The position numbers were made by a program, and so were the translations under genes. From Sanderia malayensis (Eukaryota > Cnidaria > Scyphozoa > Semaeostomeae > Pelagiidae), in assembly GCA_013076295.1 (NCBI GenBank), contig RQOL01000877.1, forward strand, positions 1 through 64,000: a stretch of 64,000 nt of DNA, read 5' to 3'. The notes beneath the pieces were generated by a model. That model saw only the letters and a program-made list of their open reading frames with translations. It was not told the origin of the DNA and made no database searches. Below are positions 1 through 64,000 of this stretch, piece after piece; positions within the stretch are counted from its first letter, which is position 1, and each line of letters starts with the position of its first letter.

Positions 1-830
1 GATCTGAAAGACTATTTTAAAACAAATCACCTCTGCTCTGCTGGCACGCTTTTATGTGTTAAAATTTACAAATCTAATATATATATTCTGTGATATCACG
101 TGACGACGCACTTTCCTTGCCAAAAACAATAGATTCGACCCGAAACAATTGGTCGAACGCCCGAAAACAACGGGCCGAAACGGCGAACCGTGTAATCACA
201 AAGGCTTTTTTGTATGTGGGTATATAGCAATGAAATTCACACTGAGTGTTTCGTTTATTAATTTAACCAGGGTAATGGATTTTGTTTTTCGATTTTCTCC
301 TGAAATTTTTAATTATTCCACTAATTATTCTGCTAATTGTGCTATCACGAAAAAACTACGGTTTACGGTGGCGAAACTTCCAAATTCGCGTTGCAAACTC
401 CATTTTCGAGCACAGTATTCGCTGTTCATGTGACCTGTTTCGCCTTTTGCTGTAATTTGATTGGCTCTTTCGCGACTTCACGTGAACAGTCACGCGTTTC
501 TCGTTATCATGCAAATTTGCCCTCGGGTTGAACAGCAGGTACTTTTGGAGAAGACGCGTGTTTTTGTTTTCAACACAAAGGATAACTGGACGCCTTTCAA
601 AGTGTTTCACGACCTGAATTATCTTTGTAAAGACTTGCTAATTGTTTGAGAGACCTCTGGAAAATTACAGGAGACAATTGAGAACACAGGTGATAGCTTT
701 TTTTTGTTTTTCGAGTAAGATAGTTATAGCTTAGGTAGTAGGCGACTGCCATTGTTGCTTCGGCATGCTTGCGACGCTTAGGCCTAATGTAAACAAGCCC
801 AAAGTTTTAATAAACAAATTATGATAAGGG

Positions 831-1935
831 GTTATCAGGCGAGCGAAGCGAGCCAAACTGTTGCAAGAGGAGTAGGCAGAGGCATGAGCGAAGCGAATGC
901 AGCGCACGAAGTGCGCCCTATCAGTCAATGCTTCTTGATAATAGATAGACAGGCGAGCGCAGCGAGTTAACCCATTGTACGTGGGGTTGAAAGAGGCATG
1001 AGCGAAGCGAATGCAGCGCACGAAGTGCGCCCTAACAGTCAATGTTTCTTGATAATAGATACACAGGCGAGCGCAGCGAGCTAACCCATTGTACGTGGGG
1101 TTGAAAGAGGCATGAGCGAAGCGAATGCAGCGCACGAAGTGCGCCCTAACAGTCAATGTTTCTTGATAATAGATAGACAGGCGAGCGCAGCGAGCTAACC
1201 CATTGTACGTGGGGTCGAAAGAGGCATGAGCGAAGCGAATGCAGCGCACGAAGTGCGCCCTAACAGTCAATGTTTCTTGATAATAGATAGACAGGCGAGC
1301 GCAGCGAGCTAACCCATTGTACGTGGCGTTGAAAGAGGCATGAGCGAAGCGAATGCAGCGCACGAAGTGCGCCCTAACAGTCAATGTTTCTTGATAATAG
1401 ATAGACAGGCGAGCGCAGCGAGTTAACCCATTGTACGCGGGGTTGAAAGAGGCATGAGCGAAGCGAATGCAGCGCACGAAGTGCGCCCTATCAGTCAATG
1501 TTTCTTGATAATAGATAGACAGGCGAGCGCAGCGAGCTAACCCATTGTACGTGGGGTTAAAAGGGGTATGAGGGTAAGCGAATGCAGCGCACGAAGTGCG
1601 CCAATCACAGGCTAGTGCAGCGAGCTAACCCATTGTACGTGGGGTTGAAAGGGGCATGAGCGTAGGCGAATGGAGCGCACGAAGTACGCCCTAACAGTCA
1701 ATGTTTCTTGATAATAGATAGACAGGCGAGCGCAGCGAGCTAACCCATTGTACGTGGGGTTGAAAGGGGCATGAGCGTAGGCGAATGCAACGCACGAAGT
1801 GCGCCCTATCAGTCTATGTTTCTTGATAATAGATAGACAGGCAAGCGCAGCGAGCTAACCCATTGTACGTGGGGTTGAAAGGATCATGAGCGTAAGGGAA
1901 TGCAGCACACGAAGTGCGCCAACCAGATTACTGGT
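831..1935 (+). repeat. 114-bp minisatellite array A inside Helitron copy 1
   Basis: Near-identical units recur every 114 bp (the motif CGAAGTGCGC sits at 1021, 1135 and 1249), with shorter, more diverged units towards 1930. Each unit holds the hairpin GCGCAC-GAA-GTGCGC and purine-rich GAGCGAAGCGAATGC / GGCGAGCGCAGCGAGC motifs. Because 114 is divisible by three, one minus-strand frame stays open through the array (731-1498). That is a repeat artefact, not a gene. Confidence 0.9.
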
Positions 1936-2206
1936 TGGCGCACTTTCAACACAAAGGATAACTGGACGCCTTTCAAAGTGTTTCACGACCTGAATTATCT
2001 TTGTAAAGACTTGCTAATTGTTTGAGAGACCTCTGGAAAATTACAGGAGACAATTGAGAACACAGGTGATAGCTTTTTTTTGTTTTTCGAGTAAGATAGT
2101 TATAGCTTAGGTAGTAGGCGACTGCCATTGTTGCTTCGGCAAGCTTGCGACGCTTAGGCCTAATGTAAACAAGCCCAAAGTTTTAATAAACAAATTATGA
2201 TAAGGG

Positions 2207-3757
2207 GTTATCAGGCGAGCGAAGCGAGCCAAACTGTTGCAAGAGGAGTAGGCAGAGGCATGAGCGAAGCGAATGCAGCGCACGAAGTGCGCCCTATCAG
2301 TCAATGCTTCTTGATAATAGATAGACAGGCGAGCGCAGCGAGTTAACCCATTGTACGTGGGGTTGAAAGAGGCATGAGCGAAGCGAATGCAGCGCACGAA
2401 GTGCGCCCTAACAGTCAATGTTTCTTGATAATAGATACACAGGCGAGCGCAGCGAGCTAACCCATTGTACGTGGGGTTGAAAGAGGCATGAGCGAAGCGA
2501 ATGCAGCGCACGAAGTGCGCCCTAACAGTCAATGTTTCTTGATAATAGATAGACCGGCGAGCGCAGCGAACTAACCCATTGTACGTGGGGTCGAAAGAGG
2601 CATGAGCGAAGCGAATGCAGCGCACGAAGTGCGCCCTAACAGTCAATGTTTCTTGATAATAGATAGACAGGCGAGCGCAGCGAGCTAACCCATTGTACGT
2701 GGCGTTGAAAGAGGCATGAGCGAAGCGAATGCAGCGCACGAAGTGCGCCCTAAACAGTCAATGTTCTTGATAATAGATAGACAGGCGAGCGCAGCGAGTT
2801 AACCATTGTACGCGGGGTTGAAAGAGGCATGAGCGAAGCGAATGCAGCGCACGAAGTGCGCCCTATCAGTCAATGTTTCTTGATAATAGATAGACAGGCG
2901 AGCGCAGCGAGCTAACCCATTGTACGTGGGGTCGAAAGAGGCATGAGCGAAGCGAGTGCAGCGCAAGAAGTGCGCCCTAACAGTCAATGTTTCTTGATAA
3001 TAGATAGACAGGCGAGCGCAGCGAGCTAACCCATTGTACGTGGCGTTGAAAGAGGCATGAGCGAAGCGAATGCAGCGCACGAAGTGCGCCCTAACAGTCA
3101 ATGTTTCTTGATAATAGATAGACAGGCGAGCGCAGCGAGTTAACCCATTGTACGCGGGGTTGAAAGAGGCATGAGCGAAGCGAATGCAGCGCACGAAGTG
3201 CGCCCTATCAGTCAATGTTTCTTGATAATAGATAGACAGGCGAGCGCAGCGAGCTAACCCATTGTACGTGGGGTTAAAAGGGGTATGGGGGTAAGCGAAT
3301 GCAGCGCACGAAGTGCGCCAATCACAGGCTAGTGCAGCGAGCTAACCCATTGTACGTGGGGTTGAAAGGGACATGAGCGTAGGCGAATGGAGCGCACGAA
3401 GTACGCCCTAACAGTCAATGTTTCTTGATAATAGATAGACAGGCGAGCGCAGCGAGCTAACCCATTGTACGTGGGGTTGAAAGGGGCATGAGCGTAGGCG
3501 AATGCAACGCACGAAGTGCGCCCTATCAGTCTATGTTTCTTGATAATAGATAGACAGGCAAGCGCAGCGAGCTAACCCATTGTACGTGGGGTTGAAAGGA
3601 TCATGAGCGTAAGGGAATGCAGCACACGAAGTGCGCCCTATCAGTCTATGTTTCTGGATAATAGATAGACAGGCAAGCGCAGCGAGCTAACCCATTGTAT
3701 GTGGGGTTGAAAGGAGCATGAGCGTAAGCGAATGCAGCGCACGAAGTGCGCCAACCA
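2207..3757 (+). repeat. 114-bp minisatellite array B inside Helitron copy 1
   Basis: This array has the same 114-bp unit as array A, in the second copy of the internal duplication. The duplication offset is 1376 bp: CAACACAAAGG lies at 571 and 1947, and TATAGCTTAGG at 725 and 2101. The array is longer than A and has small indels (2753-2810) that break the spurious minus-strand frame. The distal units (3240-3757) repeat the order of diverged units seen at 1500-1930, so unit blocks were copied together. Confidence 0.88.
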
Positions 3758-3916
3758 GATTAAGCTTTTTTTACTTGACGGGCTGGGGCGAACGAGCGAA
3801 GCGAGTGATGACCCCTAGTAATATTGATGAAGTGTGAAGAGACATTATACTATTTCTGGCAAGAAATTAAGGCCTGGATTAAATTAAAATATTTTTACAA
3901 TTATATTATCTTCCAG

Positions 3917-6191
3917 GTGAAAAGAAATACTGAATTAAGCATATCAAGTTTAGATGCATCAGAGAAAGAAAAAATTGTTTCAAGAAGAAAGAGTTGTAAA
4001 GGTTAGTCAAGATATTTCTGAAAAGGTGAAAGAGGCTTCAAAAGAAGAAGCTTCAAAGGTTGTTTGTGAAAACCTGGGTTTACCAGGCTCAGAAACGTCT
4101 GACTCCAAATCTCAATCACAGTCAGGGTCACCAACGCAGCTCTGTTTTAATTTGAATTGCATTGAAGAGCATCAAAGGGAAAAAGAGTGTTCATTGGTAA
4201 GTATACATGTCATTCATTTTTATTACAAAAATGCAATTAGCAATATTGATGATTAATTTTATATAATTTGAATATTTTCATTTGGTATCTGCTTACCTTT
4301 TTTGGCCTTTGATCCTACTCGTTCAAATTTGATATTTAAAATGTATTTCATCCACAAAACACTCTTAAAAAGTGTACAAAATTTGCCATTTATTAATCCT
4401 TATATTCCCAAAAAGTTAATTAATTACTATTCATAATGCATGATTAAGCTGTTTCCAAAGATTCAGGTAAGGTGACGAAATATCTGCAGGCAGTTCACAG
4501 ACCCATTTTCTTCAGTTTGGAGATTTGGAGCAATGGCTATATTTAGACCCCTTCTTGGACCTTTGGAAAATTCAAAATAATTTGATTTTTTAAGAGATGG
4601 TAGGATTATTCTGATCAGGTATAATTTCATAATTTCCCCCAGAAATTGCAAATTAATAAGATTTTTCTTCCCAGAAACTGTATGGCATTACAGTAAAAAT
4701 CACATCTCCAGCATGGATAAAATGCTAAGTACCTCTGAAAGAAAGAGATACTAAAATTAAATCCTCTTTCTGCTGTCAGCATTTTCAAACCAATCAATAA
4801 AAATCGTATGGATGTGCTTTTAAGACCTTGGTATTTATGTACATTTCAGGAAGAATTGCCTTGAATAACTGGTGCACATCTCCAGATGCCAACCGGCAAA
4901 AAGTGTTCATTGTGCATGTCATGCTTTAAACCTTGTCCTTGTCCAAGCTTGTTAGTTTAAAGCTAAGACCAAAGTTTTATTTTCAATGCTAGCTGAGCTT
5001 TACAGTTTCATAGAGGAAAGCCCAAAAAGACACGAGAGCTCCTTGCAAATTCAAAAGGAAATTGGTCTTGAAACTGTTCAGTCAGTGAAACGCTATGCCG
5101 CCACACGTTGGAAATCCCATAGTAAGGTCTTAAATGCAGTTAAAGAGACCCATCCAGCGATAATTACTTTTTTAGAGGATTGTATCGAAAAGGAAACTGT
5201 GCAAGACATTGTTATCAAAGCCAGTGGTTTTCTCGCAATTTGCAAAGGATTCGAGTTTGTACTCATGGTAGTCATTTTAATGAAATAATGCAAATTACAA
5301 ACATAACAAGCAAGACTCTTCAGGGAAACAATGTTGATTTATCTGAAGCCTTCCGGCTCATTGACATTTGCATTAGCAACATCCAAGCAATGAGAGAAGA
5401 TTCAAAATTAGAGTTATTCATAACCGAGGCAGGGATGATTGCAAAAAAAGCAGGGATGGAAGAAAACCTTCCTACCAAAAGAATTGGCAAGCGAAAAAGG
5501 CAATATGATGAAGTATGTTCAGATGAAACTCTGAAAAATCCGAAGGAAGCTTCTAGAGTGGATGTGTTTTACAGGTCTATTGATGTTATTTTGCAAGAAA
5601 GGTCGGCTCGATTCAGCAATCACCACAGCATACTCAAAGCCTTTCAATGCCTATCTCCAGAAAGTTTGCTTTCAAAATCAGATGAAGACAATCGTGAAAT
5701 GCTGGAAACATTATTGAAAGAATATGGCAAAGTTGGTACTGATGACATTGGTAAAGAAGTGCTTTGTGAATATGCCGTTTTTCAAGGCAGATACCAGGAA
5801 CAAACGGAATAGAAATACAAGTTGAAAAGCAGGTTAAAGTGAAAGAAAAAACAAAAGAAAAATTTATGAATTGAAGTAAGTCAAAAGAAAATGCAACAGT
5901 CCAAAAGAGATTTTTCATTATCTCTATAGCTCAAAGTTATTTAAAGCGTTACCCAATTTATACAGCTTATATCAATTGTTTTTAACGATTCCTGTATCCA
6001 CAGCAGAGGCAGAAAGATCATTTTCTAAGTTGAAAATCATAAAGAATCATCTAAGGTCCACTATGAAAGAGCAAAGGACAACAGATCTGGCTGTTTTATT
6101 TATTGAACGTCAACGCTCATTGGACATTAATGCAGCAATCGATCTTTTTGGCGCATTAAAGAATACACCTTTTGCATCGTGCGTATTTTAG
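3917..6191 (+). pseudogene. hAT transposase remnant (ZMYM1-like, DUF4371/hAT dimerisation type)
   Basis: Fragments of a hAT-superfamily transposase lie in order. An exon-like piece at 3917-4196 is bounded by CAG acceptor and GTAAGT donor; it is Lys/Glu-rich with two cysteines. The fragment at 4986-5288 contains RYAATRWKSH, matching the conserved T-RW block. The fragment at 5283-5812 is in a shifted frame. The C-terminus at 5976-6191 has STAEAERSFSKLKIIKN, the hallmark hAT dimerisation motif. Cut-and-paste transposition is the family role. Stops and frameshifts near 4880-4990, 5210-5280 and 5813-5975 make it non-functional. The BED/TTF zinc finger and first catalytic Asp are not visible. The gene ends inside a hairpin. 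Family call is firm; the ZMYM1 subgroup is from memory. Confidence 0.72.
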
Positions 6192-6296
6192 AGGTCTGGC
6201 ACTAGTTTTTGGGTGAAAATTTATTTCACCCTCAGCATCTTTTTCACCCAAAACTAGTGCCAGACCTCTAAAATACGCACGATGCAAAAGGTGTAT
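6163..6296. repeat. 57-bp-arm inverted repeat (hairpin) at the end of the hAT coding region
   Basis: The left arm (6163-6219) contains the last 29 nt of the hAT reading frame plus its stop and following bases. The right arm (6241-6296) is its reverse complement, with a single one-base length difference in a T run. The loop is 21 nt. An inverted copy of a gene end this perfect implies a recent snap-back or hairpin-repair event. Confidence 0.92.
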
Positions 6297-8736
6297 AGGA
6301 GAAAGGACTTTTTTATTCAAGGCAACAAAAGTTGATTCAAAACTCTTTAAATACTATATACATTTAAGATTTGAAAATGTACAGAAGTTTTGTATAAAGT
6401 TTTCTCAAACTACTTATTTACATATTGTTTGTTGCTTATTTACATATTTCCGCCACTGCTTCCAATGGAACATTTGTTGTATTGTTTTTTAGTGCTTTGT
6501 CCTTCTTTGAAGTACTTTGCACAAGAATGAATGCATGTTCTGTTCATTTTGTTCAGGTGGAACTGCGTCGTGCATCTCGATGTCTGCATGCTGCTCTGCC
6601 ACTGGAAGCTCTTGGTTCTGAATGGGAAGTTCTGGTTTCATGTCCATCTCCATTAGTTGTATCTGTGGAAGAGGATACTGTGCTGGAAATGGCTGATATT
6701 CAGGGGCTTCTAGCCGATGGTTTAAGAGGTACAATTGTTGAAGATCGTTGAGTGCTGCAAGTGGGTTATTGGCATTTCCTGTCTCTTGAGGTTGAAGCTG
6801 TTGATTGATCTCTCTGCAATGCTGCATATTCTCTCGCACTTGACTTCTGCGTCTGTCACCGGTTATACTTTTCCTTGTCTTTCACGGCATAGTGCAAGTT
6901 GTGGTATGAAGAAGAAGTAGGGACAAATTAAATTAGGCAATATTATTGCAAATGTTATTGCTTGGCCTCAATAGCAACAACAATGGAATTAATTGGAGTC
7001 TTGGGTAAAACTGCAACACAAAGAAGCAAACATTATATATTTCCAGGGTGTGATAGTGTTAAGCATAAGTTTTTAAATAAATCATTATCATGAAGGTAAT
7101 GCTATGCAATATAATGTAAATTTTATGACAACCGTTACGTTGTACTTTGCTCATTTTTGTTATGTAAACATTCATTAAAATGGAAGAGAGTAAATTAGAA
7201 TCAAAGTTATTGTTGACATGAATAAATGAATCATAAAAAGAGATTAGGAAAACATGTACGCAATGAAAATTAACTTATTGAATCCAGTGCAGTTCTTAAG
7301 AAATCAACAAATTTGTTTACAGTGTCACTTTGTTGAAAGCGGCCCCATAAACGTTTGTTCATATTTCCCAGATAAATAAAACAAAATTGATGCTTTTATC
7401 TGTGGCAAAGAGTAACTCATTGTACATGGGTCACATTTCTAAACCATTGAAGAAGGAGAATATCATTTTGTAATTGAAAGAAGGAAACAAGTAATTAAAG
7501 AGCTGAATAGAATAGCGGGAAGGAAGAACTGCAATAATTCATTTCTTACCGAGCCTTGTGTCTTTTAAAACTGCAATTAATTCATTTCTTACTGAGCCTT
7601 GTGTCTTTCAAAACCATGTTAAGAACAGTGGCGTAGCTAGAGGGGAGTCAGGGGGCAAAAAACCCCCCTGTAGAGCTAAACTGTCGTTTTGTTGGAAAAT
7701 TGCTGATCTTGTCGGAAAATAAATATCTTCTTTTTACGTTCAGTTGTAGCTAATTTCCTTATCTTATATTCATAGTCTTGAAGAAAAAATGCTTATGAAT
7801 ATTTTTTCGGAAATTATTGACATTATTAAGCAAAATAGTGACAAGGAAGCTTCTTAGCTTATAAGGATAACTTGTTAGAAAAAACAATGTTCATAATACT
7901 TACTCAGCAATAAATAATTGCATATATCACTGATTATATCCTATCAATAATTTGCACAACTAAAATTAAATTAAGCAAAATCTATTTGTGCAAATATTTA
8001 AAGGCTGGATTACTATACAGCTCTCACGATTGGTTTATACAAGTCGCATGCTGAAAAAGCGGGGAACTTGCTGGTGAAAAGGGAATTCCCCTTCGTCCTT
8101 CAGAGCGGTTAAAAAGGTAGGAGGGAGAAATTGCATGTGAAATTGAATTTTATCATCACTTCATGGCAATGGTATGCCAAGTGGTGAGAATACAACTGCA
8201 TCTTCTTAAATCATTTCCATCTGAAGAGAATGTATAAAGTATTTTGACTCACTGTTCAAAATGTGTTAACTCCAGTTTCATATTCAGAGTTTAGATAGCA
8301 AAAATGGCATGAAAAGGAATCATACTGGGAGTAAATTATCACTGTTAGCACTATTACTGTGCCAAAATTACATTCATGAATGTGAATACCGTGTAGAGGA
8401 TAAGTTTATCAGTGAGATAAGTTATATAGTTTATAAGTTATTATATTTATAAGTTTATAAGTTTATAAGTTATTATCAAAAAGTGAGAAATTATCGCAAC
8501 TACAGAAATATTTGGGAATATATAATCTTCAACTTTGTGAACATACAAAAGAGGAACATTTTTGGAACAAATAATATGAACAGATATATTAGCAATAAAA
8601 TTTTGATCATGCATGAACAAAAAATGGAAAATGTTTTGAAAATTTTGCATATGGAAAAGTAGAGAGCGTTATATTTTGTATTGTTAATGTAGTGGTTTTG
8701 ATTTTATGATTGTCTCTTTCATGCATGGTCAAAAAC
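6297..8736. other. Mostly non-coding; small repeats and one TE-end-like sequence
   Basis: No convincing gene apart from the weak minus ORF listed separately. A 44-bp direct repeat occurs as two copies at about 7528-7572 and 7570-7616. A sequence starting CAGTGGCGTAGCTAG at 7627 resembles the CAGTGGCGTAGC ends of many hAT-type elements; a matching other end was not found. 8395-8475 is low-complexity TTATAAG-rich DNA. Confidence 0.5.
6489..6881 (-). CDS. Hypothetical Gln/Pro/Glu-rich ORF, possible exon
   Basis: An open minus-strand frame of about 131 codons (6881 down to the stop at 6489) starts after a stop at 6882-6884. The N-terminus is basic (KTRKSITGDRRRSQ). It is followed by a Gln/Asn-rich segment and a Pro/Met/Glu-rich tail. 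There is no ATG before the first internal Met, so it would have to be an exon or use an upstream start. The composition is low-complexity and no domain is recognised. A competing plus-strand frame (6425-6751) exists over the same DNA and is no better supported. Most likely a fragment of a transposon-carried protein, or chance. Confidence 0.2.
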   Translation of the reverse strand, partial: KTRKSITGDRRRSQVRENMQHCREINQQLQPQETGNANNPLAALNDLQQLYLLNHRLEAPEYQPFPAQYPLPQIQLMEMDMKPELPIQNQELPVAEQHADIEMHDAVPPEQNEQNMHSFLCKVLQRRTKH

Positions 8737-8791
8737 AGGACATGTGTAAATTAGTTGAGACAATATTCATTAACTAATTTACACATGTCCT
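8737..8791. repeat. Perfect 20-bp inverted repeat with 15-nt loop
   Basis: Arms at 8737-8756 and 8772-8791 are exact reverse complements. The right arm overlaps the 3' end of a weak minus-strand ORF (8751-8945, Lys-rich, about 65 codons, no ATG, no recognised domain). Its position at an ORF end mirrors the larger hairpin at 6163-6296. Confidence 0.9.
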
Positions 8792-9029
8792 GCATAATTT
8801 CTGCAGCCCTTTGGGTGGGCATGGCCGCCATCATTGTTCTGGAGAATTCCTTGGTGGCCTTCCCACCCTTTTTCTCCATTTCTGGTTTTCTTTGGCCTTT
8901 GCCAACTTTTACAAAGGCCTCCTTCTGTGATTTGTGAATACACAATTACGTGATAGGTTGCTTTTCTGGTGAAAGGATATTACGCAGCATTTGGAAGATA
9001 TCAATAGAACAATTGAGCTTCAAATGCAG

Positions 9030-9356
9030 AAGGTATACTTACTCTAAGAGGTATACCTACTATAAAAAAATACTACACCTATATACCTACTATGCCAACT
9101 ATAAAATCATACTATACCTACAATACAAACACACTATGCCCACTATGAAAACATACTATACTTACTATACCATCTATAAAATCATACTATACCTACATAC
9201 TATACCTACATACTATGCCAACATACGATACCTACTATAAAAATATACTATACCTTCAATAGAAACATACTATACCTACTGTAAAAAAATACTATACCTA
9301 CATACCTACATACATACCTACATACATACCTACCTACATACGTACATACATACCTA
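9030..9356. repeat. Low-complexity (TACTATACCTAC / TACCTACATA)n tract
   Basis: An imperfect tandem of ACTATACCTACTATAAAA-like units passes into TACCTACATACA repeats. Any open frame is Tyr/Thr-rich repeat translation. The same motifs reappear at 20262-20510. Confidence 0.85.
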
Positions 9357-9634
9357 CAATAGGGGACAAAAGTCGTGGGACACCTAGGATTTTAGCAAGT
9401 TTTACACGCATACTTCATCCCCCTCCCCCCATTACAATGTTGTTTGTAGAGGCGGTGTTTTTCAATATCGCCGAAATTCTTTTGGCCCGACGACAAGAAA
9501 GGACTGGTGCACAAGACAACATTGTTTTGGGGGGAGTGGGGGGTCGCATTCTGCTCACAGAGAACAAATTGTGCAGAAGCACAGCATTATGGGATGAAAT
9601 TTTCAGGTGTCCCATGGACTTTTGTCCCCTATTG
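9357..9634 (+). mobile_element. MITE with CAATAGGGGACAAAAGT terminal inverted repeats, copy 1
   Basis: The left end CAATAGGGGACAAAAGTC followed by a GGGACACCT block is mirrored at the right end (AGGTGTCCC...ACTTTTGTCCCCTATTG). The 278-bp element has no coding potential. A second copy, 276 bp and highly similar, lies at 14425-14700, and related TIR sequence lies at 14064-14100. It resembles a Tc1/mariner-type non-autonomous element. A target duplication is not unambiguous. Confidence 0.8.
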
Positions 9635-10110
9635 TCTGGTATGAAAATCGAAGTACAATAGATATTAAGGTGCCTTTTAGGGGTTTTAGGGGGTTTTTCG
9701 GGGTGCTGATCACGATGCTGCAAATATTTTTTTCCTCCAGTGTACCAGTGACGTCATAGGTACACAATGGCCCTATTTTCATGGGGTTTTTGCCTTTATG
9801 GTGATTAAAATGGTTTGTTATGTTTATAGCTGGTGGAATTTAATTAATTAATTGAAAGGTTATGGTTGTACGGTCGAGTTAAAAAAAAACGACGCTCCTA
9901 CCATGTTTCGTTAGTGTGTAGTGTATTGTTAAAGTTAAAACTCTTGTTTTAGCCTCGTTTTGATGCATTTACGTAATTAGAGAACGACGGTTACAAATTG
10001 TTGCCCCGAGAGACGTTCGACGAATTTCTTCGAAAATATTCCGATCGCAGAAGATACTGAGAATTTTTGATTTATTTTCTGTGGTTTTCATTGCTTGAAG
10101 AGGCTTTATA
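9635..10110. other. 5' flank of the Tc1/mariner transposase; non-coding
   Basis: G-rich stretches (9672-9705) and AT-rich DNA precede the transposase start. It is probably part of the mariner element's 5' non-coding region. No terminal inverted repeat could be paired with confidence. Confidence 0.4.
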
Positions 10111-11190
10111 ATGTCAAAACAAGTGGTTATCAGCGAGAGAAAGAAGGCGTACGTGTATTTACTTCGACAGGAGTCGAAGCTCTCTTATCGAGAGATCGCT
10201 AGACGGTGTAAGATCTCAAAGTCTAGCGTGGAGAGGATCTGCAAGGAGGGATTGGAAGAGAAAAGTCCCTAAGAAAAGGAGTGGCAGGCCGGAAATTCTA
10301 AGCCGCAGGGACAAAGATCGCTTCCTTCGCAAGTTTAAAACTATGAGGGAAAGCAATCCTAATGTCCATGTGATGGATGTGGCGAAGGAGTGCGAAATCA
10401 CGGAGGTAAGTAAAAAGACCTTGTGCCGAGTCTTTACTAACTCCGGCTATCAGTATATTCGCCCTCGAAGGAAGGGCCTGCTGACTCTGAAAGACAAAAA
10501 GAAGAGGGTGGCATATGCCCTGAAGGCGTTGAAAGACACCAGCCCTGCTTTTTGGACAGATGATGTGTTGCTGTACCTGGATGCAGTATCCTTCGTCCAT
10601 AAGTCGAATCCATACGAGGATGCTTTGTCCCCAGCAGGCAGAGTATGGAGGAAGCCGGGTGAAGGCCTGGAAATTACTGCGAAGGGGAGCAAGGATCTGC
10701 CAGGTGGACGGGTATGTCACTATGTGGTAGGTATTTGCCATGGTGCTGGGCTGTATTGGTGGAGGAGTATTCCACCATGAATGGCAGGTATTTTTCTAAT
10801 TTTATTGAATCGACATTGCACCAAGTACTTTTAGATAGAGCGAGATTAACAGGAAAAGAGAAGCTTTTATTTTTGCAGGACAATGACCCAAGCCAGAACA
10901 GTGCCATGGCAAGAGATGCAATGAAGAACATTGGAGCAGAAGTCGTCAAAATTCCACCAAGGTCCCCGGACATCAACCCAATAGAGAACTTTTTTCACAA
11001 CGTTAAAAGACAATTGAAGAAGGATGCATTGGAAAGAAGGATAACAAGAGAGACTTTTAATGATTTCAAACTCAGAATTATAGATACTATTACTAATTAT
11101 GATACAGATATAATAGACAAGACAATTCAAAGCATGTACAATCGTTTAACTATAATTTCTAAGAATAAAGGTTGTAGAACTAAGTATTAA
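10111..11190 (+). pseudogene. Tc1/mariner transposase, DD34E, two frameshifts
   Basis: Translation from ATG 10111 gives an N-terminal helix-turn-helix DNA-binding region (SYREIARRCKISKSSVERI). It then reaches a stop at 10270 because of a frameshift near 10260. The frame resumes as KKRSGRPEI (linker/GRPR-like motif), then VLLYLDAVSF with the first catalytic Asp. A second shift near 10700-10780 moves to 10714-11190, which holds LQDNDPSQNS (second Asp) and SPDINPIENFF (Glu). I count 34 residues between second Asp and Glu, hence DD34E, the Tc1-like spacing. Normal Tc1 transposases are about 340 aa, and all parts are present. Inactive as it stands, but only lightly damaged. Confidence 0.85.
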
Positions 11191-12239
11191 TGAAATTTTT
11201 GTATATACAGTTGCAGAATTGGGTAAAAAATTTATCCACGGAATATTCTTGTTTGTAGATTGCAGCAGCAGGGGATAAAGTTATTGAAATAAACGTAGAA
11301 GTTCTCGTATTATTGTAAGTACAAATTGACTATTGTCAATACGTGATATCTCACATTATTTGAAACGGTAAAAATTGTTGTCAACCCGTGATGTATGTTC
11401 AAATGAAATGAACTGAGGTGTCAAAAAATATTGTTTGTTTTCACTCTCCAGCTTCCACTAATATTTTGAATACAATGCACTTGTATTCTGCAAATGAGAC
11501 ATCCAGGGATCAAATACACGTGGTGCAAGGGGTCATACCAGGAAGTCAGGCTCACGGCAAATAGTATGCATCCCTACGATTTACACTACAATTTACAGTA
11601 TAAAATAATTAAAAACAGGGTGTTCTCCTTCACAGAGAGGAATGAAGATGTTTTAAAAGATGTACATCACTAATGTACATAATCTACACATTTTTATTTG
11701 TTTCTTTTTAACACTTTCACAGAGATATGAAGGAAAGATTGGACAGTTTACAAAATCTTTGAATAGAAAGTCACATGACTTGTCTTTTAATCTCTTGGAA
11801 GTGTAAACCGTGGAGGTTATTTGGATATTTCTCAGCAATTGAAAAGGTCTATGTTCACTTATTATCTCAAAAGATGTACATAAATTGTGTACATCTTTTA
11901 TACATATTTCCAAAATTTATTACGAGATGTGAATGGAAATATTTGTCTTTTTCCTAGTGTAAACTGTTGTGTAAACTGTCCCAGCTTGGGAAGACACCAA
12001 TACAATACATAGCGGGACACTGATTAGAACAAAAGGTAATGCAGGAAAAAAATACAATTATAACAAAAGCGATTATACGTGCTCACGAGGCTGTCTATTG
12101 TTCATTTACTTCATTCAATGTCCAGCAACAGTCTTGCAAAACAACAACCACAAGGAGTGACGGTCTTCTGCTCACTGGCCTTGAATGATGGCGAAAGGAG
12201 AAGTATTTCCAACGACATCCATCATTTCTGTCTCCTTAT
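11191..12239. other. Non-coding; diverged inverted GATGTACAT motifs
   Basis: No gene is supported. AAAGATGTACAT-type sequence at 11650-11690 recurs in inverted, diverged form at 11868-11905, suggesting an old palindromic element or MITE. The right part (12120-12239) is the degraded 3' flank of the Rep-like gene on the minus strand. Confidence 0.4.
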
Positions 12240-13386
12240 CATCAATGATGAGCCTTGATGAAAATTATGGGAGACTTTGATGTGGCAAACACTGGAGTGT
12301 CGTTGGAGAACTCGATATCCTTGGCATAGTGGTTTTGGCGCAGCAAAATGCACGACGTGACCTTCAAAACAACAGCATGTCACTCCAAGGCAAAATGGCT
12401 GGCGTATAACGAAAGTCATTCAAGAAAATGACCTCTTTCTCTTCAACCCCTAGCCACGCATACGAACATGTCGCAGGTGAGACAAAAGTGTTGTAAATCA
12501 CTCTTAGGGGGTCAAGAATAAATGTTTTGCCGCAGTTCGCTGGACCAGTAATATATATATTACGACCCTTTCCTCGACCCATGGCAAGTAATTTAACAAC
12601 AGCATCAGCAAATGTGCTTTGCTGGATACTGTTGTTTTTAAGGATTTCCTTTGCACAAACCAACCACTCACCTTGACAGACACACTTGTCGTTGTAGGCC
12701 TTCTTCAAGAGGTCAATTCTTGACATTGAACGTCTCTCCAACGTTTGCTGTGCTGTTTCCATTGCCCAGACAGACTGCACAAGTTCACTGATCCGTTTCT
12801 CGCCTTTGTTCAAGACAAACTCATACAGCCTGCTGTCACCATCTGTTTTCTTCTTCTTGGCCAGTGCCAGGAAGTGCAACTTGGAGTCAATGCCTGTTGG
12901 AGATTATCATATCAGAGACTTCCAAATTACCCAACCTGGTGCTCTTCTGTGTGGTATCCATACCAGAAGCAGATGTCCTGCTTCGCTTCTTCATTGCTGG
13001 CAGGGTCTTTGGAGCACCTTTCAAGGTAGGATGACCTTCACTTCTCAGAACTTGGCTATCTAGCTTTGTGACATATTCATATGCTGTGCGATAGCCAGGA
13101 TGTCCTGAGAAGTGTACGACAATGTCCTTTGTCTCTTGTAGGTGCTTCTTTACTTTCGACCAGCGCTGAAGCTTGTCCAGCAGGACGCACATGTGGAAAT
13201 GGACACCACCATCCTCATGACTTTCCATGCAGCAAGCCCACTGTAATATGATGGCTGTAGTGACTGCATGGAATGCTGCAAAACTGTATCGCTGAATGAC
13301 CTCCTGTTATATCTTTCAGTGTCTGCCTTGCTGTAAGTAATTAGGTAAGCCCTTCTAACATTGTCCACATTTAATGATGATGCCAT
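12240..13386 (-). pseudogene. HUH-endonuclease / SF3-helicase Rep-like gene, broken
   Basis: Minus-strand fragments in three frames (13386-13150, 13228-12887, 12879-12364, then about 12380-12240) follow the order of a rolling-circle Rep protein. The start region reads RRAYLITYSKAD. The HUH motif is HFHMCVLL (two His around a hydrophobic residue). A Tyr-containing helix, YRTAYEYVTKLD, fits the nicking-Tyr motif. The superfamily 3 helicase part has Walker A GPANCGKT, Walker B EVIFLNDF and motif C NDTPVFATSK. This architecture is known from CRESS-DNA virus Reps, parvovirus NS1-like proteins and Rep-encoding transposons. At least three frameshifts make it non-functional. Whether it is an endogenised virus gene or a transposon gene cannot be decided here; no capsid gene is adjacent. 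Confidence 0.75.
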
Positions 13387-13768
13387 TATAATAATAATGT
13401 ATAAACAATGTAGAAAGGCTAGTGAACATGCAGTTGTGAAAATGATAACAGTAAGTGATTGTAACCGTCATGTTATGTGAAATAAATTTGAATTTGAAAT
13501 TGCCTGCTGTTTTACTATTGTTTTCTTGTGGTATTGACATTGCCAGGATTTCACCCCTTGCTGAGAGACACCTTTAAAGGACTGGCATGTTTCAAGGACA
13601 ATCACTGTTGACAGATATGCCACAATTAATCAGATTACATAGTTCAAGTATTACTATATCATGCAGGTAATAAACAATATTTTTGTTGCAAAATTTACCC
13701 GTTTTCCATGTGACTATTCTCTACTTTTTTCTCCGGTGCACCTGTAGCATTGTTTTCATTTTTTGTTC
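13387..13768. other. Non-coding AT-rich DNA
   Basis: I see no gene or repeat. It may contain the former promoter of the minus-strand Rep-like gene. Confidence 0.4.
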
Positions 13769-14416
13769 CAAGTTAACAAACATGCGTTTTTAAGACACTT
13801 TTAGAACATTTTCAGACTCCTTTTTTTCAAAATATGTTCACAATACTTGTTCTCTTTGCCAAAATCGTTTCCACCAAAAAAAGAATTTGTATCGGCAACA
13901 CAACCACTTTAGAGCGCCATTTGGGCCAAAAATGGGACAATCACTTAGTTTGACGTCATGCGTAATATATAGAAAATTCTTGACATGCTCATCGAGATCA
14001 GCGCCTTGAAAACCCCAGAAAACACGAAAACCAGCTTTATAAGTGATGTATTTCAAGAATTTGATAGGGGACAAAAGTCTGGGACACCCAGGATTTCAAC
14101 AGGTTTTACACGCATACTTCAAGTTCACGAACATGCTTTTTGAGACACTTTTATAACATTTTCAGACTCGTTTTTTTCACAATATATTCACAATACCTTG
14201 TTCTCTTTCCCAAATGGTTTCACAAAAAAAACAATTCGTTTCGGACAACACGACCACTTTAGAGCTCCAAATGGGCCAAAAATGGGACAATCACGTGGTA
14301 TGACGTCATACGTACGATATAGAAAATTTTTGACATGCTCATCGAAATCAGCGCCCTTGAAAACCCCAGAAAACACGAAAACCAGCTTTATAAGTGACGT
14401 GTTTGAAGAATTTGAT
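13769..14416 (+). repeat. Two tandem copies of a 297-bp unit separated by a MITE-type terminus
   Basis: Unit 1 (13769-14065) and unit 2 (14121-14416) share most bases from AGACACTTTTA through GACGTCAT to AAGAATTTGATA. Between them (14064-14120) lies ATAGGGGACAAAAGTCTGGGACACC, the same terminus as the MITEs at 9357 and 14425. The block looks like a composite or internally duplicated longer member of that transposon family. Open frames across it are not coding-like. Confidence 0.8.
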
Positions 14417-14424
14417 ACCAGACA

Positions 14425-14700
14425 ATAGGGGACAAAAGTTGTGGGACACCTAGGATTCTAGCAAGTTTTACACGCATACTTCATCCCACTCCCCCACATA
14501 ACAATGTGTTTGTAGAGGCGGTGTTTTTCAATATCGCCGAAAATCTTTTGGCCCGACGACAAGAAAGGACTGGTGGCACAAGACAACATTGTTTTGGGGG
14601 AGTGGGGGGTCGCATTCTGCTCACAGAGAACAAATTGTGCAGAAGCACAGCATTATGGGATGAAATTTTCAGGTGTCCCATGGACTTTTATCCCCTATTG
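14425..14700 (+). mobile_element. MITE with CAATAGGGGACAAAAGT terminal inverted repeats, copy 2
   Basis: The ends CAATAGGGGACAAAAGT and ACTTTTATCCCCTATTG frame a body near-identical to 9357-9634. The 15-mer ATACCAGACAATAGG at its left edge equals, inverted, the right edge of copy 1. The true terminus may therefore extend a few bases beyond CAATAGG. Confidence 0.82.
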
Positions 14701-14712
14701 TACATACATACA

Positions 14713-14780
14713 TGAGCCGGGCTTGGTCGCCTCCCTCCCTCCCCGGAGCCCGTCAAGTAAGCAAAGCTTAATCTTAATCT
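14713..14780 (-). mobile_element. Helitron 3'-end fragment
   Basis: Read on the minus strand, this is AAGCTTTGCTTACTTGACGG, then a CT/GA-rich part, ending CCCGGCTCA. It matches the 3' tail of the Helitron family (compare 3760-3818 and 60136-60190), with the terminal CTRR decayed to CTCA. It abuts MITE copy 2. Confidence 0.55.
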
Positions 14781-15207
14781 TTTTTATAGTACGTATCTTT
14801 CGTGGGGAGTCTCCTCCCATCCTTGTTGTGCAAGGTAAATTTTTGGTAAATCAAGGTAAATGTGCTGCCCAATTCAAAGAACTGGGCAGCACATTCCCTC
14901 TTGAGACTAAAGATGTCTTTGTATGTTATTTCCCAGGATACAAAGCAAACAAAGACAGAACTTTCCACGAGAACCATAGCCATGAAACATGAATTAATTA
15001 TTGTGACTTGTGCAAAAAACTGATGAAATACGAATTAATATGGTTGCTATAATTACTTCTAGTACAGTCTTTGATCGGTACAGAACTTCAAAATTGCTTT
15101 TAAAATCAGAAACATGGCGAAACATAGTAATTTTGAAAGTTGAGGCATTCACAATTTGGAAATTGTGTTTTTGTAACTGCTTTGAAGCCAACGATTTCGC
15201 ATTATTT
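14781..15207. other. Non-coding with an 18-bp inverted repeat
   Basis: AATGTGCTGCCCAATTC...AAGAACTGGGCAGCACATT (about 14857-14895) forms a perfect short hairpin. The rest may be decayed 5' sequence of the Penelope-like fragment that follows. Confidence 0.45.
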
Positions 15208-15333
15208 CGCATTATCGGCAGAGCTAGGTCAAAATTTCACTTAGGAATTTTAGAATCTGTCTACATCAAAACCATGGATCCCATATTGTGTAGACAGAAA
15301 GAGTTCGTTTTCCCATTGGGACTCTTTCAATAA
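15208..15333 (+). pseudogene. C-terminal fragment of a Penelope-like GIY-YIG reverse transcriptase
   Basis: The end of a plus-strand frame reads RIIGRARSK, then LESVYIKTMDPILCRQKEFV, and stops at 15333. The pattern of a Glu-Ser helix followed by IKT-P-LC-Q and a short hydrophobic tail is typical of the end of Penelope-like element proteins, just after the GIY-YIG endonuclease. Only about 40 residues are recognisable. CTGATGA...GAAA downstream (15435-15454) is reminiscent of the hammerhead core found in such elements. Confidence 0.5.
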
Positions 15334-16500
15334 TCCATTGTTCGCCAGTGGCCAATGATTGGCCAATTTCGATCCTCTTCTGGGTATAATTGCTCGTTAG
15401 GTTTTCATTTTTGTTCTCTTTCTGACGTACTACTCTGATGAGTGTCAGACGAAAAGCTTTAGTATTTACTATGTTTCACCATGTTTCCGATTTGAAAAGC
15501 AATTTTGATAATTACTTTTGCTTCATCACCAAGTCTCATGATAATGCTTTTATCTGGCTCAGCCTTCTTCTTGCAACTTGTGGCTATAATAGCAAACCTT
15601 AAACCAAACAAATAATAGTTGTTTTTCTTTAACAAGGATAATTGGTGTGTGAAAAACAGAACATGTTTTCATGAAGCTGTACTGATACAAAATAACATAA
15701 TATGATACTAAGGCAAAGGAGAACTGCTAAACTGCAAACACTGGAAAAAGAATAAGATAATTGTGATTGAAATGGAAAAGCAATATCATCAGTGATTAAA
15801 TACATGTTAATACTCACCTGTCCCAGGGTAAACTAATGACTTACTGATATTTAATACTCACTTGTCTCAGGAAGTGGGCGTAAGTGCATACGCTCTTTAA
15901 CCAGAAATGAATTTTCATTGGCCAACACGACTTTTCTTAGCGACGTGGTAGCAACGGGTCTGGCCATGGATCTCCACAGTGGAAAGCCTATGGAGCTGCG
16001 CTTAACTCATGTTTTGAAAGTGGCTTTTATCGCGTTATTTTGGCAAAATATTGAACAAAATATGCTTTTCTTGCGAGTTCGTATGTGATATTTCGAATTT
16101 GTCAAGTTTTTTTGTCTATTTTTGTTTCTCGGCTGTATTTTGCAGTGTGTCAAAATGTGCCCTATATATACAAAATTTAGGCCTGTCCGCTAGTCAGTTG
16201 GTCAGTAACTCAATTTTGGGGGTTATGTTTCATTTTGATTGGGCAAATGATGAATTGCAGAAAACACTAATCATAAATGGTAATCATTTTGAGGAAAATG
16301 GTGCAGGTTTGTGTTGTCTTGGTTAATTTTCAAACGCCCCTTGTGGAAACTAACTTCTTTTCAGACTACATCCATATGCAGTTCTGAGTTGTTCTGTGTC
16401 CATATAACAAAAGAGCCCATTCAAGACTGACTGATAGCAGTGTAGCTGGCATTAAAAACTTGCAATTATATTCTCTATCTAAGTTAACATTCTTTGCAAG
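15334..16500. other. Non-coding; downstream of Penelope fragment, upstream of the DIRS-like 3' end
   Basis: No gene is supported. 15360-15470 may be the 3' UTR of the Penelope-like fragment. TACTCACCTGTCCCAGG (15812) and TACTCACTTGTCTCAGG (15855) are a short direct repeat. Confidence 0.4.
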
Positions 16501-16827
16501 TTAGAAACTATCCTCTTTAACTGTCATGGGGCAAAGAACAGAACTGGAGCGTGCCAAAATGACAGAACAACCCTTGCCAAATTGATCCGTTTTTGAACGC
16601 GGTAGGAAAACAAAAGCATTATCCGGGACAGGGCCTTTGTCAACTGAAAGGCTATGCGGGGACAAGTGAAAGCGAGATGAAAACTGTTGGGCTTGAGATA
16701 TGAATTCACCAGCTCGGAGGAAACCGAAAAAGTGAAGATGAAATTGCATCTGGGACAGCAGCAAAGAAGCCCTGAAGATCAAAACGGGATAACGCATAAG
16801 CTTGAGCATTGCAGATACCAGGAACAT
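16501..16827 (-). pseudogene. Tyrosine recombinase fragment of the DIRS-like element
   Basis: The minus-strand frame contains FFGFLRAGEF, which fits the box around the first catalytic Arg of tyrosine recombinases. LPRSKTDQFGKGC and LCPM blocks follow, as in DIRS/Ngaro recombinases. The frame ends at 16501 without the distal HxxR and Tyr motifs. In intact elements this enzyme inserts a circular cDNA without target duplication. Confidence 0.65.
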
Positions 16828-17665
16828 GGACAGCTGTAGAGCTACAAGATTGAAGAATGGCGATAATAGACAATTCTCGCAGCAAAAATGCCAAATGACG
16901 ATCTCTGCAACTGCCCTGACGAAGCACCAGAGCTACTGCCATGTTATCACATGGGAACAGGATCCGCTTCCTTTCCCAGGTAGCCCCCCACAGGTGGGCA
17001 GCTATTACGATAGGAATTAACTCCTTTACAGCATTGTTGATATCCATCGAGTCAGGTGGCCAGATGCCTGCGAACCATTGTAGGTTGTTAATAGCAGCAA
17101 AACCGGCGCCACTCGCTGCATCAGAAGTTATAGCCAGGCTAGGCACCGACTCCCAGTTCGGAAAAAGAAACAAACTTTTGCCATTCCAGGATTGCAAGAG
17201 TTGCAACCAGCAATGAATATCATCTTTTTCCCAAGTAGACAGGCCAACAAAATGGGTAAGTTCCTTCACAGAGTGAGCCCTGTCAATTAATCGCCAAAGG
17301 AAAGGCCTGCCTAAAACAGCAGCTTGACAGCAATGCTGCAGAGAACCAATTAAGGACAATAGTTGACGCTTGGTGCCAGATTTCTGTGTCTCCCACATGT
17401 GTAACTGGGCCCTGATTTTAGTAAGCTTCTCTGATGGGAGTCTTAACTCAAGGTTGACCGTATCTAACAAAAAACCGAGATAAGTAATAGCCGTGGAGGG
17501 ACCTTCAGTTTTGTCCGCAGCTATAGGGACACTTAAACTTTCGCAAAGAGCAAAACATTTGCGAGGCTGCTTCTTTCTTGGCTCAGGAGGTGACATCTCA
17601 GCAGGCTGTTTACAGCTTGGGGCCTTAGTTGGGCAACGATATGCTGGATGTTGGCCTTGGCACAA
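16706..17665 (-). CDS. Gag-end / RT-thumb and RNase H polyprotein fragment of the DIRS-like element
   Basis: The 319-residue open frame begins with HPAYRCPTK (end of a gag zinc-binding segment) and a basic linker. It then enters RT-distal sequence: TAITYLGFLLDTV and PSEKLTKIRAQL (thumb), and KRQLLSLIGSLQHCC. RNase H follows: AITSDAASGAGFAA with the first Asp, VKELIPIVIAAHLWG with the Glu, and FPCDNMAVAL with another Asp. The catalytic palm (YxDD) and upstream RT motifs are absent, so gag runs straight into the thumb. The junction near residues 30-50 marks the internal deletion. The frame is otherwise open over its whole length, suggesting the deletion is relatively recent. Confidence 0.78.
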   Translation of the reverse strand: MCQGQHPAYRCPTKAPSCKQPAEMSPPEPRKKQPRKCFALCESLSVPIAADKTEGPSTAITYLGFLLDTVNLELRLPSEKLTKIRAQLHMWETQKSGTKRQLLSLIGSLQHCCQAAVLGRPFLWRLIDRAHSVKELTHFVGLSTWEKDDIHCWLQLLQSWNGKSLFLFPNWESVPSLAITSDAASGAGFAAINNLQWFAGIWPPDSMDINNAVKELIPIVIAAHLWGATWERKRILFPCDNMAVALVLRQGSCRDRHLAFLLRELSIIAILQSCSSTAVHVPGICNAQAYALSRFDLQGFFAAVPDAISSSLFRFPPSW

Positions 17666-18609
17666 TCAACATTGGTGCATGAAACGGCAGGTGCCATAGT
17701 CGCAATCCCCATTGTTCCATTTAAAGCAGGGGAAACTAAGGCGGTTATACTCAGCTGCTTTATGCTGTTTTGTTGACGCCTTGGCCATCACAGTAGTCAT
17801 CCACAACGTAGGGAAAATCTCACACCACACGGCTGACGGATTAACTGCTACATGCTTGCGAAATGAAATGTCATAGTCAAGCCAACCCCCACCAGGTATG
17901 TCACGAAAGGCAGATGACAATAACAGAAAGTAGCTCATGAAGCCAGCAATTTTACTTCGAGCTTTGCTTGCCGCAACTCTGACATAGTCTGCCAAGGCTT
18001 CGGCCCAGTCCACGAATGAGCGGATCTGGCCAGACTCGGAACTGAACTGAGCTACCTGAGATGCACGTGGCTCCATTATGGGCAGTTTCTTTTCATTACA
18101 TGGGCGTAATAAAGAAAAATCAACATATTGATCTGCCTAAATTTTTGCCACCAGATAGCATGGCACAGGGGGAAAGCAGAGGACACAGAGACACTCGGAC
18201 TATGTTGGGGTAACGCAGACCTGGCAGCTTGCTGTGGATGGAGAGATTGTGTGATCTGGCCGAGAACTGCCTTTACAGAACTGCTTGCAGCTGAAGCTGA
18301 GATGGACATATGTGGCAATGAGAGGACTTCCTTTCATTGTTGTGTAACCTGGATGAATACAGGGGCAGTTGGAGGGTCCACAGGGCTTTGCTGAGCCAAA
18401 AGTGCTTGAGAAACCCTACCTGTGGGTTTCGAGGGGCCAGGCCTGCCATCATTACTGTTGGAAAGAGAACCAGTACCGGAGCCACTGGACAGGAGGCTGA
18501 CAATCTGTGCCATGCCATCTTCAAGTTTGGAGAAGCAGTCCAAGGCCTCTTGACGTCGCATGGCTGGGGGCGTATCGAAGTTTTAATTACCTGACTCGTT
18601 AGTGGCCAT
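17666..18609 (-). pseudogene. Gag-like region of the DIRS-like element, broken
   Basis: A start ATG at 18609 is followed after eight codons by a stop. The same frame reopens at 18561 (MRRQEALDCFSKLEDG) to 18334 and is Ser/Pro-rich. A shifted frame at 18076-17666 carries a conserved gag-type block (VDWAEALADYVRVA, FRKHVAVNP) and a CCCH-like zinc finger (CFKWNNGDCDYGTCRFMHQC). This gag architecture accompanies DIRS elements in many invertebrates. At least two breaks separate the pieces. Confidence 0.65.
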
Positions 18610-19965
18610 TTTTATTCTTGTCTGTAGTTTGTAAGCCCAGGAATCGCACCGCGGATGAAAACAATGAAAAAAAAAAACAAAACAAAGTAACAGAACAAGC
18701 TCACCGGGCTGCAACAAGGCAGCCTAATACTGGGTCCTTTCTTGACAGTTCGGCGAGAAAATAAACTTTTGATTTTTGAAATAGCGAAGGAACAGTTCGG
18801 TGACTTAGGTGTAGGCCGCGAATAAATCCACAATAAAATGAACAAAAATATTCGCTGTAAAACTTTGTGAGCGAAGAGAAAATGATGTGCAAGAAGTATT
18901 GCACAGCCACTAAAGCAATGCAGTATAATTCGGCAACAAACCAACCCAAATAACTAGAACATTAAATTCAGCGAGCAAAATACTGTGTGATCTATCTTTA
19001 TCAACAATGTTCAAGGGATCTAGCACGATAGAGTAGCAAGAGGACAGCAAGGGTGAAATTGGATATCATATGACGGAAGTATTAGGGCTCCGATCCAGCA
19101 AAGCGAACTGTGCTTCGGTGGTAATAACTACGGTTTAACTTACATCTAACCGATAGGAAATAGTTATGCATGTAATAAAAATTTTGGGTATTAGTTGAAA
19201 TTGTCTTCATTAATATGTAAGGGTATAAAATATTACTAATGAGTTGAAAATAATTTACCTTTTCACTGTGGCTCTGCTTTTGACAATGGACGAAAGGAAA
19301 ATATTTTTGGCATGTTGCGTTGTGAAAATAATTTTGAATATAAACACCATAGCAACAGATTGAAGATGATCTCGTAGAATAAAATATAGATAAATGAAAT
19401 CGAGGCCTCCTGGAAATTTCACAGAATGCGTAAATGTTGTTAGTATGTGGAAACACCCTGGTAGTGGCCTGAAAGTCTGAAGCTTAGTTAAGAGAAATGA
19501 TCACAGAAAATGAAAACTTTTCTAGAGAAGCATATTTAATGTTCCACGCTTCACTGGTAAATTATACTCAAGTAAATAGTACAGTTATGTTGTAAGATAT
19601 ACAGTTTTTTTGCAACAATAAAATTTGTAAGTTGAAGTCATCTCCTTTCAACCTTTGTTGTGTGTTCGTCATATTCTATCATAAATCATGCATTTTCTTC
19701 ATTCTCTGTATATTTATTAATGAAGGGTACTACAAAGTAAAGAAATATATTAACACATCGGAGAACATACGATTGCCTACAAAGACTTAAAAAACTGCTT
19801 GAACATGCTACTCAATGCAACATTAAAAATTAAAATATAAATACAATGCTACATCATACCCAAAAATACTATACATGGCCATGCAATACTGTACTGTATC
19901 ACACTATATATATATAATCATGCAATACTATCTTGTATCATACTATATCTAGTATATATGTTCTA
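18610..19965. other. Non-coding; flank of the DIRS-like element
   Basis: An A-rich tract (18660-18690) and AT-rich DNA. Short TATATA and ACTATA motifs at 19895-19960. No gene or well-defined repeat seen. Confidence 0.4.
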
Positions 19966-20369
19966 TATTATCAAGAAACATTGACTGATAGGGTGCATTT
20001 TTTGTGCTGCATTCGCTTACGCTCATGCCCCTTTTAACCCTACTTACAATGGGCTAGCTTGCTTCACTTGCCTGTCTATCTATTATCAAGAAACACAGAC
20101 TGATAGGGTGCACTTTGTGCGCTGCATTCGCTTACGCTCATGCCCCTTTCAGCCCTACTTACATTGGATTAGCCCGCTACCATCGCCTGTCTACCTATTA
20201 TGAAGAAACATAGACTGATAGGGCACGCTTCGTGCACTGCATTCGCATACGCTCATGCCCATACATACATACATACATACATACATACATACATACATAC
20301 ATACATACCTACATACCTACATACCTACATACCTACATACCTACATACATACATACATACATACATACA

Positions 20370-20401
<32 letters not shown>

Positions 20402-21278
20402 AACCTGCTAAAAACCTACTCTAAAAGCATCTATACATACTATACCTACTATAACAACATACTACACCAATTATACCTACTATAAAAACATACTATACCT
20501 ACCATACAAACATACAAATACTTGTAGAACGTTTAAATCAGGAAAGGCGTGCAAATAGCGCCTGAAAAATTCATAACTTTGACTTTGTTTTCATTGCCCA
20601 AAGCTTGCCAAAGCGACGCCTACTACAAAAACCACAACAATGTCAATTTTCAACTTAAAATACAAAAACAAAGCTATCACCTGTGTTTTATATTGTTTCC
20701 TGCAACTCTCCTGGGGTCTTTGAAACAAATAGCAGCTTTTGCAAAGATAATTCAGGTGGTAAAACACTTTGAAAGGCGTCCTTTGTGTGCAAAACAAAAA
20801 CACACGTCTTCTCCAAAAATACCTGCTGCAAGCTTGGGCAAATAGCGAAAAAACGATCGACAATGGACGTGGGTTGCGAAAAGAGCCAATGAACTTGCAG
20901 GAAAAGGCAAAATGGGTCACACAAACAGCAAATACTTTCTTCGAAAATGGAGCTCCCTGCGCGAATTTGCCAGTTTCGCCAGCTCAAACCATCGTGTTTT
21001 CGTGATAGCACAATTAGCAAAGTAATTAATGGAAATAATTTAAAAATTCAGGAGAAAATCGAAAAACAAAATCCACTACCCTGGTTAAATTAATAAAGTA
21101 AACATTCAGTGTGAATTTCATTGCCATATACCCACATATAAAAAGGCCTTTGTGATCACACGGTTTGCCATTTCGGCCCACTGCTTTGGGGCATTTGATC
21201 TACTGTTTCGGGTCGAATCAATTGTTTTTGGAAGGGAAAGCGTGTCATCACGTGATTCCGTAGAATATATATATTAGA
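19966..21278 (-). mobile_element. Non-autonomous Helitron, copy 2 (inverted, split by microsatellite)
   Basis: The 5' end lies at 21278 (TCTAATATATATATTC on the minus strand, preceded by A). The single-copy 5' part runs to about 20590. The minisatellite part (three diverged units, GCGCTGCATTCGCTTACGCTCATGC-type, 20261-19966) lies beyond a CATA microsatellite. The 3' CTRR terminus is not recognisable, so the copy is truncated or decayed there. Confidence 0.7.
20262..20400 (+). repeat. (CATA)n / (CTACATAC)n microsatellite
   Basis: An uninterrupted CATA tetranucleotide run with internal CTACATAC variants begins exactly where the Helitron minisatellite stops (GCTCATGCCC|ATACATAC). Repeat-driven Tyr/His/Thr frames are not genes. 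Confidence 0.95.
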
Positions 21279-21300
21279 TATATTACACAATATTTCTTCA

Positions 21301-22440
21301 CAGATGATGTTAAATGACTTGTACAAGGAAAGTTCAGCAGGTGAAAAATGCACATTGAACCAATCAAAGAATCGTTTTGACAGAAGAATGGCTACACCGT
21401 ACCTGCAGCAATGCAAACTCTTGGCATCAAAGATAAAGATGAAGTTCAACAAAATGAAATGGCAAATAAAAACCAGATGAAATCTCCATTAGATAAAGTT
21501 TCAAAAGAGATCATAACAAAGTTTGTATTGTCAGATAATGAAGCACCAGATAGTTGCTGCGACAAGTCAAATGCAGAAAAAAAATCAGTTGAATCGTCAA
21601 AGTCAACAGTTAGAAAATACAAATGTGGAAATATTTGGGGTCCTAAACCATTTTCGTCAAATGGTGTTGTAAGAAGGATGCATAAAGAGAAATGCTCTCA
21701 GAGATTTGTCTGAACAAAATTGAAACAGATGATGCAGAAGGATCACTAGAAGAAAAGAAATTTCAGAAAATGTCGATAAAAAATTAATTATTCGACAAGA
21801 ATACTAAAAGATGGTCTTTTGGATCTTGCAAGAAAGGATGCAGGCAGTGAAGGAGATGGAAAAAGAATCCTTTCTTTAATGGAAATATGATTTTATCTTC
21901 TTGCTGCTACAAACTATTCCACGTATGCTGGTTGGCATTTTATTTTGGTAGCCCAAGTAGAGTTTTTACTTAGCAAAAGAAAGGCAGAAGAGCTATTACA
22001 TAGCAGGACAATGAATTTTTATGGAGGAAAAGGGAAGAATATCCCAATAAATTATGCAATAGAACTGTTGAATGGTGAAATGAAGTCAAGTTTAAAGAGC
22101 AAAGTTGGACAATTAACAGAAAGAGCCATCCTAAATGTTGGAAAATCTTTGAAAGCAATGCTGGAGATAGTTGAAAACATTGACATTTAAATGAAAAACT
22201 TTAAATCAACTGGGCACCATAAAGAACTGTTTTATGAAAATGAAGTTGGAATTATGATCAAAGAACTAAGCAGGCAAATTTTTTTCAAATAATTCCTGGC
22301 AGGAGTGATAATTCATTTAAAAATATTTCTGCCTCAAGAAAAATTAATTGGACAAAAATAAATCAATGGCCAGAAACAAATTTAAAGCTTCTGTCAAAAA
22401 GGCTTGACTCTGCAAATAATATGAATGTGCTTTGATGTGA
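21301..22440 (+). pseudogene. DUF6589-like protein remnant
   Basis: A plus-strand region with several frame breaks. It starts after a CAG acceptor-like site at 21300 (SSAGEKCTLNQSKNRF in one frame, then VSKEIITKFV and a Cys/His zinc-finger-like KYKCGNIWGPKPF). After stops, 21945-22190 reads VAQVEFLLSKRKAEELL and GGKGKNIPINYAIELLNGEM, followed by MIKELSRQ in another frame. The GKNIP-D/N block with a preceding helix is typical of DUF6589, a domain common in cnidarian and other invertebrate mobile-element-associated proteins. The function is not known. Clearly broken; family call is from memory. Confidence 0.5.
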
Positions 22441-22829
22441 ATGGAAATGTAAATGTGTTTATTTCATTTATCTTATTCTCTTCACTCAGCTGCTTGGCAA
22501 AAGTAAAATGAGTCAAGCATGGGACATATTTTCTACATATTTCCTGCACGTATAAACCAAAGAAACTCTTTGAGTCAATCAAAAAAAGTATAAGATAACC
22601 TACCAATGAGAAATGCAGTGAGCTTCATCAATTACAACAGCCTTTATATGATGTCTGTATACATTAGAGCACAATGCATTTCTCCACATCGAGTCAAGAG
22701 TATGGTCCGAGGTTAGAAACAATACTTGCAAATTTCTATCTAAAACGTTCTGCTTTGTAATATACTCGGTTTGCAACTCCCCAATGAATTCTGCACTATA
22801 TTTCATATTTCATATTCATATTTCATATT

Positions 22830-23856
22830 AAATTATTTCTACACAAAATCCCTTCAGCTAAAAATTACAATGATCTATAGTACAATAATAATATCTAAAT
22901 ATAAAAGTAATGCATAATAATTGAAAAAAGAAGTAATTAGCGATATATAAGATTAGTTGGGGCCTATTTTGCTGCTCTTCCAGGGAGTCGTGTTTATGTT
23001 TAACTCAGCTCTTCAGATGATTTTTTAAAGATCTTTTGAACTGCGGGAGAGTTGGCAGCTCCCTGGTATTGTTTGGGATGCTGTTCCACGCAGTTAGAGC
23101 TGAATAATGAAAGCCCTTTTTCACATATTCAAGGTTATATCTTGGGATTTGTATATTCTTGCAATTTCTCGTTCTATATGTTGATTGCAAGGATATCTGA
23201 GGAAACTTGCCCCAAAGGCTTTCTGGGCATCTCCTGTTCATAATCTTATAGGTCATCGTAGATCGATCAAATTTAATCAGTTGATCTACGTTGAGCCAAT
23301 TATAGGACCAATTGTCTTTAATTCTTGCCCTCTCTATTATGGTTCGGGCTCGATCCTGTAGATTTTGCAGAATTTTTAATTTGTAGTCTGGGATACTTCC
23401 CCAGATTACATTTGCATACCGCAAGTGGCTTTCCACAAGGGCCCGATATACATTATCAAGTTGTTTTTGTGGTACAAGATTTTTTAGTCTCTTTAAAGAT
23501 GACAGACCTCCGCGAACTTTTCTTTTGACACTTTTGAAATGTTGCTCCCAGTTTAAACCCTGATCCACGACAACTCCCAGTGATTTCGTTTTATTCACGC
23601 GTTTTATTTCCGAGTGGTTGAGCATTAGCGGTTCAGAGACTGTCATTTTGTTAACTCTGCGGGGGTGTCCAATCAGCATGTATTCTGTTTTATTAGGATT
23701 GGCGGTAAGCTTATTAATTCTCATCCATTCCGAAATGTTAAGTAATTCAGTTTGAGCATTCACAACAAGATTCTCAAGACGAACCCTAACCCTAACCCTA
23801 ACCCTAACCCTAATGATTCGTCTGCTCAACCATTCAACTGCCAAGTGGCGAAACAA
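22830..23856 (-). mobile_element. 5'-truncated CR1/Jockey-like LINE with telomere-like repeats at its 5' junction
   Basis: The minus-strand frame 23856-23005 is the C-terminal part of a non-LTR reverse transcriptase: ISEWMRINKLTANPNKTEYML, KSLGVVVDQGLNWEQH, RYANVIWGS and SALTAWNSIPNNTRELPTL. This is the post-palm thumb and C-terminal region. The catalytic palm is missing, as usual for 5' truncation. The stop is at 23005; about 170 bp of 3' UTR follows. The first codons (RVRVRVR) are translation of the telomere-like tract at 23784-23813, not protein. The element interrupts the RecQ-like gene. Confidence 0.82.
23784..23813 (-). repeat. Interstitial telomere-type repeat (TTAGGG)5
   Basis: Five exact CCCTAA units on the plus strand (TTAGGG on the minus strand) sit exactly at the 5' end of the truncated LINE. 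The TTAGGG sequence matches the metazoan telomere repeat. Confidence 0.95.
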
Positions 23857-24120
23857 CTAAAATAATACTGCCAGACTTTGACGCAAACTCATGCAGTAAT
23901 TTAAAAGCAAAGGCAGAAAGGCAAAACAATGAGTTTTACCAGACCGTGTTGGTGCAAATACAAAAAAATGTTCATTGCCTAATACCTTCTTGTACACAAT
24001 TTGTCGGAAAGGGCGAAAATTGACCTTCAAACTATAATAACTTGTTTCAATCAAAGCTTTGATACAGCCAGCCACAATTTTGCTGCTAAAACAAAAAATT
24101 GGCGCAAAGTTATTTCTCAT

Positions 24121-24324
24121 AGTTCAGATTGGTCGGCAAAATATCAAGGTTAACCTCATTTTTATTGTCCTAAATTGTGGCTGAACGTGATTGGTCAAAA
24201 TAAACAATGGGCATTGTCCGAAAGCTAAATCCTCGCGGCTTCCACTTTTTGACCTGTAAGTCCATAAGTCCCTCAAAGGAGCGAGTAAAAGCGAGGGAGG
24301 CACAGGGAAGCAATGTAGTGAGTC
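24121..24324. other. Non-coding 5' flank of the RecQ-like remnant
   Basis: No gene. It probably contains the old promoter or 5' part of the RecQ-like gene, reading leftwards. Confidence 0.35.
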
Positions 24325-25261
24325 TAGATAATGGATTTTGTTTTTCGATTTTCTACCAAATTTTTGAGTTATTCCATTAATTATTCAGCTAACTGTGCTA
24401 TCACGAAAAAGCTACGGTTTACGGGGGCAAAACTCCATTTTCAAACAAAGTATTCACTGTTCACATGACCCATTTAGCCTTTTGCTGGAAGTGGATTGGC
24501 TCTCTCTCTCTCTCTCTTTCTTGAGCAGTCACAGTTTGTTGTTATCATGCAAATTTGGCGTCGGGTTGAACAGCAGGTACTTCTGGAGAAGACACATGTT
24601 TTTGTTTTGCTCACGAAGCATAACTGGACGTTATTCAAAGTGTTTTACGACCTGAATTATCTTTGTAAAGACTTGCTAGTTGTTTGAGAGACTTCTGGAA
24701 AATTACAGGAAACAATTGAGAATTGAGAATTTTTGAGGGAGATAATTGCAGTTTTTCTACAGGGTGACCACCATTGTTGCCTCAGCATGCTTGCGGCGCT
24801 TAGGCCTGATGTACACAAGCCCAAAGTTTTAATAAGAAAATTATGATAAGGGGTTATCAGGCGAGCGGAGCAAACCAAACTGTTTTGAGAGGAGTAGGCA
24901 GAGGCATGAACTTGATCGAATGCAGTCCACGAAGTGCACCAACCACAGGCGAGAGTAGCAAGCTAACCTATTCTACATGTGAGTGAAATGGGCACGGGCA
25001 TAAGGGAATGCAACACACGAAGTGTGCCAACCACAGGTCACCTTAGTGAGCTAACCCATTGCATGTGGGGTTGAAAGGAGCATGAGCGTAAGTAAATGCA
25101 CCGGAAGAAGTGGGCCAGCCACAGGCCAGCGCAGTGAGCTAACCCATTGTACGTGGGGCTGAAAGAGGCATGAGCATGAGCGAATGTAGTGCACAAAGCA
25201 TGCCTACCACATGAAATTTTTTTCATTTGCCCCCCTCCGAGAAGTAAGCACCCCCGGCTTG
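24325..25261 (+). mobile_element. Non-autonomous Helitron, copy 3 (5'-truncated)
   Basis: Similarity to the family begins at GATAATGGATTTTG (matching about 272 in copy 1) and passes through the single-copy region, including GTTGAACAGCAGGTACTT. It then has four diverged minisatellite units (24855-25215) and the tail CCCCCCTCCGAGAAG...CCCCCGGCTTG, followed by T. The terminal CTTG is a one-base decay of CTRR. A CT dinucleotide run lies at 24501-24518. Confidence 0.7.
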
Positions 25262-25788
25262 TCTATGCCTAATTTGGCTAATTTTTATGAAATTGGTCTA
25301 TGAAATTGTTGTAAAGCACGAGTTGCTTTATAATACATGGCTAATAAACAATGCAGATGAAATTCTTGCTAAAATATTCCCCAGTTCTGAAATTGTTGGA
25401 TGTTAAGAAAGTTTGAGTTCTGGGGTCATTTGAAACTTTCTCATCAGAAAACAGCTTTTCATACAAAATGAAAATTTTGATATTCTTTACAAAAACCCGA
25501 CAGTAATTTTTATCCTCCTTACAAAATTCTTATGTTACTTTTATCATTTTCATTATATTTTGGTCTTAACCATGTTATGATGATAATGTCTGTGTCCTGG
25601 TGTAAATGAATTGCTTACGTGTTTCACTCACTTAAATTTGAATACATACTTGTGGCTGAAACACATTGCGTTTAATAGGGGACACTTCCGCATAAAGTAC
25701 GCAAACGCATACTACACCAGAAAACAGTCTTACCCTTGCATTTTCCAGGAATGCGATAAGTGAATTCTGATTGCAGATTTGAACTCCC
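25262..25788. other. Non-coding flank left of BEL/Pao
   Basis: AT-rich DNA without a recognisable gene or repeat. Its last bases (AGTG, 25789-25792) are the target-site duplication of the BEL/Pao element. Confidence 0.4.
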
Positions 25789-25792
25789 AGTG

Positions 25793-26119
25793 TGTGAGAA
25801 ATAGATTTTTTTCACGTCTGGCACAAGAATAGAATCAGCAACTCAGAAACATAAACACTGACAATTTTCCACTGATAAGTTTTAAATCTCTACTCAAAAT
25901 CAAAAATCAAAAGGCCACAGTTAATATATCTATTGTGTAGCCCTATAAAACAAAAATAAACAAAGCTTATTATTGGTTAATCACTACTCGTTGCTCGGTA
26001 TGAGTGTCTTCGATTGATGGGATTATTTCCTACTTCCTGTGAGTGTATTTCAAAACCTGAATATAGTAATTATGTAATCTAACTAAAATTAAAATATAAA
26101 AAATCGGTCATTTCCAACA
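25793..26119 (-). repeat. BEL/Pao 3' LTR
   Basis: Left LTR. TGTGAGAAATAG to TTTCCAACA as written on the plus strand, almost identical to 31442-31767. It contains TATAAAA-like sequence (25943) and AATAAA-like A-rich stretches usable for transcription start and polyadenylation. Confidence 0.9.
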
Positions 26120-26169
26120 CACTCCCCCTATTTTAGTCCAAGGGAGCTAAACTATTTGTCCATGTATGT

Positions 26170-27822
26170 TTATAGTTCATCATCATCTTCGTCTGCAAAG
26201 TGTTGAATTAGTGCTTTAGCAGTTTCTTTTGCTCCTCTTGTTTGCTTGATGACTACACTGTCTGGTTGGAATCCTTTAGCCTTCGGATTATGCTTCCATG
26301 TTTCCGTCTTTAGTTCCAATGGATATATATGCTGCAATGGTCTTTCCATTATACCTTTTCCTGCCCGTAGTTTTACTCCTCTTACGATTCCATCTTTCCC
26401 CTGGATTAGAGATGTCACTTTTCCAAGTTTCCAGAATCCTCGATTTTTCTCGTCTCCCTTGATAATTACCACTTCTCCCTCTTTTACTGTCGAATTGGCC
26501 TTTTTCTGATGAGTGTGTCTCTCTCTAATGGCTTTCACGTACTCAGATGTCCAGCGGTTCCACATTTGGTCTTTACACTTTTGTAGGTACTTCTCCCGTT
26601 TAATGTAGGCCAACCTTTCATCTTCAACATCAAGATCGATTTCTGGAGTTCTGATGTTCCCTCCAAAAATAAGCATATTTGGAGTTAGTCGCTGAGAATC
26701 GAACTCTTCTCCTTGGTATGTCAATGGCCGGTTATTCATTGATATCTCAATGTCAACAAGAACATCTTCCAACTCCTTGAATGTTAGCAGTGATTTTCCA
26801 ATGGTTCGGTTGAGCGTACGCTTCATGATTCCAATGAGTCTTTCAAAAAATCCGCCCCACCATGCTGCAAGGCTGAGATTGAATTGCCAAACAATTTGAC
26901 TCTTACCCAAGTAGTTTGTCAAATCTGTGTTCTTCTTCAATTTCTTGATCCATTTTCCAGTCGCCACAAATGTCTTACCATTATCACTCACTAGCCTTTC
27001 TGGTGTTCCTCTTTTTGCAATAAACAACTTCAGACTGTGCTGGAACTCTTCTGCTGTTAAATTTCAATGACACTGCTCTAGTTGTAGTGCACCTGTATAA
27101 GGCAACATAACACTTACTCTGCAGTCTCTTGTTACGTCCATAGGTCATTGGTCCCGCGAAGTCTACACCAGTTACTTGAAACGGTCTTCCTGGATTTGTC
27201 GGAATTCTGGTAAGTTTGCTTGTGCTGGGGCTTGAAGTGGAATGGATTTATATTTCTGACATCCTGGGCAGCTATGAATGATGGACTTTGCAAGTCTTCT
27301 CAGCTTTGGAAACCACCAATGATTCCTTGTTCTTGCCATGGTTGAATTGACTCCCCCATGCAAGGTCTGAATGTGCTCATGCATGGTCAACTTCTTTGCA
27401 AACAGATCTGAATCTGGTAGATAGATAGGGTAATCTCCTTCAACTCTTCCATAGCATCTCAGCATTCCACCTTCATCCTTCTTCAAATTCAACTTCTCCT
27501 TCTGTTGCTTGAATCTAACTTCTGTTTTTGCGTCTGATTGAACCTTCTTGACCCAATGCATCTTTGGTAATTTAACTTCAGTTGTTGATAGAGGTCCAAT
27601 GTGTCATTTTCCTTGTCTGTAGTTTAAGAAAAATCGATTAACCCATGCTTTTACTCTGATGGTCTTCCAGTAAGAGTATTTCTCCATCAATGTCCAAAGT
27701 GTATCTTCCTTGGGTTTCTCAATGATTTTCATCATTACCTCTTTGATGAGTTTTGCCTCCTCACTGCTTTCTGTTGATGGCTTCAGAACAATGTTTTCTG
27801 GCCATTGTGAAGGGTTGCTCAA
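26170..27822 (-). pseudogene. BEL/Pao integrase
   Basis: This is assembled from same-frame pieces 27822-27604, 27561-27172 and 27027-26170. LYLPDSDLFAKKL-like sequence and LHGGVNSTMARTRNHWW with SCPGCQKYK form the HHCC zinc-binding region. The first catalytic Asp sits in VDFAGP (about 27160, in a shifted frame). The second is in LVSDNGKTFVA. The Glu is in WWGGFFERLIG. A basic C-terminal domain follows (KKANSTVKEGEVVIIKG). Nonsense codons lie at 27604 and 27172, with a frameshift between 27170 and 27030. The catalytic triad residues are each present but not in one frame. Confidence 0.85.
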
Positions 27823-27975
27823 CCATTTTGGACCCTTAAACCATAGATCCTCCAGTTTATCTGCAATTGCTCCTCTGCTTCCCTGGTCAGATGGATTCTG
27901 GTCTGTTGGTACATGTTTCCAGCTGATGTCCTCCTTCTCTCGAATTTTTCGTACTCTGTTAGCTACAAACTGCTT

Positions 27976-28770
27976 CTATTGGTTGTGATCTTGAATCCAG
28001 TATAGAGCAACAGTGCTATCTAGCCAACCATGACATGAAGTGACAGGGTACCTCTTCAGAATGTTCCTTGTGTTTTCCAGCATATTTGCTACCATGTGTC
28101 CACTAATCAATTCCAACCTTGGTATAGTAAGATTTTTCTTTGCCACTCTTACCTTTGAAGTGAGAGGTCCTTTTGTTGTTTCCACTCCATCTGAAGCTAC
28201 AACATATATTGTCACACAACATCCATCTTTGCTGGTGTCACCAAATCCGTGTAGTTGGATGTCCCTGATAGCTTTCAAAGACACACATCTGGGTACTGAG
28301 ATTGATTCAGGTAGTTGCATCTGCCATTTTCCCCATTGCTTGGCCAATGACTCTGGTAGTTGTTTGTCCCATGGAAGGTTATCTTCACAGGGTTGTCTAT
28401 ACAATTTCTTGGCTTTCAATAACACTGGTGATGCTATGCCCAACGGGTCAAAGACTCGAGCCATACCTCTGAGGATTCCCCTCTTCGTTGTTTCAGCTGT
28501 CTCCTTTGCAGGCAGAAAATTCACTGAGATCAGATCTTGATTCTTGTTCCATTTCAGTCCAAGGATACTCGTCTCGGTGCTTCGTGCTCCCAATGACTCG
28601 TCTGCGACTGTCTGAACTTCATCAGATGATGTACAGTCTTCTAACTCTGCTGCATTCGAATGCCATTTATGCAGTTGAAATCCACCATCCTTGAACATGT
28701 TGATCATCTGCCATTTCACGTCATACAACTTGCTGATAGAGAATATAGAGATCCACATATAGAGAATCAC
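27976..28770 (-). pseudogene. BEL/Pao RT-thumb / RNase H segment
   Basis: This continues pol in a new frame after the shift near 28750. FKDGGFQLHKWHSN and ILGLKWNKNQD (after the RT palm), RVFDPLGIASPVLLKAK (a BEL hallmark), LHGFGDTSKDGC (RNase H first Asp), IPRLELISGHMVA (Glu) and HGWLDSTVALYWI (Asp) are all present. A single TAG at 27976 interrupts it, and the same frame continues into the integrase part. Confidence 0.85.
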
Positions 28771-30298
28771 GAATTTCTTCTACCAATTGAAGTTGTTTTT
28801 CTTCGTATTGCTTCAAGTGTTCTGCTATTGTTGCTCCCAAAAGAAATGGACTCGGTCCTCCACCAAATGTGGCTCTTGTGAACCTGTATTCTGCTATTTT
28901 TCTAGTTTCCAAATCACTCAACCAATGTAGTTTCATTGCATCTCGATCTTGCTCTGCAAAGCATATCTGCAAAAATGCTTGCTTTAAATCACCAGCTAAC
29001 GCTATTGGCTTCATCCTGTTCCTCAGTATCACATCAAATAACAATGGTTGTAGTGGTGGTCCAACTTCTAGGCAATCGTTCATTGATGGACTCTCAATAG
29101 AGACTCTGGCGGACGCATCATAAACTATCCTCAACTTTGTAGACTCAGCTTGTTCTCGAATGACAGCCTTGTGTGGGATGTAATGAACTACTTCTCCTGT
29201 AGGTTCTTCTGGTGCAGGCTCCAAGATTCCTTCAGCTAATTGCTGTTTCATGACAACATCGTATTTCTGCAGTAAATCCCTTCTGTCCAGTTTCTTCAGG
29301 GTGCCATTCAGTTGTTGTAGGCTTACTTGTTCATTTGTTGGCAAGTCTGGATGGTCCTGCTTCCATGGTAATCTTGTTTCATAGAATCCCTCTGGTTTCC
29401 TCACTAGTTGTTCTTTGAAATTTGCATAGACATCTTGCTGATCACCTTCTTTTTCGTCACTTAGTCCAAGAACATCAAGACTGTATAATGTCTTCAGATC
29501 TTCCTGAGCAGTTGTTTGTGCAAAATAGAGCTTACCAGAGTCCTGCCCTTTTCCAGGTGCCATCAATGCCCATCCGAACCTCGTTTTCTCGGCTGTTGGT
29601 TCACCAGGTCTTCCAACTCTATGCGGCTCTTCAAGCTTAACTGCATTGTAATCCCCTGCTCCAAGAACCAGATGTATCGGTAGCTGCTCTTTCTTACTCA
29701 CATCAGCAATGTTGACTCCCTTAAGGTGAGCATAAATCCCAAGAATACCAACAAAATCAGGGTTTCGAACTTCTGTTATCACTGGTTTATCCAATTTGGT
29801 TATTTCTGTTGTCATTGAAAAGTCTCCATCTATTGATTTCAGTTCTGCAGCATAAACTTCCAACACGGTTTTCTTTGTTCCAAGCATCATTTCGATTTCT
29901 CTGGCTTCCTTTCTGAGCATCTTCTTTTCCAATGCACTAATCAAGCTTGATGATGCATATGATGTACTGGCTGCCATATCCAAGATTGCTCTGCATCGTA
30001 TACCATCAACATCAACCAACACCATTGGATGGATGACTTGCCCACTTACTGTAGCTGCCAAGAGATTTTCTTTTCTCTTTTCACAAATGGATGTGTGATG
30101 ACGTCCACCGCATACTTGACATGACACTAAACTCCTGCATTTCGCGGCTGTATGACGGTTTCCTGTGCAATTGTAGCAGAGCTTGTTTTTCACCAGGTGT
30201 GACTTGCGTTCTTCGATTGATTTCATTTGCTTGCAATCTAACGAGCGATGATCATCTTTGTCACAGTAAACACAAGGCTCAGGCTTCTTTGTTTGCAT
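28721..30298 (-). pseudogene. BEL/Pao zinc knuckles, protease and reverse transcriptase
   Basis: The open frame of 525 residues has a first Cys/His cluster (CVYCDKDDHRSLDC), then CYNCTGNRHTAAKC and CQVCGGRHHTSIC, typical Pao zinc knuckles. The aspartic protease (DUF1758) follows with AILDMAASTSYAS; the usual D-S/T-G-A is replaced by D-M-A-A. The RT region has TKLRIVYDASA, ALAGDLKQAFLQI (first catalytic Asp) and FGGGPSPFLLGATI. It runs into SLYVDLYI, where the second Asp of YVDD is lost at a frameshift about 20 codons before the end. The frame is continuous with gag upstream. The altered protease and RT active sites say this copy is dead. Confidence 0.85.
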
Positions 30299-30397
30299 TT
30301 TGAATCCCCTTTCCTTCCTGAATTGGGACGGTTTTGGATCTTCTCTTAGTTTAGGTTTGCTGGCTTCCCCAACTGATTTGATTGAATTTCTGAAGGT

Positions 30398-31399
30398 TCA
30401 TTCTCTTAAGGATTCTACCAGTTTAGGAAAATCCCACGATCTCCAATCGTCCTCTGTCCTTATAAGATCTGATTTAATGCACTCCAATTTATCCAGTGTC
30501 ATTCTCACCACTCCTTCCACTGTGCTTAGCTTCTTCAATGTCTTCAATGACTGGACACTAAGGTTTAACTTCTGATAGAAATCATGGATCTTCACAACAT
30601 CATGACGCATGACCACTGAAAGACCAAGGATCTGTGTTACATGAGCAGTGATGATCTCTGAATCAATGCAATATTTTCTTTCCAGTCTCTCCTTGGCTTG
30701 CTGATAACCTTCACTGCTGAATGGGAGTCCCAATATCTCCTGCTTTGGTTTTTCCTGCAGTAATTCTTGAAGATAGGTCAATTTGGCTCCATCTGCAATT
30801 GCTAAACCATGAATCTGGGATGTGAACTGCTCCCGAAACCTCAGCCAATCAAGATACGATCCATTGAACTTTGAAATCACCAACTTGGGTAGTTTCACTT
30901 GAGCCTGTTGCTGCTGCATTTTTCTCAATCTTTTTTCTAGTTGTTCGTCCGCGTGCTAAGCTTGTCTTCTAAGTCGTTCCTTTTCTTCCCTTTCCCGCTG
31001 GTGATATTCATGAGCCATTTTCTCTTGTTCGTACGCACGTTCCAGAGCTATTTCTTCTTGTCTTGCTTTCTGTTTGGCTTCCGCTTGAATCTTAGTTAAT
31101 TTGAAATCCAATTCGTCAACTGCATCTTCAACGATTTCCGCTCGTTCTTCGATTTCTTTGATAGCTTGTTCTACATCTTCGTTACTTTCATGAGCTGTAA
31201 ATTTAGCTTCTCTCAAAAGCTCTTTTATTTCATGAATTTCTTCTGTTTTCTCTGTGAGGTTTTTCATTTGTCTGACGATTTTCCGTTCTTCTCCTTTTTC
31301 GATAATTTCTTCTGTTGATTTGTTCAGGGATTCTGCAAGCTTGAAAACTTTCGCTAGTTGATTTTCCAAAGCTGTCATGTTTTGTTCTGCAGTTGCCAT
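30398..31399 (-). pseudogene. BEL/Pao gag (coiled coil + DUF1759)
   Basis: The start ATG at 31399 lies 40 bp inside the 5' LTR. Residues 1-147 are charged, coiled-coil-rich (ALENQLAKVFKLAESLN, then long Glu/Lys/Arg heptads). A single nonsense codon at 30956 separates this from the same-frame continuation 30928-30398, where KLPKLVISKFNGSYLDWLRF and YLQELLQEKPKQEI mark the DUF1759 gag domain of Pao elements. A second in-frame stop at 30398 separates it from the zinc-knuckle/protease part. Gag packages element RNA. Only two point nonsense mutations interrupt an otherwise continuous frame through to the RT. Confidence 0.82.
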
Positions 31400-31441
31400 T
31401 CTTCTCTTTGATGAGGTCCTGGCAGGGTCGCCACATTCTTG

Positions 31442-31767
31442 TGTGGGAAATAGATTTTTTCACGTCCGGCACAAGAATAGAATCAGCAACACAGAAACAT
31501 AAACACTGACAATTTTCCACTGATAAGTTTTAAATCTCTACTCAAAATCAAAAATCAAAAGGCCACAGTTAATATATCTATTGTGTAGCCCTATAAAACA
31601 AAAATAAACAAAGCTTATTATTGGTTAATCACTACTCGTTGCTCGGTATGAGTGTCTTTGATCGATGGGATTATTTCCTACTTCCTGTGAGTCTATTTCA
31701 AAACCTGAATATAGTAATTACGTAATCTAACTAAAATTAAAGTATAAAAAATCAGTCATTTCCAACA
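31442..31767 (-). repeat. BEL/Pao 5' LTR
   Basis: Right LTR, the promoter-side LTR for the minus-strand element. About nine substitutions separate it from the left LTR, which implies an insertion that is not very recent. Confidence 0.9.
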
Positions 31768-31771
31768 AGTG

Positions 31772-32317
31772 CTCACAACCATATAAGATGATAATTTGGT
31801 AAAGTTAAAGTCATTCATGACAATTTAGAGAAAAAGTGAAGTGCCTCTTCGCAGAAAATTATCTTCTAAACGGTACAATACATTTTTATTTCTGTATGCA
31901 TTACTTTTACACTAAGCATAACAAACTATATGTGGAAAGATGCTGAATCTCCTGATCTAAATGGATTTCCATTTTAAATATTATTTCCCCTTTAAAAAAT
32001 CACAAATACACATTCATTCTTTGAGAAAAATTATTGAAAAACTGGGTTAAAAGAGAAATTGCAGAAATATAATATTTAACTTATAGAAATATCTAGTGCA
32101 ATTAGAGTCTCAAAGAGACATAAAATTTTGTGCCAAGCAGTGTTTTAAAAATATGCTAATTTCGGCTGATTAAATTTTTGTAAATGTGATGACTGGAAGG
32201 AAGAGAAATCACAGGCAAAGGTTCAGTTTCTCCAAAGTTTTGGGTACTCCAAATAAATGTCTGAGAGATGTGAATTTGTCATTTTTCTGCTATTTGAGCT
32301 TTCAGATTGAGGCCATC
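31772..32317. other. Non-coding AT-rich DNA between BEL/Pao and transposon B
   Basis: No gene or repeat recognised. It ends at the TATGGTGGCC terminus of the IS3EU-like copy B. Confidence 0.4.
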
Positions 32318-32993
32318 TATGGTGGCCTAAACGTGCCACACTGTTTTTTCTGTCAAAAAAATACATAACATGGAAAAGAAATTTGGAATAAAATTTTTTT
32401 TGAATCTTTTTTCGAATTTTTTTCCCAAAGAAAAAATTTTGCTCAAAGAAATTCATATCGGGAAATTTTTGTAGCAAAATTATTAACATTAATATTTTTT
32501 AGACATTGAGCAAAAATTTTCACGCAATTTTTTTCCACGCTGAAAAAAATTCACTTGATTTTAAATTTCAATTTTATTAAACGGCCTAAACATGCCACTT
32601 CAACAACAACAACAACAACAATATTTCAGACCGGGTAATTGGCGAGAAATCAGACAAGACTACGACTTCATAATAATGGCTCCTGTCAATGAATGGAAAG
32701 ATGATGATGACCTTAGATTGGATCTTGTAGCTTACAGCCGCCAAGGTACTAATTGTCAAATATTCTTGATTATGTATTGAGAGACTTCCCTCAATACACA
32801 TGGAGTTTTCGCACATTATGTTGTCGTTTGGCCCATTTTAACATAAACAAACTCCATCATGCTGTCAGTGTTGTAGATGTGAAAGATGCAATGCAGAAGG
32901 AATTAAATGGCCCTAGCAGGGATCTTTGTTATAGAGCTATGCATCAAAAAGTAAGGCAGGTGCACAAGTTGAATGTTCTGAGAGATTTGGTGT

Positions 32994-33295
32994 TGACATA
33001 GTGACCTCAGTTGTGGATTTAGCAGATTTTAAACACAAGTAACCATTCAATTTGCAGCGCAAGACGACGTTTAGAATCAATAATCACTAACTTTCTGGTT
33101 ACACAGTAAAGAGAACGCAATCCTCGCTCAAAAAAACCTTATTTCACAATCCATCAATCAATCAATTAAAACCGCATGGTTTTTCTCTCATGACTTCTGC
33201 CATGTGCAACGTCATGTGATAGATTAACGCCTAGTCTAAATCTCCCGCCTAAATTATTATTATTTATTTATTTATTTACTGTTCAGTCCTTCACA
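32994..33295 (-). repeat. Ty3/gypsy 3' LTR
   Basis: Left LTR, matching 40191-40492 over its length. It includes the simple tract (TTA/TTTA)n near its right end. A polypurine tract abuts it internally at 33296-33312. Confidence 0.92.
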
Positions 33296-33886
33296 CTCTC
33301 CCCCTCTTTCGTAAGAGAAGCGGTCCAGGGGAGCGTATATGATGAGCTTAAAGCTGATAAGTTCCAAAGTTCTTTCTGATCCTCTTTTCCAAAATGTTCT
33401 GTATTACATAGCAAAACGGTGGTACCGAAATCCGTTTGAATGTTCTTTACACTTCAGAAAACAACGACTTTCGTGAATCTCTTTCAGTTTCTCTTGTATT
33501 AGCTACTTCGCAAAGTACGAGTACAAATTCTAAGTTCGAGTTTGTGATCGTCCTGAGTCTAATGATCTCCGAATATTTGAGTAGAAACTCTTCGAGGGTA
33601 AAAAGTACGAATCGAAGGTGTGGAAAGGTCCTGGAACAATAAATAATCAACGATAACACTACTATATACTAGTTCTCTTGAATGTCGTGTCGGCGAGGAA
33701 CGATAAGATGTCACGAAACGAATGTAGCTACTGTATACAATGATAACAACGATACGGCATCTCCATACACCAAACTTGCAGAGTTGAGTACTCTGTGGCG
33801 ACGACGATACAAACGAATATTTACGATCGCGCTGTCTTCACGTTATACGTGTTTTATAGTTCCAATATCCGATAGAAACGACATTT

Positions 33887-34708
33887 CTATAAAGGTCTGA
33901 ATAAAAGATGTCTTTTTCTATGCAACGAGTGGCAAACGACCAGGGTGTCCATAGGGTACAAAACCGTACGCAACTGGATATCCGAAATTTGGATAAAGTA
34001 CTTTCGGAGTACACGCGATATTTTGAACATGCTACTGTGGAAACGAAACAGGTTTTCCCAAGCTTGCATAGTGTAACGTATATGGTGGGCGACGAGAGCG
34101 TTGAGGACGCATATGCTGATTCGGCTCCGAGTGTGACGACATCGCGGGACTTGAGTAGCTGTTGTTTGGACTGCAATTCTCTCCTGCAGTATCCTGAGGT
34201 GTCTGAGTGTCTTGCATTGCTTGAGCGGCATTCTCGGAGGCTGATATATTTGGTGGTACTTCCGGAAAAGTAGGTTCAGTCTCAACGTTGTCAACAATTT
34301 CATTATCCTTGCTGGTATCAGCAGTATCGTCACTATCATTTTCATCTGACGAGCTTCCGGGATCTGAACTGAATTGCTTGCTGGTGGCACCGTACTAGAA
34401 TCTTGATTGGGAATAAAGATCAAGACATCATCTTCATTGTCGGAAGCAGACTGTGTGTAAGGCACTGTATTGCTATTATGCCGTTGGCAACCCCGATTCT
34501 GCCGATTCCGATGACGTTGATTTCTTGTCTTCTTTTCCTGGTGATTAACAGGTGCTGTATCAATAGCCAACTCATTACATGGTAGGAGTAAGTTCCTATG
34601 TAACACACGTGATTGAGATCTTGGATTTCTTTCTGAAACAATTTCATAAACTGGACTGGTGTCATTCAAACGTTTCACGACTCTGTGCACTTCCTTTTCC
34701 CAATGTGC
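33887..34708 (-). pseudogene. C-terminal tail of gypsy integrase
   Basis: This is the same frame as the integrase, beyond a single TGA. HRVVKRLNDTSPVYEIVSE and SRVLHRNLLLPCNEL match the usual gypsy integrase C-terminal beta-barrel and the LHRNLLL motif. The rest is low-complexity, polar sequence of uncertain reality. The 3' non-coding region follows down to the polypurine tract at 33296. Confidence 0.7.
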
Positions 34709-36349
34709 TCAGAGTTTTCCTGGTCCACCACATTCACTGAGGTTACGAACTAGTACCCGATCATTTTCTTGTAACACACTTGATGGTATTCGACGATCGT
34801 AATTATTTTTTCCTCTTGCCTGTGAGACTTGTGAACGGTCCGATGCAATTTGATACGCCTCTTTCATTGCCGCTCTCCATCTTTCTACATATCCTGAGTG
34901 ATCCGCTCTTTTGATTGAACTCCGTGATCGTCCTGTTTTAAAAATCAAATCCACTGGTAGTCTTGGGTCACGTCCAAATAGCAGGAAAAATGGCGAATAT
35001 CCTGTACTAGAATGTTTGGTACAGTTGTATGCATGGGTAACTTTGTTTAGGTAGTCAGCCCAACGTGACTTCTTACTTTCAGGGAGTGTTCTCAACATGC
35101 CAAGCAACGTTTGGTTGAAGCGCTCGACCTGGCCATTGCCTTGTGGGTGGTATGGTGTGGTCCGTGAATGGCCCACACCACATAGTGCTTCTAGATGTTC
35201 CATCAAGTCATTCTCAAACTCCCCTCCCTGGTCATGGTGTAACCGACCGGGGAAGCCAAATCTAAGAATAAAATCGTTATAGATCTTATTAGCAACTGTC
35301 TTTGCTGATTTGTTCTTGGTGGCATATGTTTGTGCGAACCTGGTGAAATGGTCCATAATGAATAAAACATATTCATAGCCTCCAGCACTTTTCTCGAGGT
35401 GTAAGAAATCTATCGAAACAAGCTCAAACGGTTGAGTAGTCACTATACTCTGCAGTGGTGCTTTTCCTTGAATATGAGGCTTTCTTTGTTTGATACAGGA
35501 ACAACGTTTGGCAATAAAAGTCTCAATGTCTCTTCGCATGTAGGGCCAGTAAAAACGTTGGACTGCTAACTGTATAACTCGATCACTGCTCCAGTGGCCC
35601 ATTTCGCTATGCAATTCTTGGTATATCACTTGGTGAAATTTCTTTGGGAGCACAATCTGATTGTTTTCACTAGTCTTTCGACAGAGAAGTCCATCTTCTG
35701 AGATATATAATTTCTCCCAGTCACGCATCAATATTCTCAGTCCGGGGGCTGCATGTTTGATTACATCCTTCGATGGTTTGTCTCCCTTTGCTCTAAATCG
35801 TAAAGCAGGACCAATAGCAGGGTCCGACTGTTGGGCTTGGAGGACATCGTTTGAATTAATTGCCTTTAACGGGGGACCATTCGAATCAGCTGGTTGTTGA
35901 TCCATATCAAAGGCTTCGGCATTAGTAGGTAAGCACATTACCCAGGGTACCATGTCGTTGTGCCGTGCTGACATGGCTGCAGCTGTAGCTTGAAAAATAT
36001 CAGGCGACACTTCATTCGTACATGATTTCATTATGTCCTCTATGTTATTTGGCATTCGCGAAAGAACGTCAGCATCAACATTTATCTTTCCTGGTCTGTA
36101 CTTCACTGTGAATCGAAAATCAGCAAGCTCAGATACCCGGCGGTGTCCCGTGGCATTCAGCTTTGCAGTTGATAGCACGTACGTAAGGGGGTTATTTTCT
36201 GTAAGGACAGTAAAAGATGGTGCATAAAACAAAAAATCACGGAAGTGATCACACACCGCCCATTTCAGTGCTAAAAATTCTAGTTTACCACTATGCAGGT
36301 GATAATTCTTTTCGGCAGTCGTCAAAGTTCTTGAAGCAAAGCTAGGCAC
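34709..36349 (-). CDS. Gypsy RNase H and integrase
   Basis: The frame enters in RNase H ([20 protein letters not shown] with the Glu; [14 protein letters not shown] with an Asp). It then covers the integrase: HHCC zinc domain ([14 protein letters not shown]-x2-C as CSCI with CIK), first Asp in [12 protein letters not shown], second in [12 protein letters not shown] and Glu in [32 protein letters not shown] and a basic C-terminal region follow. All three catalytic residues are in one open frame. A TGA at 34709 interrupts just before the C-terminal tail (HWEKEVHRVVKRL), which continues in frame to 33887. Confidence 0.9.
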
Positions 36350-37665
36350 CTAGGCCTGATGCACTAGCATCTGTGTGCAGAACAAATGGTAGATTGAAGT
36401 CCGGGTAAGCTAACAACGGTGGAGATGACAGACAGTCAATGAGCTTATTCAAGGCTTGCTGATGATGGCTTTGCCAATCAATTGGTGTTCTAGATGGAAT
36501 AGTCCCTTGATTCTTGTTTTGACGATAACTCCTGAAATGCTGCTTTGGACTAGAAGCTTTATCCTGTTGTGGTTGTTTCTGCAATAGTTCAAATAAAGGT
36601 TTTGCAGTCTGAGAAAAATTCGGAATATATTTCCTGTAATAATTGAGGAAGCCAATGATGCGTCGCACATCACCCACAGTACTTGGTTTACTATCTCGCA
36701 GCTGATGAATCGCTTGAAGGTTTGACGTATCCATGTGGTAGCCTTGTTCAGAAATAATATGTCCAAGGTACTTTACCTGACGCTTAAAGAGTTCGCATTT
36801 TTTTGGCTTGAGTTTTAGTCCCTTACTTCGTAATCTTTTTAACGCGCTCGACAAATGCTGGATGTGTGACTGAAAATCCGGGCTAAAAACGGTCAGGTTG
36901 TCAAGGTATGGGATGCAGAACTCATCGCGAATTCCTTCCAGACACTGCTCCATGAACCTCTGAAAGCCCCCTGGTGCATTGGTAAGGCCAAAGGGAATCC
37001 TCACCCATTCATACAAGCCCCAGGGAGTTATGAATGCAGTTAGGTGTCGAGACTCTTCCTGGACAAAGCCCTGGTGGTAAGCCTTGCCCTGGTCAAGTAA
37101 GGAAAACCAACTGCTTCCACCAAGACTTTGAAGTTTTTCGTCTACGCGTGGTAATGGATGACGATCTTGTATAGTGCGCGCATTCAGCATACGATAATCC
37201 ACGCACAGCCGCAAGCTTCCGTCTTTTTTTCTGACACACACGACTGGACTGGAGTAATTAGAGCGTGATTGAATAATCCAAACTTTATTCAACAAATCCT
37301 CTACATACTGCTTAACTTCGACATACAACGGTTTTGGTATTGCTGTATAGGTCTTTTGAACTGGTGTCTGATAGCTTAATTGGTAACTGATGTTCTTCCG
37401 CACAACCAATATCATGTTCAGATGACGAAAAAGACTCTGCATTTAACAGCAGCATATTTTCAGCTATTTTACGCTGTTCACAATCCAGACTATTCAAATC
37501 AAACTGTTCTAGAAAGTAAGGAGGGATGTTCTGCATGGTCGCTTCGGAAAGATTCATGGATGGCTGTTGAATGTCAGTTTTTATGTGGTTGCTCTCAACC
37601 AGAGGTGTGTTGTTCAGTTTGACATCCAGTGGAATAACTGATTTTACCGGTTCTAATCGACCCAA
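36342..37665 (-). pseudogene. Gypsy reverse transcriptase and start of RNase H
   Basis: 37665-37312 is the linker in the protease frame (NIPPYFLEQFDLNSLD). After a frameshift near 37400, 37442-36342 gives the [37 protein letters not shown] (first Asp), [15 protein letters not shown] and [11 protein letters not shown]. The second active-site Asp is Asn (YLDN). The thumb ([16 protein letters not shown]) and RNase H start ([12 protein letters not shown]) follow. There it stops, with about a dozen codons missing before the next frame. The YLDN change would abolish polymerisation if real. Confidence 0.87.
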
Positions 37666-37725
37666 AACAGTACGAGCTTTCAGAAGGATTTGATGATCCG
37701 TGGCATTGTAAATAGACAGATTAAC

Positions 37726-38715
37726 TCAATGCGATGTACCCTTTGACAAAGTCAGTAACATTTGATTTACTTCAAGACCATGAGGCCTTGGCTCAGTCTC
37801 ATCTGGTTCAAACAAGGCTTGGGTTTTCAATTCATTTACAAAGCTATTTGAACGGCATGGAACTTTGACACTCTGCTTTGGTGCAATCCAAACCTTTTGC
37901 TTCGGCGATTTTACAGTACCAAGGCAGACATCTTTATCACTCCGCAGTAACGATAAAAGAGCCTCAAGTGTTTCAGTTTCTTTGTGAAAGGATGCAGCCA
38001 TTGCATTTAACAAAACTTTTGAACAATCTGACTGTTGAATACAGCTCTTTTCAGACACAAAAGTTGGGCTTTTTACTACTTCTTCAATGACATTGTAGCC
38101 AATAATTGGATTTGCAAGGCTGTTTTCTGTCACTAAAAATGGTACAATAATGGGGGAAGCATCTTGTTCTCCAGAAAGGCAAAATTCAATCTCAACAAAG
38201 CCGCAATAAGGGATGGGCGTGTCATTAGCAGCTCTAACTTCAAGTCTTGTATGCACACCTAATAAAGTTGCTAATTGTTTTATTTCTGGTTCTTCAAAAT
38301 TTGATCTAAGGAATGATCGTGATATCACTGAAACTTGAGAACCTGTGTCCCAAAGTGCTTTAGTTTTTATGCCATTCAGATTGCAATCAATCATGCATTT
38401 GTTACCAACCAAAGATGAGATTTTAGCATGTTCCTTTGGTGATAAATGTGTCATAGACTCTTCAACTTGAATTTCATTTGTTTGAGACAAAATGTTAAGT
38501 GCCTTACAATAACTTTCGTGTTGAGACCAGTGTTTCTTTTGGCATGACACATTACAATATTTTGCAACACGACATGAGGCGCAACTCAACAATTCAATGT
38601 CCTGTGTCTCTTTTTTTCCACAAAAACAACATTTTTCAGCTTGGGGCTGTTCTACGACTACATCTTGCCCCCCTGGTGCAGTCGCGGTCCGTTTCCCTGG
38701 GTTCGTCTTTTTCAA
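37726..38715 (-). CDS. Gypsy pol N-terminal part: MYND zinc finger plus aspartic protease
   Basis: This 329-residue frame begins in the -1 frame at the gag stop. Residues 29-70 are a complete MYND finger: C29-x2-C32, C45-x2-C48, C54-x3-C58, then H66-x3-C70. MYND fingers normally mediate protein-protein contacts in chromatin and signalling proteins and are unusual in gypsy polyproteins. A retroviral-type aspartic protease follows (ALWDTGSQVSVIS, catalytic D123; later PIIGYNVIEEV). The frame ends at a TGA at 37726. The same frame continues to 37665-37312, so this is one nonsense mutation. Confidence 0.85.
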   Translation of the reverse strand: MKKTNPGKRTATAPGGQDVVVEQPQAEKCCFCGKKETQDIELLSCASCRVAKYCNVSCQKKHWSQHESYCKALNILSQTNEIQVEESMTHLSPKEHAKISSLVGNKCMIDCNLNGIKTKALWDTGSQVSVISRSFLRSNFEEPEIKQLATLLGVHTRLEVRAANDTPIPYCGFVEIEFCLSGEQDASPIIVPFLVTENSLANPIIGYNVIEEVVKSPTFVSEKSCIQQSDCSKVLLNAMAASFHKETETLEALLSLLRSDKDVCLGTVKSPKQKVWIAPKQSVKVPCRSNSFVNELKTQALFEPDETEPRPHGLEVNQMLLTLSKGTSH

Positions 38716-40082
38716 CAGCCATATGAAAAATGATCATCTGCACCACAATGGAAACAATGGTCACATTTTTCCGTTTCATTTTCTTCACAAGATTTACATT
38801 TGTGCTTTGGCTTCCTAGCCTTGGGCTGGGATACTTCTCTTGCAAGGCTTTGGGCGCTCTTTTTCAAAGCATCTACATCAGCTTTTAATTCATTTAAAGC
38901 AGTCAAAATCCTATCTTGTTTTGCCTGTTTTGCCTGCTGTGGTTGCACTTTTTCAAGTTTTTCAACAGGTGCAGGTGAAACAGTTACAGCTTGCACTTTC
39001 GGCACCTTTTTATTGGCGCTTGTGAACTTATTCACTCTCTCATTTTCAATGGACATAGCCAAATTAATTTCCCTGATTAAAGTTCCATCGGGAACCCCTT
39101 TATTTTGCAAAAATGGTCTCATTCGGTCACGTATGGTATCATCAATGAGTCCTGTCTCAACCGAGTGGATGAAAACACTTTGAACATGATTTTCGTCAAA
39201 TTTAATTGCAGCATTTTGCTCTTGACTTGCCACAATAATTTGCTCACGCAATTTCAAACAACGCATCAGGAAATTTAATGCAGATTCATTTTTTTCTTGC
39301 ACAATGCTGCTTAATTCCTGGTATGCTTCTGTGGGGGTCTTTTCACAGTAATGAATTTGCAGAATTTTTCGTAATTCTTCCAAGGAAAGGCACTTCTTGC
39401 TCTCAAGGTAAGATTTTAAATGCAAGGCAGGGGAAATAGTTTGGATTACCCCATCTACAACATCTCTTTCAGAATACCCCTTGGCTAAACCACTCTCAAT
39501 TTGCTTGCTCAAATTACTCAGTGAAATATGACCTTTATCATTCGAAATATTCCCAATAATTTTGAAATCTTTTACCCTCAAAATACTGCCAAGAGCTTGT
39601 AACCTTTGATCTACTGGCTTATCTCTGTTTTGACTAGGTTGTGGTTGCTTTTGGGGAATATTTATACTCATCTGTTCCAGAGAATTTTGGGCTCTCTTGA
39701 ACTGTGCCTCTTTTTCTTTCAATAATTTTTCCATTGCTTCATATTCCGCTCTTACTTGCTCAATCATCATCCTCTCTTTTTCCAATTCTGTTTTACTTCT
39801 ATCCATATCTTCTTCGCTGTTTGGTTCTTCCATAAACGAATCTTCCAAGGGTGGAGGGTCTCCAACAATGGACTTCATAACTGATTCCAACAACTCAATG
39901 TTGGCTCCTTCGTCTTCGCCCATACTTTCCTCAATTACTGTCCTAATTCGCCTCATAACAGCAATTTTCGACAGCTCTTCTGGCAAGTCTACAATTCCCA
40001 ACTTTACTGCGACATCTCTCAGGTCGTCCAGCGATAATTCGAGCAATTTAGACTCCACACGAAGCTGTAAATCTTCGGCCAT
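38712..40082 (-). CDS. Ty3/gypsy gag polyprotein
   Basis: The intact 456-residue frame starts ATG 40082. Residues 1-60 form a helical, SAP-like N-terminus (LSLDDLRDVAVKLGI, AVMRRIRTVIEES). Residues about 98-140 are a charged coiled coil. The middle is a helical capsid-like region (AYQELSSIVQEKNESALNFL, LREQIIVASQEQN). The C-terminus is Lys/Pro-rich and ends in a perfect CCHC knuckle, CFHCGADDHFSYGC (C-x2-C-x4-H-x4-C). Gag forms the particle and binds RNA. The stop overlaps the start of the protease frame, consistent with a -1 shift at this point to make Gag-Pol. No damage is visible, unlike pol. Confidence 0.85.
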   Translation of the reverse strand: MAEDLQLRVESKLLELSLDDLRDVAVKLGIVDLPEELSKIAVMRRIRTVIEESMGEDEGANIELLESVMKSIVGDPPPLEDSFMEEPNSEEDMDRSKTELEKERMMIEQVRAEYEAMEKLLKEKEAQFKRAQNSLEQMSINIPQKQPQPSQNRDKPVDQRLQALGSILRVKDFKIIGNISNDKGHISLSNLSKQIESGLAKGYSERDVVDGVIQTISPALHLKSYLESKKCLSLEELRKILQIHYCEKTPTEAYQELSSIVQEKNESALNFLMRCLKLREQIIVASQEQNAAIKFDENHVQSVFIHSVETGLIDDTIRDRMRPFLQNKGVPDGTLIREINLAMSIENERVNKFTSANKKVPKVQAVTVSPAPVEKLEKVQPQQAKQAKQDRILTALNELKADVDALKKSAQSLAREVSQPKARKPKHKCKSCEENETEKCDHCFHCGADDHFSYGC

Positions 40083-40190
40083 AACGATTCAAATCTCCAG
40101 TCAAATAACAAGAACTTAGGCCATCAACGGGTAAACAATTTTAGCAAGGATATCCATAACAATCCACAACTACCCTCTGCTACCAAATGT

Positions 40191-40492
40191 TGACATACTG
40201 ACCTCAGTTGTGGATTTAGCAGATTTTAAACACAAGTAACCATTCGATTTGCAGTGGAAGACGACGTTTAGAATCAATAATCACTAACTTTCTGGTTACA
40301 CAGTAAAAAGAACGCAATCCTCGCTCAAAAAAACCTTATTTCACAATCCATCAATCAATCAATTAAAACCGCATGGTTTTTCTCTCATGACTTCTGCCAT
40401 GCACAACGTCATGTGATAGATGAACGCCTAGTCTAAATCTCCCGTCTAAATTATTATTATTTATTTATTTATTTACTCTTCAGTCCTTCACA
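40191..40492 (-). repeat. Ty3/gypsy 5' LTR
   Basis: Right LTR and promoter side. Differences from the left LTR include G/C at position 8 and clusters in the middle. The putative primer-binding site lies at about 40172-40187 on its inner flank. Confidence 0.92.
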
Positions 40493-40920
40493 TATGCCAT
40501 TATGACTGAACTAGATTCACAAGGACTTCATGGCAGAGCAGTTGCAGCCAGAAAACAAAAGAAAGGATGTTTTGTTAGCAAAGGTCCTGATTGGGTCCAG
40601 TCCCTGGACGGCCACTGCAAGCGTATGGGGTATCAAAGATGCACATTCCCACTGGCAGTATACGGCTGTCTGGATACAGCAAGCAGGAAGCTATTTTGGA
40701 TACCAGTTTGGACAGAAAACTGTGAACCTAATCTAATAGGGCGCTGGTATCTTGATTATCTCTACAGCTCTAGAGTTCTCTCATTTCATAAAGCGTCTAA
40801 GTGGATAAAGGATCTGAAACAGGCCAAATGGCCACAATGCATGCCTACTTACGAAGTGAGTGTGGCAGTGCAGTGAATCCAGCAGATGCTGTGATTTTTG
40901 GAAAGTCAACCTCGAATCAG

Positions 40921-41860
40921 GTTTGTATTTATTAGTGTGTAGTGCTACATCAGGCAATGGGAAGTGGGAGGCAAGGGGGACTGCCGACCCCCAATAAGAG
41001 GCAGAACAATGGTATTACATCATCAATATCATTAATTTCTATTGCTCAGCCCCCTATCCCCAAACTATGATTCCTTCAGACAGTGCTGAAAAGTGGTTCA
41101 CAAACAACCTGTTGTTTATACAATGCATTTGTGTCTGCAGTTTGAATGGAACCAGGGCTGTAGAAAGAAAAATTACTTTGGGGGCACCCATTGTTTTATA
41201 AAACAATAGAACAATAGGCATTGCACATGAAGTACAATGGAATCTTGCAGTTATTTGGGACCAAGGCCACGCTGGCCTCCCAACAGGCACACACACTTTC
41301 CCTTTTCGGAACAACTGTTAACATTCTATTTCAAGCAGCAATTAATGTGGCTAAAGGAGGAGCAACACTACTATGCGGAAAATGTAACAGACAGGTAGGG
41401 AAACATGTTTTGCAAGTTTGCATGTGTAAATCAAAATTATGGGTTGGAAAAGTGATCCCCAATGAAGCCTTCCTTTGAAAAAAATAAAATGTGATGCTCA
41501 AATATAAATTCTTAGGGGCAGCTGCATGGCCAGACTAAAAATAGTGAGGGCACAAAAGTACAATATTTTCAAACTGGAGGGGCAAAAAGGTATACTGGAG
41601 CATTTTTCAATTACAATATTGGTCAAAATTTTAAAAGTGGGGGGGGGGGGCAATTGCACCCACATACCCCCCCCCCCATAGCCATGTTACTGCCTAGGGG
41701 CAGATCTGGGATTCTGGAGTGGGGGGGATGCCAACTTTACATGCAATTTGCTTTTAATTTATTTTTCTAAAAGAAGGGCTTCACTGGGGATCATTTTTCC
41801 AATCCATATTTTCCTTGATGGGCATAGTAATAATTAAATTATTTGCATTGTCTTTTGTAG
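40921..41860. other. Apparent intron of transposase copy B with a poly-G/poly-C tract
   Basis: Bounded by a GTTTGT donor and TTTTGTAG acceptor. It holds AACAATAGAACAATAGG repeats (41205) and, at 41640-41683, a run of 12 G, then CAATTGCACCC, then a run of 13 C. This is the kind of G-run end seen on MITEs and a likely quadruplex/hairpin former. The missing Glu exon should lie here but was not recognised. Confidence 0.5.
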
Positions 41861-42345
41861 GAATATTCTGGCATATGTGTTTATTCCAGTTTTGCAAAGG
41901 GAAATCACATCATTTGTTGAATTGTGGAACTCGCATCGTATCAGACACCAGAAAAATACAGTTTTACCAAATGGTGTTCCCAATCACATGTACGAATTCC
42001 CAACAAGATATGGATTAGAAAAGTGTGGTAAGCATTCATTCAAAAGAAAGCAAGTTTGAATTCAAGTAACCCACATGAAATACTGGAACATTTATTCATT
42101 TGCAACAGAACATTAACATACAGTGATAACATATAGTGCAGCTGTTTTACACTTAGGAAAACATAATATAATTTTAACACTGTTTTAAATACAACTGAAC
42201 ATAACTTATCAAATCTTAATTCGTAACTAGTATCCCCCACCACAAGGTAATTAGTATTTTGCCAATTAATCTAGCCTTGTCACGAGTATTTCAGCCTACA
42301 CTATCTATGGTTTCCTGATATAACTAAGGTATCTATTCCTTGCAG

Positions 42346-44840
42346 CGATGGGTTTGGGCCTTTCGTCAAAACAATTTTCAAATCCTTGTGAAAACCAACC
42401 ATGGTATTGAAAGGCAAAACAAAAGTTTTAAATACGAGTACTTACAAAAAATAGAAAAAACAGGTTAAGCAGAATGTTGACAGTCCTCGTGGAACAATTT
42501 TTTCCAGAACCGTTTAAACGGTATGTGTACTGGTATGTTTCTTAAATTAAACCTGAGCACAAATTGCCAATAACCTGTGCCACAAATCCTGTCCTCAATA
42601 AAGAATAAGGTCTGCGAACAATTGACCAAATCCTTGTTCTTGCCTGTGATTGCATCTGCGAAGCAGACTAATATGCCAATGGTTATCATGCAATAGATTC
42701 ATGCAATATGATCATGCAATATATTCTCCGTCAACAGATATTTGTCTTTAAACACACAGTATGCCAGTAATTACCGTCGTTATATGTCATGGGTGCCACA
42801 GTATTTCAGAGACAGGCCAAGAAATTTGTTACCCACTGCATGGAGAAATTGGCATTGGCAAGTCGTATTTCATCCTGTGTTTTTCATGTAAATAGTCCTT
42901 AAAGTTCTGATGTATATAGAATGCAATTAAATAATAATGGAATGTCAAGCTGCGACTGCTTTAACTGGTAGCAGCACTTTTTACTTTGCAAACATATGTT
43001 TGCTACACTTGGATACATATGGAAGATATGCCAGTTACCTATTGGGACACATCATACTTCACCTTGGATCCCTATTGTGCAGTCACCAATAATAATGAGC
43101 GTGATAATGAGCATGATTCCTCTTACGAATTCAAAAACATCAGTATGCCAAGCAATTCCAATGATATTGAAGTTGAAGATGTGACCAGCTTACCGAATCC
43201 AGTACCCTGTGACATTACAGATCTCATAATACCGCCAAGCTTTGCCAAAGGAAGTACAGGAGCTTCATGTTGTGACACACTAGATCAATTGAAGAGCATG
43301 ATATTTAATATCATTAGACAAAAGTCACTTGATGAGCTGCAGAAAAAATTGCAAGTGTTGTTAAATGAAACAAAAGAATTGACAGAAGAGGAACACAACC
43401 TTGTAATAGAAAAAAACACAACAAAGTAATGTAAGCGATCAGCAGATAAATTTTGTTGAGAAGTGACAGCAGTGAAGAGAGCAAAACTAGTTGCCAAGAA
43501 ATATCATCAGCCACTGCCTTGTGAGAAACCCAAAAGAATAAATAGCAAGCGAGTTGGTTTAAAGGTTGACAATAAGCGTAGAGAACAAGATTTGTTCCTA
43601 AATGTAACAACCAGTGAAATAGGTATGTTAAAAAAGGATTAGTGTTATAATTTCCTGGTACACAGCAACAGCTATGCCTTTTGATTTCATGCCAACCTGT
43701 CTAAGAATTCAATGTCTTCCCTACAGAATTGAAAACAAAGAAAAAAATATCTGCTCAACCTTACAAGTTTTCTCCAAAAGAAACTGCAGTGCAGGTAAGC
43801 TTAATGTTAACCTGAATTTCTGGCAGTAAAGATGCATAGATTTACTAACAGATGTGGGTAATAATTCCATCTTTTCGCAACATATTAACATTGAAGAATA
43901 TTTTGACAATGACATTGATGTTGAGCTCTATGCTGTCACAGATGAAATGAGATTACCAGACATGAACCAAACTCATCCCGTAATACTGGACAGTGGCAGT
44001 GATGGAGATACGTATGGTGGATTCTGATCTTTGGATGACAATAGGGGGAATACAGCTAAAAAATGATGAAAAAGAAATACTCACATCACATGATATGTGG
44101 TAAAATGATTTGATAATAAATGCTGCTAAACACTTGTTGCATGTTCAGTTTCCCCACATTGGTGGTTTCCACGATACAATTCGTGAACGTAATTTGTCAA
44201 TGGGCATTCAAAATGGTGAATTCATCCGGATTTTAAACAAAGGTGGAAATCACTGGATCACAGTTACTAACATTGGTGTCACAAACATCTCCTCGATTCA
44301 CATTTTCGATAACCTTGGAAGCTCTAAATCTAATTTTGAAATGCAGACAATTACTGCTTCTTTGGTTCACACAAACACAGAACAAATAGTTGTCAAAATT
44401 GAAGACGTTCAGCTCCAGGAGGATAGCAATAGTTGTGGAATGTTTGCAATAGCCAATGCTGTTGCTCTTTGCTTGACAGAAGATCCAAGGGAAATCCAAT
44501 TTGACTTCAGCAACCTAATATCCCATTTATTGCATTGTCTAAACAGGCGTGAATTGACAGGATTTCCAAAACTCTGCGAAAACTCCAAGATTTTCCAAGA
44601 TTAGGCTATGGCAGCCTAATATTGGAAAATTGGCTTCCTTCTCTGTGCATTGCACCTGTCGAATGCCATTAGATCCAGATGATGTTTGGGCTTTTGAAAA
44701 GTGCTCCCTCTGCGACCTGCAAATTGCATAGGGCATGTGAAAAAATAAAAAACAATTTGTAATTACAAGAAATGGAACTGAGAGGTGGATTTGCAGTACA
44801 TGTAACAATGAATGCAATCTGCAAAATGTCAAATTTAAAA
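42346..44840 (+). pseudogene. MULE/SWIM-type transposase C-terminus with Ulp1-like protease and PHD-like tail
   Basis: Exon-like blocks follow each other. 42346-42465 (after TTGCAG) reads RWVWAFRQNNFQILVKTNHG and IERQNKSFKYEYL. 42760-42850 (after ACACAG) reads SNYRRYMSWVPQYFRDRPRN. 43020-43428 encodes LDQLKSMIFNIIRQKSLDEL. 43727-43794 (CTACAG...CAG|GTAAGC) is Lys-rich. 44030-44604 is a C48 (Ulp1/SENP) cysteine protease with GGNHWITV (His), IHIFDNLGS (Asp), QEDSNSCGMFA (Gln, Cys). 44640-44830 has CTCRMP, CSLCDLQ and RWICSTCN, a broken PHD-like zinc finger. The WAFR/NNGxERQN blocks are known to me from MULE/SWIM-like proteins in cnidarians. A stop (44101) and frame breaks show decay; the protease core is intact. 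Confidence 0.62.
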
Positions 44841-45427
44841 TTACTGACTACAGTTCAATGCACTCTGTTGTTAGCTTCAGTGGTAAACATCCATAGATTA
44901 TAGACTCATTTTCTGTTGACAATTGATTGGCTCTTTTATTTTAATTCTTTGCACTTTTGTTCTTAATAGACCATAGTTTTAGTTACTGGAGACATTTTGT
45001 TAATTGTTTGCAACAGTAATAGTTAACCGACCCGACTATTCTTTCTACTAATGCTTTAAATTCTTTGGCCTAATATCTCTTACCGGTTAACATCGTTGGT
45101 GTTGGTGATGAAGTATGGTGTAAACATTCAACAAAACATTAAAATAATAACTGTCTCCAGCAGCTCGATACACATTCATGTGGCTCTCAATGAAATTACA
45201 ACTAGTTTGACTTAGACCAAAGTCAAATTAACCAAGACCAAAGTCAATTCCTTCGAATATTCTGATCACACTTCACATTCTCAAAAGTGTCAGCCATTGC
45301 GCAAAGGAATCTCGCGAAACTGTCTTTTCTCGATGCTCTTCCGATTCCCAATGACTTATCATAATCGTTAATCTACGATATTTCCCACCGACACCGATTA
45401 CTACAAGAGTCGCGGCACTGCGCAGGA
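44841..45427. other. Non-coding
   Basis: AT-rich. Contains GACCAAAGTCAAATTAACCAAGACCAAAGTCAA (45217-45247), a short direct repeat. Nothing else recognised. Confidence 0.4.
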
Positions 45428-45432
45428 GGCTC

Positions 45433-47006
45433 CAGTGGGGGATCCAGAGGGGTGCAGAGGTTGCTTGAGCACCCCTCAAATTTTTAAGAAAAAACTTAAA
45501 ATACGTAAAATACTATAAGCATCTGGAGTATGATTGGGATTATTGTAAAATCTCTTTTTGAGTTGCTCAGATTGCGATTCTGTCTTGACAAATTTTCCTT
45601 TATGTTTTATGCCAATTCCAGCTAATTTGGTCCGCATATTAGCCCGGTGTTTGTTATGAGGAAAAATAGGTTGCTGGCCAATCATTCTTGTGAAGGAAAT
45701 GCTCAAATTGAGCGGGAGCAGCTCTTTTTGTCAAAAATAGTTCGCAGACCAACCAAATCATCGTATAAGGCTTGCTCAAATGATCAAGGTCTCGTGAACA
45801 GTGGCAGAGTACTGACCAGGAGTTGCTCAAGCAACTTTCATTCTATTCATGCAAAATAGCTATTGCACTTTTGTTGCAAATTTTATGCAATTTGAAGCAA
45901 GCATGTCTGCGCTTTGTTTCAGATTTGTTTTAAAAACCAAGACAAGGAATCTTGTAATGTGAAAATCAAAAAGGCAAAGAATCAGCTTGCTTTTGGGTTT
46001 GCCTAGGCCCGACGAAGCAGCAAGGTTGCAGTTTCCAACTTGTTTTTTTTGGCTAAATGGCTAACAAAATTGAATTGACCACCTCTTAACATCCTAAGTG
46101 AGTTCAGCATTTCAGATTTACACACATTAAATTATATATGTGTGCTCTAAAACCAAACAGATCTTGTCTTTTTAATGCTGCCTCATCCATTTCATTGATT
46201 GGGAAAAATTTGTCTGTTATGTCTGACATGTATGGAGCTATTATTTCATGCCAGGTTAGTATGCTGATCATCCTCTTCTTTATGGCCAGATATTCAAGTT
46301 GTTGATGAGAATACAATTTTGCCTACAACACGAGCTATTTTTACACATTTTTGCCGCATTTGGAAAAAAGGTATGAAATTCGACAAAATTTTCTAGCGAG
46401 AACACACATTTCTATGTAAATCGCCAAAATACTTCTGCGCAGCTTTTCTCTTCAGTTTGCAGCATCCACAATCGCTTCACTTGCAATTTTGTTTTGCTCA
46501 ATTTTGACATTTTCTCTGATTTCAAATTTGTGAAGTCAGCAGAAAGTATTTTCTTGTTTTTTGTAATGGAATTCGAGAATAATAGAATTCGATATTTCAG
46601 GAGGCAGATCTGCTATTATTGTGTTCTGTGGATTGCAATGTTGCATGTCCATAGAGAAATTGAACTAAACCACAAACTATTATTGACTGATTTACTAACA
46701 AGCACCCAAGAAGAATGAAACCTCTTCATATTTTAGTCACAGAACATTCTGAGTAAACCCTGAGTCATCAATTTATTATCATATAAACTTGTTTGTTTGC
46801 TTTCCAGGAGTTTGTTTTGCTAGATAATATTTTTGAAAATTTTTTACAATCTTAATGACTTTATTTTCATATTGATTTTACAATAAAACGAAACATTTTA
46901 ATCATCCTTCATTAGCGAGTTTCTATAAAAATGGGAGTTGTTCACAAAAATTACGCCCCAAAAATATTTTGAGCACCCCTCAATTTTTTTTCTGGATCTG
47001 CCCCTG
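45433..47006 (+). mobile_element. hAT-like non-autonomous DNA transposon with 5-bp target duplication
   Basis: The left end CAGTGGGGGATCCAGAGGGG and right end TCTGGATCTGCCCCTG are inverted repeats, with TTGAGCACCCCTCAAATTTTT / GAGCACCCCTCAATTTTTTT as subterminal repeats at both ends. GGCTC occurs immediately outside both ends (45428-45432 and 47007-47011). CAG-ends with GATCCAG fit hAT elements, and the 5-bp duplication fits the group called hAT5. The 1574-bp body has no transposase. Its part 46321-46629 is repeated in inverted orientation at 49343-49656. Confidence 0.75.
46321..46629 (+). repeat. Left member of an inverted repeat pair (309 bp)
   Basis: GCCTACAACACGAGCT...GATCTGCTATTATTGTGTTCTGT matches the reverse complement of 49343-49656 with scattered differences. 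It lies within the hAT-like element, so the partner may be all that is left of a second copy. Confidence 0.85.
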
Positions 47007-47029
47007 GGCTCGCATCACTTCATTGCAGT

Positions 47030-47960
47030 GGGTGGGATTTTGTGGTCACCTTATTAAAAATGATCTATGGAACCAAGGACCCGTGTGGCTTTGTGAGAGA
47101 TCAAAATGGCTTTCAGATATAATCCTTGAACCATCAGCTGAAGCCATGTCTGAAACTAAGCCGATCAAAAGGATTTTGCCCATTGCTGTAGCAAAAGAAC
47201 ATGCATTGGACAAAATTCTGAATAAGCATTCATTACTGAAGGCTGTAAATTAGGAGCGTGGTTGTGGCGTTTTGCACACAACAGCCAAAATCAGTCATTT
47301 AATTGAAAGAATGGTCTTCTGCGTGCTGGCGAAGTGCAAGATCAAAGCTAAGGTGGATAAAACAAAGCAAGCAAGTAGCCAAATAGCAGTCAAATTTCCA
47401 AGATGGGAAACTTCAACTGAATTTGCAAGAAAGCAGCCAAAGAGTACTCGAATGCAGAGGTAGAACTGTTGGAAAATATCCAATATACTTAGCTCCACTC
47501 ACTGCATACTTGGCGCAATCTGCTCACTTTTCTACACTGCATGGAGGTGTAGGTCTCACTATGGCCAAGGTACAGGAGACGCCCTGCTTTGCTCACTTTC
47601 GAAGCGTGGTCAAGACGTTGAGTAGTAATTGTTTTGGATGCAAGAGTTTCAAGCAAAGTCATATCAAGCAACACCACCAGGCGATCTTCCCTCAAGAAAG
47701 AACAGAAGGATGAAGATCATTCCAACCAATTGAAGTCCACTTTGCTGGACCCATGTATTGTTTCTCAAAACCCAAGAGTGAGAGTAAAGCATACTTGGCC
47801 CTGTATGCATGCAGTTTTACCAGAGCTGTTCACCTTCATCTTTAGAAGTCATTGGAAACATCAGAATTCATTGCAAGAGCCTGAAGTTATGTATTCGGAT
47901 AATGGGTCTATATACAAGGCCACCGTGAGATGGCTTACAAGATTCGCCATGATGAATGGA
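47030..47960 (+). pseudogene. BEL/Pao integrase remnant
   Basis: Fragments in several plus frames: DLWNQGPVWL and SKWLSDIILEPS (linker before the integrase), ECRGRTVGKYPIYL, STLHGGVGLTMAKVQE with NCFGCKSFK (HHCC zinc part), AYLALYACSFTRAVHLHL-type sequence near 47800, and PEVMYSDNGSIYKATVRWL (second catalytic Asp). It is a different, more decayed lineage than the element at 25793. No LTRs recognised. Confidence 0.75.
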
Positions 47961-50924
47961 TGACCACCGCTAGTAATTCTGGAAATCAAGTGGAAATTCA
48001 ACCTGAGTTGCGGGCCCACGGCAGGGGGGGGGCAATTTGAACACCTCATTGTCTTTGTTGGAGAGAGCTATCTACAATACATTCAATACAATACTTCCTA
48101 CAGTGCTCGCGGCGTTGCTAAGGCATCACAATGCACAATTTTTGCTCATGTGACTGACAAAAACTAGAACAATAAGCTAGAACAATAGGCTTCCAGACCA
48201 GATTATTTCTATTGACTATGATTTGAAAGAGAAAAAATTTGAAAATTTAAAGCTAAATGTGATTGAGAATTTGGCGCAAAGGTGAAAGACTGAAAACAAT
48301 CGTTGGCAATTTTTTTGTGAATTACGTCTTCATCACGACGCCAACTTATTAGGATGAGGGAATTAAAATACTATCCAGTAGATTTTCATAGACAGGGGAC
48401 AATCACGCCTGTTTGTGATCATAATAAAGTTCATGATGGCTTGAGAATTGGCGAGGCAACAGAGTTCGATTGATTGTGCTGGAAAGGAGAACACTTCATT
48501 CAAAAGATGGCAGTGATGAAATGTAAGAGAGTTGAAGAGACATTCATGCATTTTCAAACAAACAAAAATGTGCATGTTATTTTTATCAGAATATCATTCA
48601 AGAACAACCTTGCAGTAATTCACAGGAGAAGAGAAGATCTCTGTTACTGACATTTTGGCAACACTGTTAGTGGTGGCCATAATAGGATTAGTTTTGGTCG
48701 ACTTTGTGATATATAGTCTGCTTCATGAATTTTCCAACACTTAAGGTTTGAACAAATTACAAGGAATAAGGTGATTACTGAAATTTTATTGAATCTGATG
48801 ATACAGCATGCTCATAGGCGTTTTAATGTGATGAAATCGTTTCCTTTAAAACAAGAATACACAGAGAATCAAGAATCAGGAAAATCAACTTCCAGCTAGT
48901 TGAAGTGAATGCTCGAGTTGAAAATATTTTATCTTGGCAAAAGAAAATAAATTAGGCTTGGTTTATCAGTTCTAAGGCTTCATTGGCAGAAAAAAACAAT
49001 GAAATAAAACATTGACAAAGTCGGATTAATAATTAGTCGCAATATATTTTGCAATGATAAGTGACATGGATTTATTGAGAAGTTTATCATTGGAAAAAAG
49101 ATATTACCGCACAAGTTTAAGCCATTTTAAACTGTAGTGATGCAAGTGTTGATGATTTTGAAATTACTTTCTCATCACGATGCCAACTTATTAGGATGAG
49201 GTAATGAAATACTAAAGAAAAATTTCGAAACAAGTCAAGTTGCTCGATAAAACTTTTCTTAACGCAAAAATTTTAATGCTTTTGAAATATAGACGTATTG
49301 TAGGATTAAAAGCACCATTGCTTTTGTTTGGAATGTTATTTGACAGAACACAATAATAGCAGATCTGCCTCTTGAAATATCGAATTCTATTATTCTTGAA
49401 TTCCATTACAAAAAAACAATAAAATACTTATGTTCTGCTGACTTCACAAAATTGAAATCAGAGAAAATGTCAAAATTGAGCAAAACAAAACTGCAAGTGA
49501 AGCAATTGCGGCTGCAGCAAACTGAAGAGAAAACCTGCACAGAAGTATTTTGGCGATTTATATAGAAATGTGTGTTCTCGCTAGAAAATTTTGTCAAATT
49601 TCATACCTTTTTTCCAAATGCGGCAAAAATGCGTAAAAAAAGCTCGTGTTGTAGGCCAAATTATGAAATATTGGCTCCCTGTAACAAAATTTCAGGAATA
49701 GGAATAGTTTTGGTCGTAGCATGCAAATGCAAATCGACCAGGGAAAGCAGAAAACTGGCGTTTAAAAAGAAGCTTTACAACGTTTATAAATCAGATTGAA
49801 AGGATGCAAATTGGAAACGAACTTGACAATCGAAGAAAACATTTTGTTAAAATTTCCTACATATTGCTGGATCAGAGTGGCAATAAAATAATCATATCCG
49901 ATATTACCATACGTAGGAAGCATACTTGCGCTGAGAAGCAGGAAACATATCTCACTAGTATTTTTCAGAGCATGTTACATGAAATGGATACTGGCGAGCC
50001 ACCTTGGAAGTAGTTTACATGTTCAAGATAAAGACTAAGCTATGCAACTGACAAATCAAAATGTCCTGATGAAACATGGTTCCACTATGTTGGTCGGTAG
50101 AATTCAAACCAGTATTTAAACAAAATGAGAACAAAAGGTTGCCCAAATTATTTTATACCAGAAAATTTGATGCAGTCGACATATAAAAACACAACACACA
50201 AACGACACACGAGGGGTACAATCTATAAGTCATCAACATAAGGTTTGACTTTATAGTATGTATAAAGCTGATGCTGATCTTTTTGAATTGCAAAATGAAA
50301 CCAACGTGTAAATGCAAAAGTTGGACATCAGAGATTTCGCAGTAAACCGGAAAAGACTTGAAAAGAAAATTGACAACATAGGAATTTGTCCAGAAAATGA
50401 TCCAAGACAGGATAGTGCTAAGGCAGAAAGGGAAATAGTTTATCACAAGGCCAAGATCAACCCTCATTTTGTGACAACAAGAAAATCATTAGGCAGAAGG
50501 AAGTGGAGGGAGAAGAGGTATAAAATATGCCTGAATTTGACACTTTACCGACCAACCTCTTTTCTTGTATTGAAGCCAAGGCTCCTGGCGGAGGTTTAGG
50601 AAACTGCTTGCTAAAGAGGGCTTGATGGGCCATGGTGCAATTGCAACATTCCATCAAAACGTTATTACTTCTTTTTTGCATTGATTATTTGTTGGTTATT
50701 TATTTATTTGTCGCTACATACTTCATACTGTATTAGTTATGTTGTCTAGTCAGGAAGTCCCGGAGCAAGGTGTTACTGAGCAGGATAGAGAACTTGAACA
50801 TTATAGCGAAGAGATGGTCGCTGAGAAGATAAATTATGTTTATGAAAAAAGAATATATACATTATAAAAAATTACACATTAATAGATGAAAAAAATGAAT
50901 AATTAAAAAAATTTAAAAAAGCTT
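47961..50924. other. Mostly non-coding; diverged repeats
   Basis: A G run lies at 48024-48032. A 45-bp direct repeat, CATCACGANGCCAACTTATTAGGATGAGG, occurs at 48331 and 49176. The inverted partner of 46321-46629 lies at 49343-49656. Short open frames (49572-50599) show no domain. AT-rich sequence at 50840-50920 leads to a Helitron fragment. Confidence 0.5.
49343..49656 (-). repeat. Right member of the inverted repeat pair
   Basis: Reverse complement of 46321-46629 over about 310 bp. The pair encloses 2.7 kb that includes the Pao integrase relic. Confidence 0.85.
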
Positions 50925-51240
50925 AAAGTGGTTGGCGCACTTCGTGTCCTGCATTCGCTTCGCTCATGCCTCTTTCAACCCCACGTACAATGGGTTAGCT
51001 CGCTGCGCTCGCCTGTCTATATCTTACCAAGAAACATTAGCTGATAGAGCGAACTTCGTGCGCTGCATTCGCTTACGCTCATGCCTCTGCCTACTCCTCT
51101 TGCAACAGTTTGGCTCGCTGCGTTCGCCTGATAACCCCTTATCATAATTTGTTGATTAAAACTTTGGGATTGTTTACATTAGGCCTCTGCATCGCAAGCA
51201 TGCAGAAGCAGCAATGGCTATCGCCTAGATATATCGCCTA
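50925..51240 (-). mobile_element. Helitron fragment, copy 4 (minisatellite part)
   Basis: Read on the minus strand, it has the pre-array segment (CGCTTAGGC-like, ATGTAAACAA, GGGGTTATCAGGCGAGC) followed by two array units and AAGCTT. Neither terminus is present. Confidence 0.75.
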
Positions 51241-51428
51241 TATTTTAGACATATCAGGAATGAAATGTTCCTGAATTTGGTACTTTTTTAACCAAGAGAA
51301 CAATACCAATACAAAACCTTTGTGCGTGAAGAGGGGGCTGAACATTATTGGTTACCGTTCTTAGGCCACCACTCTGCACTGTAACAATTCGTCCGTGCTG
51401 TATTTACAGTTTCAATTTCAACTTTCAA

Positions 51429-52054
51429 TCTTAATATATATATTCTGTGATGTCACGTGATGACCCACTTTCCCTGTCAAAAACAATAGACTAATAGGTC
51501 GAAACAATAGGTCGAGTGCCCAAAAACAATGGGTCGAAATGGCAAACCGTGTAATCACAAAGGCTTTTTTCCATTTGTTTTGTTTTTTGAGCGAGATAGT
51601 TTTAGTTTTTGTAGTAGGCAACCGCCATTGTTGCTTCGGCATGCTTGCGACGCCTAGGCCTAATGTAAACAAGGCCAAAATTTTAATAAACAAATTTTGA
51701 TAAGGGGTTATCAGGCGAGTAGAGCGAGCCAATCTGTTGTAAGAGGAGTATGCAGAGGCATAAGCGTAAGCGAATGCAGCGCACGAAGTGCACCCTATCA
51801 GTCAATGTTTCTTGAAAGTAGATAGACAGGCGAGCTAGCCCATCGTAAGTGGGGTTTGAAAGGGCATGAGCATAAGCGAATGCAGCGCAAGAAGTGCGCC
51901 AACCATAGGCAAGCGCAGCGAGCTAATCAATTGCATGTGGGGTTCAAAGGGGCATGAGCGTAAACGAATGCAATGCACAAAGTGCGCCAACCACATTAAG
52001 CTTTTTCACTTGGCCCCCTCTGGGAAGCGAGCGTACGCGAGCGCCCCTGGCTAG
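51429..52054 (+). mobile_element. Non-autonomous Helitron, copy 5 (626 bp, both ends present)
   Basis: Starts TCTTAATATATATATTC after A (51428) and ends GGCTAG (52054) before T. The internal single-copy part is deleted between about 51570 and 51580 relative to copy 1; three array units remain (51715-52000). A compact copy useful for defining the family ends. The next Helitron begins at the very next base. Confidence 0.82.
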
Positions 52055-53082
52055 TCTAATATTACTATTCAGCGATGTCACGTGATGATGCACTTTCCTC
52101 ACCAAAAACAATAGATGCTACCCAAAACAATAGGTCGAGCGCAAAAAAACAATGGGCCGAAACGGCGAACCGTGGAATCACAAAGGCATTTTTGTATGTG
52201 GATATATGGCGATGTTTTTCAGACTGAATGTTTAGTTTCCTAATTTAACCAGGGTAATGGGTCTTTTTTCGATTTTCTCCGAAATTATTGAATTATTCCA
52301 TTAATTATCCTTCTAACTGTGCTATCACAAAAAAACGACGGTTTACCCTGGCAAAACTTCCAAATTTGTGTTGCAAACTCCATTTTTGAGAAGGTATTCG
52401 CTGTTCATGTGACCTGTTTTGCCTTTTGCTGTAATTTGATTCGGTCTTTCGCGACTTCACGTGAACAGTCACGCAATTTTCGTTATCATTCAAATTTGCC
52501 CTTGGGTTGAACAGCAGGTACTTTTGGAGAAGATGCGTGTTTTTGTTTCACACACAAAGGATAAGTGGATGCCTTTCAAAGTGTTTTACGACTTGAATTA
52601 TTTTTGTAAAGACTTGCTAATTCTTTGAGAGATCTCTGGAAAATTGCAGGAGACAATTGAGAGCACAGGTGACAGCTTTTTCTGTTTTTTTGAGTGGGTT
52701 AGTTGAACCGTGTAACCACAAAGGCTTTTTTGTATGTGGATATATGGCAATGAAATTCACACTGAATGTTTACTTGAATAATTTAACCAGGTTAATGGAT
52801 TTTTTTTTCGATTTTCTTCTGAAATTTTGAATTATTCCACTAATTATTCTGCAAATTGTGCTATCACGAAAAAACTACGGTGGTTTACGCTGGCGAAACT
52901 TCCAAATTCGCGTCCCGAACTCCATTTTCGAAAAGAATATTCGCTGTTCATGTGACCCGTTTTGCCTTTTGCTTTAATTTGATTGGCTCTTTCACGACTC
53001 CACGTGAACAGTCACAAGTATTTCGTTATCATGCGAATTTGCCATCGGGTTGAACAACAGGTACTTTTGGAGAAGAGGCGTG

Positions 53083-53345
53083 TATGGTGGCCCATCGTTA
53101 TCACAGTAATGTTCTTCTGTAGAAAGTTATATCCGAAAAAAATATGTAATTTTTTTTCAAAATAAGCTTTTTTTAAATTTTTTATTGGGAAATAAAATAA
53201 ATAAATAAATCTTTTTTTAATTTTTGAAAAAATTAAATATTTTTTTAATTTTTAAAATCATTTTTAAAAAAATAATTTTTTTTGCATGTGGCCCATCGTC
53301 CCATCGTTATCATTATCAAAATAGAAACGAGGCCAAACCTCCGTT
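53083..53345 (+). repeat. Left terminal and subterminal inverted repeat of transposon A
   Basis: The outer ~50 bp and an inner block (53286-53345) are repeated inverted at the right end; A/T-rich spacer lies between. The inner block contains GTGGCCCATCG again, a direct repeat of the terminus, probably a transposase-binding site array. It also precedes the transposase start by about 90 bp and may hold its promoter. Confidence 0.85.
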
Positions 53346-53436
53346 GCGCAACCGGCCTAAATTTGTAACAATTTGTATATTTTGACTGATTTGATCCATT
53401 GACATAAGTTGAGTTCAGTGTCCACCACTTTATATC

Positions 53437-54627
53437 ATGGAATGGAAGGACGACAAGGGGCTGTGTGAAGATCTCAATAAATACGTCCGTCGAAATTTAA
53501 AGAGATCCGAGATTTTGGATTTTGTCATGCGGGATTATAGCTGCTATAAATGGAGCCTTCCTACATTGGACAGACGTCTCCGACATTTTGACATTAGATA
53601 TATTGACTTAGCGACTTCCATTGACGAAGTGAAAGCAGCAGTGCAAGAAGAACTGACTGGACCAGGAAGACTGCTTGGCTACAGGGCTATGAATCAGAAA
53701 CTCAGAGAAGAGCATAATATCAAGGTTCCCAGACATTTAGTTCAACATGTTGTAGCAGATCTCGATCCTAATTCAGTAGAAGCTCGCAGTCTTAAAAAAG
53801 GGAAGAAGAGAGGTACACAACCATTCACATCAAAAGGTCCACTTTGGGTTGTCTCAGTAGATGGCCATGACAAACTCTGTGGCTTTCAAAATTGGACATT
53901 CCCTCTGGGTGTTTATGGGTTTATTGATACATTTTCCCGCAAAGTCCTTTCCTTGTCAGTGGTATACTCAAATTCAGATCCACTTGTCATAGGGAAATTG
54001 TATTTTGACCTGTTGCATGCAACACAGATGTTACCAAGGTTTCTGCGTATGGACAAGGGGACAGAGACAGGCACAATGGCAACAATGCATAGTTACTTGA
54101 TGTCAAAAGAGGACATATTTGATGATCCCACAGATGCTATAGCATATGGCCCATCTACCACTAATAAAATAGAAAGGTGGTGGAAAGATCTCCATGAACG
54201 CCTTGAGAAGTTCTTCAAGATTCAGTTGAAAGAATTATTGGATAACAGGGACTATAACCCACATGATGCTAGAGACAGGCAAATCCTTGCATACTTATAT
54301 ATACCTATTATACAGAGAGAATGCAATATCTTTGTGAATATGTGGAACAACCACAGAATTAGGGCACAAAGGAACTTACAACTTCCATCAGCCATTCCCA
54401 ACCACATGTTTTCCTTTCCTGAGAAATATGGGGTAGAGAACATGGGAATCAACACAACTTCTGAACAACTCAGAGAAGTGGCAGAGCTATCTGAAGTGTT
54501 GAATTCACCCACTGAGTTCATGGATGAAGACTTGAAAGTTTTGTGTGAAAGAAGGATTGCAGACCCCACAAAAATTGAAAGCAAGGATGCCAAAAACTGT
54601 TTTTTATTTTTGAAACACAACTTGTAA
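53437..54627 (+). CDS. DDE (DD39E) transposase of the IS3EU-like transposon A
   Basis: Intact 396-residue frame from ATG 53437. Residues 1-110 are a helical DNA-binding region (MEWKDDKGLCEDLNKYV; MNQKLREEHNIKVPRHLV resembles a helix-turn-helix of IS3/integrase type). The integrase-like core has WVVSVDGHDKL (D142), FLRMDKGTETG (D206) and TTNKIERWWKDLH (E246); I count 39 residues between D206 and E246. The distal ERWW...NIFVNMWNNHRIR and PNHMFSFPEKYG blocks follow, then an acidic tail. The enzyme should cut and join the TATGG ends. It shares segments with the broken copy B at 32676-42027, but unlike that copy it needs no introns. No damage is visible, so this element could be active or recently so. 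Confidence 0.85.
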   Translation: MEWKDDKGLCEDLNKYVRRNLKRSEILDFVMRDYSCYKWSLPTLDRRLRHFDIRYIDLATSIDEVKAAVQEELTGPGRLLGYRAMNQKLREEHNIKVPRHLVQHVVADLDPNSVEARSLKKGKKRGTQPFTSKGPLWVVSVDGHDKLCGFQNWTFPLGVYGFIDTFSRKVLSLSVVYSNSDPLVIGKLYFDLLHATQMLPRFLRMDKGTETGTMATMHSYLMSKEDIFDDPTDAIAYGPSTTNKIERWWKDLHERLEKFFKIQLKELLDNRDYNPHDARDRQILAYLYIPIIQRECNIFVNMWNNHRIRAQRNLQLPSAIPNHMFSFPEKYGVENMGINTTSEQLREVAELSEVLNSPTEFMDEDLKVLCERRIADPTKIESKDAKNCFLFLKHNL

Positions 54628-54883
54628 GAATGATTGCCAAGAATAATGCTGTGAAAGATAAGATTTGTCAACCTAGTGAGATCTAGTCAACCTAAGTTAA
54701 AATTACTCTTGTAACATTTAAAAATTTTAACACAACCAAATGAAACAAAACTGAACAAAACTGTCCTCATAAGTTATTTATTCATTTCCTAAAAAATCGA
54801 AATTAAGACATTAAAAAGCAAGGAGCCCATTTATTTGGCACACGAGTAGCATTTCTGAGTCAATGTTTATAACTGTTCTTATA

Positions 54884-56308
54884 TCAAATTGACTGCAAAT
54901 CTTGCAGACCCATCATTTTGCAAAAATTGTTGCATATATGTTGTCTACAAAATGTGTCAATTGCATACAATGAAAGATTGCCAGCACAGAAATTGACTTC
55001 TCCATCTTCTATTAAAACTCTTGTGGCTATTTCTGGATCACAAAGATGGTACCCCACACCTTGTATATCCATGAGCATCATTTGCTGATCTGTACTTTCA
55101 AAGGAGAAGTGCACTAGACATTCAACTTTCTCTTTCAATACCATCCCACTTTCATCAACAGGAGTTTCTGATAGTTGACCAGTGTTATTCATGTATTTCT
55201 CAAACATTCCTGGAATGAACTGCTCAACTGTAACAGGAGTGGCATCAATTGTTGAGAAGTACACGTTGCTGTAATCAAAGCAAGACCCAAAGCATGATGG
55301 TGCTTTACGAATAAAATTATGGCATATGCTTCTTGCCACAGCATGCAATTGTACCTGTTTCCTGGTGTGCTGGGTGACAGTCAACTTCAGTTCTTCTGTA
55401 ATCTGTGATACTCTGTCTTCTTTTGCTTCTTTTATGACCCATTTTTTGGAGTTGCCAGTTGTAGTTGCCATGTATGCATTGCGAAATCCTCCTGCGGCAA
55501 ACTGTTTCGTCTCCTTCTGGAAATCCATAGGTTTGTTTATTTCCCATTTCTTTTCACATACATTATAGTTTTCAAGAACCAGGGAGAGAGAAGTGACTTC
55601 TGGGGCATCAACCAATTTACGTGCCTTCAAAAGATCAGCGACAGAAACTGTCTTTGGAACAAGAGGAGATGGGGCCTTTGGCAACACAGAACTTGCAGGG
55701 AATGACAAGGGCCGTTGTTTGGATATGGTTTCATGCCCCCCATTTTCATGTTTTTCACTATGTTCTCCTGTTTTCTGTGCCTTTCTTTTTGCTGGGTCAA
55801 GAAACCGAACAAAGTAGACCTTTTTTCCAACAATTTGCTCTGTAAGAAAACACGAAGGCCCTCTGTCGCTCAGTAGAATGTCACAAGAGCCAGCTGGTAG
55901 CTCATAGTACCTTTCACATGCCTCTTTAATGTTTTCAATTGTGATTTCATGGTAATCAGCAAAGTCAACAAAGTCTCTGGTGTCAAGAGGCTCGAACCTT
56001 TTTGAACGGTTGGGCTCAGAACTCATTCTTTGCACCATGATCGTTGCTGGAGAAGACAACTTCTTCTTTGAAGACCCCTCTCTTCTTTTTTCAGAACATT
56101 TTTTTTCGAAATTCTCCCACATTCTCCGCTTTGACATCCTGTTTGTGTTCTGTGATGTGACTTGATGCGTTGAGTTTCCAGCAGGTTTAGTATTTTTGAA
56201 ATGACATGAAGGTTTGGGTTTGATGTGAAACTGAAAAACGTGGTCAACACGCAACGGAGGTTTGGCCTCGTTTCTATTTTGATAATGATAACGATGGGCC
56301 ACATGCAA
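54884..56308 (-). CDS. Alpha-kinase (MHCK/EF2K family) carried by transposon A
   Basis: Open frame of 474 residues; a likelier start is Met58 (56137, MSKRRMWENFEKK), because codons 1-20 are TIR. Residues about 60-200 are basic or unrecognised (CDILLSDRGPSCFLTEQ, KKVYFVRFLDP). The C-terminal alpha-kinase domain has a nucleotide loop FAAGGFRNAYMA (271-281), ATP-binding Lys in WVIKEAK (K293), IPGMFEKYMNNTG (365-377) and catalytic LMDIQGVG (D414) with DPEIAT. GNLSL (443) replaces the usual GNLG. Zinc ligands H400, H457, C459 and C463 (HICNNFC) are present. Alpha-kinases phosphorylate Ser/Thr, e.g. EF-2 or myosin tails; the substrate here is unknown. AATAAA on the minus strand lies about 50 bp past the stop. 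It converges on the transposase gene 256 bp away. Confidence 0.88.
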   Translation of the reverse strand: MHVAHRYHYQNRNEAKPPLRVDHVFQFHIKPKPSCHFKNTKPAGNSTHQVTSQNTNRMSKRRMWENFEKKCSEKRREGSSKKKLSSPATIMVQRMSSEPNRSKRFEPLDTRDFVDFADYHEITIENIKEACERYYELPAGSCDILLSDRGPSCFLTEQIVGKKVYFVRFLDPAKRKAQKTGEHSEKHENGGHETISKQRPLSFPASSVLPKAPSPLVPKTVSVADLLKARKLVDAPEVTSLSLVLENYNVCEKKWEINKPMDFQKETKQFAAGGFRNAYMATTTGNSKKWVIKEAKEDRVSQITEELKLTVTQHTRKQVQLHAVARSICHNFIRKAPSCFGSCFDYSNVYFSTIDATPVTVEQFIPGMFEKYMNNTGQLSETPVDESGMVLKEKVECLVHFSFESTDQQMMLMDIQGVGYHLCDPEIATRVLIEDGEVNFCAGNLSLYAIDTFCRQHICNNFCKMMGLQDLQSI

Positions 56309-56503
56309 AAAATTTTACTTTTTTTCAAAATGATTTTAAAAATTAAATAAACATTTAAAAAAAATGTTTCAATGTTTCAAAAAAAAAGAAATAAAATTCT
56401 GAATAAAAAGTTTAGAAAACTTATTTTGAAAAAAAAATTTAAATTCTTTTCAGATATACTTTTCTACATAAGAAAATTACTGTGATAACGATGGGCCACC
56501 ATA
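56243..56503 (-). repeat. Right terminal and subterminal inverted repeat of transposon A
   Basis: Mirror of 53083-53345. The long kinase reading frame starts inside it (56308), so the first ~20 codons of that frame are TIR sequence. The kinase promoter probably lies here. Confidence 0.85.
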
Positions 56504-57132
56504 GGCGTGTTTTTGTTTTGCACACCAAGGATAACTCGTCTGTGGGGTTGAATGGGGCATGAGGGGGAGCGAATGCAGCGCACGAAGTGCGCTAACTACA
56601 TTAAGTTTTTTCACTTGCCCCCCTCCGAGAGGCAAGCGTACGCAAGCGCCCCTGGCTAATCTGCAATATTCTGTTACGTTTGTGTTTTCATACGTTTCAT
56701 ACATACGTTTGTGTTTTATGTAATGGAATTCCAAAGCAATTTTCAGCCTCTGGCATCAAGTGAAGCAACCGGAGGAGAGCAACAGTTAGGACAATCAGCA
56801 ACAACAGTAGGTATAGTCTTTCTATTTTCCCAACAGAGAGCGTTATGTTAATATAAATAAAATAACGAAGGAGAATTACGCTCTTTAAATCACGGTTTTC
56901 AGGTTTCTTTTCTTTATGGAAGTTTTGCGGTTCAGCTAAAGAGAGTTATTTAAATGAAAAAAGAGAATAAACTTGCGTTGATGTTCTGATGATTTCACGC
57001 CTCAATAAAATGGTCATAAATTTACAACCGTTTTTTAATTTGCTGTAATATCAGGAGAATGCTAACTATTGTTATTTTATTTTTATTTTTGTTGTTATAT
57101 TGCAGATGAAAGAATGAAAGATAAAAACAGAA

Positions 57133-57735
57133 ATGCCAGCAGTTGGTTTCGCATTATGCAAAGACAAGAGTGGCAATCTGCAGATTAAATACATGGGTAA
57201 TTTCATTGTTTCTTTTGAATTATTTTGAGGCAAAGCAATCACTTGTATAGTTTGACCAAACTCAGGACAAAGTTTTCTGGCAGTTTTGTGGCTGATTTGT
57301 TATTAATGCTAAATAGCAAACTGAATAACATAATCATTGCATTGTAGTATAACTAGAGCTTTACACCTGTAACTTTACAATTCAAATGTGCATCTAGGTC
57401 ATCCTTGCTTTGCTGAGTTTGCTGAGCATCCTGTAGTGATGCAACAGTTTAAACAAGTGGCACTAAAGTGCATGAATATGCCAACTCAAATATTGTCAGA
57501 TGATGCAGTTCCATCAGCAAAAAGTATGTATAGGAATTTAAAGTTTAGATGTATATGTTCCCAGCATAATGTATTTATGGTTGATATATTTATGTGTGTG
57601 TTTTCAGGAGTTGATCAAATTGTTATAAGATCATTAATGAAGGATGCTCAGAGCTTTCATATTGATGATAAAAGATCATTGGTTTGCAAGCTTGTATTGG
57701 GCAATGGTATAACATTTGTTTTTGTAGCATGCTAA
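57133..57735 (+). CDS. Small multi-exon gene of unknown function
   Basis: Three exons join with matching phases: 57133-57196 (MPAVGFALCKDKSGNLQIKY, then ATGG|GTAATT), 57398-57523 (TAG acceptor; HPCFAEFAEHPVVMQQFKQV, then GCAAAAA|GTATGT) and 57608-57735 (TTTTCAG acceptor; VDQIVIRSLMKDAQSFHIDD, ending VFVAC and TAA). AATAAA follows at 57745. An upstream exon is possible: ATG 56725 to the GTATAG donor at 56811 (MEFQSNFQPLASSEATGGEQ), with the ATG at 57133 then internal. No family is recognised. The good splice signals and coding-like exons argue for a real gene; it may be host or mobile. The Penelope element begins just downstream. Confidence 0.5.
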
Positions 57736-57764
57736 CTTTTTTGTAAATAAACAATTTAAAGATA

Positions 57765-59063
57765 AAAAACAGTCACTTTAAAAGTTTGAAACAACGTTTC
57801 GGGCTGGATCAGTTATCAAGTAATAAAAATAAAAGAAGAACGGTTACAAATAACAGAAATAGAATGTGGCGTACGATAGTAGAATTGAAAAGAGGTATGA
57901 CGTAAGAAGAGTATGTTTAATAAAGAGGCATAAAGTAAATCGTCCATATCAATATATAATTATAGATAAGAAAACTGTTTGTTAAGTCCAGCTGGAAAGA
58001 GTGTGCCAAGACCAAATATGATTCTTTTTTCCAAAGTTTTTCTTTTTAGACTGTCAGTTGGTGCGTAGATGAGACCAAGTATTGTCATGTCATCAGCAGA
58101 ATGGTTTGGAGAATTAAAATTTTCCACGATGTTGGAGTCAGGATCATTTTGATGTGTTTCTTTTAGATGTACTTTGTTTCGAGTGTTGCCGAGATGCTCA
58201 CCAAAACGGTTGTTTATTTGTCTGGAGGTTTCCCGATATATAGTATGTTGCAATTTTTACAAATGATGCAGTAAATAACAGAGGTTGAAGAGCAGGAGAA
58301 GTTACATTTAATGTTGAAGAATTTGTTTCCATTGGTGATAGCCGTTGATGGGTCGGTGTGTTTACAGGCTTGACAGAGGCCATGATGACAAGGAAAAGTA
58401 CCAGATAAAGTAGAGGACGAAAGGTTGGAACGAACAAGCGTGTCTTGGATGTTTTTATCTCGTTGAAATGCCATGACAGGAAGACCTTGAAAAATGTTGC
58501 CAGTATTCGTATCATCGGTGAGGATATGGTAATTGCTGTAGATTATTTGTTTAATTTTGTTGTTTAGAGGGTGGTATGTCAGAGTGAATGGTATACGATT
58601 GTTGCTGCTTTTTTGCCAGAGTGAAGTAGTGCATCGTTTTGTGAAAGCTTTTTGGCTTGGTTGAGGGCTGCAGAAGTGACATTGGCTGGATAGTTGTTTT
58701 TATGGAAATAGGAAATCATTTGTAGTGCTTTTTCTTTGAAGTCAGCATCATCTGAGCAGATTCTTCGTAGGCGGAGCAGTTGAGAGTATGGGATGGAGTC
58801 CTTGCATTTCGTGTGATGTGAAGAATTATAATCCAGTAAACTGTGTGCGTCCGTTTCTTTATAATATATAGATGTGGCAATGGATTCGTTGTTGATTGTC
58901 AATAAAATGTCCAGAAAAGGCAAGCTATTTTCAGTTATTTTCCATGTAAATTCAAGGGCTGGATGGAAGTTGTTTGTATAATGAATGAAGTTGTTTTACG
59001 ATACATGGATAACATCATTGGGGCAACATCACTCCCTTTAGAAGACATACACAACTTCATTCA
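57765..59063 (-). mobile_element. Penelope-like retroelement, 5' truncated with inverted 5' end
   Basis: Minus-strand pieces in order: RT C-terminus (58995-58579: NNFHPALEFTWKITENSLPFL, SIYYKETDAHSLLDYNSSHH), a Cys-containing linker (58515-58214: TFPCHHGLCQACKHT, IYCIICKNCNILYIG, start of GIY-YIG) and the endonuclease end (58253-57960: INNRFGEHLGNTRNKVHLKE, RIIFGLGTLFPAGLN). The 3' UTR has CCCGAAACGTTGTTTCAAA. Penelope-like elements couple an RT to a GIY-YIG nuclease. On the plus strand 58995-59063 encodes RYMDNIIGATSLPLEDIHNF, the RT active-site region, in opposite orientation. It shares CAACTTCATTCAT with the main part. YxDD reads YMDN. Confidence 0.8.
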
Positions 59064-59497
59064 TGTTCCCCATGTTTTGTTTTACAAGTCGGAATTTTTA
59101 CCTGCATGGTACATTTGTTGATAACCTGGATCTTATCTTTTAGAGAAGATGGAGCACAACCCCAAACACAGTAATGTACTATCAACGCTGTTTTAAAGAC
59201 GATTCTCTCACGGACCTGTAACCAGTGGAGCTCTGCAAACAATAGAGAAATTGGCTGTCTGTCAAATTTCCCTTTTTTAAATACTATTTGGATGGCTGTA
59301 TTCTGGACCAACTGGAGTCGTTTAATCAAGTTAGAGTTGACATTCACCAGAAGTGAATTACAATAATCTAACTTTGATGAAACCAATGATGTTATTAAAA
59401 CATTTAGAAAGTCCTTCGGTAAAAACACTTAATTTTTGCAATGTTACAAAGAATTGTATAACAATCCGCAACAACCTTATTTATGTGCTTTTCGAAA

Positions 59498-60135
59498 TCA
59501 AGACATTGATCCATATAAACACCAAGGTTTCTTGCAATCTTGCATCCGTATAAATCTAATGCATTTACCATCGTTCAAAGTCCCATGTATTTTGATGTTT
59601 GAACGTACTGACTCGGGGCCTAGAAGTAAGATTTTTGTTTTTGTTTTATTTAATTTAGGGAAATTACTGTTCATCCAGTTTGATAATACAGAGAGGCAAT
59701 TTTCAATTCCTGTTGTTAAGATATTAACTTGAAAAATGGGATGGAATGATTTATAGAGTTGGTGGTCATCTGCGAAGCCATTCATTTCAAAGCCAGTTTG
59801 TTCTATTAACGCATACAGTGGCTGCATGTAGATGTTAAAAAGTATGGGACCTAGAACAGACCCTTGAGGCACCCCATAGTTGAGTGTCGTACTTTCTGAA
59901 TACTGACCCGACATTAAAACTTGCTGAGTACGACCTTTCAAGTATGAAACAAACCATTTTGAAACAGTGCCACCAATACCGAGATTATTTTCAAGCCTTT
60001 TAGGAAGTATGTTCTGATCTACTGTATCAAATGCTGCACTTAAATCCAACAGGAGTAATGCAGTAGCACATTTATTATCAAACGCTTTGGAAATGCCGTC
60101 AATTGTGTTCAATAGTAGCATTTCAGTAGAGTGAC
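59498..60135 (-). pseudogene. LINE reverse transcriptase core
   Basis: The longest continuous part of the LINE RT. It starts right at the Helitron border with HSTEM and runs through the palm. Present are the first catalytic Asp (LLDLSAAFD), a GVPQGSVLGP loop and FADDHQ, with both active-site Asp residues. WMNSNFPKLNKTKTKILLLG follows. It then runs into a frame change near 59560 (VYGSM in the ORF; the true continuation is IARNLGVYMDQCLDFE-like, not fully legible). Family-typical motifs leave little doubt about its identity. Confidence 0.85.
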
Positions 60136-60854
60136 TAGCCGGGGGCGCTCGCGTTCGCTCGCTTCCGGAGGGGGGCAAGTGAAACAAGCTTAATGTGGTT
60201 GGTGCACTTCGTGCGCTGCATTCGCCTATGCTCATGCCCCTTTCAACCCCACGTACCATGGGTTAGCTCGCTGCGCTCGCCTGTGGTTGACACACTTCGT
60301 GTGCTGCATTCGCTTACGCTCATGCCTCTGCCTACTCCTTTCACAACAGCTTGGCTCGCTTCGCTCGTCTGATAATCCTTTATCATAATTTGTTTATTAA
60401 AATTTTGGCCTTGTTTACATTAGGCCTAAGCATTGCAACTGTTCTAGTGAAGTCGCAAAAGAGCCAATCAACTTGCAGCAAAAGGCGAAACGGGTCACGT
60501 GAACATCGAATACGCGGTTCGAAAATAGAGTTCGCGCCGCGAATTTGGAATTTTCGTCACTGTAAACTGTAGTTTTTTCGTGATAGCACAATTAGCAGAA
60601 TAATTAATGGAATAATTCAAAAGAACTTTAAAAAATGAAACGAAAAATAGATAACCTTGATCTACTTAATAATTGGCACTTTCCATTTGAAATTTAGCGC
60701 AATAAATGTACAAACAAGAAAGCCTTTTTTATTACACGGTTCGCCGTTTCGGCCCATTGTTTTGATGCATTTGACCTATTGTTTCAGGTCGAATCTATTG
60801 TTTTTGGCAAGAAAGTGCGTCATCATGTGACCTCCGCAGAATATATATATTAGA
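60136..60854 (-). mobile_element. Non-autonomous Helitron, copy 7 (719 bp, inside the LINE RT)
   Basis: On the minus strand it starts TCTAATATATATATTC after A (60855) and ends CCCCCGGCTAG before T (60135). Removing 60136-60854 joins TACAAGAAGAA to TCACTCTACTGAA. That restores the RT codons Y-K-K-N-H-S-T-E without loss or gain. This is a direct empty-site test of the element borders. It has the single-copy 5' part and about two array units. Confidence 0.93.
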
Positions 60855-61260
60855 TTCTTCTTGTAGCCATATTGAAAAGGTGAGTCAAGTTCGTGTCGTT
60901 GTATGTGTTTCTCATGTCTCGCAGAAACAAATTTCTCAGTCAATTTACTTAAAAAAGGTAAGTTTGAAATAGGTTTATAGTTCTTACATACAACTCTCGA
61001 TCTTAAACATTGTTAGATGGCTTCAACAGGGGTGTTATTATTGCAGATTTCAAGCCGTCCATGCATCCACTTTCTAGGGAAAGATTTACAATAGTGACCC
61101 AAAAAGGTAACAAGTTACTAATATTGTCTAATAAAAGTTGTTTTGTTAGAGGGTCATTCGGAGAACATTTTATTTGAGCAGATGTTATTATTTGATTTAA
61201 TTCTTCTATTGTTGTAGGTTTAAAGTGGGTTAAAAGATCTTGTGCCGGTGTAGTATGCGT

Positions 61261-62396
61261 TTGCGTACCCCAGGCATTTTGGTAACCCGATGAAACATAA
61301 TCTGTTTCACGTCACTGCGTGGTATATAGAGTAACAAAACGGAACGCGTTTCAGTTCCCTCAAGGAAAGGATAACAGGATATCGGAGAGAGAAGTATAAA
61401 GAAAATATAATGGAAAATAAATCGCCAAATTGTAACAGGATAACAGGATATACGTATGACAAACAATCATCATAGTGAAAGAAGAAAATTCATTGAAAAA
61501 CAAATCACCTATAACTGAATAGGTTGTGACGAAAAATCATTGTAGCAAAAAAAGAGATACAAATACTGAATCCATGTAGTTATGGTACATATTCAATTTA
61601 ACATAATTTTGTTCATTCATTTTTTTTCTATGTTTTAAATTGGCTACACTACATGCTCTCATAAACATTTGATATATTTATTTGATATATTTTGTGTTGT
61701 TGAACCCAGCACTCAAACTTTCTCAGCAACCATGGAATAGTTTAACGTTACCAAACAACCCATTATTGTTACAGATACAATTTGAAACATTCTACATTTA
61801 ATAGATAATATATTATAGTCGCCATATTAGGTATTTCTTCCTTTTACGACATTTTTTTCTTTAAAGTTTAAGAATTTAAATTTTGCAATTTTCTTAAGGT
61901 TCAAAATGCATTATTGTCATTTCTTAATTTTTGTAAGAGCAGAGCGCAACCTTATAACAAAATTTCTCATCAAAAAGTATGTATTCATTGATACAAATTT
62001 TCCTTCATATTTTCTTCTTTTCACATACGGAATCCTCAATGCGTCATTCGCAGCATGCCTGGACATAAGGTCATTCCCCAAGTTCATCAATAGCGACATG
62101 ACCTGACTTACTCATCTTAATATTTGCTAAACCTGCGTCTTTTTAGCATATTTTTGCTACTCAGACAGCCGAACCTTTTCCTTATGACGTACACCTAACG
62201 TACGTGAAATTATCTTCCTGCTTCTTAAAAGAATTATAAATATGCATAGTAGATGGTAGTTTTTAGATACAATTTGAAGTTCTGAAGAGTACATTATATA
62301 TAATTATAGAAGGCAACGACATTTATCTCCAGCTTGGTGCTAGATTGTAACCAGGATTATACAGATTTGAAAGGAGATTTCTAAATTAAAGCTGTG
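61261..62396. other. Non-coding AT-rich DNA
   Basis: GGATAACAGGATAT occurs at about 61370 and 61438, a short direct repeat. The frames around 61906-62106 have no domain. Probably the upstream region of the Ginger-like gene. Confidence 0.4.
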
Positions 62397-64000
62397 ATGG
62401 AAAAATGCAAAGAGGATATTGAAATGGAAAGAAAACCCGAAGCAGTGTTGAAGAAAAGAGAAACGCCCCAGAGCCACAACAATGAAGAAGTCCTGAAGAA
62501 AATGCATTCAGACTTTGAAAAAATGATAGTTGTTCGTAAAAATATCACGAAGCAAAGAGTTCTGGTAAATTAGGTGATGAGTGTTATCCTAGTGGTTATT
62601 CTAAAAAAGAAAAGCGTGTTTTGCGTCGATATGCTAATAAGTATCACTTAAAAGGTATGTGTGTAAAAATCTATAAACAAATTTTTCCAGGTTCAAGAAA
62701 AAACTTGCTAAAATGAGGACAGTAGCAATTGCTGCTATAAGCTATAAGCTATTTCATATTTAGAACCATAAGAACCATTTTTTACTTAGATAACACGTTG
62801 TACTATCGGCAGTCAAAAAGTGACCGTTCTCGCAGTCATGATACATTGCTGAAAGCAGTCTGCTCACTCGAAGAAGCAAAAGAAATATTTGCACAATTTC
62901 ACGACAGTCCGATTGGTGGGCACAGTGGCAGAAATAACACTGAAGACCAGATATGCCGTAGATATAAATGGAAAGGCATAACTGCTCATATAAATTATTT
63001 TGTAAGTGATTGTACTGATTGTATATTGTTGTAGATCAACAATTTTTGCAGTGCAATGGTATATCCTAGTGTCTATGGAAGGATTTCTGAAGGTTCCCCA
63101 ACGCGTTGTTTTTTATCTTTTATATCAGTAGTGCTGTAATGAAATAGCATTTGTACTTTTTTATTTACACCAGCGCTCACAATGCCAAAAATGCTACAGA
63201 ACAGGGCAGCCGCTCAAAAATGTTGACGTAGAACTGGAATGTATAAAGGTGAGTTGAGAACTATGAAGTAACTTGGGGATTTATTGCCAAATGGATTCTT
63301 GCAAAGTCCAGTTAGTTAGTTACATTTAGACAGGAAAATTCTCGCAACATTTCATGTTTGTGAACTTCACTATTCATCGAGAATGTTTTCATAGCCCCAG
63401 AATGCATATTTTTTTATCTTCTGTACTGAACGTCCGTTTTCAGCCATCATTTTAGTTGTCCGAAATGCGAATAGGTCACGTGATATAACGGTCACTTGTG
63501 CAAATTGCACTAACAAAATCGTTATTGTTATTGTTGTGAGAATTTAACTGTGAACTAGAAATGTGACAGGCCAAATTGATAAATCTTAAATACATTTTAG
63601 GTTACTAAGCCGTGGCGAATGCTGGGAATAGATTTAATGGGATCATATGCCACAACAAGATAGGGAAATAAGTACATTTTTACATGCACTGATTATTTCA
63701 CCAAATGGGTTGAAGCCTACCCTATACCGGAAAAATCAGCTAAAGAAGTGGCAAAATGTTTAGTAAAAATTTTCTGTCGCCATGGATCTCCGGAAAAAAT
63801 TTTAACAGATCAAGGAAGGGAGTTTGTAAATGAGGCAAGTTGATTTTGTCTTTTTGCACTAAAACTTATCTTTGAAAAGCGCATCTATGCTTTGGAAAAG
63901 TTACATTTAAAACAATAATTTAGATTTCTTGTGTTTTCTTTTAGCTGAACATTGAATTTTGTAATATTCTTGGTGTTAAGCACAAGATGACTGCTGCTTA
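62397..64000 (+). pseudogene. Ginger/KRBA2-like integrase-derived gene with introns, 3' end beyond window
   Basis: Exon-like blocks: 62397-62654 (Lys/Glu-rich start MEKCKEDIEMERK; after a frameshift YPSGYSKKEKRVLRRYA, donor AAAG|GTATGT), 62790-63001 (DNTLYYRQSK, HDSPIGGHSGRNNTEDQI; GTAAGT donor), 63174-63248 (RSQCQKCYRTGQPLKN; GTGAGT donor), 63601-63834 (VTKPWRMLGIDLMG, TDYFTKWVEAYPIPEKSA, LTDQGREFVNE) and 63955 onwards (LNIEFCNILGVKHKMTAA). Together they give the HHCC zinc domain and the first two catalytic Asp residues of a gypsy-type integrase as used by Ginger transposons. A TAG at 63661 and the first-exon frameshift suggest a pseudogene. Exon phases agree. The 63834 donor is GC (GAG|GCAAGT). 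Confidence 0.75.

Follow-up and report, generated by a model that had tools for sequence, protein, structure and literature searches.

A DNA transposon of probable IS3EU kind in Sanderia malayensis carries an alpha-kinase gene convergent with its transposase gene

Features of known alpha-kinases include a channel, WD40 or an eEF2K-type C-terminal part, and eEF2K itself has C-terminal helical repeats and a calmodulin-binding segment. Fungal IS3EU transposons and their TET/JBP dioxygenase are the subject of a study reportedly by Kojima. According to a 2025 paper (PMC12730594), fungal IS3EU families encode a transposase and an alpha-kinase in opposite orientations, with a TET/JBP gene between them. 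The original prediction for the DNA analysed here, that no transposon family was known to carry an alpha-kinase, is contradicted by these families (PMC12730594).

The window, that is the whole stretch of DNA analysed (64 kb), contains an element at 53083-56503 with TIRs TATGGTGGCCCATCG and the target site duplication (TSD) GGCGTG. Its coordinates, TIRs, TSD and both genes had been predicted beforehand, and all were found again. Over their first 24 nt the two ends are identical (24/24), the TSD copies agree at 6/6 positions, and the long TIRs share 79% identity, including a block of 49 nt (53300-53348 and 56250-56298) that is 100% identical. Three repeats in the window run uninterrupted across the insertion point without the element (Table 1), so the whole unit was inserted as one. 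The two-gene unit with its TIRs and TSD is a genuine inserted element, and its movement is assumed to be of the cut-and-paste type. The termini are TA..TA (TATGGTGG..CCACCATA), and together with the 6-bp TSD and an integrase-kind DDE core without an HHCC domain they are features of IS3EU/GingerRoot. The element therefore probably belongs to the IS3EU (rva_4) DNA transposons, a label which rests on the ends, the TSD, the core and the published kinase arrangement. No Rfam match was found anywhere in the window.

Table 1. Features of the element and of the related empty sites in the window
Feature	Positions	Strand	Basis
Left TSD GGCGTG	53077..53082	.	Sequence; empty paralogous sites
Left long TIR, 266 nt, starts TATGGTGGCCCATCGTTATCACAG	53083..53348	+	End-to-end comparison
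DD39E transposase, 396 aa, D142/D206/E246	53437..54627	+	Pfam rva_4, alignment, Foldseek
Alpha-kinase, 417 aa from conserved ATG; N-terminal domain ~30-115, linker, kinase domain ~180-411	54884..56137	-	Pfam, alignment, structure comparison
Right long TIR, 254 nt	56250..56503	-	End-to-end comparison
Right TSD GGCGTG	56504..56509	.	Sequence
Host-repeat paralogue without element (empty site)	185..587	+	Continuous over insertion point
Host-repeat paralogue without element (empty site)	52167..52564	+	Continuous over insertion point
Host-repeat paralogue without element, more diverged (empty site)	20779..21165	-	Continuous over insertion point

The transposase matches the Pfam family rva_4 (E 5.2e-19). 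When aligned with 33 sequences chosen among 120 listed (34 in total), both aspartates are invariant and the glutamate, which is separated from the second aspartate by 39 residues, is at least 90% conserved. Foldseek returned TnsB, PFV integrase and Mu transposase with E values of 1e-5 to 1e-4 and low whole-chain TM-scores. The N-terminus is helical, and Pfam matched no zinc domain. Neither the transposase nor the kinase had a match in NCBIfam.

The kinase gene lies tail to tail with the transposase gene and there is no third gene between them. Its product matches the Pfam alpha-kinase family (PF02816, E 1.9e-29) and the fold agrees. An alignment was made of the window's kinase and 44 others chosen among 87 matches, and the ATP lysine K236 and the catalytic aspartate D357 are kept in all 45, while the zinc ligands H343, H400, C402 and C406 are kept in 44, 40, 41 and 39 respectively, the remainder being one N and otherwise gaps. 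The window's kinase has every one of the catalytic and zinc-binding residues of alpha-kinases. The reading frame is open from 56314 (a 474-aa reading), and it had been proposed that the frame starts inside a TIR. This is very likely not so, as alignments to other loci begin mostly at residues 51-64 of that reading (at 37 for L020) and at least 90% of the 45 aligned kinases keep the methionine at 56137 as a start. The favoured ATG at 56137 lies 113 nt inward of the inner edge of the TIR, which bears out the accompanying claim that the kinase is wholly enclosed by the TIRs.

Pfam gives the kinase domain alone, and the kinase protein stops 11 residues past the last zinc cysteine, apparently too short a tail for the C-terminal repeats of eEF2K. 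The idea of eEF2-type phosphorylation has no support of its own, as TRPM7 ChaK, MHCK-A and eEF2K are all structurally near. A Pfam search with the N-terminal domain of the kinase (16 sequences, E up to 5) gave 13 families besides the alpha-kinase model, none of them convincing. Among the Foldseek matches of this domain, RAS/RAF ranked 42nd (E 1.5e-3) and aPKC-Par6 49th (E 4.0e-3). Taken with a strand-strand-helix-strand-strand order, they could point to a ubiquitin-like fold, which is not claimed here because VIA-align barely covered the region. When viral contigs were scanned with the kinase, a single pattern match came up but no relative, and a viral fold library gave weak matches only, those with names being mostly protein kinases and phosphotransferases.

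Long TIRs were present in 11/11 elements examined. In nine of these elements, 17 of the 18 gene starts (taken as the first aligned codon) lie 21-146 nt inward of the TIR, the exception being the L011 transposase at 1188 nt. It is likely that the long TIRs thereby place nearly identical sequence immediately upstream of each gene, and that both genes may be expressed from matching promoters.

Among the matches listed in this genome, a convergent alpha-kinase match lies within 8 kb at 45/61 related transposase loci, no other arrangement occurs, and the remaining 16 have no kinase match within that distance; about 0.002 kinase matches per transposase locus are expected by chance. Conversely, 46/91 kinase loci have no transposase match among those listed, many entries being fragments. 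Some of the loci examined were selected by hand. Of the 24 kinase loci that were read first, 14 show the two ends together with a perfect 6-bp TSD, and L014 (3/6) and L019 (0/6) show the two ends with a poorly matching TSD. The end motif was found in a single orientation at L012, L018, L020, L026 and L031 and was absent at L024, L028 and L030, and no transposase was found beside the kinase match at L028, L030 or L044. At L030 a retrotransposon pol frame adjoins the kinase and a transposase remnant lies in the next stretch (L037). L025 and L027 are apparently one insertion assembled twice. A second copy of the window's family (C303, 96%) has the kinase in a broken form. The original prediction treated the kinase as cargo of the element and would have been refuted had other copies lacked it; C303 and the convergent matches at 45/61 loci (among those listed) do not refute it. 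Kinase and transposase matches from other animal datasets also pair on contigs of equal size, the pairing being judged by size alone. The kinase is a standing part of the element and is not an accidental passenger.

Kinase and transposase distances are correlated across 13 of the genome's own elements (Mantel r 0.88, p 0.0001). Most clades are common to the two trees, and one supported conflict, at L009/L010, suggests a partner exchange. In the pairs compared, pN/pS was 0.34-0.64 for the kinase and 0.24-0.45 for the transposase, so that non-synonymous change falls below synonymous change in both genes. The sole unsaturated pair, L009/L010, has more synonymous changes than the neutral share (p 0.03 for the kinase, 0.02 for the transposase). 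One family has transposed very recently. In this youngest family the zinc ligand C406 is changed to F in 8/8 copies with the kinase frame open, and in 7/8 the transposase core is deleted and the kinase is whole; such copies fit a selfish effector and, equally, hitch-hiking. At first count 29-32 changes seemed to separate L012 from the complete copies most like it, with 1/31 in the kinase against L015. A mosaic origin of L012 was considered and dropped, as 26 of the 31 changes against L015 fall within the first 46 bases, where the left end of L012 is lost.

A sister transposase clade in the same genome, with ~30% identity to the kinase-clade transposases, has a HECT-like gene in the same slot beside the transposase at 18/40 loci, all of them convergent, and no alpha-kinase belonging to this clade was found. 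Within 6 kb of kinase-clade transposases a PF00632 match occurs in 1/73 rows, in tandem and not convergent. The 38% line that splits the two transposase classes was set after seeing the table, so the Fisher p is descriptive. A sequence search of the PDB with the HECT-like protein P0261 (E up to 0.1) gave no relative.

These observations are probably best explained, overall, by a two-gene IS3EU (rva_4) transposon. There is about an even chance that the kinase is an effector for the element, steered by its conserved N-terminal domain to a host protein, phosphorylation of which would weaken silencing or favour integration. The main alternative is that the kinase is a built-in regulator which sets the activity of the element's transposase, by acting on this protein or on its complex with DNA and not on host defence. 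We consider this rather unlikely, although convergence within one element and a largely shared inheritance of the two genes are what partners would show, and long TIRs would permit coordinate expression. The HECT-like gene takes the place of the kinase in the sister clade, so a related transposase seems not to need a kinase as such; furthermore, transposase-deleted copies retain the kinase and the trees suggest that partners have been exchanged. The HECT-like gene and the fungal TET/JBP addition suggest a slot for enzymes that modify host control, and it may be a place for protein-modifying effectors that aid the element in dealing with its host or that adjust the transposase. It is tentatively proposed, at somewhat less than even confidence, that the rva_4/IS3EU slot is fixed, exchangeable, tail to tail with the transposase and TIR-flanked, and that the enzymes with which different lineages fill it (the alpha-kinase, the HECT-type ubiquitin ligase and the fungal TET/JBP addition) rewrite host proteins or chromatin as dedicated counter-defence effectors, as in viruses.

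Capture of a host alpha-kinase as an accidental passenger, of no benefit to the element, would agree with the host-like fold and with recent copies that are too alike for selection to show. It is nevertheless very improbable given the single arrangement at most related loci, the agreement of the trees, the restraint on non-synonymous change, the paired matches in other animal datasets (on size-matched contigs only) and the fungal families in print (PMC12730594). We give equally little credence to the idea that the transposon has mobilised a host gene and that the kinase benefits the organism. Public sets do list several relatives as genes of the host (TRPM6-like, eEF2K, MHCK-D-like), but kinase copies sit within TIRs with TSDs, and the C303 kinase is already broken, as expected for a gene of the element.

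If the kinase is an effector, this compact two-gene element would give a direct means of asking what proteins have to be modified for a eukaryotic DNA transposon to move. As kinase and HECT-like gene alternate in the slot, the question could be tested by swaps. Annotators should note that several genes of cnidarians and tunicates with the names TRPM6-like, eEF2K, MHCK-D-like or ALPK1-like are close kin and may be transposon genes.

Compared with known alpha-kinases, the window's kinase is only ~18-27% identical to TRPM7 ChaK, MHCK-A and eEF2K, has a different conserved N-terminal domain, and is without a channel or WD40 and apparently without an eEF2K-type C-terminal part. The sister-clade elements L046 and L047 share the rva_4 transposase, the TACGGTGGCCCATAA left end and a convergent second gene with the window's element, but in them the HECT-like gene replaces the kinase, the transposase is ~32% identical, and, as they were read at the left end, their enclosure by TIRs is putative. 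Searches of the open-access literature, in which some many-term queries were weak, found neither animal IS3EU kinases nor HECT-carrying IS3EU elements, and, within the reach of these searches, both the two-gene form in an animal and the HECT-like gene in the slot of the sister clade are new. IS3EU/GingerRoot, in its 2023 description (PMC10045372), likewise has TA..TA ends, a 6-bp TSD and a DDE transposase with no HHCC upstream of the core, and "kinase" has 0 occurrences in the main text of that paper. The fungal IS3EU families, compared by description only (PMC12730594), agree with the window's element in the 6-bp TSD, the TAYGG..CCRTA ends and the opposite transposase and alpha-kinase; the element described here differs in having no third gene, in residing in an animal genome, and in that the co-inheritance of its genes and the restraint on them have been measured.

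The element is a two-gene DNA transposon of the IS3EU (rva_4) type in which a DD39E transposase and an alpha-kinase are encoded on opposite strands, tail to tail. As originally predicted, it is bounded by terminal inverted repeats (TIRs) and a perfect target-site duplication (TSD); the first 24 nt of its two ends match at 24/24 positions and an exact GGCGTG flanks the element. The long TIRs (266 and 254 nt) are 79% identical and contain a 49-nt block which is identical at both ends. The element inserted into a host repeat that occurs several times in the window, and copies lacking the element are continuous over the insertion point. These empty copies show that a complete unit was inserted, kinase included, confirming that the kinase is cargo and not a neighbour. 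The window also contains a large array of ~114-nt tandem repeats (836-3752), related pieces of which adjoin the element and occur elsewhere in the window; retrotransposon pol pieces encoding reverse transcriptase, RNase H and integrase (34709-37442 and 59498-60262); and an ORF (26170-27063) with a DUF5641 domain (E 1.3e-21), which is often met in retroelement polyproteins.

Coordinates of the transposon, its target repeat and a related element
Feature	Position	Length	Details
Transposon	53083-56503	3421 nt	TIRs and TSD
Transposase, rva_4 integrase-core protein	53437-54627		D142, D206, E246
Host-repeat copy without element, continuous over insertion point	185-587		
Host-repeat copy without element, continuous over insertion point	52167-52564		
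Host-repeat copy without element, continuous over insertion point	20779-21165		more diverged
Sister-clade transposase and convergent HECT-like ORF where the kinase would be	L046:1376-3755 (contig C675)		

The last two catalytic residues of the transposase are spaced by 39 residues. Its predicted structure (mean pLDDT 86) resembles TnsB, retroviral integrases and Mu transposase (E 1e-5 to 1e-4), with TM-scores mostly of 0.2-0.3 over the whole chain. The kinase frame had been thought to start inside a TIR, which is very likely not the case; it is open to 56314, yet the start codon that is conserved is the ATG at 56137, from which the protein has 417 aa. The kinase model (mean pLDDT 85) has a conserved N-terminal domain at about residues 30-115 (block mean pLDDT 89-98), followed by a linker modelled with low confidence and by the kinase domain. 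The protein is an alpha-kinase with intact catalytic and zinc-binding residues; K236, D357, Q359 and G360 are present in 45/45 aligned sequences (the window's counted), D367 in 44/45 with one gap, and the zinc ligands in 39 to 44 of 45.

There are 97 alpha-kinase matches in the 184-Mb assembly, which merge to 91 loci. In stretches around the best 20 matches (6 to 9.7 kb) and four hand-picked ones (6 to 6.5 kb), a convergent transposase lies beside the kinase at 22 of the 24 loci, 21 identified by script and one, L010, which also holds a second, distant transposase, by inspection. Both ends and an exact 6-bp TSD were found at 14 of the 24 loci. Inspection of 11 further hand-picked loci with ~3.4 kb downstream added ten convergent transposases, bringing the number to 32 of the 35 stretches examined; none was found in those of L028, L030 and L044. 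A twelfth stretch, L037, continues L030 (contig C323), where an open 499-aa kinase frame is followed by a retrotransposon pol frame and, farther on, a transposase remnant; this is an element that has been interrupted or rearranged.

The transposase search gave at least 113 matches, merged to at least 101 loci, a lower bound with 105 of 538 candidates scored. Genome-wide, the matches listed include 61 transposase loci of at least 38% identity. At 45 of them a kinase match lies within 8 kb and is convergent, at the other 16 there is no kinase match over that distance, and no other arrangement of the two was seen. At 29-34% identity a convergent kinase is found at 1/40 loci listed, and this locus adjoins L032, whose own transposase is nearer (Fisher p 6e-14, the 38% dividing line having been chosen after viewing the data). 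Counted from the kinase, 45/91 loci have a convergent match among the transposase matches listed.

DNA searches detected one further long copy of the window's family, on contig C303, which is 96% identical over element positions 1218-3421 and carries the kinase and the end of the transposase, convergent. Small deletions and a stop codon disrupt its kinase, which when translated from an internal methionine matches the public protein P0001 (by eye); this suggests that the public gene set comes from the same species or a very close one. The kinase has diverged from the window's by 2.1% and non-coding sequence by 1.6-1.9%, as would be expected of a copy decaying without constraint. Copies of this TIR family without a kinase had been proposed as the sign of an accidental passenger; none was found in the genome at the DNA-search sensitivity used, and the C303 copy also carries the kinase, though broken.

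Eight other loci, L012-L019, encode kinases of 436 aa whose genes are separated by 0-2 nt, all with the last zinc cysteine replaced by phenylalanine. The four with an intact TSD have four distinct TSDs. Both ends are present in six copies, between which the element varies by 2-5 nt, whereas L012 and L018 lack the end on the transposase side. A 411-bp deletion in the transposase core, common to L013-L019 (7/8), takes away the region bearing the first two catalytic aspartates but leaves the kinase frame open; L012 retains that region. The near-identity of L013-L019 and their deleted transposase core indicate a recent spread of copies with a defective transposase and an intact kinase, presumably mobilized in trans.

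Kinase and transposase distances are correlated across 13 elements of this genome (r 0.88, p 0.0001), and also when six pairs of matches from other datasets are added (r 0.81), these outside pairs being joined by equal size of source sequence, with pairing assumed and not read. The trees of both genes agree on a nine-element clade (its transposase matches in pieces), on the division of this clade into 3+6, and on the pairs L023/L032, L014/L021, L025/L031, L009/L010 and window element/L011, the last weakly supported in the transposase tree. One supported conflict concerns L009/L010: the transposase tree separates them from the window element, L011 and four outside pairs, whereas the kinase tree groups them with the window element, L011 and two of the outside pairs. 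This conflict suggests that partners were exchanged, unless the outside pairs are mismatched.

Non-synonymous change is restrained in both genes, with pN/pS below 1: among the window element, L009, L010 and L011 it is 0.34-0.45 for the kinase and 0.24-0.45 for the transposase, and among eight other elements 0.35-0.64 for the kinase. Synonymous sites are saturated in every pair except L009/L010, and the deep ratios therefore overstate dN/dS. The L009/L010 comparison shows more synonymous changes than the neutral share, both for the kinase (11/29, p 0.03) and for the transposase (10/24, p 0.02).

The transposases of L046 and L047 (contig C758) are ~32% identical to the window's, and in the tree that of L046 and the second transposase of L010 fall outside the kinase clade. 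The left end of the L046 element is TACGGTGGCCCATAACTGTC. The end of its convergent ORF matches the HECT domain (E 5e-8), and a segment SACAKEITFP resembles a HECT active site; the ORF of L047, which is cut, matches at 1e-3, below the curated cut-off. Among the matches listed, PF00632 is found within 6 kb at 10/40 sister-clade loci, the L046-type ORF beside 11/40 and either of these at 18/40, all convergent. For the 73 kinase-clade transposase rows, the matches listed within 6 kb include none of the L046-type ORF and one of PF00632, in tandem. In the sister clade the convergent HECT-like ORF is a candidate second gene of the element, of which the left end was read.

The first aligned codon lies 21-146 nt inside the TIR inner edge for 17 of 18 gene starts in nine elements, the exception being the L011 transposase (1188 nt), which makes it plausible that the TIRs would supply shared promoter sequence to the kinase and transposase. 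We favour the kinase being an effector that would act for the element, because its slot is constant, its change is restrained and the slot is used by different modifying enzymes in relatives. Its target could be the element's own transposase or a host protein; the former is somewhat less likely, as the sister clade seemingly manages without a kinase, and a host target is thus ranked slightly higher.

Beyond this genome, the kinase has 87 matches in one search and 140 in another (120 listed), and the transposase 298 (120 listed); the minority of rows that bear a name include Paramuricea, Dendronephthya, Stylophora, Actinostola, Acropora, Exaiptasia, Clytia and Ciona. Among the matches listed, 7/81 kinase rows are on a sequence identical in size to that of one of 118 transposase rows, five of the seven being >50 kb, and the second kinase search adds at least four by eye (sizes 153774, 3860692, 670825 and 2842). 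Both matches are unlikely to share a long contig by chance, although the shared 12.3-Mb sequence (Ciona) says little on the distance between them.

In the open-access literature, with IS3EU papers covered in part, no paper was found on an alpha-kinase in animal IS3EU or on HECT genes in IS3EU. The initial view that no known transposon family carries an alpha-kinase has to be given up in light of fungal IS3EU families. PMC12730594 (2025) states that in every TET-carrying IS3EU family a TET/JBP gene separates the transposase gene from an oppositely oriented alpha-kinase gene, and 6-bp TSDs and TAYGG..CCRTA ends are described for rust fungi; on this account the alpha-kinase in IS3EU was already known in fungi.
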